Under the pieces are notes generated by a model, which was not told the origin of the DNA, searched no databases, and saw only the letters and a list, made by a program, of their open reading frames with translations. The position numbers were made by a program, and so were the translations under genes. A DNA stretch of 64,000 nt from Sulfurimonas marina. Lineage in GTDB: Bacteria; Campylobacterota; Campylobacteria; Campylobacterales; Sulfurimonadaceae. Numbering within the stretch: position 1 is the stretch's first letter; each line of letters opens with the position of its first letter. The stretch lies in contig NZ_CP041165.1 in NCBI RefSeq assembly GCF_014905095.1, positions 2,046,001-2,110,000 of the forward strand, written 5' to 3'. This document shows positions 1 to 64,000 of the stretch, piece after piece.

Positions 1-837
1 CAGCTCCGCTTTTGATTCATTTGGAAGAATTACAGCTATCTTCTCAGCTTCATATCCCTTTTGTATAAAGTCGTACACCCTCTTTTGAATAAATGCGATC
101 TGTAAGATATCTTCACTGAAACTCTCGCAAGAGATTGCATCTATCTTTTCAATCTTAGTTTGTGAGAGTATCTCTTTGTTTGAGAGGTTTAAAAGGTATT
201 CATACCCTACTTCAAGTTCAAACTCTAACTCTCTAAACTGTTCTTGCATTTTGGTATTGAAAGGGCTGGCGAAAAACTTTATCTTTAACTCTGTTAATAA
301 TGCGACCTGCTTCAAGAGTTCAAGCTCAAAATTTGTAAGGTATCCGTCAAGGTTTATAGTTATGCTCTTTTTACCTTTTAAATAGCTAGCATTAAACTTG
401 TAAAGTTTCGGTAAAAAGATCTTATCTAGTACTTTCTGCTCATCACACAAAAGCTCATAACGTCTATAAAGCTCTTCTAAGATAGTGATATGCTCCTCAT
501 ACTCTGCATACAAGTCGGCATCACGCAGTTTTTTGATGTCATATAGCTCTGCACTGAGCTCCTCAAAAAATTTAAATATATAAGAACTGTTTTTTGTAAA
601 GGTAAAAAAGTTACGCTCAATTTGGAGTTTTGAGAATCCTTCAAAATCGGAAGCCTGTAAAAGTAATAATATACGACTGTCATCGTCAATATATTTATAT
701 CCCGAAACGACACATAACTTTGAGATAAACTCACTCATAGTTATATAGTCAGGGAGAAAAAGTGTTTGATTTTTGTTTTTAAGTTGCTCGTGCCTAATAG
801 CACGAGAAGAAGAAAAAACTACGGTACTATTATCCAT
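1..837 (-). CDS. addB: AddB-like helicase/nuclease, N-terminal part (runs off window)
   Basis: An uninterrupted frame of 279 codons starts with ATG at 837 and leaves the window at base 1 (last codons read ..LPNESKAEL), so only the 5' part is present. The N-terminus (VVFSSSRAIRHEQL, then LFLPDYITMSEFI) is the kind found in epsilonproteobacterial AddB, the partner of AddA in the AddAB helicase-nuclease that processes double-strand breaks for RecA. The nuclease domain and its Fe-S cysteines would lie outside the window. It starts 2 nt after the stop of the FixH-like gene, so it may be read from the end of the cbb3 transcript. The start has no strong Shine-Dalgarno, so a nearby alternative start is possible. 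The family assignment is recognition of the N-terminus only. Confidence 0.72.
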   Translation of the reverse strand, partial: MDNSTVVFSSSRAIRHEQLKNKNQTLFLPDYITMSEFISKLCVVSGYKYIDDDSRILLLLQASDFEGFSKLQIERNFFTFTKNSSYIFKFFEELSAELYDIKKLRDADLYAEYEEHITILEELYRRYELLCDEQKVLDKIFLPKLYKFNASYLKGKKSITINLDGYLTNFELELLKQVALLTELKIKFFASPFNTKMQEQFRELEFELEVGYEYLLNLSNKEILSQTKIEKIDAISCESFSEDILQIAFIQKRVYDFIQKGYEAEKIAVILPNESKAEL

Positions 838-839
838 AG

Positions 840-1349
840 TTAAAATTCAAATACCTCTTTTATTCGAGTATCTGCTTTTAAGTTGTAAAATCTATAATCA
901 TCTCCAACTTGCACACGAGCAATGATGTTCCACACACCAACTTTTGGAAATGTAGCACCTTCAAATGTATATACACCCTCTTTTACCGTAAAAACATCTA
1001 AAAGCTGATTGAACTTTTCAGTCTCCGGACGAGAGATATCTATAATAATTTCCGCATTATCTATTAAATTACCGCTTTTATCTGTAATTTTATATTTTAT
1101 TTGCGGTTTTTCAACACCAATACTTTCAGTTATATATTCAATATTGTATTTTTTATCAAAATTGATCTGTGCGTTGATAAACTCATTTGCTCTTGCATCA
1201 GCTTCTTGATATTTGCTCATATATGCATTGCTTTCTTGAATGTCTGCCTTACTTGTAACCATAATAGTTGCTACACACATTCCGAAAACTAGAGTAATTG
1301 AGCCACCTAATATATACGGCCAGATTTTACCGCTACTCTGCTTGCTCAT
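840..1349 (-). CDS. FixH/CcoH-like cbb3 oxidase accessory protein
   Basis: This 169 aa protein has one N-terminal membrane segment (about residues 10-32) followed by an extracytoplasmic domain with the beta-rich FixH pattern (KYKITDKSGNLIDNAEIIID, then GVYTFEGATFPKVGVWNI). FixH/CcoH proteins help assemble or stabilise cbb3 cytochrome oxidase. Its position as the last cbb3-associated gene fits that role. It overlaps the upstream TPM gene by 17 nt, which suggests translational coupling, and has an AAGG motif 7 nt before the ATG. The copper-transporting ATPase (FixI/CcoI) that often accompanies FixH is not in this window. Identification is by topology, motif shape and context. Confidence 0.7.
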   Translation of the reverse strand: MSKQSSGKIWPYILGGSITLVFGMCVATIMVTSKADIQESNAYMSKYQEADARANEFINAQINFDKKYNIEYITESIGVEKPQIKYKITDKSGNLIDNAEIIIDISRPETEKFNQLLDVFTVKEGVYTFEGATFPKVGVWNIIARVQVGDDYRFYNLKADTRIKEVFEF

Positions 1350-2043
1350 TTTTTAGCCTTCTTAATTCTATTTTTTTTCTAATATATAGAACTATACCAT
1401 ACAAAACAAAACCGTAGAAAAACACTTTTACCCAGAACAGTGTCTCTTGATTTGCATCACCAGGGTCATTTTCTAATTTCACCTCTTTAGATGTTGCGAT
1501 CTGATGCGCAATATCTAAGTAACCATTGTACATAGATGCCGCATATTTCCCAACGATCTGCTCATTTTTAGCTTTTCCCGCTAAAAGAGGTAAAATAGTC
1601 CCGCCATAGTCTTTACGCAGCTTATTAAAACTTTCCCAGCTGTCTGCATATACTACAGCAATTAAAAATGCCTGTACAGCAGATGAAACAGGACTAAGTA
1701 CCTGATCTCTATGAAAATACTTATATAAAGTGTTATCGTTAACTTGAATATCAACCTGTGCATCCATCTCCGAAAACATCAGTAAAACTGTAGGTTCTTT
1801 AAATGTCGCAAGTAGTTCTTGCTCATACTTATACATATCTTGATTATCAGGTAGCTCTTTCAACATTACAAGCTTAAGTGAAATACCTGTTTTTGCATAA
1901 AGTTCAGATCCCAGAAGTTCTATATCTTTTGTAAATGGTTCACGATGAACTATCTCATCTTTATATAAATATTCTGCAAAAAGTTGTGATTGAAATAAAA
2001 TTGTGAGGACGAGGGCAAAAAGCCCTCTTGCTAAAATTCTCAA
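1333..2043 (-). CDS. TPM-domain membrane protein of the cbb3 locus
   Basis: This 236 aa protein has a signal peptide (about residues 1-23, ending FQSQLFAEY), an extracytoplasmic alpha/beta domain (about 35-165) that resembles the TPM/YgcG fold (KTGISLKLVMLKEL, PTVLLMFSEMDAQVDI), and one C-terminal membrane helix near 207-223 followed by a basic cytoplasmic tail. TPM domains occur in membrane-anchored proteins linked to assembly or repair of membrane complexes. The biochemical role here is unknown. It sits between the small cbb3 genes and the FixH-like gene and overlaps the latter, so a role in oxidase assembly is a reasonable inference from position only. Confidence 0.6.
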   Translation of the reverse strand: MRILARGLFALVLTILFQSQLFAEYLYKDEIVHREPFTKDIELLGSELYAKTGISLKLVMLKELPDNQDMYKYEQELLATFKEPTVLLMFSEMDAQVDIQVNDNTLYKYFHRDQVLSPVSSAVQAFLIAVVYADSWESFNKLRKDYGGTILPLLAGKAKNEQIVGKYAASMYNGYLDIAHQIATSKEVKLENDPGDANQETLFWVKVFFYGFVLYGIVLYIRKKIELRRLKNEQAE

Positions 2044-2052
2044 TGAATCTTC

Positions 2053-2142
2053 CTAGCCAATATATAAATGGTTAGGAGTTACAACAGCATAAAGTGTGTA
2101 CGCAGCCATTACAACAAGGCTCCATGAAATTACTTTTTCCAT
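2053..2142 (-). CDS. 29-aa single-helix microprotein in the cbb3 operon
   Basis: A short frame encodes MEKVISWSLVVMAAYTLYAV followed by VTPNHLYIG and a TAG stop. It has a G-rich ribosome binding site (AAAGGGG) about 6 nt before the ATG and lies 15 nt after the DUF4006 gene and 9 nt before the TPM gene. Residues 5-21 form one hydrophobic helix with two tryptophan/tyrosine positions. Size and topology resemble the tiny accessory subunits of cbb3 oxidases (CcoM type in Pseudomonas), but no homology is claimed. It is below the size limit of most gene callers. Confidence 0.6.
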   Translation of the reverse strand: MEKVISWSLVVMAAYTLYAVVTPNHLYIG

Positions 2143-2157
2143 TCTTTACCCCTTTTC

Positions 2158-2412
2158 CTATTTAACTTCAACTGGTACGACATGGTCTTCAGCTTTTGAT
2201 GTTACGTGAGGTGTACCATCAGCTTGTGTACCGAAGCCGATACCTGATCCAATTGCAGTTTCATTTTTAATTTCGTAAAAGTTATTTGAGTTTGCATTTT
2301 GTACAACAATAGCATTGTAAGTTAAAAAACCTAAAATGCTAAGAAGTAGTACAGTTGCAATCAACATACCAGTTACACCGTCAAGAGCGAAAACACTTCT
2401 ATTTTCATTCAT
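2158..2412 (-). CDS. DUF4006 family cbb3-associated small membrane protein
   Basis: This 84 aa protein has one central membrane segment (about residues 12-34, GMLIATVLLLSILGFLTYNA) and a polar C-terminal tail. I recognise the pattern as DUF4006, a family tied to cbb3 oxidase loci in Campylobacterota. It starts 1 nt after the ccoP stop, so it is surely co-transcribed with ccoNOQP. A function as small oxidase subunit or assembly factor is an inference from this linkage. Confidence 0.75.
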   Translation of the reverse strand: MNENRSVFALDGVTGMLIATVLLLSILGFLTYNAIVVQNANSNNFYEIKNETAIGSGIGFGTQADGTPHVTSKAEDHVVPVEVK

Positions 2413-2413
2413 G

Positions 2414-3361
2414 TTATTCTCCTTCTAAATCATCAGTATCAGGTAATCCTGCACTAATGTAAGCAGCTGCAGCTTCTCTTTGTTTTTCATTTAATCTAGC
2501 AAATGATGGCATAGCACCGATAGCACCTTTTTTACCATGAGCTAAAACATTAACAACTAAAGCAGAATCAAATACAGCGATGTTTGGTCCCATATATTCA
2601 ACACCTTTACCATCAGCACCGTGACACATTGCACAAGTACCAGCAAAAACGTCAGCACCTTCACCTTGCATACCGTTAGCTACATAGTTTGAAACAGCTT
2701 CAATCTCTGCATCAGTAATGTTTGCATTAGTGTTAGCGTTAAATAGACCATCACGATTTGGCATCATAGAACCTTCGCCTAGTAATCCGTATGCAGAACC
2801 GTTTTCAATTACGTGTTTTACATTTTCAGCAGAAATTCTTTCGTGTAGGTTAGCAGCTTTACCGTCTAAACCTTTACCGTCTACACCGTGACAAACTTTA
2901 CATTCTGCAATAAATACAGATTCACCCATTTTGATAAGTTCGTTACCTTTAATATCTGCATATTTCTTTTCAAACTTATCTTGGTGTGCTTTTACATCTT
3001 CATTGTACTCACCGATTTGAGAGTATGCGTTTACTGGATAACCAGCTACAAAATACCACATACCCCAAATGATAGTTCCCATGAACATAATAGCCCAACC
3101 CATTGGAACTGGGTTTTTGTATTCACCGATATCATCCCAAGACTCTTCTGCTAGCTCACCTGTAGCAGTATCAGTTTGCATTTGGCGAACATACTTAATA
3201 ACAACAAATACTGTAATTATTACAAGTGCAACTGCACCAGCAGCAGCAAGCATGTTGACGATATCATCATTTAATCCACCCTTAGAACCACCAACAGATA
3301 GGTATGTTAGTAATAACATAAGAGCAGCAAAGATAATTCCCCCAAGCGTTAGCTTATTCAT
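2414..3361 (-). CDS. ccoP: cbb3-type cytochrome c oxidase subunit III, di-haem cytochrome c
   Basis: This 315 aa protein carries two covalent haem c sites, CKVCH at residues 154-158 and CAMCH at 243-247. They are preceded by two membrane segments (about 8-24 and 38-57) and a third near 87-106, and by the CcoP signature region around WDDIGEYKNPVPMGW. CcoP passes electrons from soluble cytochrome c or the bc1 complex to CcoO and then to the CcoN active site in the cytoplasmic membrane. The extra N-terminal helix pair matches the longer CcoP of epsilonproteobacteria. It follows ccoQ by 9 nt. Confidence 0.95.
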   Translation of the reverse strand: MNKLTLGGIIFAALMLLLTYLSVGGSKGGLNDDIVNMLAAAGAVALVIITVFVVIKYVRQMQTDTATGELAEESWDDIGEYKNPVPMGWAIMFMGTIIWGMWYFVAGYPVNAYSQIGEYNEDVKAHQDKFEKKYADIKGNELIKMGESVFIAECKVCHGVDGKGLDGKAANLHERISAENVKHVIENGSAYGLLGEGSMMPNRDGLFNANTNANITDAEIEAVSNYVANGMQGEGADVFAGTCAMCHGADGKGVEYMGPNIAVFDSALVVNVLAHGKKGAIGAMPSFARLNEKQREAAAAYISAGLPDTDDLEGE

Positions 3362-3370
3362 ATATCTCTC

Positions 3371-3574
3371 CTATTTATCTTTTTTATCAGATACAGATTT
3401 CACTGGAGTGTCATCTATATCATCATTGAGTGCCATATTACTGTAGTCTTCGTAATCAGTACCCGACTCATCTTTTTTATTTTTGTAGAGATGGTATATA
3501 TATCCATACAGACCTACTACTAAAAATACTGTAAAGAAAAAGTAAGCATAACCTTGAATTTCAGTAATATCCAC
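3371..3574 (-). CDS. ccoQ: cbb3-type oxidase small subunit IV
   Basis: This 67 aa protein has one membrane helix (about residues 8-29, ending with YGYIYHLYKNKK) and a charged C-terminal tail, the usual form of CcoQ. It lies between ccoO and ccoP with 10 and 9 nt gaps. CcoQ stabilises the association of the haem c subunits with the oxidase core. Called mainly from position, size and topology. Confidence 0.88.
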   Translation of the reverse strand: MDITEIQGYAYFFFTVFLVVGLYGYIYHLYKNKKDESGTDYEDYSNMALNDDIDDTPVKSVSDKKDK

Positions 3575-3584
3575 ACCAAACCCT

Positions 3585-4274
3585 TTATTTTAAACTATTT
3601 AAATATGCAATTAATGCAACGATCTCTGGAATCTCACCAGCTTCAACCGCTGCTTTAACTCTTGGATCTTTCATATCAGCTGCAACAATTTTTGCTTCTT
3701 CTAAAGCCATTGCTTTTGCATCTTCTAAATCTTTACCCATTTTAACAGTTACAGAACCGTCTTTAGTTGGAACTGCTTTGTTATAAGGAACAGAGAATAC
3801 TTTAGAAACTGTTAATTGCTCAGCATAAACAGTATCGATATCTACAGTATTTTCAAACATCCATGGGTATGCAGGCATGATTGACTTAGGAACAACCTCT
3901 TCAGGGTTTTTCATATGGTGTTCATGCCAGTCAGTTGTTCTATAGTTACCAACACGCATTAAATCCGGACCAGTTCTTTTAGAACCCCAAAGGAATGGAC
4001 GGTCATATGCGTACTCACCACTTAAAGAGTAGTGACCGTAACGGTCAGTCTCAGCTTTAAACGGACGAATAAGTTGTGAGTGACAAGCATTACAACTATT
4101 TTTAATGTATACGTGGCGACCAGCTAATTCTAAAGTAGAATATGGAGCTGTACCAACTACAGGACGAGATGCTTGTGCAAAGTTTGGAACGATTTCGATC
4201 AAACCAGCGAAAGCGATTACAACGAATACACCTACAGAGAATAAGAACGGGTGTTTTTCTAACCAATGAAACAT
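3585..4274 (-). CDS. ccoO: cbb3-type cytochrome c oxidase subunit II, mono-haem cytochrome c
   Basis: This 229 aa protein has a single N-terminal membrane anchor (about residues 11-31) and a periplasmic cytochrome c domain with one haem c motif CNACHS at 61-66. The SIMPAYPWM segment supplies the likely distal methionine ligand. CcoO transfers electrons from CcoP to the CcoN catalytic subunit. It starts 18 nt after the ccoN stop in the ccoNOQP order. Confidence 0.95.
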   Translation of the reverse strand: MFHWLEKHPFLFSVGVFVVIAFAGLIEIVPNFAQASRPVVGTAPYSTLELAGRHVYIKNSCNACHSQLIRPFKAETDRYGHYSLSGEYAYDRPFLWGSKRTGPDLMRVGNYRTTDWHEHHMKNPEEVVPKSIMPAYPWMFENTVDIDTVYAEQLTVSKVFSVPYNKAVPTKDGSVTVKMGKDLEDAKAMALEEAKIVAADMKDPRVKAAVEAGEIPEIVALIAYLNSLK

Positions 4275-4292
4275 AATATAATCCTCCCTCTC

Positions 4293-5771
4293 TTAAGCGC
4301 CCATAGGCGAAGCGTTTTTAAGCTCAGTCTCTTCAACTTGACGAGCAGACATAGTTTTGTAGATGTTATAAGCAAACATTACGAAACCGATTAAGTATAA
4401 TAAACCACCAACACCACGGATAGTGTAGTATGGATGTAAAACAGTTACCGTATCAATAAATGAGTAAGCTAAGTTACCGAATTGATCGTGAGCACGCCAC
4501 ATCATACCTTGAGTGATACCTGCAATCCACATAGAAGTGAAGTATAAAACAACACCTAAAGTTTGGATCCAGAATTGAGCAGCCATTAACTTTTTAGAGT
4601 AGATCTCACGTTTAAATACACGTGGAGCCATATGATATAGCGCAGCCATAATCATAAATCCAACCCATCCAAGAACACCATCATGAACGTGACCAACGAT
4701 CCAGTCAGTAAAGTGTGCAATAGCATTAACAGATTTAATCGCTTGAATCGGACCTTCTAAAGTTGAGAACATATAGAATGTAGAACCAAGAACCATAAAC
4801 TTAATTAACGGAGACGCTGCAACTTGTTGCCACTCACCCTTCATTGTAAGAAGCATATTGATAGCAGAACCCCAAGATGGAAGAATAAGAACTACTGAGA
4901 AAATTGAACCCATAGTTTGCATCCAGTCTGGAACTGTTGAATATAATAAGTGGTGACCACCAGCCCATAAATATACGAACATTAAACCCCAGAAAGAAAG
5001 TAAAGAAAGTTTATAAGAATAAACCGCTTGACCAGATTCTTTTGGTAAGAAGTAGTAGATCATCGCAACGATAGGTACTGTGAAACCGAATGCAACTGCA
5101 TTGTGTCCATACCACCATTGTACTAACGCATCATTTGTACCAGCATACATAGATACAGAGTGATACCAAGCACCGATACCACCAGAAGCAAAGTAAGTTG
5201 GAACTTCCATGTTGTTAAATAGATAAAGCATAGCTATACCTAAGAAAGTAGCAATGTAGTACCAGATAGAGATATATAAACTCTTCTCACGACGAATACC
5301 GATAAGACCGAAAATACTCATACCGAAAAGTACCCATACAACAACAACAGCGATATCAATCGGCCATTCAAATTCAGCATACTCTTTAGAAGTTGTTACA
5401 CCAGCAAATAGTGATACTACAACAGCAACAACTACTAATAGGTATAACCAAAAGTGTAGTTTACCAATAGCCATTAAGAATTTAGATTCTCCCATTGATA
5501 CTTTAAGTACACGTTGACCAACATAATACCAAGTAGCGAAAATACCACTTAATGTAAACCCGAAAATAACTGCATCAGTGTGCAGTGGACGAAGACGACT
5601 AAAGTTAGTGTATTCAGCTAAACCACTTCCTAAAATAGTATTAATACTAGGAAAAGCAAGTTCAAATGCTAAAATTACACCGATGAGCATCCCTACAAAT
5701 CCTAAAAGAACTGTAGTAAGCATAAACATCTTTGCAACCGTATAGTCGTACTCTAATGGACGATTCTCCAT
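4293..5771 (-). CDS. ccoN: cbb3-type cytochrome c oxidase catalytic subunit I
   Basis: This 492 aa polytopic membrane protein is the haem-copper catalytic subunit. Visible ligands include H64 (RPLHTDAV) for low-spin haem, H223 (YGHNAVAF) and H273/H274 (GGHHLLYS) for CuB, and H361/H363 (VGHVHDG) for the haems. It reduces O2 to water with high affinity and pumps protons, the usual terminal oxidase for microaerobic growth. A textbook AAGGAGG lies 6 nt before the ATG at 5771. It is the first gene of an operon running through ccoO, ccoQ, ccoP, DUF4006, a microprotein, a TPM protein and a FixH-like gene. Confidence 0.97.
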   Translation of the reverse strand: MENRPLEYDYTVAKMFMLTTVLLGFVGMLIGVILAFELAFPSINTILGSGLAEYTNFSRLRPLHTDAVIFGFTLSGIFATWYYVGQRVLKVSMGESKFLMAIGKLHFWLYLLVVVAVVVSLFAGVTTSKEYAEFEWPIDIAVVVVWVLFGMSIFGLIGIRREKSLYISIWYYIATFLGIAMLYLFNNMEVPTYFASGGIGAWYHSVSMYAGTNDALVQWWYGHNAVAFGFTVPIVAMIYYFLPKESGQAVYSYKLSLLSFWGLMFVYLWAGGHHLLYSTVPDWMQTMGSIFSVVLILPSWGSAINMLLTMKGEWQQVAASPLIKFMVLGSTFYMFSTLEGPIQAIKSVNAIAHFTDWIVGHVHDGVLGWVGFMIMAALYHMAPRVFKREIYSKKLMAAQFWIQTLGVVLYFTSMWIAGITQGMMWRAHDQFGNLAYSFIDTVTVLHPYYTIRGVGGLLYLIGFVMFAYNIYKTMSARQVEETELKNASPMGA

Positions 5772-5796
5772 ATATAGCCTCCTTAAGATTCAAAGC

Positions 5797-5810
5797 AATT
5801 AAGCTTAATT
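5797..5810. promoter_or_regulatory. 14-bp palindrome upstream of the ccoN ribosome binding site
   Basis: AATTAAGCTTAATT is a perfect palindrome 26 nt upstream of the ccoN start, and a partial copy (AATTAAGCCAATT) follows a few bases away. The surrounding 5772-5958 region is very AT-rich, has no gene, and must hold the cbb3 promoter. A regulator-binding site is possible; the palindrome may also be chance in AT-rich DNA. I could not fix a convincing -35/-10 pair. Confidence 0.35.
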
Positions 5811-5958
5811 TTAAAAAATTAAGCCAATTAACACATGTATATTAACAATACAAATGTTTAAATTATCTTAAAGTTAACATTTTTGTAACAATTTATTAAC
5901 TTTTTGTTTACTTTAGAAATTTTATAAATGATTAAGCTATAATTAATTTTTAGAGGGG

Positions 5959-5986
5959 AGATAAGTTTTTTTAATAAAACTTATCT
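5959..5986 (-). terminator. Hairpin at the end of carA
   Basis: An 11-bp inverted repeat (AGATAAGTTTT and AAAACTTATCT with a 6 nt loop) overlaps the carA stop codon. On the minus strand it would end the carA transcript, but the following T-run is poor, so termination is likely inefficient or the hairpin protects the 3' end. Confidence 0.4.
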
Positions 5987-7117
5987 TTTAATGAGTGAAA
6001 GAAATTCTGAGAAGATGTAACGGCTCTCTTTTGGCCCAGGACTAGACTCCGGGTGATGCTGTACAGAGAAGATTGGCTCATCTTTATATTTTAGACCTTC
6101 AATAGTTCCATCAAAAAGGTTTGTATGTGTAACCTCTGCAATCTCAGTAATGTTATCAGGGACATTGTAATTATGGTTCTGTGCCGTAATCTCAACAAAA
6201 CCAGTTTTTTCATTTTTCACAGGATGGTTACCGCCATGGTGACCAAACTTAAGCTTAAATGTATCATATCCATGTGAAATAGATAGAAGCTGATGCCCTA
6301 AACAGATACCAAACATTGGAACTTTAGCAGCAATCAGTTTTTTGATTTGTTCCTGCTCTTTTTTCAGTACTAGAGGATCTCCAGGTCCGTTTGATAAGAA
6401 CACACCGTCAATAAGTTTAGAGTTATATTTTTCAATTAGATCTTCTGCTATAAAATCGTTAGGGATAACTTCAACACCGATACCTGCTGAAACAATCTCG
6501 TTTAGAATGTTTCTTTTTACACCGAAGTCAATAACAGCAATTTTTGCTTGCTCTTGCGGTGCATCATCGTATTTAAACTCTCTAGCGGCATAAGTACTTG
6601 TAGTGTGTTGATACGCTTCTTTTGTACTTACCTGCTCAATATAGTTTACATCTTCGATACGAGGAGAGTTCTCTAAAACTTTTTTCAGCTCATCTTTATC
6701 GCTAATTTCAGTAGATGCAATCATCATCATTGCACCCTCAGCTCTTAACATTTTTGTTAAATATCTTGTATCGATATCACAGATTCCCATAACATTGTGT
6801 TTTTCTAAGAAATTTGAGAGAGAATCTTCAGCACGGAAGTTAGAATATCTTGGCTGATACTTACGTACTAACATCCCTTTTGCATGAGCTTTTAAACTTT
6901 CCATATCTTGATCGTTAACACCAACGTTTCCAATCTCAGGCATTGTAAATGTCACAAACTGACCTGCGTATGAAGGGTCAGACATGATCTCTTGATATCC
7001 TGTCATAGAAGTATTGAATACAATCTCACCTACTTCTGTTTTTGAAGCACCGAAACTCTTTGCTTCAAGGTATGTTCCGTTCTCAAGATAGATATATACT
7101 TTTTTTAATTCTGCCAT
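5981..7117 (-). CDS. carA: Carbamoyl-phosphate synthase small (glutaminase) subunit
   Basis: This 378 aa protein hydrolyses glutamine and passes ammonia to CarB for carbamoyl phosphate, the precursor of arginine and pyrimidines. The N-terminal CPSase domain (about 1-150) is followed by a class I glutamine amidotransferase domain with C272 in GICLGHQLLS and the H355/E357 pair in QHHPESSPGP. Length matches the family. It starts 3 nt after the DUF507 gene, a pairing common in Campylobacterota. carB is not in this window. Confidence 0.96.
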   Translation of the reverse strand: MAELKKVYIYLENGTYLEAKSFGASKTEVGEIVFNTSMTGYQEIMSDPSYAGQFVTFTMPEIGNVGVNDQDMESLKAHAKGMLVRKYQPRYSNFRAEDSLSNFLEKHNVMGICDIDTRYLTKMLRAEGAMMMIASTEISDKDELKKVLENSPRIEDVNYIEQVSTKEAYQHTTSTYAAREFKYDDAPQEQAKIAVIDFGVKRNILNEIVSAGIGVEVIPNDFIAEDLIEKYNSKLIDGVFLSNGPGDPLVLKKEQEQIKKLIAAKVPMFGICLGHQLLSISHGYDTFKLKFGHHGGNHPVKNEKTGFVEITAQNHNYNVPDNITEIAEVTHTNLFDGTIEGLKYKDEPIFSVQHHPESSPGPKESRYIFSEFLSLIKR

Positions 7118-7120
7118 TTT

Positions 7121-7672
7121 TTACTCCATACCTCTTTTTAAAAGTTCTTCTTTGTAAAGTTTTTCATATAAAATCTCAAACTCATCAGTCCCCGGGATAA
7201 ATTTACGTTTATATGAACGAATCTTATCCATTACTGCATCTTGAATCTCTGACGTATCTGCAATAAACGATGTGATTGAGTTGTAAATTATATTTTTTAT
7301 ACGATTTTCCGATACATCAAAATGGATTAGATCCTCTTCATAAAGTTCATCTAAAATCTTATGTGAAATATCTGAAAATCTTTCATCATAATCTAAAATA
7401 ACACCAAATTCAGGTGCAAGTTTTTTCTTGATCATGAAAAAGAGTTGACGCTCATCTGCTAACATGAACTCAATCTCTTCCTCGTTAGCGTCGATCATCT
7501 CATTCACTTTCTCTTCAAGTGCCATCTCTTGTTTCACATTTGTTTCAAACACTTTTTGAGCTTCGTTCGCTACAGCTTCAAGTCCTTTAGTCATAGTCAC
7601 AACACCACTTCTATTTAGATCAATTGCTATTTTATTCGATATATGGGGGATAGTTTTTAGTGATATTTTCAT
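7121..7672 (-). CDS. DUF507 family protein
   Basis: This 183 aa, largely helical and acidic protein matches DUF507 in size, in its first residues (MKISLKTIPHISNKIAIDL) and in position directly before carA. No catalytic motif is visible and no membrane segment is present. The family is of unknown function and usually linked to carA in this phylum. I assign no role. Confidence 0.78.
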   Translation of the reverse strand: MKISLKTIPHISNKIAIDLNRSGVVTMTKGLEAVANEAQKVFETNVKQEMALEEKVNEMIDANEEEIEFMLADERQLFFMIKKKLAPEFGVILDYDERFSDISHKILDELYEEDLIHFDVSENRIKNIIYNSITSFIADTSEIQDAVMDKIRSYKRKFIPGTDEFEILYEKLYKEELLKRGME

Positions 7673-7734
7673 ATGAATGACCTACTTATTTTAATAAATT
7701 TAGAAATTTTACAATAAGTTAGGTAAAAATTTGA

Positions 7735-8244
7735 TTATTCGGCTAAAAGTTGTGTTAATTCCGAAGCTTTTTTTGCTTCCATTTTACTAAGTATTTTTCC
7801 AAGAATTTGAGGTTTTAAAGATTGCAGGATTTTTACCGCTTCACTCTTTTGCATATCTGACAAGATATTTGCAGCAGCAGCAGGTTTCATTTTTGCAAAT
7901 GTTTGGGAAACTTTTCCCAGTTTTATAGATTTTAATTCAGCTAATGCTTTCTCGTTACGATCGAGCATTGTTTTTATGTTTTCTTCTCTTTTTTTGATCT
8001 CATCAAGTCTGTTGTTCACTTCCTCTTCTTGTTGATTCAGTTTTGTTTCTTTCTCTTTTAATAATGCTTCTGTTGCCGTTTTGAGAGATTGGAGAGCTTG
8101 TTTTTGTTCATCGATACGTTCTAGTTCAACAAGGAGTTCACTTTTTCTTTGTTTAAATATCTCTGTACATTCAAAAAGTCTGTCACTTGTTTCAAGTCCA
8201 AAAATAAATGTATAACAGATCGATAAAACTAATAAAAATCTCAC
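7735..8244 (-). CDS. MotE-like flagellar protein (signal peptide, coiled coil, MgtE-N-like tail)
   Basis: This 169 aa protein has a short signal peptide (about residues 1-17), a long coiled coil (about 30-110), and a C-terminal helical repeat (about 113-165, MKPAAAANILSDMQ, then LKPQILGKILSKM) resembling the MgtE N-terminal / FliG-like fold seen in MotE-type motor proteins. Its start overlaps the stop of the upstream FliJ-like gene by one base, which links the two. A role in flagellar motor or export assembly is inferred from this pairing. Confidence 0.65.
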   Translation of the reverse strand: MRFLLVLSICYTFIFGLETSDRLFECTEIFKQRKSELLVELERIDEQKQALQSLKTATEALLKEKETKLNQQEEEVNNRLDEIKKREENIKTMLDRNEKALAELKSIKLGKVSQTFAKMKPAAAANILSDMQKSEAVKILQSLKPQILGKILSKMEAKKASELTQLLAE

Positions 8245-8669
8245 TATGCTGACCTTTCTTTTTTCATAAATGTCATGAGCGCCACCTCATCTAACTCTTT
8301 AGCTTCTTTAATTTTCTCTTTTTTCTTGATAGCTTCTATCTCTTGAAGCTCCAGATATTGATATTTTTCATATTCTATCATATCACGTTTAAGTTGTTCT
8401 TTCGCCTCTTCTACCTCTCTTTGGGCAAAAACCACCCATCCTTCATTGTGATGAATTACAGAACGACCTGAATCTAAAAGTGCTCTATTTGAAAGAAAAT
8501 CGGCAATAATTCCATTTTGAGGGGGTTGTATTTCGTTAAGTGCATCCAAAGAGTTTTGTAATGCTTCTTTGGCATTGTGAAGTGCAGCATTTTTTGCTTG
8601 AAGAACACGTTCACTCTTTTGCATAATGTTTTTTTTCACACTAACTAAAGAGCTGTATCGTGTCCGCAT
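8244..8669 (-). CDS. FliJ-like coiled-coil protein
   Basis: This 141 aa protein is almost wholly coiled coil, rich in Lys, Glu and Gln, with no signal peptide. Composition, size and tight coupling to a MotE-like gene match the FliJ family, a stalk component of the flagellar type III export ATPase complex. Sequence similarity within FliJ is weak, so the call rests on these general traits. It starts 10 nt after purA. Confidence 0.5.
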   Translation of the reverse strand: MRTRYSSLVSVKKNIMQKSERVLQAKNAALHNAKEALQNSLDALNEIQPPQNGIIADFLSNRALLDSGRSVIHHNEGWVVFAQREVEEAKEQLKRDMIEYEKYQYLELQEIEAIKKKEKIKEAKELDEVALMTFMKKERSA

Positions 8670-8679
8670 AGCAAATTCC

Positions 8680-9930
8680 TTATAAGATTATTGTATCATC
8701 TCTTTCCGGTGATGTCGATATTATACCAACTTTTGTTTTTGTAACCTCTTCGATCACTTTTACATACTCTTGAGCAGAAGCCGGCAGGTCTTCAAATTTT
8801 CTAGCACCTACAGAGTTACTCCAGCCTGTAAATGTTTTATAGATTGGTGTTACGTTTTCAAGATCTCCAGGAACATAGTCGATCTCTTTTCCATTATATT
8901 CGTATGCTACACACACTTTTACTTCATCGAAACCGTCAAGTACATCAAGCTTCATAAGTGCTAATTCATCACAGCCGTTTAAACGTGAAGCGTATCTTGT
9001 TGCAACTGCATCAAACCAACCACAACGTCTTGCACGACCTGTTGTTGTTCCAAACTCATGCCCTTGCTCACCAAGACGTTTTCCATCATCACCTAAATCT
9101 TCAGATGGGAACGGTCCGTTTCCTACACGTGTACAATAAGCTTTTACGATACCAGTTACTTTACCGATATCTTTGGGATTGATCCCAAGACCTGTACATG
9201 CACCCGCACTTACAGTTGAACTTGAAGTTACATATGGATATGTACCGTGATCAATGTCAAGCATAGTTCCTTGAGCACCCTCTAATAGAACTCTTTTATT
9301 CTCTTCATCAAGTGCTTTCCATACCATCTGTGTAGTATCTGTAATAAATGGTGCTAAATTCTCTTTAAAACCGTTTAGTTCAGCTAAAAGCTCTGCACGA
9401 GCTGGAGCTTTAACGTCCATAACATCGAAAATAGGTTTATTTTGCTCAAAATAGTCTAAAATTTTTGTACATAATGCTTCAGGGTTAAGCAGTTCACCAA
9501 CACGGTGACCGATGCGGTTGATCTTGTCAGAGTAAGATGGCCCGATCCCTTTTCCAGTAGTACCGATCGCTTTATCACCTTTAAGACGCTCTTTTGCTTG
9601 ATCAATTAAAGCATGGTATGAAAGGTTCAGATGTGCTTTATCAGAGATAAACAGACGCCCTTCCAAATTCTCAAATTGCTCCATCTCTTTGATAATAGAC
9701 TCAGGAGAAAGTACTACACCGTTACCAACTACATTAATAGCTTTCGGATTTAGTACACCAGATGGAATAAGGTGAAGTGCATATTTTACACCGTCAACCC
9801 AGATAGTATGACCGGCATTATGACCACCTTGACTTCTACATACCATATCGTATTCAAGAGCAAGTTTATCAACTATCTTCCCTTTTCCTTCATCTCCCCA
9901 TTGTATTCCTACAATAACATCAGCTTTCAT
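8680..9930 (-). CDS. purA: Adenylosuccinate synthetase
   Basis: This 416 aa enzyme joins IMP and aspartate using GTP in the first committed step to AMP. The N-terminal GTP-binding loop is visible as [12 protein letters not shown] near residue 10, with the catalytic histidine in GGHNAGHTI and the family segments [12 protein letters not shown] and [11 protein letters not shown]. Length is close to the usual 420-430. The start codon overlaps the stop of hisZ (TAATG), so the two genes are translationally coupled. Confidence 0.97.
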
Positions 9931-10784
9931 TATTTCCCTTTACTTAATTCTTCACAAATTGTATCTGTATAGATTGCAAAACCTACAGAAGTCAGATCTT
10001 CATTTTTATATCTTCCACCACGAGCATACACTTCATTATTTACGATTGCTCTAAAGAACAGTTCATCATAATAAAGCATTTTCGCATAGTACATCGGTGC
10101 TAACACTGTATGTGCATATTGCATATCTTTACAAAGTGCTTTCATCTTTTCGAGTTCCACTTTAATTGGCTCAGGAACGATTTCAATCACTTCATCGATC
10201 TGCTCTACATGTTGTAAGTACACTAATTTATTTAACCACTCAACACCAAGCGATAAGAACTTATCTATATTGATATGTCTGAAGTCATCTATAGATAGTT
10301 CATCAAACATTCCATTGATTATTTTGGCAATTTTCATATTTGAGATCTGTACAAGCGGTTTTACTTCCAGCTTTTCAAAAATCTCTGTTGCAATATTGAG
10401 TACTGAAGCAAGATTTTTCTCACCCATATACTCAACACCCACCTGATACTGCTCAGTTGTAGGGTATGTAAATACAGGTTGAATGTAAAACCATTTCTTC
10501 TGAGTCGTATTGCTCCCAAGTCTTTTCTCAATAATACGTACAACATCAATAGTTGAATCGGCACGAAGAGAAAGTGCATTGTTTTTTTCATCATTAAGAC
10601 GAATCAGTTCTCTCTCATCTGCGATCGACTGATGCTGATGATATGAAAAAACAGGTGTAACTATCTCTTCATACTCTTTTGCATCTAAAATGTCACTCGC
10701 TACTTTTTCGATATGACGTTTTATCTTTGCAGATTGACCAAAATAAAGCTTTGAACCGTTTGGTATCTCGTGTTCTAAAATCAT
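9930..10784 (-). CDS. hisZ: ATP phosphoribosyltransferase regulatory subunit
   Basis: This 284 aa protein has a class II tRNA-synthetase-like fold as in HisZ: the N-terminal [13 protein letters not shown] strand-helix unit, [15 protein letters not shown] for motif 2, and [19 protein letters not shown] near the C-terminus. HisZ acts with the short form of HisG in the first step of histidine synthesis. It lacks tRNA-synthetase anticodon-binding regions and is shorter than HisS. Gene coupling on both sides (TAATG) places it in an operon with the aminotransferase and purA. Confidence 0.85.
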
Positions 10785-11896
10785 TACTTACCTAGCTTAA
10801 ATGTTACTTCGTTAAAAATTTTGTTTGCCGTTCCATCGTATTTACGACGACCTAGTTTGTCAAGTGCTAGTTCTACTGCATTAACAACCCAGCTCATCTC
10901 GTAATCATTAATAAGCCCCATTTGGTTAATTCTAAAGATTTTACCTTTAAGGTGATCTTGTCCACCCGCAACATTTACTTGCATCTCTTTTTTCAGAATA
11001 TTTCTAATTTCGTTTGCGTTTTCATCATCGATCGTAGTCATAGACTTCGCCGGTGATTTTGGATATACATGCAATCCAAGTGCTTCCATTGCAGCTTTTA
11101 CAGCTTCAGCGCGAACAGCAGTTTTTTCATAAAGTGCTTCAATACCACCCTCTTCTTCAATCATCTCTAAAATCTTTAAAAGACCGATGATTAAAGTTGT
11201 AGCAGCTGTATAAGCAGTCGTATTTTCACGTTGTTTTTTAATCTCGCTTGCTAAATTTAGGTAGTATCCTTTACCGCTTCCAATTTTCTCAATTGCAGCG
11301 TTTGAAAGACCAATAATAGCAAGTCCAGGAGGAAGCATTAATGCTTTTTGGCTTCCCGCTAAAATAGCATCGATATTTGTTACGTCAATCGGCTCAACAC
11401 CTACAGCAGTAATACCGTCTGCAATAATCATAATGTTTGGATTTACAGCTTTCACAGCAGCAGCTAATTCTTCAACAGGATGACGAAGACCACCTGCAGA
11501 TTCACTGATTTGTACTGCGATTGCATCAATATCAGGATTTTGCTTGATTGCTTCAACGATAGCGTCAACACTTACAGGTGTATCCCATTCGTTTTTAATC
11601 TCAACTTGCTTTAAACCGTGAGCAACGGCAATCTTTCCAAAACGCTCACCGAATTTTCCAGAGTTTACGTTAAGTAAAGTGTTATGACACAGGTTGATAA
11701 CTGCAGCTTCCATAACACCTGTACCACTTGAAGAGATCATTACAACCTCATCAGTTTTAAATAAGTTAAAAAGATGTTTACGAGTTTTTTCAAAAATAGC
11801 TTCAAACTCAGGTGTACGGTGATGGATTGTCTCCTCAGCCATAGCATTTCTAACATTTTGTGGTACCGGAGTCGGTCCAGGTGTAAAAAGTAACAT
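10784..11896 (-). CDS. Class V aminotransferase (alanine-glyoxylate/serine type)
   Basis: This PLP-dependent enzyme of 370 aa begins MLLFTPGPTPVPQNVRNAM, and the PLP lysine lies in ILAGSQKALMLPPGL near residue 188. SGTGVMEAA supplies part of the cofactor pocket. I chose the ATG at 11896 because AGGA lies 8 nt upstream and because the longer frame (from 11950) adds 18 residues unlike the family. Members act on alanine, serine or phosphoserine with glyoxylate or pyruvate as acceptor; the exact substrate cannot be read from sequence. Its stop overlaps hisZ. Confidence 0.85.
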   Translation of the reverse strand: MLLFTPGPTPVPQNVRNAMAEETIHHRTPEFEAIFEKTRKHLFNLFKTDEVVMISSSGTGVMEAAVINLCHNTLLNVNSGKFGERFGKIAVAHGLKQVEIKNEWDTPVSVDAIVEAIKQNPDIDAIAVQISESAGGLRHPVEELAAAVKAVNPNIMIIADGITAVGVEPIDVTNIDAILAGSQKALMLPPGLAIIGLSNAAIEKIGSGKGYYLNLASEIKKQRENTTAYTAATTLIIGLLKILEMIEEEGGIEALYEKTAVRAEAVKAAMEALGLHVYPKSPAKSMTTIDDENANEIRNILKKEMQVNVAGGQDHLKGKIFRINQMGLINDYEMSWVVNAVELALDKLGRRKYDGTANKIFNEVTFKLGK

Positions 11897-11939
11897 ATAT
11901 ATTTTCCTACATTTTGAGTGTTTACAAATAAAACCTCGA

Positions 11940-11969
11940 ATTATATCCAAATAAGTTTAAAATTATAAT
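11940..11969. promoter_or_regulatory. Divergent promoter region between the aminotransferase and uppP
   Basis: A minus-strand TATAAT at 11940-11945 and a plus-strand TATAAT at 11964-11969 lie in the 96-nt gap between the two divergent genes. Neither has a clear TTGACA-type -35 element at 17 bp, so these are -10 candidates only. Confidence 0.35.
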
Positions 11970-11992
11970 TAGTCTATGATAGAATTACGGTC

Positions 11993-12760
11993 ATGGATAT
12001 ATTTCAATCAATAATAATGGGTATTATAGAGGGGTTCACGGAGTTTTTACCTATCTCCTCAACAGGGCATCTTATAGTTGCCAGTGACCTTCTTGGAATC
12101 GATCAGACAAATGTTACAAAAGCATACGAAGTGATCATTCAATTTGCCGCAATTCTCGCAGTTGTTTTCAACTATAAAGAAAAATTTACAATTAAAAAAA
12201 TAGATCTTTGGACAAAAGTGTTTTTAGCATTTATCCCTATCGGAACGGTAGGATTTCTTTTTTCCCACCAGATCAAAGAGCTCTTTAGTGTAAATGTCGT
12301 AGCAACAATGTTTATTATCGGCGGTATTATCTTCTTAATAGTTGAGAAATTTTACATACCTCAAGAGACAAACCTTATAGAAGATGTGGAAAAAGTACCT
12401 CTTAAAAAAGCGATGTGGATCGGAGTAGCTCAGGTATTTGCACTTATTCCCGGAACAAGCCGTGCCGGTTCTACAATCATAGGTGCTTTGCTTGTAGGTC
12501 TTAGCCGCAAAGCTTCGGCTGAGTTTAGTTTTTTGCTTGCATTTCCGGTTATGAGTGCAGTAACTTTTTATGATCTGCTTAAACACTATCATGAGTTTTC
12601 ATCGGAAAATCTGGAAGTTTTGGCTGTCGGGTTTGTAGTTTCTTTTTTTGTAGCTTATCTTACAATCAAACTCTTTTTAAAGTTTTTAGAACGTTTTACC
12701 TTCGTAGCATTTGGAGTCTATAGAATTATTTTTGGAGTTGTTTTACTGCTTTGGAACTAA
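11993..12760 (+). CDS. uppP: Undecaprenyl-diphosphatase
   Basis: This 255 aa polytopic membrane protein carries both signatures of the UppP/BacA family: [14 protein letters not shown] near residue 14 and [12 protein letters not shown] near 156. It dephosphorylates undecaprenyl pyrophosphate to recycle the lipid carrier of peptidoglycan and surface polysaccharide synthesis, and confers some bacitracin resistance. Seven to eight membrane segments are visible. It stands alone on the plus strand. Confidence 0.96.
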
Positions 12761-12795
12761 TTTTGCTGATTCTCTGATATACATAGGAGGATCTT

Positions 12796-12888
12796 ATGCA
12801 AAGACTTAAAAAATGTAACGCTCGTTTACATTCATTATTAGAAAAAATAGAAAAATCTTTTCAAAAAGTAGGTTGCAGATTTTTATAA
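12796..12888 (+). CDS. 30-aa basic peptide ORF with perfect Shine-Dalgarno
   Basis: A frame of 30 codons ([20 protein letters not shown], then [10 protein letters not shown]) follows uppP by 35 nt. It has a perfect AGGAGG at 12785-12790, 5 nt before ATG. The product is a basic amphipathic helix with two cysteines. Its last six bases overlap the 3' end of rdgB on the opposite strand. The strong ribosome binding site is the main evidence. Confidence 0.5.
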
Positions 12889-13470
12889 AGTTTGCAACAC
12901 TACTCTCGCTAGTCTTAATGCTTTAGAGCGATGAGACAACTCTTTTTTTATATCATCATCTAACTGCCCCAAAGTTTTATCAAACCCTTCAGGTATAAAC
13001 ATAGGATCGTATCCAAAACCGCCGTCACCTATTGCTTCAGTTATTGCAGTTCCATACATCCAGCCATGCACGGTTTTTTCTTTGTTTTTCGTCACGATTG
13101 CAATCGCAGCCGTATAGTGAGCAGGTGATGATGTTACACCCTTTGCCTTAATATCCTCGATCAGTTTATAAAGGTTCTCTTTATCACTTGCATTTTCACC
13201 TGCATATCTCGCACTGTAGATACCAGGGGCACCGCCCAGTACATCTACGCTAATGCCGCTGTCATCTGCGATCACAACTACATCTTCATCACCTAAAGCC
13301 TCATATACCGCTCTTGCTTTTATAAGTGCATTGTCTTTAAACGTATCTGCATCTTCAACGATCTCAAACGCCTCTATTAGATCTGTATAAGGAACAACTT
13401 CGTAAGCTTTACATAACTCTCTTATCTCTCTTACTTTCCCTTTATTCGATGTTGCCAATACTAGTTTCAA
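12883..13470 (-). CDS. rdgB: dITP/XTP pyrophosphatase (non-canonical purine NTPase)
   Basis: This 195 aa protein of the Ham1/RdgB family hydrolyses dITP, ITP and XTP to keep deaminated purines out of nucleic acids. Family motifs are present in order: [12 protein letters not shown] at the N-terminus, [20 protein letters not shown] with the metal-binding acid near residue 68, GGFGYDPMF near 149, and LSHRSKAL near 178. Length is typical. It is divergent from the MFS transporter gene. Confidence 0.95.
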
Positions 13471-13535
13471 ATCTTTTCCTTACGTTTATAAATAATAACT
13501 ATAATTGCAGAATTATACTATAAAGGGTTTCAAGA

Positions 13536-14864
13536 ATGTTTAAAAAAGTCTTACCGCTTTCATCAATCTTATTCTTAAGATTTCTAGGGTTATTTTTAGT
13601 ACTTCCCGTACTTTCTGTTTATGCACTTGATTTAGAAGGTGCTACTCCGTTTTTAGTTGGTGTTATTGTTGGGGGTTACGCTTTAACACAGGCTATTTTT
13701 CAAGTACCGTTTGGTTCTATGAGTGACAAGATAGGAAGAAAGCCAACTATTCTTTTTGGTCTGCTTATCTTTTTAATCGGTTCACTTATCTGTGCATATT
13801 CAGATGATATCTATATGCTTATGCTTGGACGTTTCTTACAAGGTGCAGGTGCTATCGGTGCTGTTGTTACTGCGATGATTGCTGACCTTGTAGAGGAGAA
13901 AACTCGCGGGCATGCCATGGCTATCATGGGTGGATTTATCGCTATGAGTTTTGCTGCTGCTATGGCTCTTGGACCAGTTCTTGCATCAAGTTTCGGAATC
14001 GACACAATCTTTTTAATAACTGCCGTTTTAGCTGTTATCTCGATCGTAATCTTATTTACAAAGGTACCGACACCTCCGAAGATCAAGCACATCTACCACA
14101 AAGATGCAAAAACAGCAGATATTATAAAAGATCCGAACCTTCTTGGTATGATCATTATCAATGCTATGCAAAAAGGTCTAATGACTGCTGCGTTTGTTAT
14201 TATCCCTGTATTTTTAACAAAGCCTGAGTATGGTTTTAATTGGGAGAAGAGTGAGCTTTGGATGGTATATGTTCCGGCAATGATCGCAGGTATTTTAGCA
14301 ATGGGGCCTGCTGCTGTTTTTGGGGAAAAGAGAAATATTCCTAAACAGATCTTTATGGTAAGTATCGTTCTTTTTACAGCTTCATTTTTAATGATGGGAC
14401 TTACAACTTCAAGCTCTGTTTTTGTAGCTGCTGTTATTATGTTCTTTATAGCATTTAATATGATGGAACCTTTAGTTCAGTCAATGATCTCAAAATTTGC
14501 AAAAGTACACCAAAAGGGTGCAGCACTTGGTATCTCTAACTCGGCTGCATATTTTATGACATTTATCGGCGGTACGTTTGCAGGACTTTACCTGGATGTA
14601 AGTTCTCGCGAGACTCTAGGGATGACAATTGGGGCTATCGGTCTTGTATGGTTTCTTTTCACTATGATTAAAATGAAAAACCCTATTAAATATTCTCACC
14701 TTATCACACCTGAAAATGAAGTGGACTTTGATAAACTGGAAAGTTTAGAGAGTGAACATATCGCTGAATGGTTTATAAATGAAACAGAAAAAGTAGTAGT
14801 TGTGAAGTATCACCAAGAACAGCTAAGTGAAGATGATTTAAAAGCAAAAATATCAAATAACTAA
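13536..14864 (+). CDS. MFS transporter
   Basis: This 442 aa protein has twelve predicted membrane segments. The MFS motif between TM2 and TM3 is visible as GSMSDKIGRKPTI, with LGRFLQGAGAIGAVV in TM4. This is the layout of small-molecule efflux permeases of the YceL/TetA-like kind, with about 50 extra cytoplasmic residues at the C-terminus. The substrate cannot be inferred. A TATACT/TATAAT-rich stretch and AAAGGG precede the ATG. The chemoreceptor gene starts 12 nt downstream, so they may share a transcript. Confidence 0.85.
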   Translation: MFKKVLPLSSILFLRFLGLFLVLPVLSVYALDLEGATPFLVGVIVGGYALTQAIFQVPFGSMSDKIGRKPTILFGLLIFLIGSLICAYSDDIYMLMLGRFLQGAGAIGAVVTAMIADLVEEKTRGHAMAIMGGFIAMSFAAAMALGPVLASSFGIDTIFLITAVLAVISIVILFTKVPTPPKIKHIYHKDAKTADIIKDPNLLGMIIINAMQKGLMTAAFVIIPVFLTKPEYGFNWEKSELWMVYVPAMIAGILAMGPAAVFGEKRNIPKQIFMVSIVLFTASFLMMGLTTSSSVFVAAVIMFFIAFNMMEPLVQSMISKFAKVHQKGAALGISNSAAYFMTFIGGTFAGLYLDVSSRETLGMTIGAIGLVWFLFTMIKMKNPIKYSHLITPENEVDFDKLESLESEHIAEWFINETEKVVVVKYHQEQLSEDDLKAKISNN

Positions 14865-14876
14865 AAAAGGATCAAG

Positions 14877-16307
14877 ATGCCCAATGTCTCATCGTTAACA
14901 AAAATTCAATATGCCAATATAATCTCTCTTGCAATTTTTACCGTTGCACTGGTAATAGAGATCTATCATTATGGTTTTGATGTACTACGCGTTGTCAACA
15001 TAGCAAACTTTGCTCTAGCGTGGTTTATGTTTATCAATATAAGAAAAGTCCAGTCAAACATAAGACTCTTCAGTAGTGCCATGTCAGATACTGAATCTGG
15101 GGTACTAAACAAAAATATTGAAGATTATAACGATGGTGGGGAACTTGAAGAGTTACGTAAAAAATTCAACTCCCTTTCTAAACAACTTAACCTGTTTGTA
15201 ACTTCTGTATCGGCATCTATTACCCAAGCAAGTTCAAAAGCATCTTATCCGCATATAGATGAACAAAACTTCAAAGGGCAATTTCTTGAAAATGTCAATA
15301 TTACAAATCAAGCAATTGCAAATATGAAAGCCGATACTACTCACATTGAGAACTCAGAGCTCAATGCCCATATCTCAAATATAGGTCAAGGTGTTGTAGG
15401 TGAGTTGGTTTTACTTCAAGGTGACTTATCCAAATCACTTCAAAGTCTTGACAAGATTGTAGAAGTAAGTAAGCTTACAGAAGACTCTGTTGAAGCGAGC
15501 AATGTAGCTATAAATGATGTAAGTAACAATCTTCACAGCTTGATACAAGGTGTTCATGATTCATCACAAAAGATAGATGAACTCAATCAAAAAACTTCAG
15601 ATATCAACTCTATAGTTGACCTTATTAAAGATATTGCAGATCAAACAAACCTTCTTGCACTTAATGCTGCGATTGAAGCTGCACGTGCAGGTGAACATGG
15701 TCGTGGATTTGCAGTTGTAGCTGATGAAGTACGTCAACTGGCTGAACGTACACAAAAAGCTACAAGTGAGATATCTATATCTATTCAAACGTTCCAACAA
15801 GATGCTTCAGACCTCCAAGAGGGTTCAACTTCTATGATAGAGACAACGAAAGTATCAAGTGAAACTATCGATAACTTTACATCTATTCTTAACGGCTTTA
15901 AAAATGATGCAAAAACTGCCTCTACATATGCATCTAACTTGGAGAGCATGGTTTATGTTATTCTTGCTAAAATAGATCATACTATATATAAATCAAACGC
16001 TTACTCTTCTGTATTTAGAAGAGAAAGAAAAGCAGAGTTTCCTTCACCGACATCTTGTTCACTTGGTAAGTGGTATCAGGGATTTGCACAAGAAAAATTT
16101 GGGCACACTGATTCATATCGTGCTATCGATATCCCACATAAAGAGATTCACCGCTTGGTTGATAAAAATATATCGTATGTATATCCTGACAATAAAGTAC
16201 TTGAAAATAAAGATGAAGTTATTGAAAACTTTAAAAATATAGAAGATAATAGTGCGAAACTATATAAGCTAATGGAAGAGATGCTCGATAAAAATCTTCA
16301 GCAATAA
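14877..16307 (+). CDS. Chemoreceptor-like protein with C-terminal CZB domain
   Basis: This 476 aa protein has two close N-terminal membrane segments (about residues 11-31 and 37-54) with almost no periplasmic part. A HAMP-like linker and the MCP signalling domain follow, whose hairpin tip reads [20 protein letters not shown] near 250-275. At the C-terminus is a CZB domain: [20 protein letters not shown] and PHKEIHRLV supply the 3His-1Cys zinc set. CZB domains sense zinc or reactive chlorine and alter receptor signalling. Lacking a periplasmic sensor, it probably responds to a cytoplasmic or membrane signal through CZB. It ends facing a second CZB receptor. Confidence 0.88.
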
Positions 16308-16315
16308 CAATATGC

Positions 16316-16339
16316 AAACAGAGCTAGTAGGCTCTGTTT
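16316..16339. terminator. Hairpin between convergent chemoreceptor genes
   Basis: A perfect 9-bp inverted repeat (AAACAGAGC and GCTCTGTTT, loop TAGTAG) sits exactly between the two convergent genes and just enters the stop codon of the minus-strand one. The stem itself ends in TTT on both strands, so it could terminate in both directions, though no long U-run follows. Confidence 0.55.
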
Positions 16340-18467
16340 ATCCTCTGTGAAGCGTATCTAGAAGTTTAAACAATTCAGAAGAAGCACCTTCCATCTCTGC
16401 AAATAGCTTTTTAACTTTTTCATTATCCACATCTTTATCTTTAAGTAGGTTCATAACCTCTTTAATATTTTCGTGAATTGCACGGTGCGGTTGCTCTATC
16501 TGAATAAAGTTTTTATTTTTTCCAAATGTATTTTTTCCCTCATTACCATACCATTTTCCTAAATTACACATAGTGTGATCTGTTATAGAATCTGAAGGTT
16601 TACGTTGAAAAATAGCGTCATATCCGTTATTTTTCACAATGATATGATCAAGTTTCATTGAACTAAGCAGCAGCTCTTGTTCAACAATATTGTTTTCATC
16701 TTTAATAGTATTTGCATTCTCTATCAGTTTTGCCAGGATATCTCTAAACTGGTCTAGTTTTTCCTGTGACGAATCTGCATACCCTTGAATCTTCTCACTG
16801 TTCTCTTCCATAGTTACAGAATTTTGTTTAAGGATATTGATATTTACTTCAACCTCCGCCGTTGCTTTTTGAGTACGTTCTGCAAGTTTTCTAACCTCGT
16901 CGGCTACAACTGCAAAACCACGACCATGTTCCCCTGCACGTGCAGCTTCAATTGCTGCATTAAGTGCAAGTAAGTTTGTTTGGTCTGAAATATCTTTAAT
17001 AAGAGCCGTTACAGCCGAAATCTCTTGAACATTTGTGGTCAACTGCTCAGACGATTCCCTTGTATGCCCAATCATCTCTGTAATATTTGCAATCGTATCT
17101 ATAACTTCATCAGTTGTTGATGTCACATCTGCGATAACTTCCGAATTATCATCATTAAGAGTATTTACCTCTTTAATTGCACCTATGTTGTTTTGTAAGC
17201 TCGTTCGTAAATTGTTTGAATTATCTACAGAGCCTTTAATCATTTTGTGAGCTAAATCAACATTGAGTTGACTTTTATCCATAATTTCTATAACCTCTTG
17301 CGCTTTATGATCAGCTTCTTGTGCTTTCATTTGCGCTTCTTCTGCCAGTTTCTCAACTTTATCAATAAAAGCATTAAAACTTTGACTTGCATGTCCAAGC
17401 TCATCACTGCTGTTTACCGGTAAACGTTTTGAAAAGTCAGCATCACCTTGTGCCAATTCACTCGCTACAACATCTAAATGCTTTATAGGGTCTGTAACAG
17501 ATCTTTTGATCACCATTATTAAAAAGAGTAAAATTAAAATATCAATAACTAAAATAATATAGACTTGTCTCAATAAAGAATCTTTAGACTGTGAAATCAC
17601 CTTATTTACATTTGCTACATTCTCACCAATCAAAGCGTATGCGACTGTATTTCCGGAAAAATCCTGAATCGGTTTTGAGATTACAAAGTAATTTTCAGTA
17701 ATTGTAAATGCTTCATCTCCCGTAAGATCAACATTTTCCAGATCTAAAAGGTATGCAGGATCAATATTTTTCTCATTTACAGCGAGTGTATAGTCTCCAA
17801 CTTTTTTTGCATTTTTTAAAGAGCTTGCAACTGAAAGGTACTCATTTTTCATCACGATTGCTATATCGTAACCATAATTTTTCTTTGCAGAACGTACAAT
17901 AGAATTTAAACCCTGCATAAACTCTACAGAACCTAAATATTTTTCACCGTTTATAATTGGAGATAACCCACGTAGCACAAGCCCTGCACGCCCTAGTTCT
18001 ATAGCTACAAGAGGCTCTTTTTTTGCTTTAACACTTTTTATAGTCTCTCTAAAACCACTTAGATCATCACCATACTTTTCAGGCTTCCATGAACGTAAAA
18101 AACTATGTAAATTTGCATCATGTACATGTACTTTAATATTTTTATAGTTTGTATTTTTTTTAAACTCTTTAGAAAAATCTTCTAAACCTCGTATTGCTAT
18201 TGTTCTATCATTGTTTTCTAAAGCTTTAACAACACTATAGTTTTGAGAAATGTTAATGGCATTGGTAATTCCAATATCTTTTTTTGTATCAAGTGCCTCA
18301 TCAAAAAGAGTTCTTAATGCCTTTGATTCATTACTGTACACATCTTTTTCTAAATCTGCCATAGAATAAAAAAAATTTACAATGATAATCATTGTTCCGA
18401 CAAACATAGAAAAAATAAGTGGAATATGTATCTTTTTACTGATTGACCATGACTTTATATTAATCAT
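16338..18467 (-). CDS. Chemoreceptor with dCache-like sensor, HAMP and CZB domains
   Basis: This 709 aa methyl-accepting chemotaxis protein has a first membrane segment near residues 13-35 and a periplasmic sensor of about 260 residues resembling a double Cache domain ([20 protein letters not shown], then [13 protein letters not shown]). A second membrane segment (about 300-322) and a HAMP domain follow. The MCP signalling hairpin has [22 protein letters not shown]-terminal CZB zinc domain has [16 protein letters not shown] and PHRAIHENI. The Cache unit should bind a small periplasmic ligand, while CZB adds a zinc or oxidant input. The ligand cannot be assigned. Confidence 0.9.
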
Positions 18468-18585
18468 AATTAAATCTCCTTACACATTATGGTAGTTAAT
18501 ATTAGAGGATACAACAATTTTGTAAAATAAGAATAAAAAGTGGAAGAAAGCAGAGGAGTTTTCCCCTACTTTTGTAGTCTAAATA

Positions 18586-19107
18586 TTATTTTTTATTAGG
18601 TACTACGTACATATTGTAGTAGCGTCCTTCAAACTTAGGTGGTTTTTCCATAGTTGCTATATCTTCAACCATTGGCCACACTTGTTCAAGAACCTCTTTA
18701 GCAGCTTCAGGGTGAGCCATTTCACGCCCTTTTAGAAATACTCTAAATTTTACGTGATACCCTTTTTCTAAAAATTCTCTAGCATGCTTTACTTTATAAG
18801 TAACATCATTTTCGGCAATTTTTACAGAAAGCTTGATCTCTTTAACAACGATTTTCACTTGGTTTTTACGTTGTTCCTTCAGTTTTTTCTCTTCTTGGTA
18901 TTTGAATTTACCATAGTCCATAATCTTAGCAACCGGTGGTTTTGCCTGAGGAGCGATTAGTACTAAGTCTAATCCTAACTCATTTGCTTTATCCATTGCT
19001 TCATCTGTAGAGATAATCCCTAAAGATTCTCCACCATCTAAGTTACATCTTACTTCAGGAACGCGAATATCGTCGTTCATTATGACACGGTCTGTCTTTT
19101 TACTCAA
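18586..19107 (-). CDS. infC: Translation initiation factor IF-3 (TTG start)
   Basis: This 173 aa protein has the IF-3 N domain ([20 protein letters not shown]), linker, and C domain ([19 protein letters not shown], then [20 protein letters not shown]). It prevents premature subunit joining and monitors start-codon choice. The start codon is TTG at 19107, overlapping the TGA of thrS (TTGA), with GAGG 7 nt upstream. A rare start codon at infC fits the known autoregulation in E. coli, where AUU is used and IF-3 itself discriminates against it. Coupling to thrS is the common bacterial order. Confidence 0.95.
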
Positions 19108-20912
19108 AAATTTACCTCATTAATTTTAGTTTGAATCAGTTGAAGGAACTCTTCCTCACTCAAGCTGTACTGCTCTCTCGTACGTCTATCACGAATAGAA
19201 ACTGTTTTGTTTTCTATCTCTTCATCACCGATAACTACGATCATAGGTACACGCGTTTTTTCCGCTGTTCTGATTCTTTTGTTTAAAGAATCATTCTTAC
19301 CATATATCTCACTATCGGCATTTATATCAATAAGTTTATCTGATAAAACCTTAGCATAATCTTTATGCGTCTCTGCTACAGGAACGATTGCAACCTGTGT
19401 AGGAGCAATGAACATTGGGAATTCACCCGCATAATGTTCAGTTAAAATACCGATAAATCTTTCAAAAGAACCAAGGATTGCACGGTGGATCATAACCGGT
19501 TGGATCTTCTCATTTCCTTCACCGTTATACTCCAGCTCAAAACGTGCAGGAAGGTTAAAGTCAAGTTGAACAGTACCACATTGCCACTCACGTCCGATAG
19601 CATCCGTGATCTTAATATCGATCTTAGGACCGTAGAAAGCTCCACCACCCTCATCTAGAGAGTATGGAAGAGAGTTTTTCTCCATTGCAGTTTTAAGTGC
19701 ATTTTCCGCAGTTTCCCAAACAGCATCGTCACCAACAGCTTTTTCAGGTTTTGTTGAGATCATCATCTTATAATCAAAATCGAAAGTTGACATGATCTTA
19801 TCAACAAAGTCAACAACTTCAATGATCTGCTCTTCAATCTGATCAGATGTACAGAAGATATGTGCATCATCTTGAGTGAACTCACGTACACGGAAAAGCC
19901 CGTGAAGTGCACCTGTCATTTCGTGACGGTGAACTACTCCGTACTCGAAAAACTTCAGTGGAAGATCACGGTAAGAGTGTAAATCTTCTTCATATACTTT
20001 AATGTGACCTACACAGTTCATAGGTTTTACACCAAACTCGATCTCGTCGATGTTTGTAAAGTACATATTTTCACCGTAGTTTTGGTAGTGTCCAGATGTC
20101 ATCCATAGATCACTTCTTAACATCTCCGGACCACGAACAGGCTCATACCCACGTTTACGGTGTGCTTTAAATAGTAGTGATTCTAGTCTTGCACGAAGAC
20201 GTCCACCAGCCGGTAACCAGATCGGAAAACCTGCTCCAACTTCCTCACGGAATGTGAAAAGTTTCATCTCTCCACCAACTTTACGGTGATCACGCTTTTC
20301 AGCTTCTGCGATCATATCCATGTGTGCTTTTAAAGACTCTTTATCTGCAAATGCGATCCCGTAGATACGAGTTAACATCTCATTTTTAGAATCTCCCCCA
20401 AGGTAAGCACCAGAGATCTTTGTCAGTTTAAAGTTTCTAATTAAACCGATGTTCGGTAAGTGTGGTCCACGACAAAGGTCTTCGAATTCACCTTGTTTGT
20501 AGATAGATACTTCATCACTTGGGATCATATCTAGTACTGCTTGTTTTAGATGATCGTCTGCGAACTTTGTACGAGCTTCCTCTTTAGTAATAGAATACTT
20601 TTCGATCTCAAATTTTTTCTTTGCGAAAGAGAGCATCTGTTTCTCAATCTTTTTTAGATCACCTTCACCAATCTCTTCAGATGTTTTAAAGTCGTAGTAA
20701 AATCCCTCTTTTACAACAGGACCTACGTAAAACTCAGCATCTGGATAAAGTGACTTGATAGCTTGAGCCATAAGGTGTGCTGTTGAATGACGAAGTACCT
20801 CTAAAGAGTCTTCAGAGTTATCAAGGTGAATTTGCTCACCCTCAAAACCTTTCTCTTTAGCAGTTTGCAAATCTATGATTTCGTCATTGTGTTTTATTGC
20901 TATTGCGTTCAA
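19104..20912 (-). CDS. thrS: Threonine-tRNA ligase
   Basis: This 602 aa class II aminoacyl-tRNA synthetase has an N-terminal editing-type region with [11 protein letters not shown] near residue 42, the zinc site cysteine in [10 protein letters not shown], class II motif 2 near [18 protein letters not shown], motif 3 near [15 protein letters not shown], and an anticodon-binding domain from about 505. It charges tRNA-Thr with threonine. The TGS domain is reduced, as in several epsilonproteobacterial ThrS. It lies 12 nt after ilvD and couples to infC. Confidence 0.97.
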
Positions 20913-20924
20913 TTTTTTCCCTTT

Positions 20925-22613
20925 CTAAAGTTCAGTTTTTAAAACAGCACCGTTTGCTGCATTTGATACTAACAGTTGATATCTTTTTAGCCATTTTGAT
21001 TTTACTTCATTTTTGTACGGTTTGAAGTGAAGTCTTCTTTGCTCTAACACTTCATAATCTACATTAAGTTGTAATTTATGAGTATCCACATCGATCTCGA
21101 TCTCATCACCATCTTCAATTAAAGCGATTAGACCACCTTCAGCAGCTTCCGGAGAAACGTGACCGATTGAAGCACCGCGAGTAGCACCAGAGAATCTTCC
21201 GTCTGTAATTAATGCAACAGACTCACCAAGTCCCATACCCATAATAAGTGAAGTTGGTGCCAGCATCTCTTGCATACCTGGTCCACCTTTTGGTCCTTCG
21301 TAACGGATAACTACAACATCACCAGCTTTTACTTTATGAGACATAATTCCCGTAATAGCTTCAGGCTGAGAGTTGAAACAGATAGCTTTCCCTTTGAATT
21401 GACGCATACTTGGTGCAATTCCTGCTGTTTTTACAACCGCACCCTCTTCTGCCAAGTTACCAAATAAAATTGAAAGACCACCAACTTGAGAGTAAGCGTT
21501 TTCATTTGTGTGAATGATCGAAGTATCTTTGATCTCCGCATCTTTAATTCTCTCACCTAAAGTTTCACCAGTTACAGTCGGGTTATCAAGGAATAAAAGG
21601 TCATCACCACGGCGACTTACCTCTTTCATAACGGCATTTACACCACCCGCTTTGTTGATATCATCCATATGTACAGTTGATAATGATGGTGAAATTTTTG
21701 CAATGTGTGCTACTTTTTGGCTGATCTCATTAATCTTAGTGATATCAAACTCAACTTCAGCCTCTTTTGCAATCGCTAAAAGGTGAAGAACCGTATTTGA
21801 ACTTCCACCCATAGCCATATCTACAACAAATGCATTATGGATAGCTTTTTCATTCAGTACATTTCTAAGGTTGTACTTCGGATCGTTTGCTTTAGCCATC
21901 TCAACAACACGTTTAGCCGCTTGTTTTACAAGTTCGATTCTCTCAGGAGTCATCGCGAGTATTGTTCCGTTACCAGGAAGTGCAATACCCATAGCTTCAG
22001 ATAATGTGTTCATAGAGTTTGCAGTAAACATACCTGAACAACTACCACCTGATGGACAAGCTTCACACTCGATCTCGTAAAGTTCCTCTTCGCTCATTTT
22101 TCCGTCATTGAACTTTCCAACTGCTTCAAACGCTGTTGCTAAGTCGATCGGAGTTCCGTCTTTTTTGTGTCCAGCTTTCATAGGGCCACCAGAAACAAAT
22201 ACTGTCGGAACGTTTACACGAAGTGCTCCCATGATCATACCCGGAACAATTTTGTCACAGTTAGGAATACAGATCATTGCATCTAACTTATGAGCATTCA
22301 TAACTGTTTCGATTGAATCTGCGATCAGTTCACGAGACGGTAATGAATATAACATACCATCGTGTCCCATTGCGATCCCGTCGTCAACACCGATGGTGTT
22401 AAATTCAAAAGGAACACCACCAGCCTCACGTATAGCCTCTTTAACGATACGGCCATACTCTTGTAGGAAGAAGTGTCCTGGAATAATATCTATAAAACTG
22501 TTTGCAACTCCGATAAACGGTTTATCGAAATCTTCATCTTTTAAACCCGTTGCACGAAGTAGTGAACGGTGTGGAGCTTTATCAAACCCCTTTTTGATAG
22601 TATCACTTCTCAT
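20925..22613 (-). CDS. ilvD: Dihydroxy-acid dehydratase
   Basis: This 562 aa enzyme dehydrates dihydroxy acids in isoleucine and valine synthesis, using an Fe-S cluster. Visible signatures are [20 protein letters not shown] and [20 protein letters not shown] with cluster cysteines, and [11 protein letters not shown] near the C-terminus. I place the start at the ATG at 22613, which follows AGGGAT by 5 nt and gives the usual N-terminus [20 protein letters not shown]. The frame stays open upstream to 22856, but that part crosses tRNA-Gly and its promoter and is not coding. Confidence 0.96.
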
Positions 22614-22694
22614 AAAAATCCCTATATATATAGTTTGTATAAACGGGATTATACCATCTTTTTTCACTTTTTTTAAATTTTTTTCTAAAAACCC

Positions 22695-22723
22695 TTTACA
22701 AACAAAAAAAAAGAAGATATAAT
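22695..22723 (+). promoter_or_regulatory. Sigma70-type promoter of the tRNA cluster
   Basis: TTTACA at 22695-22700 and a perfect TATAAT at 22718-22723 are separated by exactly 17 bp. The expected start would be near 22730, about 28 nt before tRNA-Gly. This is the best promoter by consensus in the window and should drive the five tRNA genes. Confidence 0.75.
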
Positions 22724-22757
22724 TCCACTCCACTAACAAATAGTGCGTAAAAAAATT

Positions 22758-22832
22758 GCGGGAATAGCTCAGTGGTAGAGCACAACCTTGCCAAGGTTGG
22801 GGTCGCGAGTTCGAACCTCGTTTCCCGCTCCA
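22758..22832 (+). tRNA. tRNA-Gly (GCC)
   Basis: A complete cloverleaf: acceptor GCGGGAA/TTCCCGC, D-arm GCTC/GAGC, anticodon loop TTGCCAA with GCC at 22790-22792, T-arm with TTCGAAC, and an encoded CCA. First of five tRNAs in tandem. Confidence 0.96.
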
Positions 22833-22865
22833 TTTATTGTTAAACTGTGAATTCACTCACAACAT

Positions 22866-22952
22866 GCCCGGGTGGCGAAATTGGTAGACGCAGGGGACTT
22901 AAAATCCCCCGGTAGCAATACTGTGCCGGTTCGAGTCCGGCCCCGGGCACCA
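22866..22952 (+). tRNA. tRNA-Leu (TAA)
   Basis: Acceptor GCCCGGG/CCCGGGC, anticodon stem GGGGA/TCCCC with TAA at 22900-22902, a long variable arm as in class II tRNAs, T-loop TTCGAGT and an encoded CCA. It starts 33 nt after tRNA-Gly. Confidence 0.96.
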
Positions 22953-22968
22953 TTGTTGTTATTGAGCT

Positions 22969-23042
22969 GGTGCCATCGCCAAGTGGTAAGGCCGCAGCCT
23001 GCAAAGCTGCTATCCCCAGTTCGAGTCTGGGTGGCACCTCCA
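22969..23042 (+). tRNA. tRNA-Cys (GCA)
   Basis: Acceptor GGTGCCA/TGGCACC, anticodon stem GCAGC/GCTGC with GCA at 23001-23003, T-loop TTCGAGT and encoded CCA preceded by the discriminator T that is typical for tRNA-Cys. It follows tRNA-Leu by 16 nt. Confidence 0.96.
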
Positions 23043-23071
23043 GTTTTAATAATAATCTTTCAAACATACGT

Positions 23072-23160
23072 GGATCTTTGGCTGAGTTGGTCGAAAGCAC
23101 CGGTCTTGAAAACCGGCGAGGGTCATACCTCCCTGGGTTCGAATCCCAGAGGGTCCACCA
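23072..23160 (+). tRNA. tRNA-Ser (TGA)
   Basis: Acceptor GGATCTT pairs with AGGGTCC (two G-T pairs), anticodon stem CCGGT/ACCGG with TGA at 23107-23109, long variable arm, T-loop TTCGAAT and encoded CCA. Confidence 0.95.
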
Positions 23161-23180
23161 TTCAACAAATAATTTTACAT

Positions 23181-23255
23181 TCCGGATTAGCTCAGCGGTA
23201 GAGTAGGTGACTGTTAATCACTTGGCCACTGGTTCGAATCCAGTATCCGGAGCCA
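23181..23255 (+). tRNA. tRNA-Asn (GTT), integration target
   Basis: Acceptor TCCGGAT/ATCCGGA, anticodon GTT at 23213-23215, T-loop TTCGAAT, and encoded CCA at 23253-23255. Its last 17 bases are the left copy of the 24-bp attachment repeat of the adjoining element, so integration preserved the tRNA. Confidence 0.96.
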
Positions 23256-23262
23256 CTTCTTT
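23239..23262 (+). repeat. Left attachment repeat (attL core)
   Basis: This 24-bp direct repeat begins TCCAGTATCCGGAGCC in the T-arm of tRNA-Asn and runs 7 bp past its CCA. It is identical to 29898-29921. Beyond it a looser match continues (CCCTAAAATA.. and ACTTT) for about 24 bp, as expected when attP carries a diverged copy of the region downstream of a tRNA. Confidence 0.88.
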
Positions 23263-23303
23263 AGTAACCCCTAAAATACGAACTTTCAGAGCCTTTAATT
23301 TCC

Positions 23304-23324
23304 TTGGTAGCTATATGGTAGCTA
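23304..23324 (+). repeat. Left pair of TTGGTAGCTA repeats (putative integrase arm sites)
   Basis: TTGGTAGCTA at 23304-23313 and TGGTAGCTA at 23316-23324 are direct repeats 12 bp apart, between the att core and the integrase stop. The same motif occurs twice inside the other end of the element. Arm-type binding sites for the integrase N-terminal domain are the likely meaning. Confidence 0.6.
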
Positions 23325-23362
23325 AAATATTTTTCTCGTATTACCTTTTTCAATAATACTTT

Positions 23363-24436
23363 TTATAAAATCCCAATTGATTTATCTATTTTTTTAACTT
23401 CTGATGGAATGAATTTATTGTACTTATGGATAAGCATTTCAATATTTGTATGTCCCATCATTTGAGCAACTTGATTTATACTAAACTTACCACTGCTTAA
23501 CATCATTGTTGCAAATGTACTTCTAGTATCATATAACCTTTGATAAGGTAATTTCAATTCTTTAAGTAGTTTCTTCCAGTGAAAATCTCTGATTCTATTG
23601 CCATCATTAAAAGGTGTGCCTAATCTAGTTAGGAATACATACTCACTTTCACTATCTTTTGTGAGTTCCCTTTGAGATTCAAGATAAGGAAGCAGTTCAT
23701 CAAATATTGGAACAGTCCTTACACTCTTTTGAGTTTTAGGAGTTATATCTTTTCCATATCTGCGTGAGCGTTTCACTTCTAGCTCTTGGGAGTTAAAATC
23801 TACATCACTCCACTTTAGTGCTACTGCTTCACCAGTTCTAAGACCTGTAAAAAAAGAGAGTGCTAGGAAGTTTTGAAACCAACCACTAGCACTTTGTATT
23901 ATTTGAAGCATCACTTCCTTTTCAAAGGGTTGTGCTTCACCTTGCACTTTCTTAGGACGTTTAATATATTGGAATGGATTCTTCTCTATAGCTTCATCAT
24001 AAAATGCTTCTTGAAAGATTGCACTAAATGTGTTGGCTATATAGATTGCAGTTGCACTGCTTCTCTCTTCAATCCAATAATTAAACCATCTTTTTATCTC
24101 TGATAGTTTTATAGAATCAATTGCTCTTTTTCCAAAGGTGGGTAATATCTGATTATTGATTATAGATTCATACCTGATATAAGTAGATTCTTTTACAAGA
24201 ACTCTCTTTGATTTTAAAAAGAGTTCTGCATAATCTTTAACCGTCTTTACTTCACCTTTTGGAGATATATCAATTTGACCAGTTTGTATTTGAAATAACA
24301 CATTAGGAAGTAAATCATTCTTCACTAATTTTCGATTTTTAGCATTATCATCAAGACCAGTAGGTTTAATAATCCTTTGTTCTTTGTGATATATACTTAG
24401 ATAGAGTTTGTTGTTTTTGGCGTAAAAGCTTGCCAT
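23363..24436 (-). CDS. Tyrosine recombinase / integrase
   Basis: This 357 aa site-specific recombinase has an N-terminal arm-binding region (about 1-60), a SAM-like core-binding domain (about 64-150) and a catalytic domain (about 165-350). Catalytic elements are R in TGLRTGEAVALKW, K in the KTQKSVRTV hairpin, R in YDTRSTFAT, H in MGHTN and the nucleophile Y in IHKYNKF. The usual first His of the HxxR box is Tyr here, as in many phage integrases, and the residue after Arg is Ser rather than His. Its 3' end faces the tRNA-Asn att site. It overlaps the upstream HTH gene by 71 nt. Confidence 0.92.
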   Translation of the reverse strand: MASFYAKNNKLYLSIYHKEQRIIKPTGLDDNAKNRKLVKNDLLPNVLFQIQTGQIDISPKGEVKTVKDYAELFLKSKRVLVKESTYIRYESIINNQILPTFGKRAIDSIKLSEIKRWFNYWIEERSSATAIYIANTFSAIFQEAFYDEAIEKNPFQYIKRPKKVQGEAQPFEKEVMLQIIQSASGWFQNFLALSFFTGLRTGEAVALKWSDVDFNSQELEVKRSRRYGKDITPKTQKSVRTVPIFDELLPYLESQRELTKDSESEYVFLTRLGTPFNDGNRIRDFHWKKLLKELKLPYQRLYDTRSTFATMMLSSGKFSINQVAQMMGHTNIEMLIHKYNKFIPSEVKKIDKSIGIL

Positions 24437-24686
24437 CGCTGGTTCCTTTCGCCCGTACCCACTTATCTATCTCTAATCTATCAAATAGAATTTTAGACTC
24501 TCCTATCTTAAAGTAATGTTTATCAAGTTGAAACTCTCCATTATAAAGCTTCTGTTTGATAAAACTAAGACTTACTTTTAGGTAGTCACATAACTCTTTT
24601 TTAGATAAGTAGGGTGAACTGGATTTAACTAATAACTGCTTTATCTCGGGGAGCAGTTCAAGTAATGAAAAATCTACATTCATCAT
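24366..24686 (-). CDS. Small HTH protein, candidate excisionase
   Basis: This 106 aa protein has a central AlpA/excisionase-like winged HTH: LSKKELCDYLKVSLSFIKQK (about 28-47), then YFKIGESKILFDRLEIDKWV (about 58-77). Its last 24 codons overlap the integrase start, a common arrangement for xis-int. It most likely directs excision or controls the integrase. It is adjacent to the initiator gene (7 nt). Confidence 0.65.
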   Translation of the reverse strand: MMNVDFSLLELLPEIKQLLVKSSSPYLSKKELCDYLKVSLSFIKQKLYNGEFQLDKHYFKIGESKILFDRLEIDKWVRAKGTSDGKLLRQKQQTLSKYISQRTKDY

Positions 24687-24693
24687 CTATCCT

Positions 24694-26025
24694 TTAAAAT
24701 GGATACTCACAAGGATTATCTAATCCACGAGTTCTTAATTCAATATAAGCGTTCTCATACTTTTTAATGAGTACTTGTATATCTAAATCACTTGGACTAT
24801 CTAAATCCTCTTTGAGTTTGAGAATATATTTTTGCAACTCTAAATCATCTAAATCTCTTGGATTTATTTGAGTAGTTACATTTTCATAAACGAGTTTGAC
24901 ACCTTGTTTATCTTTTATAGAGTTGATATGATTCTTTTTAAACTCATCTAGCACCTCTTTGAAGAACATCTCATCAATTACACCGCCATGTATATGAAAC
25001 TTTCTAGCCACTGCGATAGTGTCTTTAATCGCTTCAACAATTGTATATTTATAGCTCTTTCTTTTAATACGCTCTATAGGTGCTTGAATCTCGTAGAACT
25101 CTTTTAATGTGTAACTTTTTTCAAGATGTTCCCATAATGGATGAGTCTTAGCTCTATGTTTATTTTTCATCTCTTTAGTGTTATCTGTAATAGAGGATAA
25201 ATCAACCATACGGATACCGTTTAAACAGTCTTTGAACAATGCTTCAGCACCAGAGAGTAAATCATCTACAGTATCTATCTTAAATGTCTTTAGGTAGTCT
25301 CTATGCATCTCAAATTCTATGTTATATATATCATTAGTTCTATCAAATCCATAAGTGATGAAGTGGTTATACATCATATCTTTTTTCTTTGACTTTTTAA
25401 GTTCAGCTCGTTTATCATAGAGTCTTAATAGAAAAGGACGTTTGCCTATATACAAAGTCTCTAATTTATGTTTATTTGCACGCTCTTTGATAAGTGTTTC
25501 ATATTTACGTTTACGAGTTACAAACATTGTTTTATCTATCCATGATAAATCACTTTGCACAAAGATATTTAAATCGGCTCTAGTAATTGGTTTATGACCT
25601 GTAATATAATCAACTAAGATAGCATCTATATATTGGATTAAAAACTTGATACCTAGAAAATAAATCCCTCTTGCATCTAACTGGACTTGGATATCATTTA
25701 AACCTCGATTTTTTCTATAGTCTTTGAAGCCTATAGTGAAATAACTATCAATGTGTGTGAACCAATAAAAACCTTGTGCCTTTCCATTGAAAAAAAAAGT
25801 TTGTTTATTGATGAGTACATTTATATCTTTGTTCTCATACTTTAAATCTCTTTTTTCAAATCTTGCTTTACTTTCCTCGTACTGGTCTAATATATCCAAG
25901 TATAAATCATCATACTGTTCATTAGTTTCATAGAAGTAGTAAAGTGTATCTATACCGCTGATAGTTTTAGGAGTACTACCTAACTCTTGTGTCTCTACGT
26001 CTTTCAATCTTTTCTTACCTAACAA
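24694..26025 (-). CDS. Rep_trans-like replication initiation or mobilisation protein
   Basis: This 443 aa protein shows the pattern of the Rep_trans family of rolling-circle initiators and MobT-type relaxases: a strand with ITRADLNIFVQ near residue 148, TLYIGKRPFLLRLYDKRAEL near 198-217 with the candidate nicking tyrosine(s), and NIEFEMHRDYLKTFKID near 242. Such proteins nick a double-strand origin or oriT. The frame begins at TTG 26025 with AGAGG touching it, and a second TTG at 26007 is possible, because a stop lies just upstream and there is no ATG. The AGAGG and first TTG are inside a 6-bp hairpin, which could limit expression. The exact class (replication or transfer) is open. Confidence 0.65.
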   Translation of the reverse strand: MLGKKRLKDVETQELGSTPKTISGIDTLYYFYETNEQYDDLYLDILDQYEESKARFEKRDLKYENKDINVLINKQTFFFNGKAQGFYWFTHIDSYFTIGFKDYRKNRGLNDIQVQLDARGIYFLGIKFLIQYIDAILVDYITGHKPITRADLNIFVQSDLSWIDKTMFVTRKRKYETLIKERANKHKLETLYIGKRPFLLRLYDKRAELKKSKKKDMMYNHFITYGFDRTNDIYNIEFEMHRDYLKTFKIDTVDDLLSGAEALFKDCLNGIRMVDLSSITDNTKEMKNKHRAKTHPLWEHLEKSYTLKEFYEIQAPIERIKRKSYKYTIVEAIKDTIAVARKFHIHGGVIDEMFFKEVLDEFKKNHINSIKDKQGVKLVYENVTTQINPRDLDDLELQKYILKLKEDLDSPSDLDIQVLIKKYENAYIELRTRGLDNPCEYPF

Positions 26026-26141
26026 CCTCTTTGAGGTTTAGAAGGGGGTGTTACTAGACACCCCAACAAAAAAGGTAGTTAACGCAATCTACGCTCGAAG
26101 TGGCAAAGCCACAACTCCGCTACTAATTGCTCGTAACTACC
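26024..26141. other. Hairpin-rich origin candidate upstream of the initiator gene
   Basis: Three nested or tandem inverted repeats lie next to the initiator start. AACCTC-TTT-GAGGTT is at 26024-26038 and GGGGTGT-TACTAG-ACACCCC at 26045-26064. An outer repeat GGTAGTTA (26074-26081) pairs with TAACTACC (26134-26141) around an inner GTGGC-AAA-GCCAC (26100-26112). The whole 26026-26449 stretch (424 nt) has no gene I can support. Rolling-circle double-strand origins and oriT sites have such hairpins beside the initiator gene, so this is the best candidate origin of the element. Confidence 0.5.
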
Positions 26142-26449
26142 GCCTCGTGTGAATGTTTTAGTAGATATCTATATGTTTATGCTCGTTGGTAGACCTACGC
26201 TAAAGCTACGGCCCTTTGAAAAAGCATATTAATTTGCAAATACAATACGAGTTCTAAGGACTCTATTCAATTCATTAATGATGGTGGAAGTATGTCAAAA
26301 ACTAAGATAGTCGCACAATAGTTGCATGTGACTTCTCTGTATGTACCAAAATAAGATGCTTTCAGAGAATTTACTTGCAATGGTCATGACGTGGTTTTAA
26401 AAATAGATTTTAGAATAATTGATTGTCAACTTTATTGGAGATATTTCAA

Positions 26450-27178
26450 CTATTTATTTTCATTATCTTTAATTAATAACTGATATTTGAATTCTATGAT
26501 TCCAAATTCTATAGTTTTAAATAGAGTTTCTGAAGCCATTTTATAACTTTGAATAAGAAATATTATGAATAATGAAAAAAGTAAAAATGAAGTAGAAGTA
26601 TTAATAATTTCTTGTACTAAAGCATCTATATTAACCTCTTGAGATTTTAAAGAAATTTGGAAACTTTTATTAATAAAAAAAACATATATTGTCCAAGAAA
26701 GACCTAATAACCATCGATAAAGTGAAATCCTTGATTGAACTTTTGTAAACATTTTCTCTAGATTTTTTTCAATTAATTCAGCTGTCTTAATATCATGTAT
26801 ATTGACTTTCAAGTTATTTACAATAAAGTTAATTCCATCCGTTTGAACATTAAAGTGTGAGTACGTACTAGGCAATGAAAAAAGAACTAAAAAAAAGGCT
26901 AAAAAAATTGCAATATTTATGGACATTCCTGGATCAATTAAATTCCCTAGAATAGGATTTATTAATACTCCTATAATCATTATAAAAATCATAATATATA
27001 TAAACCATTTTCCAAAAGGTTGGGAAATATTTCCATATTCTTTAAGTATAAAGATGAATGGTAAGACTAGATGCTGAAAAAGTGGATAAATTGACTTATA
27101 TTTATAATTTATACTATATGATTCCAAGCTTTTAACGAGTTCTTTTGTGTAGTTAAAAAGACTAGAATTTTGTTTCAT
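26450..27178 (-). CDS. Membrane protein of unknown function with four TM segments
   Basis: This 242 aa protein has two membrane segments near 60-78 and 84-103, a short cytoplasmic or periplasmic helical domain (about 105-148), and two further segments near 155-170 and 195-215. No family is recognised. It has its own AAGGAA ribosome binding site 5 nt before the ATG and follows the nuclease operon by 100 nt, with a TATAAT in that gap, so it may have a separate promoter. As the last cargo gene beside nuclease genes it could be a membrane effector, but nothing in its residues proves this. Confidence 0.7.
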   Translation of the reverse strand: MKQNSSLFNYTKELVKSLESYSINYKYKSIYPLFQHLVLPFIFILKEYGNISQPFGKWFIYIMIFIMIIGVLINPILGNLIDPGMSINIAIFLAFFLVLFSLPSTYSHFNVQTDGINFIVNNLKVNIHDIKTAELIEKNLEKMFTKVQSRISLYRWLLGLSWTIYVFFINKSFQISLKSQEVNIDALVQEIINTSTSFLLFSLFIIFLIQSYKMASETLFKTIEFGIIEFKYQLLIKDNENK

Positions 27179-27278
27179 GTTTATTCCTTTTTTATAAAGT
27201 TCACAGTTATTTTAGCAAGATAATTAAATTATAATCGGTCTAGTTTTTGGGAGGAATACACAAACTTAGTAGTTATGA

Positions 27279-28211
27279 CTAATTCTCTAAAAAATTTACT
27301 TTAGGATTCTTATTCTCTACACTAAGTACAAGTGGTTTGTAGGAAAGACCATTATTTTCTTCATTCTCAATCTTGTGAATTAGTCTAGTCAATAAATGGA
27401 CAACATTTACTCTAGTATTTTGTCCTTTGGTAAATTTTGATTTTAAAAGTGCTTCAGCTTCTAAAAATGATTTTTCTAAATTATCATTCCATGCATTATC
27501 TGGTACTTTAATCCAAACAACACCAGGTCCTTCTTCTGGTAATTGTTTGACAGCTTTTTTAAATCCGTCTATTATGCCAGAGACTTTGTCAGATTCTTTT
27601 ACATTTTTGAAGCCAATAAATATAGGGTTTTTTATAATTGGTTTATTATTTTGATTTATTTGAAAATCACAAGAATGTTTCATGCGATCTAATTTTTCAG
27701 AAAGATTGAAAGTTAAACTAGATGATGTAATTTCTTCATCAGGCTGAGATAAAATAGTTATAGCTATTTCATAGTTTTTTGTTATAGGTTCAATAAATGA
27801 ATGTATCTTTTTTATAGATTTACACGCACTATTTATACAGGTAAAGAGAAATGTTTTTAATGTATCTAATTCTTTTGCCTCAGGGTCTCTTAAAGATTTA
27901 ATAATTATAAAAGCATTAATTTTATTTGGACCTAAGTTTCTTAACAAGGCTGACTCTAAATCATCCCAAAATTTATTTATTTTTTTATCACGTTCTGTAT
28001 ATATATCTCTACATTTACATTCTGCCCAAAATGTTTTATTCTCGTCGGTAGTAATTTTCAAATCTGGAGATTTATCTTTACCCTCTTCAATAAATTCTAC
28101 TTGATAACCTTTATTGAGGTAAAAAGAAGCTACTTCAACTTCCCATGCTGATGAGTAGAATTCTTCTTGCATTTTAAGACGATTAATAATTTTATCAAAG
28201 CCATTTAACAT
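27279..28211 (-). CDS. PD-(D/E)XK nuclease-like protein, C-terminal portion
   Basis: This 310 aa frame has a nuclease-like core near its start: EVEVASFYLNKGYQVEFIEE, SPDLKI and WAECKCRD, which match the E-D-ExK layout of the PD-(D/E)XK fold. The C-terminal 200 residues are alpha/beta without recognised motifs. It probably is not complete: upstream the same frame stays open for 13 codons before its ATG, and those codons read on smoothly from the 98-codon frame at 28231-28527 if one A of an A5 run (28248-28252) is removed. The ATG at 28211 has no good Shine-Dalgarno, which supports the view that it is an internal methionine. Confidence 0.65.
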   Translation of the reverse strand: MLNGFDKIINRLKMQEEFYSSAWEVEVASFYLNKGYQVEFIEEGKDKSPDLKITTDENKTFWAECKCRDIYTERDKKINKFWDDLESALLRNLGPNKINAFIIIKSLRDPEAKELDTLKTFLFTCINSACKSIKKIHSFIEPITKNYEIAITILSQPDEEITSSSLTFNLSEKLDRMKHSCDFQINQNNKPIIKNPIFIGFKNVKESDKVSGIIDGFKKAVKQLPEEGPGVVWIKVPDNAWNDNLEKSFLEAEALLKSKFTKGQNTRVNVVHLLTRLIHKIENEENNGLSYKPLVLSVENKNPKVNFLEN

Positions 28212-28230
28212 TCTGACTTTTTCTAAGGAA

Positions 28231-28527
28231 CTACCAAGTAATGAATATTTTTAAAATTGATTCTGTAAGAACTATCTTCTTTGTTTTTAAAGATTCTTCT
28301 TTCCATTTTTCAAATTCAATAGCCCATTGTACTAATGGATGAGGAGTTTTCCTAAATAAGTACATATGTTTTCTATTAGAGGATTCCTTAGAGTCTTTTT
28401 CTCTCTTTTGTTTTTCTTGTTGAATTTTTTTATTCAGCCATTTTGAACCCACGGTATCTATTACAATGTTTCTATAATGAATTATATCTTTTAGGCTTAA
28501 TGTAACATTTTCAAAAATATGACTCAT
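28231..28527 (-). CDS. 98-codon frame, probable N-terminal portion of the adjacent nuclease-like gene
   Basis: The frame encodes a basic helical segment (SKWLNKKIQQEKQKREKD, then HPLVQWAIEFEKWKEESLKT) and stops at 28231, shortly after the run AAAAA at 28248-28252. Removing one A joins ..TESILK to YSLLGSSLEKVRMLNGFDK.. of the downstream frame, giving one continuous protein of about 406 aa. This is read directly from the sequence. Whether it is a true frameshift mutation, a sequencing error, phase variation or programmed slippage is open. Confidence 0.6.
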   Translation of the reverse strand: MSHIFENVTLSLKDIIHYRNIVIDTVGSKWLNKKIQQEKQKREKDSKESSNRKHMYLFRKTPHPLVQWAIEFEKWKEESLKTKKIVLTESILKIFITW

Positions 28528-28539
28528 ATCTAAAGGCCT

Positions 28540-29190
28540 TTATTGTTCTTCTGTATCACTTAAACTAATCGGACTAATTGGCTCGACATCTATTGCTTCA
28601 ATTGTCGTACTATTAATTTGGTTTAGAACCTTATCCCAAGTTAAAAATTTAATTGCAGAAGCTCTATAAAAATGTTTTTGTCTATAACCATTAGCTTTGT
28701 TAAAGAGAGATTTTTGTTCTAAACTTGAGTAACGACTATCCTTTACAAGTGTTTCCTTCTGTCCTATTAATATACCACCAAGCTTAACATCTTCAGGATC
28801 AATAATTGAAAACTCAGTCCTAAACTGTTGATTTTGTTTACATTCTTCACAATAATGTAGTAGTTGGTTTTCTGCCTTAGTTAGCTCTTTTGAAGGTTTT
28901 ACTCTATTTTTGTTATCAAATATATACACTACTGTTTGTGGTGACTTTACTTCCCAGATATATACAACTCTTCGTACATTTCCAGCATCATCTTCTAGCG
29001 AGCAAGGAACAATTAAATCTATATCACCATTGGTGGTAGGATATTCTGTCACGAAATCATAAAATTCATTCGGTGTTTCATGTGCAAATAAATCTTTTGC
29101 ATATTGTAAGTATTCTCGTGCTTCAACTTCGTTATGTCGATTTTCTTCCATTAAGTCCTTTAGCTCTTGTGCTAATTTACTTAAACTCAT
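28540..29190 (-). CDS. Shedu/DUF4263-like nuclease domain protein
   Basis: This 216 aa protein has a PD-(D/E)XK core: E at FVTEYPTTNGDIDLIVP (about 47-63), then VVYIWEVKSPQTV (about 76-88) as the ExK strand, then an ENQLLHY helix and GGILIGQKETL. The C-terminal RASAIKFLTWDKVLNQI matches the way DUF4263/Shedu domains end. Shedu proteins are single-gene anti-phage nucleases, so a defence role is a fair hypothesis. It overlaps the upstream gene by 14 nt and precedes the next by 12 nt, so it is the second gene of an operon. Assignment is by motif pattern, not by search. Confidence 0.6.
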   Translation of the reverse strand: MSLSKLAQELKDLMEENRHNEVEAREYLQYAKDLFAHETPNEFYDFVTEYPTTNGDIDLIVPCSLEDDAGNVRRVVYIWEVKSPQTVVYIFDNKNRVKPSKELTKAENQLLHYCEECKQNQQFRTEFSIIDPEDVKLGGILIGQKETLVKDSRYSSLEQKSLFNKANGYRQKHFYRASAIKFLTWDKVLNQINSTTIEAIDVEPISPISLSDTEEQ

Positions 29191-29704
29191 TTTCTCTCCA
29201 TACTTTTATTGTATATGCAATTAATTCATCAAGATATTCATAAGCATTATAATCGTCAATTTCTTTACCGTAGGATATTATAAAGCCTAAATTAATATTA
29301 TATTCAACTAAGCCTAGCTCTTTAGTTGTAATAGACTGATGATGATTCTCTAAAATAATTGTACAATCTTCACCAATAGACAGCCCGATTGAATTTTTCA
29401 GATGATTAGACTTAATGTAAGCATTACGAGTATTCTCTAATCTAAATATTGCAGGTCTGCTTTTTATAGTTGTATATAAAGCTGGGAAAGGAATGAAGTT
29501 TTGTTGAGAGTAGATTTCAATTCTTTCATATTCTTTTTGCGATAATAAAAATACACCTAAAAGGTGTTGAGTTTTTACAAAATAAACTTGATGTTCTCCT
29601 CCAAACAGAGAATAAAGATGTTTTTTTATATTTTTGGGCCCATTTAGTAAACGGTAATTGAGTATCTCCCTTATACGCTCTTCATTGATATGATTTTGCA
29701 ACAT
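29177..29704 (-). CDS. Unknown protein, first gene of the nuclease operon
   Basis: This 175 aa protein begins with a helical segment (HINEERIREILNYRLLNG) and continues with beta-rich sequence and no membrane helix or catalytic motif that I recognise. AAGGAAG lies about 10 nt before the ATG. The 14-nt overlap with the Shedu-like gene means the two are co-translated and probably act together, for example as sensor or inhibitor and nuclease. No function is assigned. Confidence 0.65.
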   Translation of the reverse strand: MLQNHINEERIREILNYRLLNGPKNIKKHLYSLFGGEHQVYFVKTQHLLGVFLLSQKEYERIEIYSQQNFIPFPALYTTIKSRPAIFRLENTRNAYIKSNHLKNSIGLSIGEDCTIILENHHQSITTKELGLVEYNINLGFIISYGKEIDDYNAYEYLDELIAYTIKVWRENEFK

Positions 29705-29803
29705 TCAGTAATACTTCCTTTTAAATTAAAAAAATAATTAAGATTAAATAATATTGTACAAAAAAATTCTATATCGTAGGCTAATAATAGATTTTTCAGC
29801 TAC

Positions 29804-29835
29804 TTGGTAGCTAGAGTAGTGTCTTTTGGTAGCTT
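29804..29835 (+). repeat. Right pair of TTGGTAGCT repeats (putative integrase arm sites)
   Basis: TTGGTAGCTA at 29804-29813 and TTGGTAGCTT at 29826-29835 are direct repeats 22 bp apart inside the right end. They match the pair at 23304-23324. The remaining 29705-29897 contains the cargo promoter region and no gene. Confidence 0.6.
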
Positions 29836-29897
29836 TTATTGATAGAAGAGAGAATTTAAAGTGGCTATTTTAGGGCTTTTTAGTTTATTTTAGGCCC

Positions 29898-29921
29898 TCC
29901 AGTATCCGGAGCCACTTCTTT
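29898..29921 (+). repeat. Right attachment repeat (attR core)
   Basis: An exact 24-bp copy of 23239-23262, starting TCCAGTATCCGGAGCC, that recreates the tRNA-Asn 3' end without the rest of the tRNA. It marks the right boundary of the element; host sequence resumes toward the P-type ATPase gene. Confidence 0.88.
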
Positions 29922-30006
29922 TATGAATCCCTAAAATATAGACTTTAAAACTTAACAAGCATCTGTGAAGTAGCTAAATATCTCCTTTTTGTGCCAATAT
30001 ATACGA

Positions 30007-32535
30007 TCATTTTTCACTTTTAAACTTGAATTGGCACCATAAATATTCACCCCATTTCCGGATCTCGATCATGCTAAATATCCATAGTGCCAATAATCCG
30101 ATCATCGTCAGAGATTCTTCATTTAATGGAAGCGTATGAAAAAGATCTGAGAGTAGATAGATTGCAAACAGCTGCAGTGCAAACCCTATACCTATGCCAT
30201 AAAATATATATGGATTAATCTGTAGTGATTTTTTAATATTTTTTAAAAACGGTTCATGCTCTTTTAAAGATTGCAAACCGTTGATCCATGTAGCAATGAC
30301 AAAGGCCGTAAAAAGTGTAGAGATTGCACTTTCTTTTGTGGAGTGTTCTAACATCCAGGCATACAGAAAGAGAGAACCAATACTAATGACCAAAACAACA
30401 TAAAATACACGAAGAAGCTGGACTTTATCTAAAAACTGCTCATGTAATTTATTTGGAACCCTATTCATCACATCCTCTTCATCTTTTAAGAAAGGAAATG
30501 TTTTATCCAAAGCACTGTTGGCAACGAGATTGATCCACAAAATCTGTATAGGATAGAGTGGTAAAGGTAACGACATTAAAATAGCAGCAGTGATAAGGAA
30601 CACTTCATCCAACGATGTAGAAAGTAAAAAATAAATCGTTTTTCGGATATTGTTTGCAATGGAACGTCCCTCTTTAATGGCCTCAACAATTACTGAGAGA
30701 TTATTGTCGGCCAGCACCATATTTGCAGTAGATTTTGCTGCATCAGTTCCCTCTCCCATAGCTATCCCTAAATCGGCACTTCTTAGTGCAGGAACATCAT
30801 TTACACCATCTCCTGTTACGGCAACTATCTCTCCCTTTTTTTGCAACATCTTAACGATACGGTATTTATGCTCAGGGAGCACCCTCGCCCAAACGGTTAC
30901 CTTTGACACTGTTTTTGCCAGTGTATCATCATCCATTTCGTTGAGTTCTTTTCCACTAACAACCAGATCGCCCTCTTTGTAGATGTTGACAGATTTTGCA
31001 ACAGCCGCAGCAGTCAGAGCATTGTCACCTGTGATCATCATCAGTTTGATACCGGCTTTTTGTGCCGTTTGCACAGCCTCTAAAACACCCTCTTTTGGAG
31101 GATCCAAAAAGCCCACTAGACCTACGATCTCAATTTCCCATTGATTGATATCATCTGTTGTATGTTCCCCCATACCGAGTGCAATAACTCTTAAACCATT
31201 AGATGCCAACTTATCGTGTTCTTTTTCAAGAACTTTAAAATCATCCTCATTGGTGGCAAACTGTTTAAGTGATTCAAAAGCACCTTTAACAAAAAGCTTA
31301 TGCTCTTTTTTAATCATATGTGAACTTGCCATCAATCTATACTTGGTATCAAAAGGATAGAGGTTGATACGTGGGTATTTTTCTCTAATACTCTCATACT
31401 CTTTACCAACCCACAGAGCGAGTGCAGTATCCACAGGATCCCCTTTCCCTTCTACCGATTCATTGGCGAGTGCGGAAACAGTTTGTGAAAATGTCTCATG
31501 AAGATAAAAGACATCGTTTACTTCCAGTTTTCCCTGTGTGATAGTACCCGTCTTGTCAGAAGCGATAACCGTCGTGCTCCCTAAGGTTTCAACAGAGGGC
31601 AAATGACGTATATACACTTTTCTAATGCTCATCGCCATAGCCCCTATGGTAAGAACCAAAGTAATAACAATAGGTAAACCTTCCGGTACAGAAGCAACCA
31701 GCAAAGCGATGATGAGATAAATAATTTCTACAATCTCTCTACCTTCAAAAAAAGAAAGTGTAGCAATGATAAGAATCATAATTGATACAACAACCATGTG
31801 TTTTTTAATAAAAACTTCCAGTGCTTTATGCAATGGTGTTTCTCTAGGCTCCTCTTCAGCTTTGCTTGAAATAGATGCCAAATAGGTTTGTTGTCCGGTA
31901 AATACGACAAAACCTTCTGCTTTACCTTTGATAACCGTTGTTCCGGAGAGTGCCATATTGTCGAGTTCATAGGGAAGTGTTTCTTGGGGTAATGTTAGGT
32001 TTGCATCTTTTTGTACAGGTACCGACTCCCCTGTAAGTATCGATTCATCAATAACCAGTCCGTTAGTATTAAAAAGACGTATATCTGCAGGTACAATATC
32101 ACCTTCAGTCAAGATGATTACATCTCCGGGTACAAGCTGTGAAGATGAAATAGTAAATATTTCACTATCACGTTTAACCTGGGTTTTATTTTCTGTCAGT
32201 TTTTGAAGCGCTTTGATCGATGAGAGTGCTTTGACCTCCTGCCAAAATCCTATCAAGGAATTGATTAGAATAATAAGAAGGATAAGCAATCCTTCGTGTA
32301 TTTTTCCTAAAAAAAGAGAGAGTATTGTAGCAACTACCAGTACATACACTAACGGACTTTTAAACTGTGCTAGAAAAAGTGTAAAAAGATTATGTTTTTT
32401 TTCTTTAATCTCATTGAAACCATAGATAGAAAGATTTTTCTCAACAGCCGAGTGGCTGAGCCCTTTTTTTGATGTTTCCATCTTCTTAGCCAACAATTCA
32501 ACAGCTTCACTATAAGGATGCTCTGGAATAATCAT
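30007..32535 (-). CDS. P-type cation-transporting ATPase (type II)
   Basis: This enzyme of about 842 aa pumps a cation across the cytoplasmic membrane using ATP. The phosphorylated Asp is in SDKTGTITQGK, the actuator TGES is in ILTGESVPV, the hinge is TGDGVNDVPALRSAD, and M4 has the PEGLP motif seen in Ca2+ and related type IIA pumps. A shortened C-terminal helical region ends the protein. I prefer the ATG at 32535 because AGGAAGAG precedes it; the ATG at 32550 lacks a binding site. The transported ion (Ca2+, Mn2+, Na+ or other) cannot be decided. Its 3' end lies just outside attR. Confidence 0.92.
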   Translation of the reverse strand: MIIPEHPYSEAVELLAKKMETSKKGLSHSAVEKNLSIYGFNEIKEKKHNLFTLFLAQFKSPLVYVLVVATILSLFLGKIHEGLLILLIILINSLIGFWQEVKALSSIKALQKLTENKTQVKRDSEIFTISSSQLVPGDVIILTEGDIVPADIRLFNTNGLVIDESILTGESVPVQKDANLTLPQETLPYELDNMALSGTTVIKGKAEGFVVFTGQQTYLASISSKAEEEPRETPLHKALEVFIKKHMVVVSIMILIIATLSFFEGREIVEIIYLIIALLVASVPEGLPIVITLVLTIGAMAMSIRKVYIRHLPSVETLGSTTVIASDKTGTITQGKLEVNDVFYLHETFSQTVSALANESVEGKGDPVDTALALWVGKEYESIREKYPRINLYPFDTKYRLMASSHMIKKEHKLFVKGAFESLKQFATNEDDFKVLEKEHDKLASNGLRVIALGMGEHTTDDINQWEIEIVGLVGFLDPPKEGVLEAVQTAQKAGIKLMMITGDNALTAAAVAKSVNIYKEGDLVVSGKELNEMDDDTLAKTVSKVTVWARVLPEHKYRIVKMLQKKGEIVAVTGDGVNDVPALRSADLGIAMGEGTDAAKSTANMVLADNNLSVIVEAIKEGRSIANNIRKTIYFLLSTSLDEVFLITAAILMSLPLPLYPIQILWINLVANSALDKTFPFLKDEEDVMNRVPNKLHEQFLDKVQLLRVFYVVLVISIGSLFLYAWMLEHSTKESAISTLFTAFVIATWINGLQSLKEHEPFLKNIKKSLQINPYIFYGIGIGFALQLFAIYLLSDLFHTLPLNEESLTMIGLLALWIFSMIEIRKWGEYLWCQFKFKSEK

Positions 32536-32691
32536 GCTCTCTTCCTGCATTTATAATTTATTAGATATATATCAGTGTAGCATATTTTTCTCTCATCAAC
32601 CTGTTTATTCTGCCTTAAGCATATTCATATATAATTCAAAAACGTTAAGTGAAACTTTACACTTTACAAAATAACTATATTAGGAGTTACA

Positions 32692-33204
32692 ATGCCTAGA
32701 CAGATACCATGGTGGATTGGCGGAATAGCTATGAGTTTGCTGTTCTTTTTTAGTTTTTCAGAGATAGGTGCCAATCGCCCTATAGGCGCTTCAACGGGTA
32801 TGGCTTACCTCTCAAGCGTACTTTTTGGACTCGATGCAGATAGCTACATCTATACTGCCGAGATAGAAAAATCGGGAGCTTGGGAAGGTGTTATGCTGAT
32901 CGGTGTATTTTTCGGAGGACTTTTTACCTCTATATTTATTACAAAAACATTTCATATCAGCTATATACCGACACTATGGAAAGAGAGAAAAAACTCTTCT
33001 GTAAAGTCACGTATGTTCTGGAGCTTTATAGCAGGTTTTTTACTTGTTTTCGGCGCTAGACTTGCAGGGGGATGTAATGCCGGACATATACTCTCAGGAG
33101 GGAGCCAGTTAGCTATAAGCGGGATTATCTTTGCAATATTTGCACTCGGTACCGGTGTAATAACGGGAAGATTTTTTTATAAGAAAAAGGTGTGTAAAAA
33201 ATGA
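32692..33204 (+). CDS. YeeE/YedE-type sulfur transport protein, first half
   Basis: This 170 aa membrane protein has about four helices and the conserved cysteine-bearing loop RLAGGCNAGHILSGGSQL near residue 121. YeeE/YedE (TsuA-like) proteins import thiosulfate or sulfur species, moving them by conserved cysteines. A TTAGGAG site lies 5 nt before the ATG. The stop overlaps the start of a second such gene, and the two together correspond to the two halves of full-length YeeE. Confidence 0.85.
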   Translation: MPRQIPWWIGGIAMSLLFFFSFSEIGANRPIGASTGMAYLSSVLFGLDADSYIYTAEIEKSGAWEGVMLIGVFFGGLFTSIFITKTFHISYIPTLWKERKNSSVKSRMFWSFIAGFLLVFGARLAGGCNAGHILSGGSQLAISGIIFAIFALGTGVITGRFFYKKKVCKK

Positions 33205-33800
33205 TAGACAGAGTTATAGAGATGTTTGATATAGTTGCAAACGACAACCACGGTTCTGTTTGGCTTGTGCTTTTTATAGGGTTTATTTTCGGAGCCATTA
33301 TTTTATACTCAAGACTTGACAAGTTTGAGAAAATGGCCGGATTTATGATCTTTGAAGATACTTTAGTTCCTCGTATGGCAATGACAACTGTAGCGCTTTC
33401 CAGTATAGGGTTTTACTTTTTAGTACAAAACGGTTATGCCACTTTCTCGATCAAACCTATTTATCTGACAGGACTTATTGTCGGTGCCATTATTTTTGGA
33501 ATCGGTTTGGTTATTCTGGGGAAATGTCCCTCTGCTTTTTTTGTTTCGGTATCTGAGGGAAGAGTCGATGCTTTTGTAGGAGTTCTCGGAGGTATGACGG
33601 GAGGAGCTGTATTTACACTTCTTTATCCGTATATAAAAGAGTTTATGGGACCTTATCTTGGAGCACCTCAGGTAATAGACTTTTTCTCGGACTACTCTTT
33701 TGTAATAGTACCTGTTTTTAGTGCTATCCTTTTATTAACTGCTTACTTTTTACCAACTATAGAGTACAAAGACCCTGCAGATTTTAAAGAGAACAAATAG
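33201..33800 (+). CDS. YeeE/YedE-type sulfur transport protein, second half
   Basis: This 199 aa protein has about five membrane segments and the second signature loop, ILGKCPSAFFVSVSEG, near residue 109. It overlaps the upstream partner by 4 nt (ATGA type). The pair probably forms one transporter for thiosulfate or a similar reduced sulfur compound, which suits a sulfur-oxidising bacterium. Substrate is inferred from the family. Confidence 0.85.
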   Translation: MIDRVIEMFDIVANDNHGSVWLVLFIGFIFGAIILYSRLDKFEKMAGFMIFEDTLVPRMAMTTVALSSIGFYFLVQNGYATFSIKPIYLTGLIVGAIIFGIGLVILGKCPSAFFVSVSEGRVDAFVGVLGGMTGGAVFTLLYPYIKEFMGPYLGAPQVIDFFSDYSFVIVPVFSAILLLTAYFLPTIEYKDPADFKENK

Positions 33801-33857
33801 TTTATAAGGCAACAATTTGTTATAATCTTCTAAGTGATATATTTAAGGAGTTTTTTT

Positions 33858-33968
33858 ATGTTAAAAAAGATAATTATAATAGTTGTTGCTCTCTTAGCAC
33901 TAGGGGGTTTACTCTATAAAGCCCTCAATCCCTCTCCTTACAAACACCCTATGCACAAAGTAGGATAA
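33858..33968 (+). CDS. 36-aa single-pass membrane peptide
   Basis: A short frame (MLKKIIIIVVALLALGGLLY, then KALNPSPYKHPMHKVG) has AAGGAG exactly 7 nt before its ATG. It is a hydrophobic helix with a short basic, His-containing tail. It follows the YeeE pair by 57 nt and could be in the same transcript. Function unknown. Confidence 0.6.
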   Translation: MLKKIIIIVVALLALGGLLYKALNPSPYKHPMHKVG

Positions 33969-33995
33969 TTAGCATCTCTTCCCGGTTATTTTCGA

Positions 33996-34001
33996 TATAA
34001 T
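33996..34001 (+). promoter_or_regulatory. TATAAT -10 element before the diguanylate cyclase gene
   Basis: A perfect TATAAT at 33996-34001 predicts a transcript start near 34008. That leaves about 20 nt of leader to the ATG at 34028 and too little for the ATG at 34016. No strong -35 is visible. Confidence 0.45.
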
Positions 34002-34027
34002 GTTTTCTAATAACAATGGGAAGAGAA

Positions 34028-35005
34028 ATGTTCTATATTATTCTGGTTTTAGTTTTTTTAATCATTTTTATCTATCTAAGATTTCGTAAACAGCAGCAAA
34101 AGCTTATTGAAGCGAAAGAGAAATATAAATCTATTGTTGAAGATTTAGGGGAAAACTTTTTTGCATACCGTATGGATGCAGAGTTTAATTTTGTCTATTT
34201 TAGTAAAAACATGGAAAACATTCTCGGAGTTCCCCCTCAAGATGTTCTAGGAAAAAATTTTGACAATATGTTGGAGTGGACTGGCGACTCCATAGAAGTG
34301 GGTGCAAAAAGTCTCGAAGCCTATTATACGGGCAAACAACAAAGTGATCTTACAATGATGTCATTTATCCATCCTATCACCGGTAAAGAACGCTTTATTA
34401 GAGTAGCAGACCATGCTGTCCATGACAGTTCAGGCAACCTACTATGGATAGAGGGGATTCTGGAAGATATCACCGATAGAATCAATGCAGAAAAAGAACT
34501 TCAGCAAAAGCAACTTGAGTTTGAAAAACTTGCAACTACAGATATTTTGACAGGGGTTTACAACCGCTACTCTATCATGAAACAGATTAAAGAGGAGATG
34601 CGTCGTATTAAACGTAAAGAGGAGCCTTTATCACTCATTATGTATGACTATGACCATTTTAAAGATGTAAACGATAATTTTGGTCATGATATAGGGGACT
34701 ATGTATTAAAAGAAACTACAAAAATTATAAGCCAGGGAATTCGAGAGATTGACAAGATAGGACGTTACGGTGGTGAAGAGTTTCTTATTTTATTACCATA
34801 CTCCAATCTATCCGATACGCTAGAAGTTGCCCAAAGGATAAAAGACGCTGTTGCTTCTCATCATTTCAAAGGTGTAAAACAGATAACAATTAGTTTGGGA
34901 GTTGCCCAGTACAATAAAGGGGAATCTCTGCAGAGCTTATTAAAACGGATTGATGAAAAAATGTATCAATCGAAACATTTAGGAAGAAACAGAGTCTCTT
35001 CATAG
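34028..35005 (+). CDS. Membrane-anchored PAS-GGDEF diguanylate cyclase
   Basis: This 325 aa protein (329 if started at 34016) has one N-terminal membrane helix, a PAS domain with PAC tail (about 30-155), and a GGDEF domain with the intact active site RYGGEEF. RxxD (REID) lies five residues before it, the product-inhibition I-site. It should make cyclic di-GMP from two GTP in response to the PAS signal. I prefer the start at 34028 because GGGAAGAG lies just before it and the TATAAT lies 27 bp upstream. Confidence 0.9.
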   Translation: MFYIILVLVFLIIFIYLRFRKQQQKLIEAKEKYKSIVEDLGENFFAYRMDAEFNFVYFSKNMENILGVPPQDVLGKNFDNMLEWTGDSIEVGAKSLEAYYTGKQQSDLTMMSFIHPITGKERFIRVADHAVHDSSGNLLWIEGILEDITDRINAEKELQQKQLEFEKLATTDILTGVYNRYSIMKQIKEEMRRIKRKEEPLSLIMYDYDHFKDVNDNFGHDIGDYVLKETTKIISQGIREIDKIGRYGGEEFLILLPYSNLSDTLEVAQRIKDAVASHHFKGVKQITISLGVAQYNKGESLQSLLKRIDEKMYQSKHLGRNRVSS

Positions 35006-35015
35006 AAACTCTGTT
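34988..35015. terminator. Hairpin between the cyclase and the 46-aa gene
   Basis: AACAGAGT (34988-34995) pairs with ACTCTGTT (35008-35015), with an inner TCT/AGA pairing. It overlaps the cyclase stop codon and sits downstream of the convergent small gene, where a TTTCTTCC stretch follows on the minus strand. Probably a two-way terminator. Confidence 0.55.
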
Positions 35016-35038
35016 ATAAAAAGATTACTCTAAAAGTA

Positions 35039-35179
35039 TTAATCTTTCTTTTTGCCGATACTCCATTTGTTACCTTGATCACAAACAGACCATTTACTTT
35101 TTTTAGGCTTGTTTTTCTTTTGTCCAACACCCCATTGAGTGTTGTTCTCACAAATAGACCACTTTCTTGTTCTAGGCAT
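35039..35179 (-). CDS. 46-aa protein made of two Trp/Cys repeats
   Basis: The frame starts at ATG 35179 with GAGG 6 nt upstream. It holds two copies of one unit: KWSICENNTQWGVGQKK and KWSVCDQGNKWSIGKKK, separated by a short basic linker (NKPKKS). Each unit has Trp, Cys, an acidic residue, Trp, Gly and a Lys pair at the same spacing. The product is strongly basic with two cysteines. No family is recognised. The good ribosome binding site and the internal duplication argue that it is a real gene. Confidence 0.7.
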   Translation of the reverse strand: MPRTRKWSICENNTQWGVGQKKNKPKKSKWSVCDQGNKWSIGKKKD

Positions 35180-35273
35180 CTTTTTCCTCGTATATTTTTT
35201 ACAGAAATTATATCACCAAAATAGGAATTTTAAGCATAAAAAATTCTGATGTCAAAAAGGAAAATTTTTCTCT

Positions 35274-36116
35274 TTATATCCCCATCAATTCTGATGCTTC
35301 CATAACAACAACTACACCCGTAGGATCTGCAGCTTCAACGATCTGATGAACTGCTCTTACTTTACTGTTATCGACAATGAGCATTAGCAGCCCTCTTTCA
35401 TTTCCGCTGTGGAGTGTTGAGCCTTCAATAACCACTCCACCCTCATGCCCTAGTTTATGTACAAGCTGTGTTTTTAACTCCTCGGCATTATTTGAAGAGA
35501 TATGGATCAGTTTTTTAGAAGGTCGGCCGGAGATGATCACATTGAGTCCTCGACTCGTTAAGTACACCCCTAACAAACTCCAAAGCATACTGTCCAGTGT
35601 CGGAAATACAAATCCTGCAGCAAGCACGATTAAAGCATCGAGCATAATGATGAGATCACCCTCTTTAAAATGTGTCTTACGTGCAATAAAACTCGCAATA
35701 ATAGAAGGCCCACCGGGTGAAGCACTCGAAGAGATTATAAAGCCGAGACCAATACCGATGAGCAATCCTCCGAATATCGCCCCTAAAAGAGGTTCTTGTG
35801 TTAAAGCAGGGAACTTTAACTCCTCTATGAAAAGGTCTGCCGCCATTGCTATAACGACAATGGCAAAAATGGTTCTAAAGGCATAACCGCGCCCTATAAA
35901 CTTCATACTCATAAGAACCATAGGGATATTGATAGCCAACATAATTGTCCCTACAGAAAGACCCGTAAAATAGTTTATTAAAATCGCCATTCCGGGTGTC
36001 CCTCCGGAAGTGATTTTATTGGGTACAAGGAAAAAACTTACACCCGCGGCGAGTACTACCCCGCCGATTAAAATCATCAAGTAGCGTTTGAGTTCTTTAT
36101 TTAAATTAGTGTTCAT
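35274..36116 (-). CDS. YitT family membrane protein (DUF161/DUF2179)
   Basis: This 280 aa protein has five or six membrane segments, with the family N-terminal stretch SFFLVPNKITSGGTPGMAIL near residue 28 and a GPSIIASF segment. A cytoplasmic DUF2179 domain (about 195-275) ends with TDPTGVVVVMEASEL. The family is of unknown transport function. I take the ATG at 36116; an upstream ATG at 36137 would overlap the FKBP gene by 32 nt and has no better binding site. Confidence 0.83.
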   Translation of the reverse strand: MNTNLNKELKRYLMILIGGVVLAAGVSFFLVPNKITSGGTPGMAILINYFTGLSVGTIMLAINIPMVLMSMKFIGRGYAFRTIFAIVVIAMAADLFIEELKFPALTQEPLLGAIFGGLLIGIGLGFIISSSASPGGPSIIASFIARKTHFKEGDLIIMLDALIVLAAGFVFPTLDSMLWSLLGVYLTSRGLNVIISGRPSKKLIHISSNNAEELKTQLVHKLGHEGGVVIEGSTLHSGNERGLLMLIVDNSKVRAVHQIVEAADPTGVVVVMEASELMGI

Positions 36117-36564
36117 GTTCCATCTTGAGAATCTCATCTACACCCTCATCTGAAAGGTGTTCCATCTCTAAAATTTCACCTGATGCTTTAAGAGTGATTC
36201 CTGCTAATTCATGGTTTGCATTAAGTACTGCATATTCATCCTCTATGCTCTCAACAACCCATGCGATCGCTTCATTTTCGCCCTCTAACTCCATTCCAAC
36301 CGTAACATCTTCAGGAAGGTCTTGAAGCGATTCTTTTGCAACTAAAGATTCGTCATATTCACCGAAAGCTTCCGCAGGGGCAAGTAGAAGTTCAAAAGTA
36401 TCACCCACTTTTTTTCCTTCAAGTTCAGCTTCAAGTTTTGGAAATATTTGATTATAGCCGCCGTGAAGATACATCAGCTCATCGCTTTCATCTATGAGAT
36501 TTCCTTTCTCATCTTCCAGCTTTAACGAGAGAGATACAAGTGTGTTTTTCGTAATTTTTTCCAT
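36106..36564 (-). CDS. FKBP-type peptidyl-prolyl isomerase, SlyD-like
   Basis: This 152 aa protein has the FKBP strands (VSLSLKLEDEKGNLIDES at 10-27) interrupted by an insert-in-flap domain (about 66-120) with FGEYDESLVAKES, as in SlyD. It acts as chaperone and proline isomerase in the cytoplasm. The His/Cys-rich metal-binding tail of E. coli SlyD is absent; the tail is only DEILKMEHEH. It overlaps YitT by 11 nt. Confidence 0.85.
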   Translation of the reverse strand: MEKITKNTLVSLSLKLEDEKGNLIDESDELMYLHGGYNQIFPKLEAELEGKKVGDTFELLLAPAEAFGEYDESLVAKESLQDLPEDVTVGMELEGENEAIAWVVESIEDEYAVLNANHELAGITLKASGEILEMEHLSDEGVDEILKMEHEH

Positions 36565-36678
36565 ATTAACTTCTTTATTTAAATTTTCATGACAATTTTT
36601 GAAAGTTTACCACAAAGAAGTTGCGGAATACTCTAAAATCATAGTATGATTACCAAATAAAATAACCGGGAGAGTGAC

Positions 36679-37884
36679 ATGGTAGAATTCAAAACAGTTC
36701 AAATTGAAGGACATGATGATTTTGAACTAAATATAAAAAGAGAAAGTAAATTAACCTACCATATCTCCTATAAAGCAGACAACAAGCATAACGGTATTAT
36801 ATTTCTTATTCCAGGGTTTGGTGAAGATGCAAGTGTGGAGTATCAGAAAAAGCTTTTAACACATATTACGGAAGAGTATGGACTACTCTCAGTTTTTGTA
36901 GAATACCATGCTATCTTTTCAAGACCGACAAACGGTGCAATTATCAGTTTTGACGAAAAAGACGGAATAAGACTTATTGATATTATCAAAAAATATAATG
37001 TGGTCTTAGATGAAAACGATCTCAGTGTAAAATCTATTCTCTTAGCACTGAACCGTTCACTTCCAAAAGATAATGAAGAGATCATTACTGCTACACTTTA
37101 TCCAGCTAAAAACGAGTACCAAAACTTCGGTATATTACAAGCGATTGATATATTAACAGTTTTATATGATTTAAAATCTTCAGGCTATGGGGAGCTTATA
37201 GAACACTCACCTATTATAGCTATGGGGAGTTCTCACGGTGGCTATATTGCAAACCTGTTAGCCAAATTGGCTCCAAATACTTTTGATTTTATCATTGACA
37301 ACTCTTGTTATGTAAAACCACCTCTAAAGTATATTGTAGGTAAAGAGCACGATATCACTAGATCGGAACTAAAAACTAAATATTCAAACTTTATATTATC
37401 ATCCTATACACTTACACACTGGACAAAAGACCCTCAATCTAAAAACCACTTTTCAAACTCTGCTTATGAGATAAGAGATTTAACAAACCAGTCTCATCTA
37501 AATGAACAGTTAAAGACTTACAATTCAAAAACATCATACATATCGTACCATTCAAAATATGACCAATATATAGCACCTTATGATGATAAACTAGAATACG
37601 TAAACCATTTAAAAGAATATGGTACTCACTATACGTTTATGACAATTGAAAGTGAAGATCAGATTGACGGCAAACTTATTAAAAACCTCGACCACGCCAT
37701 GGGGGCATCTAATAAAGAGATTTTGAGAAACACTCTGCCTTCTTTATTAACAGAGAATATAAATTCCGGTAAAACTGATTTATGTAATCAATCAATCATC
37801 TCTTATACTACATCAGAAAACAATACCTATGAGTTTAGATTTAGTGAGAACAATATAAGTGCAAGGATTACATCCGCTTCTTAA
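36679..37884 (+). CDS. DUF2920 family alpha/beta-hydrolase-like protein
   Basis: This 401 aa protein has an alpha/beta-hydrolase layout: an oxyanion-type strand (IIFLIPGFGEDASVEYQK) near residue 38, and a nucleophile elbow AMGSSHGGYIANLLAKL near 182-198, with Ser in GSSHG. I recognise DUF2920, a family typical of Campylobacter and relatives and sometimes found near flagellin glycosylation genes. No signal peptide is present. Substrate unknown. A GGGAGAG site precedes the ATG and the 3' end overlaps the next gene by 4 nt. Confidence 0.8.
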   Translation: MVEFKTVQIEGHDDFELNIKRESKLTYHISYKADNKHNGIIFLIPGFGEDASVEYQKKLLTHITEEYGLLSVFVEYHAIFSRPTNGAIISFDEKDGIRLIDIIKKYNVVLDENDLSVKSILLALNRSLPKDNEEIITATLYPAKNEYQNFGILQAIDILTVLYDLKSSGYGELIEHSPIIAMGSSHGGYIANLLAKLAPNTFDFIIDNSCYVKPPLKYIVGKEHDITRSELKTKYSNFILSSYTLTHWTKDPQSKNHFSNSAYEIRDLTNQSHLNEQLKTYNSKTSYISYHSKYDQYIAPYDDKLEYVNHLKEYGTHYTFMTIESEDQIDGKLIKNLDHAMGASNKEILRNTLPSLLTENINSGKTDLCNQSIISYTTSENNTYEFRFSENNISARITSAS

Positions 37885-38687
37885 TCTCTACACCCTTTTG
37901 AGATTAAAACAGCTAACTCATCAACATAGCTTGACAGTTCTGCCCATCGATCGTCTGTAGTTCCATGGTCTGTTGCATAAACATAATCAAAATCATGCTC
38001 AAGTGCATAGGCACATACTTTTTGTGCAATATTCTCTTCATCTGAACTATAAAGCACTATCGCTTTTTTTGTATGTTCAGTGGGTTGGTTCAGATTTGTT
38101 TTATACACAACCTTTTCATATGTAGTCTCCCGAATAAGAACCACAGATGCGATATCTCCCTCCATATAGATAGGGTCTACACTTGTCCCTGGATTTAAGA
38201 TATTAAATTGCAATCCTTTACTCTCGGCATACTGCGTTATCTCTTGATAGTATGCAAAATCCTCCTCATTACGTGATGCCTCATCAAAAAAGAACCCTTC
38301 TAACCCGTAAGTTTTATAGAACTCTGTCCATGCATCTATATTTTGTTTCACCTCAACTACAGGACGCTGCGTGTAATCTGTATATATATATCCAACTACC
38401 TGTATCCCCGCTTTGTGTAAAGCATCGATCCCGTTTATATAACTTGTACTAGGTTGTGTAAAATCTCCGTTAGACTGGTTTACTATGGCTACTATTTCAA
38501 GATTGTTTGTCTTTTGTTTCAGCGCTATTAAACGTTCCCAACTATCATTTAATGAAGGGTAGGAGTATAACGGAACCAACATCTTTTTTACACCAACCTC
38601 TGTTTCACTTGTACTGTCCGTATTACAACCACTTAATATGAAGAGCATCATAACACCAATGAGAAATATCCTAGCTCTATTCATCAT
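37881..38687 (-). CDS. Spherulin-4-like (GH-type TIM barrel) lipoprotein
   Basis: This 268 aa protein has a lipobox (FILSGCNTD, Cys near residue 21) and a TIM-barrel domain of the spherulation-specific family 4 type: MLVPLYSYPSLNDSWERL, VVGYIYTDY and GLEGFFFDEASRNE, with an acidic pair that may be catalytic. Relatives include alpha-galactosaminidase-like domains in polysaccharide loci, so action on an exopolysaccharide is possible. It overlaps sixA by 11 nt. Confidence 0.75.
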   Translation of the reverse strand: MMNRARIFLIGVMMLFILSGCNTDSTSETEVGVKKMLVPLYSYPSLNDSWERLIALKQKTNNLEIVAIVNQSNGDFTQPSTSYINGIDALHKAGIQVVGYIYTDYTQRPVVEVKQNIDAWTEFYKTYGLEGFFFDEASRNEEDFAYYQEITQYAESKGLQFNILNPGTSVDPIYMEGDIASVVLIRETTYEKVVYKTNLNQPTEHTKKAIVLYSSDEENIAQKVCAYALEHDFDYVYATDHGTTDDRWAELSSYVDELAVLISKGCRD

Positions 38688-39171
38688 GCATCCTTATATC
38701 TTTTCTCTTTGGATATACAAAATCTACAAGCTTACAGTTTTTCTTTTTCAGTATCTCATCATTACACGTTAAAACAACATACGCCGATGTCGGGATATTA
38801 TCGATATATTGATCGCTGATGTAGTTACTAAGTTCTGTAAGTTCGGGATTGTGTGAAACGATGGCAATTGAATCGTATTGTTTGAGTTGTTCGTTGATAA
38901 AGGCTAAAAGCTCTTCACTTGATGTAGCATAAAGTTGATCGCAAAAAACAACTTTGCTTTGCAACTCTTCACTAAAAATCTCAGCCGTTTTTCTCGCTCT
39001 TTTAGCAGATGAGGAAAATATTTTCTCGATCGCAATCTTTTGTGTTTTTAGGTAGCGTGCCATCACAGGCGCATCCCGTTTTCCCCTTTTGTTAAGGGGT
39101 CTGTCAAAATCAGCTAATAACAGGTCTTTCCAGCTTGATTTTGCATGTCTAATCAAAAGAACTGTTTTCAT
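38677..39171 (-). CDS. sixA: SixA-type phosphohistidine phosphatase
   Basis: This 164 aa protein of the histidine phosphatase superfamily opens with LIRHAKSSWKD, containing the RHG-type catalytic His, and has FSSSAKRARKTAEIF and AIVSHNPELTEL with the second catalytic His. SixA removes phosphate from phosphohistidine proteins such as phosphotransferase or Hpt domains. The target here is unknown. Confidence 0.88.
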   Translation of the reverse strand: MKTVLLIRHAKSSWKDLLLADFDRPLNKRGKRDAPVMARYLKTQKIAIEKIFSSSAKRARKTAEIFSEELQSKVVFCDQLYATSSEELLAFINEQLKQYDSIAIVSHNPELTELSNYISDQYIDNIPTSAYVVLTCNDEILKKKNCKLVDFVYPKRKDIRMHDE

Positions 39172-39177
39172 AATTTT

Positions 39178-39402
39178 TTACCTCTGTATAACTTGCACCT
39201 GCATTACGAGTTTATCCATCCCGTAAGGATCAACAACACTAAAATAGATATTGCCATCGGTTATTATAGCCGTACCCATTCCCTCCTCTATAGTCTCTTC
39301 CCCATTGTAGTAGTCTTTATTTATATAGCGTATCTGATACTGTTGTCCAGCTACAATGTCTAAATTATGCAGTTCCCCTTGTGTAGTTACCCTAAAAGCC
39401 AT
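39178..39402 (-). CDS. Small beta-rich protein of unknown function
   Basis: This 74 aa protein (MAFRVTTQGELHNLDIVAGQ..) is predicted to be mostly beta strand, without signal peptide or membrane helix. GGAG lies about 9 nt before the ATG (GAAGGAGAGTAATATTATG). It lies 6 nt upstream of sixA and 24 nt after the kinase gene, so it is probably part of the same operon. No family is recognised. Confidence 0.6.
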   Translation of the reverse strand: MAFRVTTQGELHNLDIVAGQQYQIRYINKDYYNGEETIEEGMGTAIITDGNIYFSVVDPYGMDKLVMQVQVIQR

Positions 39403-39426
39403 AATATTACTCTCCTTCTTTTATCT

Positions 39427-41211
39427 CTAATTATCAATTTCATCAGTTGCCGTAGGAATCTCTATTGTAAAATTTGCCCCACGTTCTGTATTGGTCACAC
39501 TGAGGGTTCCGTTACAATGTTCCTCAACAATCGTCTTTGACATATAAAGTCCGAGTCCCGTACCGTTATTATCATGTTTTGTACTAAAGTAAGGCTCAAA
39601 TATCTTTTTCATTATTTTATCAGGAATCCCTCCAGCATTGTCTTCAATACTTATTGTAACATTCTCTCCTATCTGATACCATAATATCCATATTTTAAAA
39701 TCTCCATCTCTTTTCTCTAGTAAAGCATCTTCCGCATTTTTAAGTATGTTTAATAATACCTGTTTAATCTCATTTACATAAGTATATATACTAATATTGT
39801 GATCCCCTTCAGTTATCACTTCGATGTTTTTAGACTCAAAAGAGCTCCCGATAATCTGCAGTGTTTCATCAACAATCTGATGAGCCGTAGCTAATTGCTT
39901 CTGTTTTTTGTCCTTAAAAAAATCTCTAAAATCATTGATCGTTGAAGAGAGATGCTGCGATAAGTTATCTATCGACTGAAGCTGTTCGAGAAAAAACTTC
40001 TTCTCATAATTATCAAGTTCTATATCTATGGTCAATGTCCCTGAAATAGTGGAGATAGAAGAGAGCGGTTGGCGCCACTGGTGTGCAATCATATTGATCA
40101 TCTCTCCCATCTGTGCCATTCTTGACTGATGCAGCATATACGATGTTTGCTCTTTTGTTTTTTGCGTTTGAGTTTTTAAGTTTTTTAAACTCTTAAAAAG
40201 TGCCAAGATGATTAATAATAATAAAAAGTTTGCAATCAATCCCACAAGTGTTATAAGCAGAGGATATGGACTTGTTGTTGCATCATCAAACTCTTTTGTA
40301 CTTGCAAAATATACATTCCATGTAAGATTGTTCACTTGAAACTTTTTCACCGTACTATACTTTGCTTTTTTAGCATAGGAAGTAAATGAATCATATAACA
40401 GGTGCTGATCCGTCATCTCTTCACCATCGTAAATTTTCATCTCTAAAGCGGATCTTTTCACATCAAGTGTACTTATAAGGTCATTCATACGAAATGGACT
40501 ATAGACAAAACCTTTAAGCAGTTTTCTACGCTCCTCTACCGTCTTTGGCTTCGTCCCTTTTTTATAAAGTGGAAGATACATCAGCATACCAGCCTGAACA
40601 TCGGAATCTATCTCTTGAACCAATGTTACTTTTTTGCTGATTGCAGGCAATCCGGTATCTCTTGCTATCTCCATCGCCGCTCTTCTAGTCGGTTCTGAAA
40701 ACATATCATACCCTATAGCTTCTTTGTTTCGTTTATCCAAAGGTTCAAGATACAAAATAGCGCTATATATTTCCCTTTCCCCTTTTGGTTTCAGTGAAAA
40801 TGAATCAATCCCCTCTTTTTGCATCTTTGTCTCAATAGCTTCTACTTCATAAGGTTTCAGCATTACTGCATACCCGATACCCTGCATACCGTAATTGCGT
40901 TTTTTTATTGCCAATGCATCTACAAAGTCATGCCACTCTTTAGCAGATACGTTATCACTTCCCTGAAAAAAACCTATTCCGCTGTGCAGTATATTTTCAT
41001 AAAGATAGATCTTATCTTCCAGATTTTCTAAACTCTCCGATATTCTTCTCTCAAACCTCTCATCTGCAAGGTTGTCATAGTAGCTTTTCGAATAAAGCCA
41101 TATCACTATAGATAACGCTAAAGAGAGTAAAAAAACAAGAAAAACACTTACACCACTATATGTAAAATATTTATTTAGAAGTCTAAACAGGAACTTTATA
41201 CATTGAACCAT
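39427..41211 (-). CDS. CHASE-domain sensor histidine kinase
   Basis: This 594 aa membrane kinase has an N-terminal membrane segment (about 19-43), a periplasmic CHASE sensor (about 75-285, with NYGMQGIGYAVMLKP and YLPLYKKG) and a second membrane segment (about 318-340). A coiled linker leads to a HisKA region with the phospho-accepting His in NMIAHQWRQPL. The ATPase domain has N-box LLNILKNAEDAL, and DNAGGIPD and GTGLGLYMSK for the G boxes. CHASE domains bind small molecules in the periplasm. It is divergent from a response regulator gene at 41341, its likely partner. Confidence 0.9.
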   Translation of the reverse strand: MVQCIKFLFRLLNKYFTYSGVSVFLVFLLSLALSIVIWLYSKSYYDNLADERFERRISESLENLEDKIYLYENILHSGIGFFQGSDNVSAKEWHDFVDALAIKKRNYGMQGIGYAVMLKPYEVEAIETKMQKEGIDSFSLKPKGEREIYSAILYLEPLDKRNKEAIGYDMFSEPTRRAAMEIARDTGLPAISKKVTLVQEIDSDVQAGMLMYLPLYKKGTKPKTVEERRKLLKGFVYSPFRMNDLISTLDVKRSALEMKIYDGEEMTDQHLLYDSFTSYAKKAKYSTVKKFQVNNLTWNVYFASTKEFDDATTSPYPLLITLVGLIANFLLLLIILALFKSLKNLKTQTQKTKEQTSYMLHQSRMAQMGEMINMIAHQWRQPLSSISTISGTLTIDIELDNYEKKFFLEQLQSIDNLSQHLSSTINDFRDFFKDKKQKQLATAHQIVDETLQIIGSSFESKNIEVITEGDHNISIYTYVNEIKQVLLNILKNAEDALLEKRDGDFKIWILWYQIGENVTISIEDNAGGIPDKIMKKIFEPYFSTKHDNNGTGLGLYMSKTIVEEHCNGTLSVTNTERGANFTIEIPTATDEIDN

Positions 41212-41340
41212 GAAAATAACCTTGAATATTAACTATATAGATTCTAGCATAATAATCCATAATACTAAAAATATAACAAATATTTATAATATAGAAGCCG
41301 TTTAAGAATTCTATGAAGAGAAAATAAGTATGATTGTTCC

Positions 41341-42846
41341 ATGAAAGAAGAACTTTTAGCAATAAAAAAACTGACCGGTGATATAAGTTTACTTTATGTT
41401 GAAGACAATGCTGGACTTCGTCATAATATGGAAAAGCTGCTAGGAAGAGTTTTCGAAAATATTATACTGGCTGAAGACGGTGAAGAGGGTTATAAAAAAT
41501 TTTTGGAGTATCAGCCTAAAATTCTTATAACCGATATTAATATGCCTAAAACCAACGGCTTTAAATTAATAAAAAAAGTGATGACAGCAGATCCCGACTG
41601 TAAGGTAATTATCTTATCAGCCTATGATGAGAAGGAGTATCTTCATTTAGCTATCAATCTTGGAGTGTTTCGCTACCTGCAAAAACCTGCAAAAGTTCCT
41701 GAGCTTCTTAACGGTATCTACTCTGCACTAAAAGCTATTCACGATCAGGAAAACAGATGTCTTTTTGCTAACCAGCTGAGTACTATTTTGAATTATCAAA
41801 ACAATATAGTTTTAATGATGCATGATGAGGAGTTCATACTTTGTAACCAACGCTTTTCTGAATTTTTCGGGGTTGAGGACCTTGAGGATTTTGAAAAGAA
41901 ATACCCGGATATTGGCGATCTTTTTCAAGAGCATAAAGAGTTTTTATACTCTACGCCGACAGAAAAATGGTACGATGTAGTTAAAGAAAATCCGGGAAAA
42001 CTTTTTCATACAAAAATAAAAAACCATGAAAACGAAAGCCGCCACCTTATACTCAAGGCAAGGGCCGTACCTGAAAAGGAGGGGCATTTTGTTCTCTCTT
42101 TTGATGATGTCACAGAACTCAATCTTATGTCTCTATTTGACAGTGATGCAACAAGAAGAGACAGTCTTGCAAAAGACACAGAGTCGATTACCTCCTTAAT
42201 GCGTGTAGTTCAAAACAACTCTTCAGAACTTAAAATTCACAACTTCTATAAAGGGCTTACAATTGTCAATTCTGCTGTAATTGCAAAAATTACAGATGAT
42301 GAAGTGGTACTTAAAATGCCCTATCCACAACTTAAAATCATACAATTATCAAAATATCTGACTATATCTTCTGAGGTGTTTCCAAAGAGTGTCATCTGCC
42401 GTGATATCAAACAGGTTGATATGGACAGCCAATCTGTCACTATAGGAAAGATGAGTTTTGCGCTTCAAGAAGTAGCAGATAGACAGTATATCCGTCTAGA
42501 GCCTGAAGAGAACCATAGCTGTACGATCTTTTATAAAAACATCAAATTTGAAGGAAAAACCAGAATTGTAGATATTTCGGAAGTCTCCGTAAAAATTGCG
42601 ATCGATGCTCTACCTGCAGGGCTCGTAGTTGGGACTGAACTTAAAATCTCATTTAACCTTAACCTTAACGGCAGACTCATCTCCATAACAACAGATTCAA
42701 ATGTTTACAGAATTGATGAAAACGGGAAAAACTATTATCTTATAACAATGTATGAGCTCACTAAGCACAATCTCCATCAACTCAAAGACTATCTTGCCAG
42801 CAGGCAAATGGCTCTTATACGTGAGTTTAAACACTTAGGTGTATAG
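41341..42846 (+). CDS. Response regulator with PAS-like and PilZ-like domains
   Basis: This 501 aa protein has an N-terminal receiver domain (about 12-135): acidic pair in LLYVEDN, phospho-acceptor Asp in ILITDINMPK and Lys in YLQKPAK. A PAS-like region (about 150-255) follows. The C-terminal part (about 375-480) resembles a PilZ cyclic di-GMP domain, with RQYIRLEP and RIVDISEVSVKIAI. A cyclic di-GMP-responsive effector of the adjacent CHASE kinase is inferred. No DNA-binding domain is visible. The start lacks a clear Shine-Dalgarno. Confidence 0.8.
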   Translation: MKEELLAIKKLTGDISLLYVEDNAGLRHNMEKLLGRVFENIILAEDGEEGYKKFLEYQPKILITDINMPKTNGFKLIKKVMTADPDCKVIILSAYDEKEYLHLAINLGVFRYLQKPAKVPELLNGIYSALKAIHDQENRCLFANQLSTILNYQNNIVLMMHDEEFILCNQRFSEFFGVEDLEDFEKKYPDIGDLFQEHKEFLYSTPTEKWYDVVKENPGKLFHTKIKNHENESRHLILKARAVPEKEGHFVLSFDDVTELNLMSLFDSDATRRDSLAKDTESITSLMRVVQNNSSELKIHNFYKGLTIVNSAVIAKITDDEVVLKMPYPQLKIIQLSKYLTISSEVFPKSVICRDIKQVDMDSQSVTIGKMSFALQEVADRQYIRLEPEENHSCTIFYKNIKFEGKTRIVDISEVSVKIAIDALPAGLVVGTELKISFNLNLNGRLISITTDSNVYRIDENGKNYYLITMYELTKHNLHQLKDYLASRQMALIREFKHLGV

Positions 42847-43651
42847 TATGACTCTTATTTGGTAAGATCTCGCGCTTATCCTCATACGCATTTGCACTCT
42901 CTATACATACAAACTCTTTATAGGCATCCGGTTTCATACCGCTCATTCTTGCACACTTGTCGATCCACGGATTCCACACAACTACACTCTTAGAACCGCT
43001 GTTTTTAAGCTCTATCTCGCGGTTGGCATCTTTTAAAATAATCGTATCTTCCACACCCTGATAGACACGATCCACCTCTTGAGAAAATCGTATCTCATCC
43101 ACTTGTGTATGGTGTTGCAGAGTAAGTGCATCAAGGTATTTTTTACCCTCTAGTCCTTCTATAGTGACATCTTCGATCGCCGATACATTAAAATATGTAT
43201 GAAGCGCTTGAGTGATTGTAAAAGGAACATTGTCACAGTTTGTAGTTTTTAACTCCATCTCAAGTGTTTTTCCAACTCTGATCGTAAGCTCTACCAAAAA
43301 TTTATAATCCCATAACTCTCTACTCTCTTTTGAATCTTCCAAAGAGAATCTAAGTTGTGTAGTATCTTCATCAAGCTCTTGAATCTCACCTAGTTGCCAC
43401 ATTACCGTTCTGGCAAACCCGTGTTGCGGAAGTTTAGGATTGTTATTTCCAAAAGAGGGCCAGCAGATCGGCACCCCTCCGCGGATAGCAGTTCCTAATT
43501 CAAATTTACTTGCATCACTCAGCCACAGTAAAGGTATCTCACTGCTGCGCTCATAGTGAAAAAGATGTGCACCCTGCAAAGCTATTTTAGCAATTGCAGC
43601 TTTATTACTTATCTCTACATATTCAAACCCGTTTTGAAGCTTTTTTATCAT
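42827..43651 (-). CDS. D-hexose-6-phosphate mutarotase / aldose 1-epimerase family
   Basis: This 274 aa beta-sandwich protein has the family segments AIRGGVPICWPSFGN, QHGFARTVMW with a catalytic His, TQALHTYFNVSAI with the second His, and VVVWNPWIDK. It interconverts alpha and beta anomers of hexose 6-phosphate. Its 3' end overlaps the convergent response regulator by 20 nt. It starts 3 nt after the NIF3-like gene. Confidence 0.88.
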   Translation of the reverse strand: MIKKLQNGFEYVEISNKAAIAKIALQGAHLFHYERSSEIPLLWLSDASKFELGTAIRGGVPICWPSFGNNNPKLPQHGFARTVMWQLGEIQELDEDTTQLRFSLEDSKESRELWDYKFLVELTIRVGKTLEMELKTTNCDNVPFTITQALHTYFNVSAIEDVTIEGLEGKKYLDALTLQHHTQVDEIRFSQEVDRVYQGVEDTIILKDANREIELKNSGSKSVVVWNPWIDKCARMSGMKPDAYKEFVCIESANAYEDKREILPNKSHTIHLSV

Positions 43652-43654
43652 CTT

Positions 43655-43966
43655 TTAAAACTCCGCCATCTTAAAAACTTCGTACGCTACCTCTTCGTAA
43701 AGGTGTACCTCTTTGAGCGTTTTTACAGCCTCTTTTATCAGCTCATCTTTGCAGATCATCTCCACTTTATACTCAGGCAGTACTTCAAGTTTATCAAGCT
43801 CACCTATGGCAGGATTCGCCTGCTCTATAGGCTTAAACTGTCCCTGTCCTAGAGTCTCCCACGAACAACACTCATAGTTCTCGTATCTTCCGACACCTAG
43901 TGCAAAAAGAGCCTCTTTTACCCTCTCTTTATCAGCTTCGGGGACGAAAAAGTTGAGTTTATACAT
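43655..43966 (-). CDS. NIF3/YqfO-type CutA-like small protein
   Basis: This 103 aa protein (MYKLNFFVPEADKERVKEAL, then CSWETLGQGQFKP) matches the small stand-alone form of the insert domain in NIF3/YqfO proteins, a CutA-like ferredoxin fold. Its C-terminus (HLYEEVAYEVFKM) fits as well. The biochemical role is not known. It shares one base with the preceding gene. Confidence 0.75.
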   Translation of the reverse strand: MYKLNFFVPEADKERVKEALFALGVGRYENYECCSWETLGQGQFKPIEQANPAIGELDKLEVLPEYKVEMICKDELIKEAVKTLKEVHLYEEVAYEVFKMAEF

Positions 43967-44208
43967 TATTTTCTCTTGTTAAGTCTTGCTTTAAAAGCCG
44001 CAGGTGAAGCGTATTTTCCGGTTTTATCATTTGGTCCCGAGTCTTTTTCATCTACCGCTTTTAGTTTAGGCTGGTACTGTGTCGGTCTTGTTTTTGTCAC
44101 CGTACCGTCTAGCTCTATCTTCTCAATTAGCCCCGCTTTTAAACTATTTAGTATTGTCATAACGATTTCAACATTTTGTTCATCTACACTCAGTTTTATC
44201 TCTTTCAT
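43966..44208 (-). CDS. Small conserved-looking protein of unknown function
   Basis: This 80 aa protein has an N-terminal alpha/beta half (MKEIKLSVDEQNVEIVMTIL) and a basic, disordered C-terminal half (TGKYASPAAFKARLNKRK). No membrane segment or catalytic motif is visible. It overlaps the NIF3-like gene by one base, so they are co-expressed. Confidence 0.6.
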   Translation of the reverse strand: MKEIKLSVDEQNVEIVMTILNSLKAGLIEKIELDGTVTKTRPTQYQPKLKAVDEKDSGPNDKTGKYASPAAFKARLNKRK

Positions 44209-44304
44209 TCTCTACTAACTCTCCGTTTGAGATTTTCATTACGATATTTTACCATCTCTTGGCGGCATAATACTTGCAACTCCGTAAAATAAAAAGAGAA
44301 TGCA

Positions 44305-44688
44305 ATGAAAGACGAGCTACATATAAACATACCGGCTATGGATGAAAAACACGATGAGTTTTTACAAATACTCTCTCTTATAAAGTCTTGTACTTCAAAG
44401 CAGTTCTTACCTTTGTTTTCAGAGCTTATAGAACACACCAGGGAGCATTTTAGTTTTGAAGAGAAACTGATGGATAAGTATGAATTTTACGCAAAAACGG
44501 AACACAAAGAGGAGCACAAAAACCTGCTGGGCGAGATGGAATACTTTTATGCACAGGCGCAAAAAATGCCTATGTTTGGAAAATCATACATCAATGACTA
44601 CGCCTATGACAAGTTTAAACGCCACGTCATAAATATAGATTCCCAATTTGCAATGTTTTTAAAAGAGAGGAATATAGAGTTACAGTAA
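44305..44688 (+). CDS. Bacteriohemerythrin
   Basis: This 127 aa four-helix protein carries the di-iron ligands of hemerythrin in order: H in AMDEKHDEF, H..E in HTREHFSFEE, HxxxH in HKEEHKN and HxxxxD in HVINID. It binds O2 at a di-iron site and may supply O2 to oxidases or sense it, in line with a microaerobic life. Its 3' end overlaps the convergent ABC exporter by 9 nt. Confidence 0.92.
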   Translation: MKDELHINIPAMDEKHDEFLQILSLIKSCTSKQFLPLFSELIEHTREHFSFEEKLMDKYEFYAKTEHKEEHKNLLGEMEYFYAQAQKMPMFGKSYINDYAYDKFKRHVINIDSQFAMFLKERNIELQ

Positions 44689-46458
44689 CTGCCTTTTTAA
44701 GAACTCCATATAGTGTCCCTCCTCCTCTTCTAACTCTTTATGAGTCCCTTGCTGGACGATTTTTCCGTTTTCAAGGACATAGATCATATCTGCATTTTTA
44801 ACGGTACTCAGACGATGGGCGATCGTAATAACGGTTTTATCTTTTAAAAGCGGTGTAAGTGTCGCGTAAAGTTTTGCTTCGGTGTGAACGTCAAGTGCAG
44901 AAGTGGATTCATCAAAGATCACTACACTTGGATCGGCTATGATCATACGGGCAATGCTTAGACGCTGACGCTGCCCGCCTGAGAGACGAATACCATGATG
45001 CCCTACAATCGTTTCAAGCCCTTTTGGCATCCCCTCCAACATCTTGCTTAGTTGTGCGATCTCGAGTGCTCTTGCTATCTCTTCATCGCTTATACTCTCA
45101 TCCCCCATCGTAATGTTAAAACGCAAAGTCGCATTAAAAAGTATGGGCATCTGCAATACTAAAAATATCTTCTCTCGAAGTGAATGCTTGTCAATATCTT
45201 CTATCTCTACACCGTTACACTGATAACTCCCGCTCTCTTTTTCATAAAAGCCCGAGATGATCTGAGCCAGTGTTGTTTTTCCGCTCCCGCTCGCACCGAT
45301 AAAAGCTACTTTTGCACCGCTTGGGATCTCTAAAGAGATATCTTCAAGCACCCTTTTTTCTTTGTTGTAAGAAAAGTTCACATGGGAGAGTTTCAGATCA
45401 AGTCTCTCTGTAGAGAGTTGTTCTGCTCCGCTAGCTTCCGTTTTTAAACCAAGCACTCGGTTGAGTCGTTTGATAGCAGCTGTAGCCGAGGAGTAGGAGT
45501 ACTGCATAGAAAGGATATCCTGCACCGGTGTCATAATAAACCAGATGTAGCCAAACATTGCAAACATCATCCCGATGCTCAGATCACTGTACGCCACGAG
45601 TAAAAGTCCGCTTGCCCGTAAAAGCTCAAAAAAGATTAGAAATATCGTGTAAGAAAGTTTTTCAAAAGCTACACTTTTATAACCGTATTCATTGGAGGTT
45701 TTCTGAATATCCTCTGCTTGTGTTATAGCTTTTGAAAAAAAGTAGTTCTCTTTGTTACTCGCTTTGATCTGTCCAAACAGCTCTAAAGATTCCCCGATAT
45801 CCTCCTGAAAACGCTCAATAGATTCGTTCTCCTCTTTTTTGAGCACACCCACACGTTTGACCATCTTTTTGGAGATAAACATAATCAAGGGCTGAATCAA
45901 GAGTATCAAAAGTCCAAGAACAGGATCGATCGCTATCATCACAATCCCCACCGCTATCATTGTCAAAACCGAAGCGACAAAACGGCTGGCACTTGTCATA
46001 ATGAAACTATCTAACGTATTTACATCGGTGATGAGATTTGCGGTAATTGCGCCGCTTCCAATCGTTTCGTACTCGTTCATAGAGGTGATTTTTAGATGCT
46101 CGATCACCTTTTTTCGCACTTCAAACGTGACATATTTTGCGATCTTGGTAAAGATTTTTGTGATCACAACCGTAAAGATGAAATAGATAAAGCGTAAAAA
46201 TACCACCGCAAAAGTTACAAGTGCTATGTAATAAAAAGCATTTCCGGCTCCAAAAAGCTGATCGATTGTCGAAACTATCTGAGCCGGTTTATCCAAGAGC
46301 ACCTCATCGACCATAACAGGGAGCATCAAAGGGATAGGGACACTTATAAGTATCGTTATAAAAGTGATTATCTGTCCCCAGACAAGGGCTCTTTTTTTCT
46401 GTAAAACCAGTTTAAAAAGATACTTTAAAGATATTGGTTCTTTCTCCATATTATTCAT
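44680..46458 (-). CDS. ABC exporter, fused membrane and ATPase domains
   Basis: This 592 aa MsbA/MdlB-like half transporter has six membrane segments (about 30-320) and an ATPase domain: Walker A GASGSGKTTLAQ, signature LSGGQRQRLSIARM, and Walker B VVIFDESTSALD. It works as a dimer to export lipids, drugs or peptides. It is the last gene of the tolC-macA-macB-like operon and overlaps the permease gene by 8 nt. The substrate is not deducible. Confidence 0.9.
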   Translation of the reverse strand: MNNMEKEPISLKYLFKLVLQKKRALVWGQIITFITILISVPIPLMLPVMVDEVLLDKPAQIVSTIDQLFGAGNAFYYIALVTFAVVFLRFIYFIFTVVITKIFTKIAKYVTFEVRKKVIEHLKITSMNEYETIGSGAITANLITDVNTLDSFIMTSASRFVASVLTMIAVGIVMIAIDPVLGLLILLIQPLIMFISKKMVKRVGVLKKEENESIERFQEDIGESLELFGQIKASNKENYFFSKAITQAEDIQKTSNEYGYKSVAFEKLSYTIFLIFFELLRASGLLLVAYSDLSIGMMFAMFGYIWFIMTPVQDILSMQYSYSSATAAIKRLNRVLGLKTEASGAEQLSTERLDLKLSHVNFSYNKEKRVLEDISLEIPSGAKVAFIGASGSGKTTLAQIISGFYEKESGSYQCNGVEIEDIDKHSLREKIFLVLQMPILFNATLRFNITMGDESISDEEIARALEIAQLSKMLEGMPKGLETIVGHHGIRLSGGQRQRLSIARMIIADPSVVIFDESTSALDVHTEAKLYATLTPLLKDKTVITIAHRLSTVKNADMIYVLENGKIVQQGTHKELEEEEGHYMEFLKRQLL

Positions 46459-47665
46459 GCCTTAGTGCATCTATAGGATTCATTTTTGCCGCTTTTTTTG
46501 CAGGGAAATATCCAAAAAATATCCCCACAAACATAGAAAATATAAAAGCAACGATAATCACCGTTGTATTGATAATAAAAGGTATATCAAAATAGTTTGT
46601 CGCTCCAAGAGCAATTGCTAAACCGATAATAATCCCTATCAGTCCGCCCAAAGATGAAAGCACAATTGATTCTACCAAAAACTGCAGCAATACTTCTCGC
46701 TCCATCGCACCTATTGCAAGACGGATACCAATCTCTCGGGTACGCTCGGTAACCGAGACCAGCATAATATTCATAATCCCGATTCCGCCTACGAGTAAAC
46801 TAATAGCTGCAACAGAGCCAAGCAGATAGGTTAACATTTTCGTCGTAGATGTCATCGTTTTTATGATGTCACGCATATCGTGAACATGAAAATCATCATC
46901 CATCCCTTTACGGATACGTCTGATCTCACGCGTAATGAGTGTGACCTCTTTTTTTGCTTCTTCTATATTTGCATCTTTTTTAAACGAAAGCAAAATTGCA
47001 CTGATATCTCTGCTCCCGCTTATTCGGCGCTGGAACATCCTGATCGGAACCGCTATAAAGTCGTCTTGGTCCATTCCACGCATACCCGCAGCCCCTTTAG
47101 ACTCCAAAGTACCTATCACCTGACACGAGAATTTTTCCAAACGTATATTTTTATTGATCGGGTTTTGCTGTCCAAATAACTCCTCTTGAACCGTATGTCC
47201 TATTACACACACGGCTTTTCCACTGCTAAGTTCTTGCTCGGTAAATGTTCTCCCTTTATCTATGGTCCAGTCACGGATCGTAAAATAGTCGTTGTTTGTA
47301 CCGTATACCGCCGTCGTATGGTTTTCATTTCCGTAAACGGCCGTTAAACTTGCAGCAGTTGAAGGGGCAACCGCACTGATGTAGGTTGTCTCCCTTTGGA
47401 GCACGGCAATATCATCTATATTAAAAGGTTTTGTAGTAATCCCTGCAGATGCCGGACCTCTTCGTTCAGCTCCCGGAGTTAATGTCAACATATTGCTTCC
47501 GAGTTTAGAGATGTTTTGTGTAATATGTGCAGTTGTCCCATCCCCTAAAATCACCATGGCAATAACCGAAGCAACACCGATCACAATTCCAAGCACCGTT
47601 AGGAATGAGCGCAGTAAATTTCTTCTGATCTCTTTTATGGCAAGCAATAAGGCATTAATGAACAT
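46451..47665 (-). CDS. MacB-like ABC transporter permease
   Basis: This permease of about 404 aa has an N-terminal membrane segment (FLTVLGIVIGVASVIAMV), a large periplasmic MacB_PCD domain, and a C-terminal FtsX domain with three membrane segments (GGIGIMNIMLVSVTERTREI near residue 290). It is a mechanotransmitter working with MacA and TolC. I prefer ATG 47665 because AAAGGG lies just upstream; an ATG at 47680 is also in frame. Unlike E. coli MacB, the ATPase is a separate gene. Confidence 0.92.
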   Translation of the reverse strand: MFINALLLAIKEIRRNLLRSFLTVLGIVIGVASVIAMVILGDGTTAHITQNISKLGSNMLTLTPGAERRGPASAGITTKPFNIDDIAVLQRETTYISAVAPSTAASLTAVYGNENHTTAVYGTNNDYFTIRDWTIDKGRTFTEQELSSGKAVCVIGHTVQEELFGQQNPINKNIRLEKFSCQVIGTLESKGAAGMRGMDQDDFIAVPIRMFQRRISGSRDISAILLSFKKDANIEEAKKEVTLITREIRRIRKGMDDDFHVHDMRDIIKTMTSTTKMLTYLLGSVAAISLLVGGIGIMNIMLVSVTERTREIGIRLAIGAMEREVLLQFLVESIVLSSLGGLIGIIIGLAIALGATNYFDIPFIINTTVIIVAFIFSMFVGIFFGYFPAKKAAKMNPIDALRHE

Positions 47666-48377
47666 CTTTACCCTTTCCATTTAACTTTATGTTTTCGATC
47701 AAACCATCTTTAAAATGGATAATTCTCTGTGCAAAACTTGCCATATCCTCTTCATGTGTTACCATGATAACGGTAATCCCCTGCTCTTTATTAAACTTTT
47801 GCAACAGCTCCATTATCTCTATACTTCTTGCCGTATCCAAGTTCCCCGTCGGCTCATCGGCTAAAAGTATTTTAGGGTTTGTCACTATCGCTCTTGCAAT
47901 TGCCACACGCTGTTGCTGTCCACCTGAGAGCTCTCCTGGAGTATGTTCCCATACCTGAGCTATGCCCACTTTCTCCAACGCCTCTAAAGCCATCTTTTTA
48001 CGCTCTTGGGGTTTGATCCCTTTATAGATCAGAGGGAGTTCAACATTTTCCAGAGCTGTCGTTTTTGCCAAAAGATTAAACCCTTGAAAAACAAATCCCA
48101 GATAATAGCGTCTTAAAAGAGCGAGCTGGTCTTTATCTAAACTTCCGACATCGGCACCCTCAAACAGATACTCTCCGCTGCTTGGAACATCTAAAGAACC
48201 TATGATGTTCATCATAGTCGATTTTCCCGAACCGCTCGGTCCCATGATCGCTACAAACTCCCCTTTCTCAATCGCTAAGTCAATCCCTTTGAGTGCATAT
48301 GCAGTAGCTTCTCCGCTACCGTACACTTTTTTAACTTTTCTAAACTCAATCAATGGGGGATTTTTTTTCTCGGACAT
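47655..48377 (-). CDS. MacB/LolD-type ABC transporter ATPase
   Basis: This 240 aa ATPase has Walker A GPSGSGKSTMMN, the signature LSGGQQQRVAIARA and Walker B ILLADEPTGNLD. It powers the permease encoded next, with which it overlaps. The split ATPase/permease form is common for macAB-like efflux systems. Confidence 0.93.
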   Translation of the reverse strand: MSEKKNPPLIEFRKVKKVYGSGEATAYALKGIDLAIEKGEFVAIMGPSGSGKSTMMNIIGSLDVPSSGEYLFEGADVGSLDKDQLALLRRYYLGFVFQGFNLLAKTTALENVELPLIYKGIKPQERKKMALEALEKVGIAQVWEHTPGELSGGQQQRVAIARAIVTNPKILLADEPTGNLDTARSIEIMELLQKFNKEQGITVIMVTHEEDMASFAQRIIHFKDGLIENIKLNGKGKDVH

Positions 48378-48379
48378 AA

Positions 48380-49549
48380 CTATTTACTACCTATGATCAC
48401 TTGTGTATCTTTTGCCAATCCGCTTTTAACAATTGTATAGACACCGTCACTTTCCCCTAACACTACATCTTGTGCTTTAGGTTTACCGTTTTCTAAACTC
48501 CAAACTCTCTCCCCCTTAGTATTCTCCATAGTTTCCGATTTTGGAGCATATCTTAGTGCCGCATTAGGGATAGTAAGTACCTGTTTAAGCTCCTGCGTTT
48601 TTATTTGTGCAGTTGCCGTCATCCCCGGTCGTAAAAGCAGATTGTCATTATTTACCGCCACAATCGCATTGTACGTTACAACCCCGTCAACTATCTCCGA
48701 GTTAAACTGCACTTTGGTGATCGTACCGCTAAAAGTTTTTTTCGGGTAGGCATCAACGCTAAACGTCACGCTCTGCCCTTTTTGTACCTGGCCGATATCT
48801 GCTTCATCGACACTTACAGAAAGCTCCATCTTTGCCAGATTTTCTGCGATCGTAAAAAGTACCGGAACCTGCATAGAGGCAACAACGCTTTGTCCAACAT
48901 CTATGCTGCGATCCAAGATAATCCCCTCAAGCGGTGAGTGTACAACCGCTTTACGCAGATCATCTTCATTTGACTGCAAGTTTGCTTCAGCTTGTAATAC
49001 CAGCGCTTTTTTCCCGGTATAACTTGCACTTGCAAGATCATAGGTAGTTTTTGTTGCATCCATCTCTTTGCTTGAAGGGTAGTTACCTCCCGTTGATTTA
49101 AATAATGATTGTGCACGCTCATACTCCACTTTTGCATTATGAAGTGAAACTTTTGTGTTTTCAAGATCTGCTTTTGCAACCGCTAATGCCGCTTTTGAGT
49201 TTCTCACCTTTGATTCTAGTTTAGTAGTATCGATTTTGGCTAGAACCTCCCCTTTTTTTACATGATCGTTAAAGTCAACATACACTTCTGTAATCGTTCC
49301 TGAAACCTCAATACCCACATCAACTGTATTAGTAGGCTCCAGATTACCCGTTGCCGAAACGGTAATCACAATATCTCTAGATTTTGCTGCTTCTGTTTTG
49401 TATTCGATGCGTTTTTGTTCAGGCATAAACTTCATCCCTGCAACTGCCCCAATAACAACTATTAAACCTAACCATATAAGCCAGCGTTTCCATTGCGATT
49501 TTTTTGTTTTATGCACACCTATAGTCTCTTCTAATGACTGCTCTTTCAT
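48380..49549 (-). CDS. MacA-like periplasmic adaptor protein
   Basis: This 389 aa membrane fusion protein has one N-terminal membrane helix (about 23-43), a biotinyl-lipoyl-like domain split by a long coiled-coil hairpin (about 100-200), and beta-barrel and proximal domains (GQSVTFSVDAYPKKTFSGTI, VLTIPNAALRYAPK). It bridges the MacB-like pump and the TolC channel. The 4-nt overlap with the TolC gene and 2-nt gap to the ATPase show one operon. Confidence 0.92.
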   Translation of the reverse strand: MKEQSLEETIGVHKTKKSQWKRWLIWLGLIVVIGAVAGMKFMPEQKRIEYKTEAAKSRDIVITVSATGNLEPTNTVDVGIEVSGTITEVYVDFNDHVKKGEVLAKIDTTKLESKVRNSKAALAVAKADLENTKVSLHNAKVEYERAQSLFKSTGGNYPSSKEMDATKTTYDLASASYTGKKALVLQAEANLQSNEDDLRKAVVHSPLEGIILDRSIDVGQSVVASMQVPVLFTIAENLAKMELSVSVDEADIGQVQKGQSVTFSVDAYPKKTFSGTITKVQFNSEIVDGVVTYNAIVAVNNDNLLLRPGMTATAQIKTQELKQVLTIPNAALRYAPKSETMENTKGERVWSLENGKPKAQDVVLGESDGVYTIVKSGLAKDTQVIIGSK

Positions 49550-50766
49550 AATTGTTCCTTTGTATCTCTTAGTGCAAAATGTAATGTAGCAAGGGAGAGT
49601 TGTATATTTATTTTGTTTATCTCTATCTCCAGTTTTGCAGAGTTGATAGAGTTTTCTAAAATCTGCACATCGTATCCTGTTTTATACCCTGTTTCAAAAG
49701 CTTTTTGCGTAATCTTTTTCAACTTCGTATAGAGTTCTAAGTTCTCTTGTAAAATTTTGTTGACATCTTGATAGCGCTTGATGCTCAGAAGTGTTTTTTT
49801 ATACTCCAAAAGCTCTTCTCTTTGGGTATCGTTTGTTTGTGCTTTTTGCTCTAAAAAAGAGGTATACATCTCCTCTTTTGCTGCAAAAGTGTTGTAATCA
49901 AGCGGAATATTTAGCACTAAGCCTGCACTGTAGAGTGTACCGTTTTGATTTAAAACAACGGCACCGCTGTCATAACTTGTGTAGGTTGCTTGAGCATTTA
50001 ATTTCAAAGAGGGAAGATACTCAGCCATCCCTTTTCTATAGCTGTCGTAAGTGACGCTGTTTTGTTGTTTTGCCATGGCAATATTGTAGTTGTTTTTGGT
50101 GTAGGTTTCCTCATCGATCAATGAAAATGTCGGCAGAGAGATTGAGTCTACCGCTGCTTCGGTGTATTTTTGCAACTCCAACTGCTCATTTGCAAGTGTC
50201 TCTTGCAAAAGTACGTAGTTTGTCTGTTCGGTATTTTTCTCCATCAATGCATCGTTTAAGAGGGTGATGTCGATATCGCCAAGTTCGTACTGTGTCTGTT
50301 TTAAAAAGAGTGTAATCTTTTTGTTTTCAACCAAATATTCACTCTGTTTTAGCTGGAGTTCATACTTTTTAATGCGTAATGCCGATAGGATGATCTCTTT
50401 TTGGTAATTTTTATGTTGTTGCTCTAGTGAAAGGGCATCGTAATTGTACTTGTCATTAGCATACTTGATCGTATAGTAGATCCCGCCCGAGCGAAAAAGG
50501 TTTTGTGAAAATGAAGCCGAGAGTTGAGAGAGTCCGCTTCTTGTATTTGTTTTATCTGAGTACTGCTGTGTATGCGATGCAGAGAGATTAAGAGGTGAGA
50601 GCCATTCGTAACGCTGTACCTCTGCTCCCGCTTCTATGCTTTTTTTCTTTTGCTCTAATATCGTACTTTTATCCGCCGTCAGTGCTACATCTTCGGCATG
50701 AGATAAAGTTACAAAAGTGCTTATACTCAAAAGAAAAAGGTTTAAAAATAATGGTTTATACCCCAC
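49546..50766 (-). CDS. TolC-like outer membrane efflux protein
   Basis: This 406 aa protein has a signal peptide (about 1-24, LLSISTFVTLSHAED) and two outer-membrane efflux (OEP) repeats made of long helices with short beta stretches (LSASFSQNLF, AGLVLNIPLDY). It is the trimeric exit duct of the tripartite pump encoded downstream. It is the first gene of the five-gene operon. Confidence 0.88.
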   Translation of the reverse strand: MGYKPLFLNLFLLSISTFVTLSHAEDVALTADKSTILEQKKKSIEAGAEVQRYEWLSPLNLSASHTQQYSDKTNTRSGLSQLSASFSQNLFRSGGIYYTIKYANDKYNYDALSLEQQHKNYQKEIILSALRIKKYELQLKQSEYLVENKKITLFLKQTQYELGDIDITLLNDALMEKNTEQTNYVLLQETLANEQLELQKYTEAAVDSISLPTFSLIDEETYTKNNYNIAMAKQQNSVTYDSYRKGMAEYLPSLKLNAQATYTSYDSGAVVLNQNGTLYSAGLVLNIPLDYNTFAAKEEMYTSFLEQKAQTNDTQREELLEYKKTLLSIKRYQDVNKILQENLELYTKLKKITQKAFETGYKTGYDVQILENSINSAKLEIEINKINIQLSLATLHFALRDTKEQL

Positions 50767-50888
50767 TTGTTTCTCACTTTTAAAAAAATCTATTTTGTTT
50801 ATCTAAAAGTATTGTAACCAATATTTTTGGGTATAAATGTAAATAAGCAGCTAAAAAATGTTTGTTTGATTTTTAAAATAGAGATTAT

Positions 50889-50920
50889 GAGTACTCCGTC
50901 AAAGATTGACGGAATGACTC
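50889..50920 (-). terminator. Hairpin after the DUF805/MORN gene
   Basis: TCCGTCAA (50895-50902) and TTGACGGA (50906-50913) form a perfect 8-bp stem with a 3-nt loop, extended by GAGT/ACTC. It lies 3 nt past the stop at 50923 and is followed on the minus strand by an AT-rich stretch. Probable terminator. Confidence 0.55.
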
Positions 50921-50922
50921 AT

Positions 50923-52908
50923 TTAGCGGATCAATCTTCCTAAACTGTAGTATCTTTTTGTAAGTCTGCCTCTAGAATCCCAGTATTTCCAGTAGCCGTC
51001 TTTTTTACCGTAAGAGTATTTACCCTCTTCTACTTTTTTACCACGGTACCAACGTTGATAGAGTCCACTACGTTTGCCGTAGCTATATGTTTCTAAGTTC
51101 TTTAATTTCCCGGTAGAAGAATCATAATATTTTTGCACACCGTCTGGTTGATTGTTAGAGTAATTTTTTTCATGGACTAATACCCCTTTATAGTTCCAGC
51201 TTTTAAATACACCGTCTTTATCACCGTTTTTATAGTTTTCTTCACGAGTTTGTCGTCCCGAAGAGTAATCATAAGATTTTTGTACACCGTGTTTCTTGCC
51301 CATAGAGTAGTTATTTTCGTATCTCAGCAGACCTTTACTGCTCCAGCTTTTAAATGCACCGTCTCTTTTACCATCTTTATAATTTTCCTCCGAAGATGCA
51401 CTACCATCACGGTTATATCTTTTAAAAACGCCGTCTTTTTTCCCATTTTTATAATGCTCTTCACGCTCTAAATAGCCGTCATAATAACTCCAAACTTTAA
51501 ATGCACCATCTTTTTGTCCATTTTTATAGTTCTCTTCACGATAAGACTTGCCATTTCTGTACTTTTTGAAAATACCGTCTTTTAAACCATTTTTATAATG
51601 CTCTTCATTTTCCAGTTCTCCTTTAGAGTTCCAGCTTTTAAAGACACCATCTCTTTTGTCATCTTTATAGTTTTCTTCTCTTACAAGCTTTCCAGTATAA
51701 CTGCTATAGTATTTAAAGGCACCGTCTTTTTGCCCATTTTTATAGTTCTCTTCATGATTAAGCTTCCCATTACGCTCAAAGAATTTAAAAACTCCATCTT
51801 TTCTATCTAGTTTATAATTTTCTTCAGATATTAATACACCCTCTTGAGTCCATCTCTTAAAAACACCGTCTTTTAGGTCATCTTTATAATGAGCTTCAAG
51901 CTTAGGTTTGCCATCGGGATACCACTCCAGCATTGCACCGTCTTTAACCTTGTCGGTCATATATGAAACATAACTTTTATACTCTATAGAAGTTTTTGCA
52001 CCGTTTGATTCAGTAACCGTATGTGTATAGTGCATAAAAAATGCAAAATAGATAGCAGGTATAGCTGCAGCTAAGAACACACCTACACCTATTGCAATCT
52101 TTTTCTTTGTCTTAGCCGACATCGGAGGCTTATTTGCTTTTTCCTGCTTAATCTTCTCTTTCATCTCTGTCTGCTGCGCCTCTACGTTTTCAAGAGCTTC
52201 TGCCTCAGGAGAACCTTTTACAATAGGCATACCATGCGCATTTTTTGCTACACAATACATGTTACCAAGCGGTTTAGTCCCTACAAAACCATTAATGATA
52301 AACACAATAATAGGACCGACAAAAGGGATGAAGTTAAGCAACCACATCCAACCAGAGAGATTTGCATCGTGAAAACGTTTAATAGAAGTTACTAAACTTA
52401 CCCAGAACATTACAAACCATGAGATAGTAAATATTACTGAGATAACCATCCCCAGACCTATTTTCTTATCTACACGGCGTGAGATCTCTGAAGCTGCATC
52501 TCCATTGAGCACATTTGTAGCCATATCCGCCATACCTTTAATGACAAAGAAGTACTCCATCATCCACAATGCTATACTTAGAGCGATTAGTGATACAAAT
52601 ACTTTCCACCACTGTGCACGTGTATAACACCCTTTCGCTGAAAAAAGTCCCCCCGGTTTACATAACACATACTCAGTAGCCGGACCGTTTGAGATATGAA
52701 CATTCTCTACCTTTGGAGTCGTTGCATTTAGCAGATATACATCTTGTGCACTCTCTCCGTCTTCACTTAAAAAGTCTACCTCTTGCCCCTGATTTAATGC
52801 TCCGTCACCGCTAACATCCTCTTTTGTAAACGTATAACGCTTACCATCCTCACCGCTGATTACCCCCTGCAGCTTCTCTGCATCGTAAAATAATATGTTT
52901 CCCTTCAT
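50923..52908 (-). CDS. Fusion of cold-shock-like domain, DUF805 membrane domain and 13 MORN-type repeats
   Basis: This 661 aa protein has an unusual order. Residues 1-60 look like a cold-shock/OB-type domain (GNILFYDAEKLQGVISGEDG). A DUF805 membrane domain with three to four helices (about 85-215, KRFHDANLSGWMWLLNFIPF) follows, then a charged linker, another membrane segment (about 270-292), and about 13 tandem MORN-variant units of the form YKNGxKDGxFKxW to the end. MORN_2 repeats of this kind occur in YwqK-type antitoxin-like and surface proteins. The repeat half should be outside the cytoplasm by topology. Function unknown. Confidence 0.8.
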   Translation of the reverse strand: MKGNILFYDAEKLQGVISGEDGKRYTFTKEDVSGDGALNQGQEVDFLSEDGESAQDVYLLNATTPKVENVHISNGPATEYVLCKPGGLFSAKGCYTRAQWWKVFVSLIALSIALWMMEYFFVIKGMADMATNVLNGDAASEISRRVDKKIGLGMVISVIFTISWFVMFWVSLVTSIKRFHDANLSGWMWLLNFIPFVGPIIVFIINGFVGTKPLGNMYCVAKNAHGMPIVKGSPEAEALENVEAQQTEMKEKIKQEKANKPPMSAKTKKKIAIGVGVFLAAAIPAIYFAFFMHYTHTVTESNGAKTSIEYKSYVSYMTDKVKDGAMLEWYPDGKPKLEAHYKDDLKDGVFKRWTQEGVLISEENYKLDRKDGVFKFFERNGKLNHEENYKNGQKDGAFKYYSSYTGKLVREENYKDDKRDGVFKSWNSKGELENEEHYKNGLKDGIFKKYRNGKSYREENYKNGQKDGAFKVWSYYDGYLEREEHYKNGKKDGVFKRYNRDGSASSEENYKDGKRDGAFKSWSSKGLLRYENNYSMGKKHGVQKSYDYSSGRQTREENYKNGDKDGVFKSWNYKGVLVHEKNYSNNQPDGVQKYYDSSTGKLKNLETYSYGKRSGLYQRWYRGKKVEEGKYSYGKKDGYWKYWDSRGRLTKRYYSLGRLIR

Positions 52909-53035
52909 ATTTTCCCTATGTATAAAATAAAATTATGATAATTTACAAAAAAAAGCCATAGACTTACCCCTGATTATTGAAAAACTTTTTATAAAAAATT
53001 ATTATGTTACTTTTATTAACTTTTTTTTCGTCTGG

Positions 53036-55201
53036 CTACGAAGCTTTAACGATAAGTCCTTCATTAAGGGCTTGTTTGCTATACAACTCATGTTCCACAC
53101 GAACAACCGTATCTTCAATATTCTCTTTCTCTTTATAAAATGTCGTAGCATAATTTGACGCTGTTTTAATCGATGACTGTAACTTGCTTATGATTATCTC
53201 TAAATCATCTTTAGATACATTTTTCAAAACCAGTGCATACTTTTTCTTATCCCATTTAATAATAAGGTCATCGTCTCTTAAGAGTTTTTGCAGTGTTTTT
53301 GCAACTTTTACAACCGTGGCATCATCCACTTCCACACCGCAAAGTTCCAACATAACAAAGGCAAAATTTGTATCTGTTTTTCTCTGATACTTCACTACCA
53401 TTTCCATCTTCTCATAAAAATAACTTTTGTTATACAGACCCGTCAGACGGTCTGTCACTTTCAGCTTCTCATAGTTCTCAATGTAACGCTTTCTTTTCTC
53501 TTTTTTCATACGGGAATTATCTGCGATAATAAACCCCTCAACCACACCGAAAAGCCCTTCGTTTACACTAAAATCAAAAAAGCGTACAGCCCCCTCTTCA
53601 TAAAGTTCCGTATATTGTTTAAAAAGTGTAGGGACAGATGTACCGAGATCTTTAAGATACTTTTTGAGCACTGTAAACCCGTCTTTATATGAGAGTTCTT
53701 TAAAAAGTTCGTCAAACTCCTCTTTATCCTCATCCGACATCACATAAGGATTTTTTGCCTCCATCATATGACTTGTACAGGCAAAGTGTTTTGAGTAAAA
53801 ATAAACAAGTGCCGCTACCGCTTTTTTTGGAGTATCTGCATTGATCGTTACCGTACCGTAAGTATGTTTTATCTTTGGATTGTGTGCGAGATACGCGCCC
53901 ACTCCCTGCCAAAGATTATCTAACGCTCTCGTACTCCAATATTTGGGCTGCACAAAGCTGCGTCCCAGTTCTACTGAATTGCCGCAATACTCTTGAAAAT
54001 CCTCACTGAATGTACAAAGATTGTATGTGTAAAGCCCGGCACGACCTTTGTCTTTGATAATATCTTCACACTCACCGATTCTATATGCACCCACAATCTC
54101 CAGCTCATCGTTGTCCCAAAGGATCAGATGTTTGTAGTATTCATCGTAGAGATCGTTGTCGTGTGAGAGTCCCGTTCCTCCGCCAATCGCACGAAATGAG
54201 ATCTCACGCACACGTCCAAGCTCACGTAAAAGAAATGGGGAATTTTTCGCATCTGCTAAAATAATAGACTTGCCGTCAGCAGTATCTCCTAGATACTCCG
54301 CTCTTTGTACCTCGTCTTTGAGCATCTTTTTATTTTTCGGAGCCCCTATTGTGATCTCTGTTTTTAAGATATCCCCTTTATTACTCTCCAGTGTATAGAG
54401 GTGCTGATAAAACATCTTTACATACTCATCTACAGTCACCTCTTTATTTGCAAACGACTCAGGCGGGATCACCTTTCCGATCGTAAAACAAAGCGGCTTT
54501 TGTTTTGAAGCATTTACAAACTCTTTCATCAGTAGCAGAGCCGATATTTTATTCGGCAAAAGAAGTGAAGCAAGATAAAAAGGGAATGAGTTTCTCCCTT
54601 TAATTTTGATTGGAAGTATAGGTGTTTTTGTTTTTTGTGCGATTTTAAAAAAGCTTGCTTTCCAGTCATCATCTTTAAGCCCTTTTACAAATGAAAAACG
54701 GTTCACATATCCCGCGGGAAAAATGATCACGGCCTCCTCATTCTCTAGCGCTTCGTGAATAGCTTTTAAACTCCCTTTTGTAATTCCCCCTGTAACGTCA
54801 ACCGGAATCCCCCAGCCAAACCCTTTTGAGATCTCGTACATCATAGAGTTGATAAGCAGTTTTACCGTTTTGTTCTCTCTGGCATTTGCGATCAGCTGTA
54901 CTAGTGAAAACGAATCCTGCATCCCTGTAGGATGGTTTGCAATCACTAAAAGCCTACCCGTTGCAGGGATATTTTTCAACTCTTGAGGCTTGGCAGTATA
55001 GGTGATCCCAAGCCCATCTAAAAGATTGTCTGTAAAATCAAGACCCCTTAGATGCTCTTTGCCTCTGTCTATCTCGTTTAAACGCTTCTCACAAAACAGT
55101 TTTTGCAAACTACTTATAGTTAATTTTCTCGCCCAACTCGGTAACGTTTTCATCTGTTTTGAAAGGTTTACATCAACCAATCTTTGTACATCCATTATCA
55201 T
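53036..55201 (-). CDS. PlsC-like acyltransferase fused to GNAT-like acyltransferase and degenerate GGDEF
   Basis: This 721 aa protein has three parts. An N-terminal lysophospholipid acyltransferase domain (about 60-265) has the catalytic NHPTGMQD and VIFPAGYVNRF. A middle OlsB/hemolysin-like GNAT domain (about 300-470, REISFRAIGGG, ELGRSFVQPKYW) is the type that acylates ornithine or similar amines. A C-terminal GGDEF-fold domain (about 585-715) starts TDRLTGLYNKSYF, but its active site reads WDKKKYALVL instead of RxGGDEF. It should make a two-chain aminolipid, with the dead GGDEF as a regulatory or nucleotide-binding unit. Start ATGA overlaps the stop of the MMPL transporter. Confidence 0.85.
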   Translation of the reverse strand: MIMDVQRLVDVNLSKQMKTLPSWARKLTISSLQKLFCEKRLNEIDRGKEHLRGLDFTDNLLDGLGITYTAKPQELKNIPATGRLLVIANHPTGMQDSFSLVQLIANARENKTVKLLINSMMYEISKGFGWGIPVDVTGGITKGSLKAIHEALENEEAVIIFPAGYVNRFSFVKGLKDDDWKASFFKIAQKTKTPILPIKIKGRNSFPFYLASLLLPNKISALLLMKEFVNASKQKPLCFTIGKVIPPESFANKEVTVDEYVKMFYQHLYTLESNKGDILKTEITIGAPKNKKMLKDEVQRAEYLGDTADGKSIILADAKNSPFLLRELGRVREISFRAIGGGTGLSHDNDLYDEYYKHLILWDNDELEIVGAYRIGECEDIIKDKGRAGLYTYNLCTFSEDFQEYCGNSVELGRSFVQPKYWSTRALDNLWQGVGAYLAHNPKIKHTYGTVTINADTPKKAVAALVYFYSKHFACTSHMMEAKNPYVMSDEDKEEFDELFKELSYKDGFTVLKKYLKDLGTSVPTLFKQYTELYEEGAVRFFDFSVNEGLFGVVEGFIIADNSRMKKEKRKRYIENYEKLKVTDRLTGLYNKSYFYEKMEMVVKYQRKTDTNFAFVMLELCGVEVDDATVVKVAKTLQKLLRDDDLIIKWDKKKYALVLKNVSKDDLEIIISKLQSSIKTASNYATTFYKEKENIEDTVVRVEHELYSKQALNEGLIVKAS

Positions 55202-57504
55202 TGTTTCACCTCACACAAAAAACTTCTCTTTTTCCCATCATATCTGCTTAAAATTGCCGGCAGCATCACAAGATCTACTACCACTGCAATCACAAGGGCA
55301 ATGGCGGTAATAATTCCAAAATTAACATTTGGCATAAACTGCGAAAGACTAAAAATAGCAAATGCCAGACTCAGCACTATCGTCGTAAACACAATTGCCA
55401 AACCGGCAAACTCAATCGTATAAGCAAGTGCACCTAGAAAATCCATCCCTTTTTCTCTGGCCTCTTTGTACTTTATAAGAAAATGGATAGTATCATCTAC
55501 CGCCACACCGATGATAATGGCACCTGAGATTGCCACTCCAATATCTATGCTCATCCCAAGCCAGCCCATCACTCCTATAACAAGTACAATAGGTAAGACA
55601 TTTGGGATGATAAAAAGCGGAATCATACGGATATTTCTAAATATTAGCAGCATTACAAACGAGACAACCGCGATCGCTAAAACAATAGACTCCACAAGCG
55701 TAGCGGTTACATCATGCTGCATATGTGCGAACATCGCCGTCTGCCCGTTTACCTCTGCAGAGTATGGTGTGTTTTTCCACCACTCCTCTGCCCATCTTAT
55801 CATCTCCAAGTCAAGCGAAGTATCCACTACGTTTAAAGAAGCGGTCACACGCAGACGCTGTTCATCTACATCCATCTTGTCATTTATCTCCATCCCTTGC
55901 GGCAATGAGAGTGAATACAGAAGTAGGTACTGTGCGATCAGGTTTTGATTGTTTGGAATCTGTTTACTCCCCTGCATCACATCATTAAACTTCTTTACCA
56001 CATCAACCAGTGAAGAGATATGTCTTACATCAGCATATCTTTTTTGAAACTCATTTGAAAACTGCTCAACTTTTTTCATAAATACGGGGTCTTTGATCCC
56101 GTCTTTCTTTTTAGAATCTACCACGATCTCATATGCCATAGGACCTGTAAGTTTTTCCTCTATAAAATGGATCGTTTGTTTGAAAACCACATCGTCACGT
56201 AAATATCTGATCGTATTGGAATCAACTCTCAGCTGGGAGATTCCCACACCTATAAGGACAAATATAAAAAGAGTAATTGTTAAAATCTGCAGATCGTATC
56301 TACGGATAAATCTCGCATAGTTTTGGGCAAAACTTCCCAGTTTTTTCTCTTTTTTTGTAACCTTTTTCACTTTTACTTTCGGGTTAATGATAGCTAGAAC
56401 TGCAGGGACAAAAAATATCGTAATCACAAACGCTAAAAGTGCGGCATTTGCAGTCGCTATCCCTAAAGTTTTTATGGGTACGATCTCTGAAATCGCCAAA
56501 GAGCCAAAACCAATGGCAGTTGTGATTGATGTTAAAAAAGTTGGTAAAAAGTTTTTCTCTAGAGTATAAAATATAGCCTCTTCATTATCTAGCTTTTGAC
56601 GTCGCCCCAGTAAATATATCCAGTAAAGGTGCATCGCATCGGCTATCCCGATTGCTATGATAAATATAGGCATATTTGCCGTAAAGTTATTAAGTTTAAA
56701 CCCAAGCAGTATCTGGATAGAGAGAACTGTCACAAATGTAAAAACAACAACCGCTATACTTAAAAGTACCCCTGAGATACGTTTAAATATAACCCATAAA
56801 AGGATCATCGCAATAAGAATTGCTAAAGGGGTATATGTTGTCGCATCGTGTTTGCCGAGTGAACTAAAAGTGGCATTAAGCGGCGGACCGCCTGCCAAAC
56901 GGAAATGAAAACCTGTTTTTTCACTCTCCTCTTCTACATAACCGCTTACTAAATCGTAGATAATCTTTGAAGAACCGAAATACTGGCTTGCTTTAGGTGT
57001 CAGGCGCCCCACAATCATTGTTGTCGTAGCATCACCGTTTATCAGTTTTCCAAGAAGCATATCCTCTTTAAGGGCTATACCCTTTTTCTCTTGGAGCTGC
57101 TGCAAAGACAGGAGATCGAGATCTTCAATAAAATTCTCGATCACAATCTCGTCTGGATACTCTTGATCTTTATGGATATACTGATAGTTTGTAAGTGAAT
57201 CTACACGGGCAATAAAACGGGTCTCCCAAAGCATCTGTGTCAGTCTCTCAATAGAAGCCAAGGCCTTTTTGTTAAAGATACCCTTTTCATCTTCTAAAAT
57301 AATTACAATCGAGTCATCGTTTCCAAAAACCGAGCGAAACTTGTCAAACTTTTGCAGAGCTTCAGAGTCTTTTCCAAACCAGATGCGGTACGAACCGTCA
57401 AACTGTACGTTTTTAAGCTGATAGCCGAGTATAATCGTTAAAAGAGGTATGAGAATAACAATCCACCAACGGAACCTGATAATATTTTCGACAAAGCGCT
57501 TCAT
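55198..57504 (-). CDS. MMPL/RND-superfamily lipid-type transporter
   Basis: This 768 aa protein has twelve membrane segments in the 1+5+1+5 RND plan, with two periplasmic loops (about 35-210 and 420-580). Repeated segments IAIGIADAMHLYWIYLL (first half) and GVAVDDTIHFLIKYKEA (second half) are the TM4 and TM10 regions that carry proton-relay residues in MMPL-type pumps. Relatives export lipids or hopanoids to the outer membrane. Neighbours (LolA-like protein, barrel, acyltransferase) support lipid export. Confidence 0.9.
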   Translation of the reverse strand: MKRFVENIIRFRWWIVILIPLLTIILGYQLKNVQFDGSYRIWFGKDSEALQKFDKFRSVFGNDDSIVIILEDEKGIFNKKALASIERLTQMLWETRFIARVDSLTNYQYIHKDQEYPDEIVIENFIEDLDLLSLQQLQEKKGIALKEDMLLGKLINGDATTTMIVGRLTPKASQYFGSSKIIYDLVSGYVEEESEKTGFHFRLAGGPPLNATFSSLGKHDATTYTPLAILIAMILLWVIFKRISGVLLSIAVVVFTFVTVLSIQILLGFKLNNFTANMPIFIIAIGIADAMHLYWIYLLGRRQKLDNEEAIFYTLEKNFLPTFLTSITTAIGFGSLAISEIVPIKTLGIATANAALLAFVITIFFVPAVLAIINPKVKVKKVTKKEKKLGSFAQNYARFIRRYDLQILTITLFIFVLIGVGISQLRVDSNTIRYLRDDVVFKQTIHFIEEKLTGPMAYEIVVDSKKKDGIKDPVFMKKVEQFSNEFQKRYADVRHISSLVDVVKKFNDVMQGSKQIPNNQNLIAQYLLLYSLSLPQGMEINDKMDVDEQRLRVTASLNVVDTSLDLEMIRWAEEWWKNTPYSAEVNGQTAMFAHMQHDVTATLVESIVLAIAVVSFVMLLIFRNIRMIPLFIIPNVLPIVLVIGVMGWLGMSIDIGVAISGAIIIGVAVDDTIHFLIKYKEAREKGMDFLGALAYTIEFAGLAIVFTTIVLSLAFAIFSLSQFMPNVNFGIITAIALVIAVVVDLVMLPAILSRYDGKKRSFLCEVKQ

Positions 57505-59085
57505 CTAAAAATAGTACCCCGCTTTCACACTCATACGCTTTTGTTTCCCCATACGTTTAAGAGCTGTTTCGTAAGTATCTGATGGCTCACTCTGACGGTA
57601 ATCGAGATGGAGTTTAAAAATATCGTTGATTCTGCTCTCATATTTTATGTAGTAGACCTGCTCGTCATACTCAAGGTCAAAGATAGCTCCGCCTACAATA
57701 CTTGCATCGTTTCCTTCGTTAAAACTGTATCTTGCACCAATAAAAAGATCGTTTTGAAACACTTCAAAAAGTTCTATATCAGTGTAGGTATCACTCTGCA
57801 GGGTACCGTATCTGTAGTACTCCGCTAAAACTCCCAGATCCGCCTCTTTATAAACCTGCGTGAACGTGTGCTCAACACCTAGTCCAAGATGATAATAATC
57901 AGAGATCAGCTCCTGATCCAAAACATCCGCATACACCGCTTCAAGTTTATACAAAGTAGAGTCAACCACAAGAGTGTTATATGTTATAAACTTATTCACA
58001 TAGTAAGCATTCTCATACACCTTGTACTCAGGTGCAACCGGAGCATTGTAAAAACGCTGAGAATCATACCCGTGTTCAAAAATGATCGAATAATCTAGTG
58101 CATACTCACCATCCCCGCTTCCTGAGTATTTAAAGTAGATACTCGGGCTGTTTTGAGATTTTGTAGTTTGCAGATCACTCTCATACGTAATCAGCTGATT
58201 TGTAAAAGGGTAATATACATACGGATATGCAGGCATAGCTCTATTCTCTTCGTAAAACTTTACGATCGCAGAAATCTCGGCATCGTCGCTGTAGTATGTA
58301 TATGCCATATTCCAAGAACCCATTTTGTCATTTTCAGTCGGATCGGAGCGGAAATCTCTAAGATTAAAGACGTCTGTAATATTTTTGACCTCCAAAGCAC
58401 CCCAGAACCTGATATTTTTCCCGAAAAAAAGTTGTGAATTTTCAAAATCGTATGCAGCGTATAACTCTTTTACGCGAAGGTAACTTCTATCGTTATGTGC
58501 CTCACTTGCTTTTAGATCATAATAATCTTGTTGTCCGCGCAGTTTCATAAATGCCTTGAAACTCTCTTTATTGTACGCCGCTTCAAGTTCCGCCGAGGCG
58601 GTATAGTTATTTGCATGTTTCCCTGAAGGTCTTGTGATATATGTTTGCGCTGCTAAATTCACATGCCCTTGAAACGTCATATCATCTAAAAATGAGCCCT
58701 GCTCAAGTTCCGGGAACTCTTCTGCTTCATCCTCTTTCGTAGCGTTAAGATCTGCCTCTGTCTCTTGTTTCTCTATAGCGGCAGCAATCGATCTCTTCGG
58801 TGCAAAACGGTACTTGTAGGTTGTAACAACCATAGACTGTTTAAACTTTTTTTGAAAAACCTTTTGCTCTTTTTTCGCCTCGCCGTATTTTTCAAAACAG
58901 CCACATCTCACTGCATTGACATGGGAAAATTCAAACAGTTTACAACTGTTAGGATATTTATCTGCTTCAAACTCATAAGAGCTTTTTTGCGGTACGTAAC
59001 TCAGAAGCTGCACCGAATAACAAGTCTCTTTATCTTTTGCAGCCAAAGCCGTAATGATCAATAAAAATAGAACTAAAATACGCAT
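57505..59085 (-). CDS. SPOR-like domain plus outer-membrane beta-barrel protein
   Basis: This 526 aa protein has a signal peptide (about 1-15) and an N-terminal region resembling a SPOR fold (CYSVQLLSYVPQKSSYEF, then FKQSMVVTTYKYRF). An acidic linker leads to a long beta-barrel-like C-terminal part (about 130-526) of alternating aromatic strands ending with SVKAGYYF, a typical C-terminal Phe. It lies immediately after the LolA-like gene (8 nt gap) and before the MMPL transporter (0 nt gap). An outer-membrane component of the transporter system is the natural inference; exact family not recognised. Confidence 0.75.
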   Translation of the reverse strand: MRILVLFLLIITALAAKDKETCYSVQLLSYVPQKSSYEFEADKYPNSCKLFEFSHVNAVRCGCFEKYGEAKKEQKVFQKKFKQSMVVTTYKYRFAPKRSIAAAIEKQETEADLNATKEDEAEEFPELEQGSFLDDMTFQGHVNLAAQTYITRPSGKHANNYTASAELEAAYNKESFKAFMKLRGQQDYYDLKASEAHNDRSYLRVKELYAAYDFENSQLFFGKNIRFWGALEVKNITDVFNLRDFRSDPTENDKMGSWNMAYTYYSDDAEISAIVKFYEENRAMPAYPYVYYPFTNQLITYESDLQTTKSQNSPSIYFKYSGSGDGEYALDYSIIFEHGYDSQRFYNAPVAPEYKVYENAYYVNKFITYNTLVVDSTLYKLEAVYADVLDQELISDYYHLGLGVEHTFTQVYKEADLGVLAEYYRYGTLQSDTYTDIELFEVFQNDLFIGARYSFNEGNDASIVGGAIFDLEYDEQVYYIKYESRINDIFKLHLDYRQSEPSDTYETALKRMGKQKRMSVKAGYYF

Positions 59086-59093
59086 AAAAACTC

Positions 59094-59855
59094 TTATAGG
59101 CGATTGTTCTTAAGAACGCGTTTATGAAAGTCTCTTGGCTTGAGCCCTGTTTTAATCTTCTCGTTTTTCCAAACTAACAGTGTCTTTTTATCGTTTTGGT
59201 GGTTGATCATAGTCATTTTTCCGACTCTCCACACACCCGATATCTTTTTATAGTTTTCAAAAAGTGCAGTTTTTAAAAGCTCATGCTTTCGATCGTAATA
59301 GTCAACTTTTTTGATAAGAAACGTTTTTGGATCAACCCATGAGACCTGCTTTGTATAGCCTGAGTATTTACTTTTAGGTTTTCTCTGCACCTCATACATC
59401 TTTTTCCCATCAAGTGTAACGAGCTTTGCGTCCCCCTTAAAGATAAACTTATCGATACTAAAAGAGCTTAAGTCCTCATAGGAAAATTCACTCCCCATAA
59501 ATGAGCCCGATTTACTCTTGGATGCTATACGCTTCACACGTTTAAGAGCCGGGAGATAGAGCCACTGATCGTCATCTTTATTTACGTGTTCATAGTTTAA
59601 GAACTTCGTCCCTTTGACATCGGCAGGTGAAAGGAAAGTCATCAAAGACTTGTCCCCCGAATCGTTTTCAAGTACGATCATCTTCATTTTGCGCTCACGC
59701 TTTTGAGCACTTGCATTGATTAAAGTCATAGTCATCTCAGAAGATGAGTCTTTAAATCCACTCATTGCAGCTTCACTCTTTTTAGCTACATCCAAGTTGC
59801 TTATAGCCAATACATTAATCGACAACATACCTAAAACTATCAGTTTTTTCACCAT
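59094..59855 (-). CDS. Outer-membrane lipoprotein-sorting (LolA-like) protein
   Basis: This protein of about 253 aa has a signal peptide and the LolA-superfamily fold of COG2834-type proteins (SSEMTMTLINASAQKRERKM, DQWLYLPALKRVKRIAS, GSFMGSEFSYEDLSSF). Such proteins accompany MMPL/RND transporters and probably carry lipid through the periplasm. I take the ATG at 59855, 9 nt after AGGGG; the ATG at 59864 touches the binding site. It is the first gene of the four-gene operon. Confidence 0.85.
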   Translation of the reverse strand: MVKKLIVLGMLSINVLAISNLDVAKKSEAAMSGFKDSSSEMTMTLINASAQKRERKMKMIVLENDSGDKSLMTFLSPADVKGTKFLNYEHVNKDDDQWLYLPALKRVKRIASKSKSGSFMGSEFSYEDLSSFSIDKFIFKGDAKLVTLDGKKMYEVQRKPKSKYSGYTKQVSWVDPKTFLIKKVDYYDRKHELLKTALFENYKKISGVWRVGKMTMINHQNDKKTLLVWKNEKIKTGLKPRDFHKRVLKNNRL

Positions 59856-60044
59856 AAAAAACATCCCCTATTAAAAAGTGAGTCAATGGTATCATCATGA
59901 AAATTGTATGAAACTTAATTAGTATCAAAAATTAGAAAAAATTATGATAACTTTGTGATATGTTTCCTTTTTGACATTATTTTTTCTTATATTATAATCC
60001 CTAATAATGTTTCTTATATCGTCTCTTGATAACTCTTTTATATT

Positions 60045-60059
60045 TGATAGTAATTATCA
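60045..60059. promoter_or_regulatory. Fur-type 7-1-7 box 1, upstream of the EAL gene
   Basis: TGATAGTAATTATCA matches the 7-1-7 Fur consensus (TGATAATnATTATCA) at 13 of 14 defined positions. A TATAAT begins 2 nt downstream (60061-60066), so a bound repressor would block the promoter. The 59865-60130 gap holds no gene. Confidence 0.65.
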
Positions 60060-60096
60060 TTATAATATATTTTAAAGGTATAAAGGGCTAGTATTA

Positions 60097-60111
60097 TGAT
60101 ATCAATTATCA
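60097..60111. promoter_or_regulatory. Fur-type 7-1-7 box 2, just before the EAL ribosome binding site
   Basis: TGATATCAATTATCA has a perfect right half-site and 5 of 7 in the left. It lies 8 nt before AAGGAG and 20 nt before the ATG. An identical 15-mer is at 60897-60911. Confidence 0.6.
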
Positions 60112-60130
60112 AAATACTAAGGAGTTACCT

Positions 60131-60853
60131 ATGAAAACAAACCTCACGCTCCCCCTTTCTATCATCTTAAATGAGAGTTACGGAGCTGCTTATGAGCCTA
60201 TTATATCTCTTGATACAATGGAGATTTACGGCTATGAAGCTTTAAGCCGTTTTCGTCATGAAAACAAAAATGTACCTCCCGATCAGTTCTTTAATGCGAT
60301 CCATGACGATACGGAAACGTTTTTCCATTTTGAATCGATACTAAAACGTTTTCAACTCGATAATCGTCCCAAAGGATACAGACTATTTCTCAATCTTGAT
60401 CCCCACGTAGTTTTAAACAACGATCATGTAGAGTACTGGGTACGCCTTTTTACGACACACGCAGATATAGAACTGGAGATCATAGAGAACTCGCACGATC
60501 ACAATTTGCCTCTTATAGAGGAGTTTATGGGTTGGATGGACCAACACAACATCTCTTATGCCTACGATGATTTTTTAAAACCTAACACACTCTTTTTTAC
60601 CTCTTTGTTTCACAGGGCAAAAACTATCAAGCTTGATCTTGACGTGATCAATAAGATCAAAAAAGATTATGCCTACATAGATGTAGCCAAAGGGATTGTA
60701 AACTATGTAAGAAGCTCAAAACGTTTGAGTCTGCTCGAAGGGATAGAGACAAAAGAGGATCTTGAGATCGCCAAAGAGCTGGGAGTTGATCTGATTCAAG
60801 GGTACTATTTTCAAGATCAGTTTATCAAAAAATGGCATCAAGATATTAATTGA
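60131..60853 (+). CDS. Stand-alone EAL-domain cyclic di-GMP phosphodiesterase
   Basis: This 240 aa protein is an EAL domain with no sensor part. Catalytic elements appear intact: YGYEALSRF (EAL), LFLNLDP (Asn), ELEIIENS (Glu), YAYDDF (Asp pair), IKLDLD (Lys), LLEGIETKEDL (Glu) and QGYYF (Gln). It should hydrolyse cyclic di-GMP. AAGGAG lies 6 nt before the ATG. Two Fur-type boxes lie upstream, so expression is probably raised by iron limitation, or controlled by another Fur-family protein. Confidence 0.9.
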   Translation: MKTNLTLPLSIILNESYGAAYEPIISLDTMEIYGYEALSRFRHENKNVPPDQFFNAIHDDTETFFHFESILKRFQLDNRPKGYRLFLNLDPHVVLNNDHVEYWVRLFTTHADIELEIIENSHDHNLPLIEEFMGWMDQHNISYAYDDFLKPNTLFFTSLFHRAKTIKLDLDVINKIKKDYAYIDVAKGIVNYVRSSKRLSLLEGIETKEDLEIAKELGVDLIQGYYFQDQFIKKWHQDIN

Positions 60854-60865
60854 TAATGAATATCA
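60851..60865. promoter_or_regulatory. Fur-type 7-1-7 box 3, at the EAL stop codon
   Basis: TGATAATGAATATCA has a perfect left half-site and 6 of 7 in the right. It begins exactly at the TGA stop of the EAL gene and faces the next short ORF. Confidence 0.6.
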
Positions 60866-60896
60866 ATTCTATTTAAGCTTTCTTTCGTTACAATTT

Positions 60897-60911
60897 TGAT
60901 ATCAATTATCA
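60897..60911. promoter_or_regulatory. Fur-type 7-1-7 box 4, before the 18-codon ORF
   Basis: TGATATCAATTATCA, an exact copy of box 2, ends 13 nt before the ATG at 60925 and 2 nt before AAGGAA. The reuse of an identical box next to a second start codon suggests shared regulation. Confidence 0.6.
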
Positions 60912-60924
60912 ATAAGGAAAGAAA

Positions 60925-60981
60925 ATGTTTGAAATAGAAAATAAAAAAAACATTGTAAAACTTAGTGGCAAACCTTGCTAA
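60925..60981 (+). CDS. 18-codon ORF under a Fur-type box, ending in Cys
   Basis: ATG at 60925 with AAGGAA 5 nt upstream opens a frame MFEIENKKNIVKLSGKPC and stops at TAA. It may be a leader peptide, a true micro-peptide, or a remnant of a longer gene. An AGGAGG at 61010-61015 with no nearby ATG follows it, and a startless open frame runs 61064-61264, which gives some support to decay of an older gene. Confidence 0.35.
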   Translation: MFEIENKKNIVKLSGKPC

Positions 60982-61077
60982 ATAAAACTTTATTGTAACA
61001 ACTTAAAAAAGGAGGTTATATATATTAAAAAACTAATGATAAATACAAGAGTGACATACATGAAGATTTTTATGTCA

Positions 61078-61130
61078 TGGCATCTATTTTTATGAAGGTT
61101 GTTTTGCTCAGAAACATCAAATAGATGCCA
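61078..61130. repeat. 12-bp inverted repeat in the Fur-box intergenic region
   Basis: TGGCATCTATTT (61078-61089) pairs perfectly with AAATAGATGCCA (61119-61130) across a 29-nt loop. In a transcript started near the Fur-type boxes it would form a long stem upstream of the terminator-like hairpin at 61209-61240. The rest of 60982-61255 holds no gene I can support. Confidence 0.45.
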
Positions 61131-61208
61131 AATCAGTTATAAACGCGGCTATTTCTCCTAAAATACATAGTCAAAATTTAGTTAATAAAATTCAAAAAAT
61201 TCAAGGCT

Positions 61209-61240
61209 ATTTGCATACCTCTCATACAAGGTATGCAAAT
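61209..61240. terminator. Strong hairpin before the Fur-like gene stop
   Basis: ATTTGCATACCT and AGGTATGCAAAT form a perfect 12-bp stem with loop CTCATACA. CTTTTCTC follows on the plus strand. It lies 15 nt from the stop of the convergent Fur-like gene and likely ends transcripts from both sides. Confidence 0.65.
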
Positions 61241-61255
61241 CTTTTCTCACTTTAT

Positions 61256-61579
61256 CTATTGTAACACCTCAACTTCATCACAATCTACATCTTTTTTCAG
61301 CAGATACCCTTTAGGTATTTTATTTACCGTAATAAGCAGATCAAGCTCTTCAAAAAACTTTATGTGTCTTGAAACTGTTGCATACCCTGCACCTACTCTC
61401 TCCTCTTTAAGTTTTTTAGAGATAAACTCTATACTCACCGGATAACTTTGCGCATGTAAAATTTTCAGTACACGCTCACGTTGATCGGAGTAGCGCAGTC
61501 TGTTTTTCTTGATATGGTCATAGATAGAAGTTCTAAATTTTGTTAAACTAGCTCGCCCTTTAGCACTGATATATAACAT
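61256..61579 (-). CDS. Fur-family protein reduced to the DNA-binding domain
   Basis: This 107 aa protein has the winged-helix half of Fur: RYSDQRERVLKILHAQ, YPVSIEFISKKLKEE and GAGYATVSRHIKFFEELDLL (recognition helix region). It stops after GYLLKKDVDCDEVEVLQ, so the metal-binding dimerisation domain of normal 140-150 aa Fur/PerR is missing. A GGAG site 8 nt before the ATG supports the start. It is last in a porin and di-haem protein operon. Whether it dimerises or senses metal at all is open. Confidence 0.8.
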   Translation of the reverse strand: MLYISAKGRASLTKFRTSIYDHIKKNRLRYSDQRERVLKILHAQSYPVSIEFISKKLKEERVGAGYATVSRHIKFFEELDLLITVNKIPKGYLLKKDVDCDEVEVLQ

Positions 61580-61593
61580 CTATTTTTCTCCTT

Positions 61594-62832
61594 TTAAGGT
61601 GCCAACGGTTCTAAAAGATGCTCGTAACGTTTATCTGTCAGAGTTCTTAAGAATGCTTCAAGAGCACGTATCTTCTCATCACTTAATGCCTTTGTATCGC
61701 TCAGCTTTTCATGGTTGATCGTTGCATTGTAATCATTTGCATCCCAAGGTTCAAATGTTTCCGGATTTATCGGATGATCTCCCTGTCCTGCCATATGATC
61801 GTAAAACTCCAGTACTGTACGCAAATTTTGAAATACTCCGTTACTCATATATGGTGCAGTGATTGCCACATTTCTAAGAGTCGGTACCTTTGTTTTTCCA
61901 TAATGAGCAGGGTCATTCACAGTTCCTCCAAGTCCTAAAAAGGTTGCATTTGCATCTTGAAGTCCTAACTCTGCACGTCTCTCCATCGCTGTAACATTTC
62001 TAGGCGTGCCTATGTTTTCAAACTCATAGTTGGTAAAAAGCTCATGCTTGGAAGCTTCGCTTTGAGAGTTCAGTGTATGACACAGAGCGCAGTTTGTATT
62101 GTTCTCCGAGAAGAAAAGGGAGTACCCGAGTATCTCGGCATCGCTCCAGTTATCAGCTTCATAACACTCACTTGTAAGTCCGCCGTTTTCCTTACACTCC
62201 AAAAAGCGATCGTACTTGGAATCAAACGGTGCAAACAGCTCCGTTTTTTCAAACTTCCCGATCGCCTCACGCATCGCCTCATAAGAGCTATTCACATCAT
62301 CGAAAATATCTGCACCGTACAGTGTTTCAAACGCCTCTAAATATTGCGTATTCTCCTTGATGCGATCGATTACCGCACTCTTATCGCTCATCATCATCTC
62401 CGCACCGTCAAGCGGCGGCCCCCCGGCCTGAACTTTCAATGTTGCTGCACGACCGTCGTGAAACTGTCCCCCGATATATACACCGTTTTGCTGTGAAAAC
62501 TCAGGAGAAAACTGTGCATACGCAGCTGTCGGGGCATTGCGCCCTCCAAGACTTAGCCCGTCATCACCCACGGAGAATGCTCCGTGAACAAAGATACTTT
62601 GATCAACACCATCCTCTGCAAAACGCGCATCTACAAATCCATGCTCTGGATCGTGACACGTTGCACAAGATGTCCCGCGGTTTAATGAGAGGTTTTGATC
62701 AAAAAAGAGTTGCGCGCCCAACTCCTCTTTTGTGATGCTTTGCTGAGCGGGTATCTGCTCACCGCCGCCCCCGCCGCAACCGCTAAGTACAAACGTTGCC
62801 GCGCTTAATAAAACTACAGAATACTTCATCAT
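61594..62832 (-). CDS. MauG/CCP-type di-haem cytochrome c lipoprotein
   Basis: This 412 aa protein has a lipobox (FVLSGCGGGGG, Cys near 19) and two haem c motifs, CATCHDPEHGF near residue 56 and CALCHTLN near 240, in the layout of bacterial cytochrome c peroxidases and MauG-like enzymes. It may reduce H2O2 in the periplasm or oxidise a partner. It begins 6 nt after the porin gene and precedes the Fur-like gene by 14 nt. Confidence 0.88.
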   Translation of the reverse strand: MMKYSVVLLSAATFVLSGCGGGGGEQIPAQQSITKEELGAQLFFDQNLSLNRGTSCATCHDPEHGFVDARFAEDGVDQSIFVHGAFSVGDDGLSLGGRNAPTAAYAQFSPEFSQQNGVYIGGQFHDGRAATLKVQAGGPPLDGAEMMMSDKSAVIDRIKENTQYLEAFETLYGADIFDDVNSSYEAMREAIGKFEKTELFAPFDSKYDRFLECKENGGLTSECYEADNWSDAEILGYSLFFSENNTNCALCHTLNSQSEASKHELFTNYEFENIGTPRNVTAMERRAELGLQDANATFLGLGGTVNDPAHYGKTKVPTLRNVAITAPYMSNGVFQNLRTVLEFYDHMAGQGDHPINPETFEPWDANDYNATINHEKLSDTKALSDEKIRALEAFLRTLTDKRYEHLLEPLAP

Positions 62833-62838
62833 ATTTCC

Positions 62839-64000
62839 TTAGAAAATAAACCCTAAAGATAAAGCAAAAGAGTTTTCATCGGCAAGTTTTGCATCAACTC
62901 CGTAGTCTCTCACCTTATAGTTTGTTTTAAGTACTACACGCGGATCGGGATAGTAAGCAAAGCCTCCCGTATATTCGAAAAAGCGATTGTTATCTACATA
63001 TTGTGTTTTTGAAGATGCATCCATATCAAGACGCTCAATTTCACCTACAAGGTAAAACTCTCCCGGCAGTTTAAAAAGATTAAAGATGTCATACCCTAAA
63101 GTGATATACTGTCCGTTTACACGGTTTGAGATACCCGTATTTGGCAGTTGTTCGTAATCTCCCCCTAAAGCTCCGTAACTTGCAAGGGCCTGAATATCAA
63201 AACCGTTCTTTTTATAAGAGGCATGTATCTCAGCCATTGTGATTGTTACATCCGCATCACCCGTGTGTCCTGTCGTAGTCCCAGGCTTTGTCTCCTCTGC
63301 AATACCAGAAGTTCCGTAAAGAAATGAACCTCCGATATTTACTCCACTGCTAAGATCATAAGAAAGACGCGTTACAAATGAAAAATCATCCGTAAACTGA
63401 CGAGCTCCTAAACGTCCCTGCTGTATAAAAGTCCCTTCTGTAAAACTTCCTGCATCGGGAGATGTAACTACACCTGCATAATATTCAAAGTTGTCAATCG
63501 TTCCATGTGCAAGTACACCGTTTGTATGCCAAGTTGAAGGGATAATAAGTGTCTCAACTACCGGACGATCCGCTGTTAAAAACGATGTCGGTTCATGGTT
63601 CAGATTTGTAAGCCCCATCGGTGTAAGTATATGCCCTACACGAATGTTGAAACTCGGATCAAGTAAAAAATCTAAGTATGAGAACTCTACGATTGCATAC
63701 TTGTAGTTTTTAGTATTGTCGCTTCTAGCCCCTCCGTCTTCAAACTCTATCTCCGTATTCATAATAATGTAGTCGTTAAATTTGTAACCGATGTAAGGTA
63801 CAAAACGAACAATGTTAAACTCACCTTTATTACGGGTTTCGTTTGCCGTATCACTTGAATAGTTTTTAAAATCGTTGTACTTGGTATATTTATACTCTCC
63901 ATATCCCCCTATACTCAAACCATCCTGTGAAAAATAAACTTTCGATGCCGCACCACCCATAGCACTAAAACTTTCATACTCTTGTACATCTTTGTAGTTC
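62839..64000 (-). CDS. Outer-membrane porin-like beta-barrel (5' end outside window)
   Basis: The frame continues past ATG 63960 to the window edge (NYKDVQEYESFSA before MGGAAS), so the true start and signal peptide lie outside. About 386 residues are visible: strands with alternating hydrophobic and aromatic residues, GHILTPMGLTNLNHEP and a C-terminal SLGFIF with terminal Phe. This is the pattern of phosphate/oxyanion-type or general porins. First gene in the operon with the di-haem protein and the Fur-like gene. Confidence 0.8.
   Translation of the reverse strand, partial: NYKDVQEYESFSAMGGAASKVYFSQDGLSIGGYGEYKYTKYNDFKNYSSDTANETRNKGEFNIVRFVPYIGYKFNDYIIMNTEIEFEDGGARSDNTKNYKYAIVEFSYLDFLLDPSFNIRVGHILTPMGLTNLNHEPTSFLTADRPVVETLIIPSTWHTNGVLAHGTIDNFEYYAGVVTSPDAGSFTEGTFIQQGRLGARQFTDDFSFVTRLSYDLSSGVNIGGSFLYGTSGIAEETKPGTTTGHTGDADVTITMAEIHASYKKNGFDIQALASYGALGGDYEQLPNTGISNRVNGQYITLGYDIFNLFKLPGEFYLVGEIERLDMDASSKTQYVDNNRFFEYTGGFAYYPDPRVVLKTNYKVRDYGVDAKLADENSFALSLGFIF

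Follow-up and report, generated by a model that had tools for sequence, protein, structure and literature searches.

The analysed stretch of Sulfurimonas marina DNA, here called the window, is 64,000 nucleotides long and holds four Fur-type boxes near a gene for a stand-alone EAL-domain protein. All four 15-mers with TGATA..TATCA symmetry of the original prediction were found at the described places: two before the EAL gene, one on its stop codon and one before the next ORF, which has merely 18 codons (60925-60981). Boxes 2 and 4 were confirmed to be identical. Compared with TGATAATnATTATCA, boxes 1 and 3 have one mismatch and boxes 2 and 4 have two, with one perfect and one imperfect half-site in each box. 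A pattern search for exact TGATAn5TATCA in the 64-kb window returned boxes 1-4 only. The features of the locus are as follows.

60045-60059, unstranded: box 1, Fur-type, TGATAGTAATTATCA; predicted upstream operator of the EAL promoter; kept in G047, position kept in other orthologs
60071-60094, + strand: probable EAL promoter, read from the sequence, with TTTAAAGG at 60071-60078 and TAGTAT at 60089-60094, between boxes 1 and 2
60097-60111, unstranded: box 2, Fur-type, TGATATCAATTATCA; lies 52 bp from box 1 and covers the expected transcription start
60131-60853, + strand: stand-alone EAL-domain protein, 240 aa (Pfam EAL, 4.4e-30), DDFGTG loop altered to DDFLKP
60851-60865, unstranded: box 3, Fur-type, TGATAATGAATATCA; begins on the EAL TGA stop codon (60851-60853); predicted upstream operator of a second unit
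60872-60894, + strand: probable promoter of the second unit, likewise read from the sequence, with TTTAAG at 60872-60877 and TACAAT at 60889-60894, between boxes 3 and 4
60897-60911, unstranded: box 4, Fur-type, TGATATCAATTATCA, the same letters as box 2; 46 bp from box 3 (start to start)
60925-60981, + strand: 18-aa ORF MFEIENKKNIVKLSGKPC with Shine-Dalgarno sequence AAGGAAAG; micropeptide family MF[ED]xxNKxxIxx[LFI]xGK[PAT]C
61052-61077, + strand: AUGAAG hairpin 1, outer stem only, the inner stem being absent in this copy; 19.5 bits with hairpin model R1
61079-61129, + strand: AUGAAG hairpin 2, GGCATCTATTT-TTATGAAG-...-AAATAGATGCC; fold of -17.3 kcal/mol; R1 21.8 bits at 61084-61124
61210-61245, + strand: terminator-like hairpin, TTTGCATACCT/AGGTATGCAAA plus a T-rich tract, from sequence and fold
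61256-61579, - strand: 107-aa half-Fur, the winged-helix half of Fur only (Pfam FUR at residues 26-86; NCBIfam and PDB matches to the N-terminal part only), convergent to the second unit

The predicted structure of the EAL protein (pLDDT 87) showed an ordinary EAL fold, with 4q6j as the nearest PDB entry and further matches to RocR and YkuI. In an alignment of 11 relatives, EALSR (E36), N88, E116, D146, D147, K167, E203 and Q223 were invariant. The DDFG(T/A)GYSS loop was sought in the same alignment and was absent, the sequence being DDFLKPNT here and DD[FY]xKP in all relatives. The DDFGTG loop is described as required for EAL activity (PMC12943098) and as coordinating metal (PMC5301497), and its replacement in all 11 relatives makes hydrolysis doubtful. 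The original prediction had stated that iron directly controls cyclic di-GMP breakdown; Fur sites at the EAL gene stood up to analysis, but control of breakdown claims more than the sequences support, the catalytic loop motif being replaced across the family. The gene may thus be Fur-controlled and yet encode an effector that binds cyclic di-GMP or a protein, like YdiV or FimX, so that iron would alter the response and not the breakdown. FimX, an inactive EAL protein, is also without the motif (PMC5301497). The conservation of DD[FY]xKP[ND][ST] in 11/11 relatives looks like a selected change and not like decay. Against an effector role, the invariant residues, EALxR included, are those normally needed for metal binding and catalysis. 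From inactive EAL proteins several such metal or catalytic residues are usually gone. We regard a non-phosphodiesterase role as a serious, if tentative, alternative. Another cyclic-di-GMP-related protein, of unusual architecture, is encoded in the window at 53036-55201 (- strand), a 721-aa fusion of acyltransferase, GNAT-type and GGDEF parts.

To identify the operator type, sites with at most two mismatches to TGATAATnATTATCA were collected from the genome. Of 45 sites, 32 were inside ORFs and 13 were intergenic. Four of the intergenic sites are the boxes of this locus, six form pairs before iron-related operons, and three are single: one next to recA, one ahead of a 97-aa gene and one in the gap of a convergent gene pair. 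A one-mismatch box was noted at G000:C1:100488, between a 78-aa gene and recA. The pairs were found at 383675/383716 before a porin-feoA-feoB operon (FeoB confirmed), at 2114884/2114936 before imelysin and DHOR genes (Pfam; 52 apart, like boxes 1-2), and at 2242352/2242416 before an operon for a porin and an FMN-binding protein. Because the same motif stands in pairs before the feoAB, imelysin/DHOR and porin/FMN-binding operons, TGATAATnATTATCA was taken as the Fur operator of this genome. A Campylobacter-type Fur of 162 aa is encoded (4e-50 to C. jejuni Fur, 6d57/4ets). With this motif, the paired layout, an encoded Fur and boxes kept before EAL relatives, the description of the boxes as Fur-type operators was borne out. 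The porin gene behind the feo boxes (G000:C1:383756-385022, L040) is split into frames of 208 and 195 aa, possibly by a frameshift or as a disrupted gene. An iron island faces the EAL gene, with imelysin, DHOR, porin, a MauG-type di-haem protein and the half-Fur (61256-64000, - strand, and on to G000:C1:2114867); the 52-bp box pair before the imelysin gene of this convergent island lies just outside the window.

The main binder could instead be another Fur-family protein, either a PerR-like protein, encoded at 502021-502359, or the half-Fur, whose gene adjoins the locus, and the signal would then be peroxide or something else. In C. jejuni, katA and cj1386 respond to PerR and Fur alike (PMC9426514). 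However, feoAB, imelysin and other iron genes have the same boxes in the same paired layout, and the only consensus motif that could be recovered in C. jejuni was that for iron-dependent Fur repression (PMC4491227). The 107-aa protein is without the metal-binding/dimerisation domain and is therefore a poor candidate for a metal sensor. We consider a main binder other than Fur improbable, but the genome's PerR might also bind at these sites. The full-length Fur-family proteins of the genome are Fur and the PerR-like protein only, and for this reason the other metal that the original prediction had allowed for is less likely than iron.

The arrangement of the boxes was compared over the fetched loci. 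Boxes 1 and 2 enclose the probable EAL promoter, a call that leans on the Campylobacter promoter consensus. Among 36 distinct box pairs, 23 had a spacing of exactly 52 bp, or about five helical turns, and in most of the 36 a TTTAAG-like and a TAnnAT-like element lie between the boxes. Two repressor dimers bound to one DNA face around a promoter would give this operator-promoter-operator layout, which suggests repression. The original prediction had assigned all four boxes to the EAL gene. They do lie inside 870 bp, with boxes 2 and 4 identical, and boxes 3-4 might act on a single EAL regulatory region from downstream, for example by DNA looping. However, boxes 3-4 flank their own promoter-like TTTAAG...TACAAT, followed by a Shine-Dalgarno sequence and the conserved 18-aa ORF. 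In other genomes the 18-aa unit has a box pair to itself and no EAL gene nearby, and at most EAL orthologs there are no downstream boxes. A single regulatory region is thus very unlikely, and boxes 3-4 were reassigned to a second unit that has a probable promoter, an 18-aa ORF and tandem RNA hairpins of its own.

Conservation of the boxes was assessed in 135 Sulfurimonas genomes. Closely related EAL proteins are sporadic, being present in 11 of the 135 including the window's own, with two copies in one genome. All 10 relatives with readable upstream DNA of their own (50-94% identity, Sulfurimonas) have one or two boxes with at most two mismatches in front of the EAL gene or of the small, two-gene operon to which it belongs. 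Most have box pairs; G025 and one of the two G115 copies have a single box. In 4/10, the boxes precede a 53-aa gene that stands before the EAL gene. No box was found at the other EAL genes (0/13 with a scorable start, several of which had a short upstream region). The EAL relatives lie in different settings, next to ketol-acid reductoisomerase and bioD, to an unknown divergent gene or to an imelysin operon, yet keep the boxes, which thus move together with the gene. The G019 copy, its frame interrupted by one internal TAG, follows a DUF2325 gene at the end of an imelysin-DHOR-porin-permease cluster, and no box was found directly before DUF2325-EAL. An unknown protein of 266-280 aa (MRKIGFTKxK...VLPKTYxIN...) repeatedly adjoins Fur box pairs or the EAL gene (L085, L087, L102, L103, L135); a Pfam scan of the L087 copy gave no match.

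In the genome-wide scan called for by the original prediction, TGATAn5TATCA was found at 17 sites in 2.26 Mb compared with 3 for a reversed control pattern, and the same motif in pairs precedes the feoAB, imelysin and porin operons. Four of the 17 sites lie within these 867 bp, where about 0.007 would be expected at genome density, which excludes chance clustering. The concern that the motif is common at random AT-rich sites applies to loose matches with two mismatches (71 seen and 56 expected in the window, hence uninformative), whereas near-perfect matches are rare. Chance AT-rich palindromes, which the abundance of such loose matches would favor, can be set aside, since the exact pattern exceeds its control with four sites here and the boxes are conserved before EAL relatives of 50-76% protein identity but found at 0/13 other EAL genes.

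Fur control of the EAL gene is well supported by these sequence comparisons. Our main reading, to which we give a probability of roughly 0.8, is that the EAL gene belongs to the Fur regulon, that the operator pair represses its promoter until iron starvation, and that the second unit is co-induced. Iron-loaded Fur would occupy boxes 1 and 2 and block EAL transcription. Under iron starvation Fur would be released and the stand-alone EAL protein made, which would lower cyclic di-GMP or, if inactive, bind and sense it. The changed cyclic di-GMP state would bias cells to leaving or moving. Boxes 3-4 would likewise switch a separate transcript with the 18-aa peptide and the tandem AUGAAG-hairpin RNA, and if they act like boxes 1-2, the EAL protein and the RNA would be induced together.

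DNA search, pattern search and inspection of DUF2325 neighbourhoods turned up relatives of the 18-aa micropeptide (MFELNNKxxIKxFxGKPC type) behind Fur box pairs in about 12 genomes. At most of these loci a DUF2325 gene lies between the box pair and the ORF, and its end usually overlaps the next ATG by 8 nt. The ORF stands directly behind the boxes in the window, G047, G115 and G140; a search for DUF2325 in the window's genome found none. Entropy by codon position over the ORF family was 9.98/7.67/17.03, as expected of translated sequence. The idea that the region after box 4 is a decayed larger gene was rejected, the 18-aa ORF being a family with codon-position constraint. Just after the 18-aa ORF and ahead of the hairpins, L083, L084, L086, L095 and L096 share a strong Shine-Dalgarno sequence followed by a frame of two codons (ATG-NNN-stop). 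A second, Cys-rich DUF2325 type (7-8 Cys), like C. jejuni Cj1384, was seen at L114, L117, L121, L122 and L123; a Fur box lies about 204 bp ahead of it, and the gene that follows is a different one.

Behind the ORF, most units have a pair of hairpins, each with an [N]AUGAAG bulge on one side between outer and inner stem, in which AUGAAG is invariant. A MAFFT alignment of whole hairpins misplaced the stems, and hand-trimmed cores were used instead. In a set of 12 single hairpins, 12/12 pairs had two-sided changes, and 96.5% of cells pair compared with 62.6% after shuffling and at most 54% in slid controls; these covariation figures are favourable because the hairpins were chosen and trimmed by hand. 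In the tandem set, whose seed was also hand-trimmed, 17/23 pairs had two-sided changes. Model R1, built from the single hairpins and run over the 135 genomes blind to Fur boxes, gave its best matches at loci with box pairs. These included new loci: the second locus of G173 (behind a broken DUF2325), G172 and G166 (behind the 53-aa gene), G140 and G125. Tandem model R2 also matched outside its seed, at G025, the first G173 locus, G036 and one public record. The fetched G019 stretch has a box pair followed by hairpins, with no evident ORF. RNA-model matches in G143, G124, G137 and G140:C248 were discarded as false positives, being inside ORFs or without an upstream Fur box pair. In 371 genomes of the order sample outside the genus, the tandem model gave no match under strict filters. 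A search of Rfam gave no match near the gathering score; two matches (E about 0.5), to SNORD27 and csRNA, were discarded as chance level. A tandem hairpin RNA element in the genus is, as judged by comparative sequence analysis, well supported.

The window copy scored 21.7 bits with R2 (61052-61126; E 0.39 over 296 kb) at the expected place between ORF and terminator, and is probably a divergent, weak member of the family. Relative to G047, one extra T is present at 61067-61071, in the loop of hairpin 1, and would cause a frameshift in a 67-aa reading frame open in G047. This 67-aa ORF was dropped as a candidate. With the extra T in the loop and no Pfam match for the ORF, the region was read as RNA and not as protein. 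An 800-bp block (60801-61600) is 99% identical to G047, whose EAL protein is the 94% relative, with flanks at 86-92%; a further such block covers 59201-59400, and recombination or selection may be responsible. The 99% identity was rejected as proof of RNA function, as the block includes the 107-aa gene and recombination may explain it. At L128 (G173:C1, second locus), the box pair and tandem hairpins are kept around a broken DUF2325 gene that is fused to an end resembling the 18-aa peptide (...FTGRAC); here the RNA seems to have outlasted the DUF2325 gene.

Fur boxes stand at the promoter of the predicted short transcript both at boxes 3-4 and in all strong RNA relatives, and the predicted RNA is probably under Fur control. 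Boxes 3-4 may drive a new Fur-controlled Sulfurimonas RNA family, with a short transcript, two tandem AUGAAG hairpins and usually also the 18-aa peptide; that this is an iron-starvation small RNA co-induced with the cyclic-di-GMP protein we hold to be an even chance. Such a small RNA would act by pairing of its AUGAAG loops or by trapping a protein. Searches for a RyhB-type RNA in the group found none.

Because Fur- and Zur-controlled EAL genes are known in Vibrio, the link from metal to cyclic di-GMP is not in itself new. Such precedents exist for the EAL gene (PMC7641913, PMC12607878), and none was found for the RNA and the 18-aa peptide. What is new is that the EAL link is conserved as part of the Fur regulon in free-living, sulfur-oxidising Campylobacterota, that a double operator with rigid 52-bp spacing encloses the promoter, and that a micropeptide and a structured RNA element, neither of which was matched in the libraries searched, lie next to the EAL gene. 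Iron-starvation induction of the EAL protein together with the micropeptide/structured RNA unit is the most likely function. The motif predicts that iron chelation induces both transcripts and that the RNA is detectable in Sulfurimonas RNA-seq under iron starvation.

RyhB and HrrF are Fur-repressed small RNAs. The predicted transcript resembles them in being short, under Fur boxes, ended by a terminator and expected to be induced by iron starvation; it differs in its tandem hairpins with bulged AUGAAG, its frequent small ORFs, the lack of an Rfam family match and its confinement to the genus in the sample searched. YdiV/STM1697 and FimX are degenerate EAL proteins, YdiV being stand-alone. The protein described here shares with them an EAL fold with an altered active-site loop, and with YdiV the stand-alone form, but its metal and catalytic residues are intact, and the replacement is confined to the FGTG part of the loop. 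In C. jejuni, cj1384c (DUF2325) is Fur-repressed and has a Fur motif, according to excerpts of PMC4491227 and PMC9426514. Genes of the DUF2325 family are likewise the partners of the 18-aa ORF in Sulfurimonas, and one of them lies before the EAL gene of G019. Unlike the Sulfurimonas units, the C. jejuni gene encodes a Cys-rich protein and lies beside katA, and those excerpts mention no 18-aa ORF or tandem hairpins (PMC4491227, PMC9426514). In V. cholerae, vieSAB and cdgD are Fur-controlled GGDEF/EAL genes; on vieSAB the effect is activation, and it is reported to be iron-independent (PMC7641913). Both systems have Fur boxes directly at cyclic-di-GMP turnover genes, and in V. cholerae Fur is linked to biofilm (PMC7641913). 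In contrast to vieSAB, the gene described here is a stand-alone EAL gene with a double operator of repressor layout and iron-uptake neighbours. V. cholerae ZpdA is a Zur-repressed phosphodiesterase that couples zinc starvation to low cyclic di-GMP (PMC12607878). The two cases share an EAL gene with sites for a metalloregulator of the Fur family, binding being a prediction here. ZpdA responds to zinc through Zur, has an EAL-HDOD architecture and belongs to one horizontally acquired island, whereas the present gene has Fur-type sites, encodes an EAL domain only and represents a trait conserved in a free-living genus.
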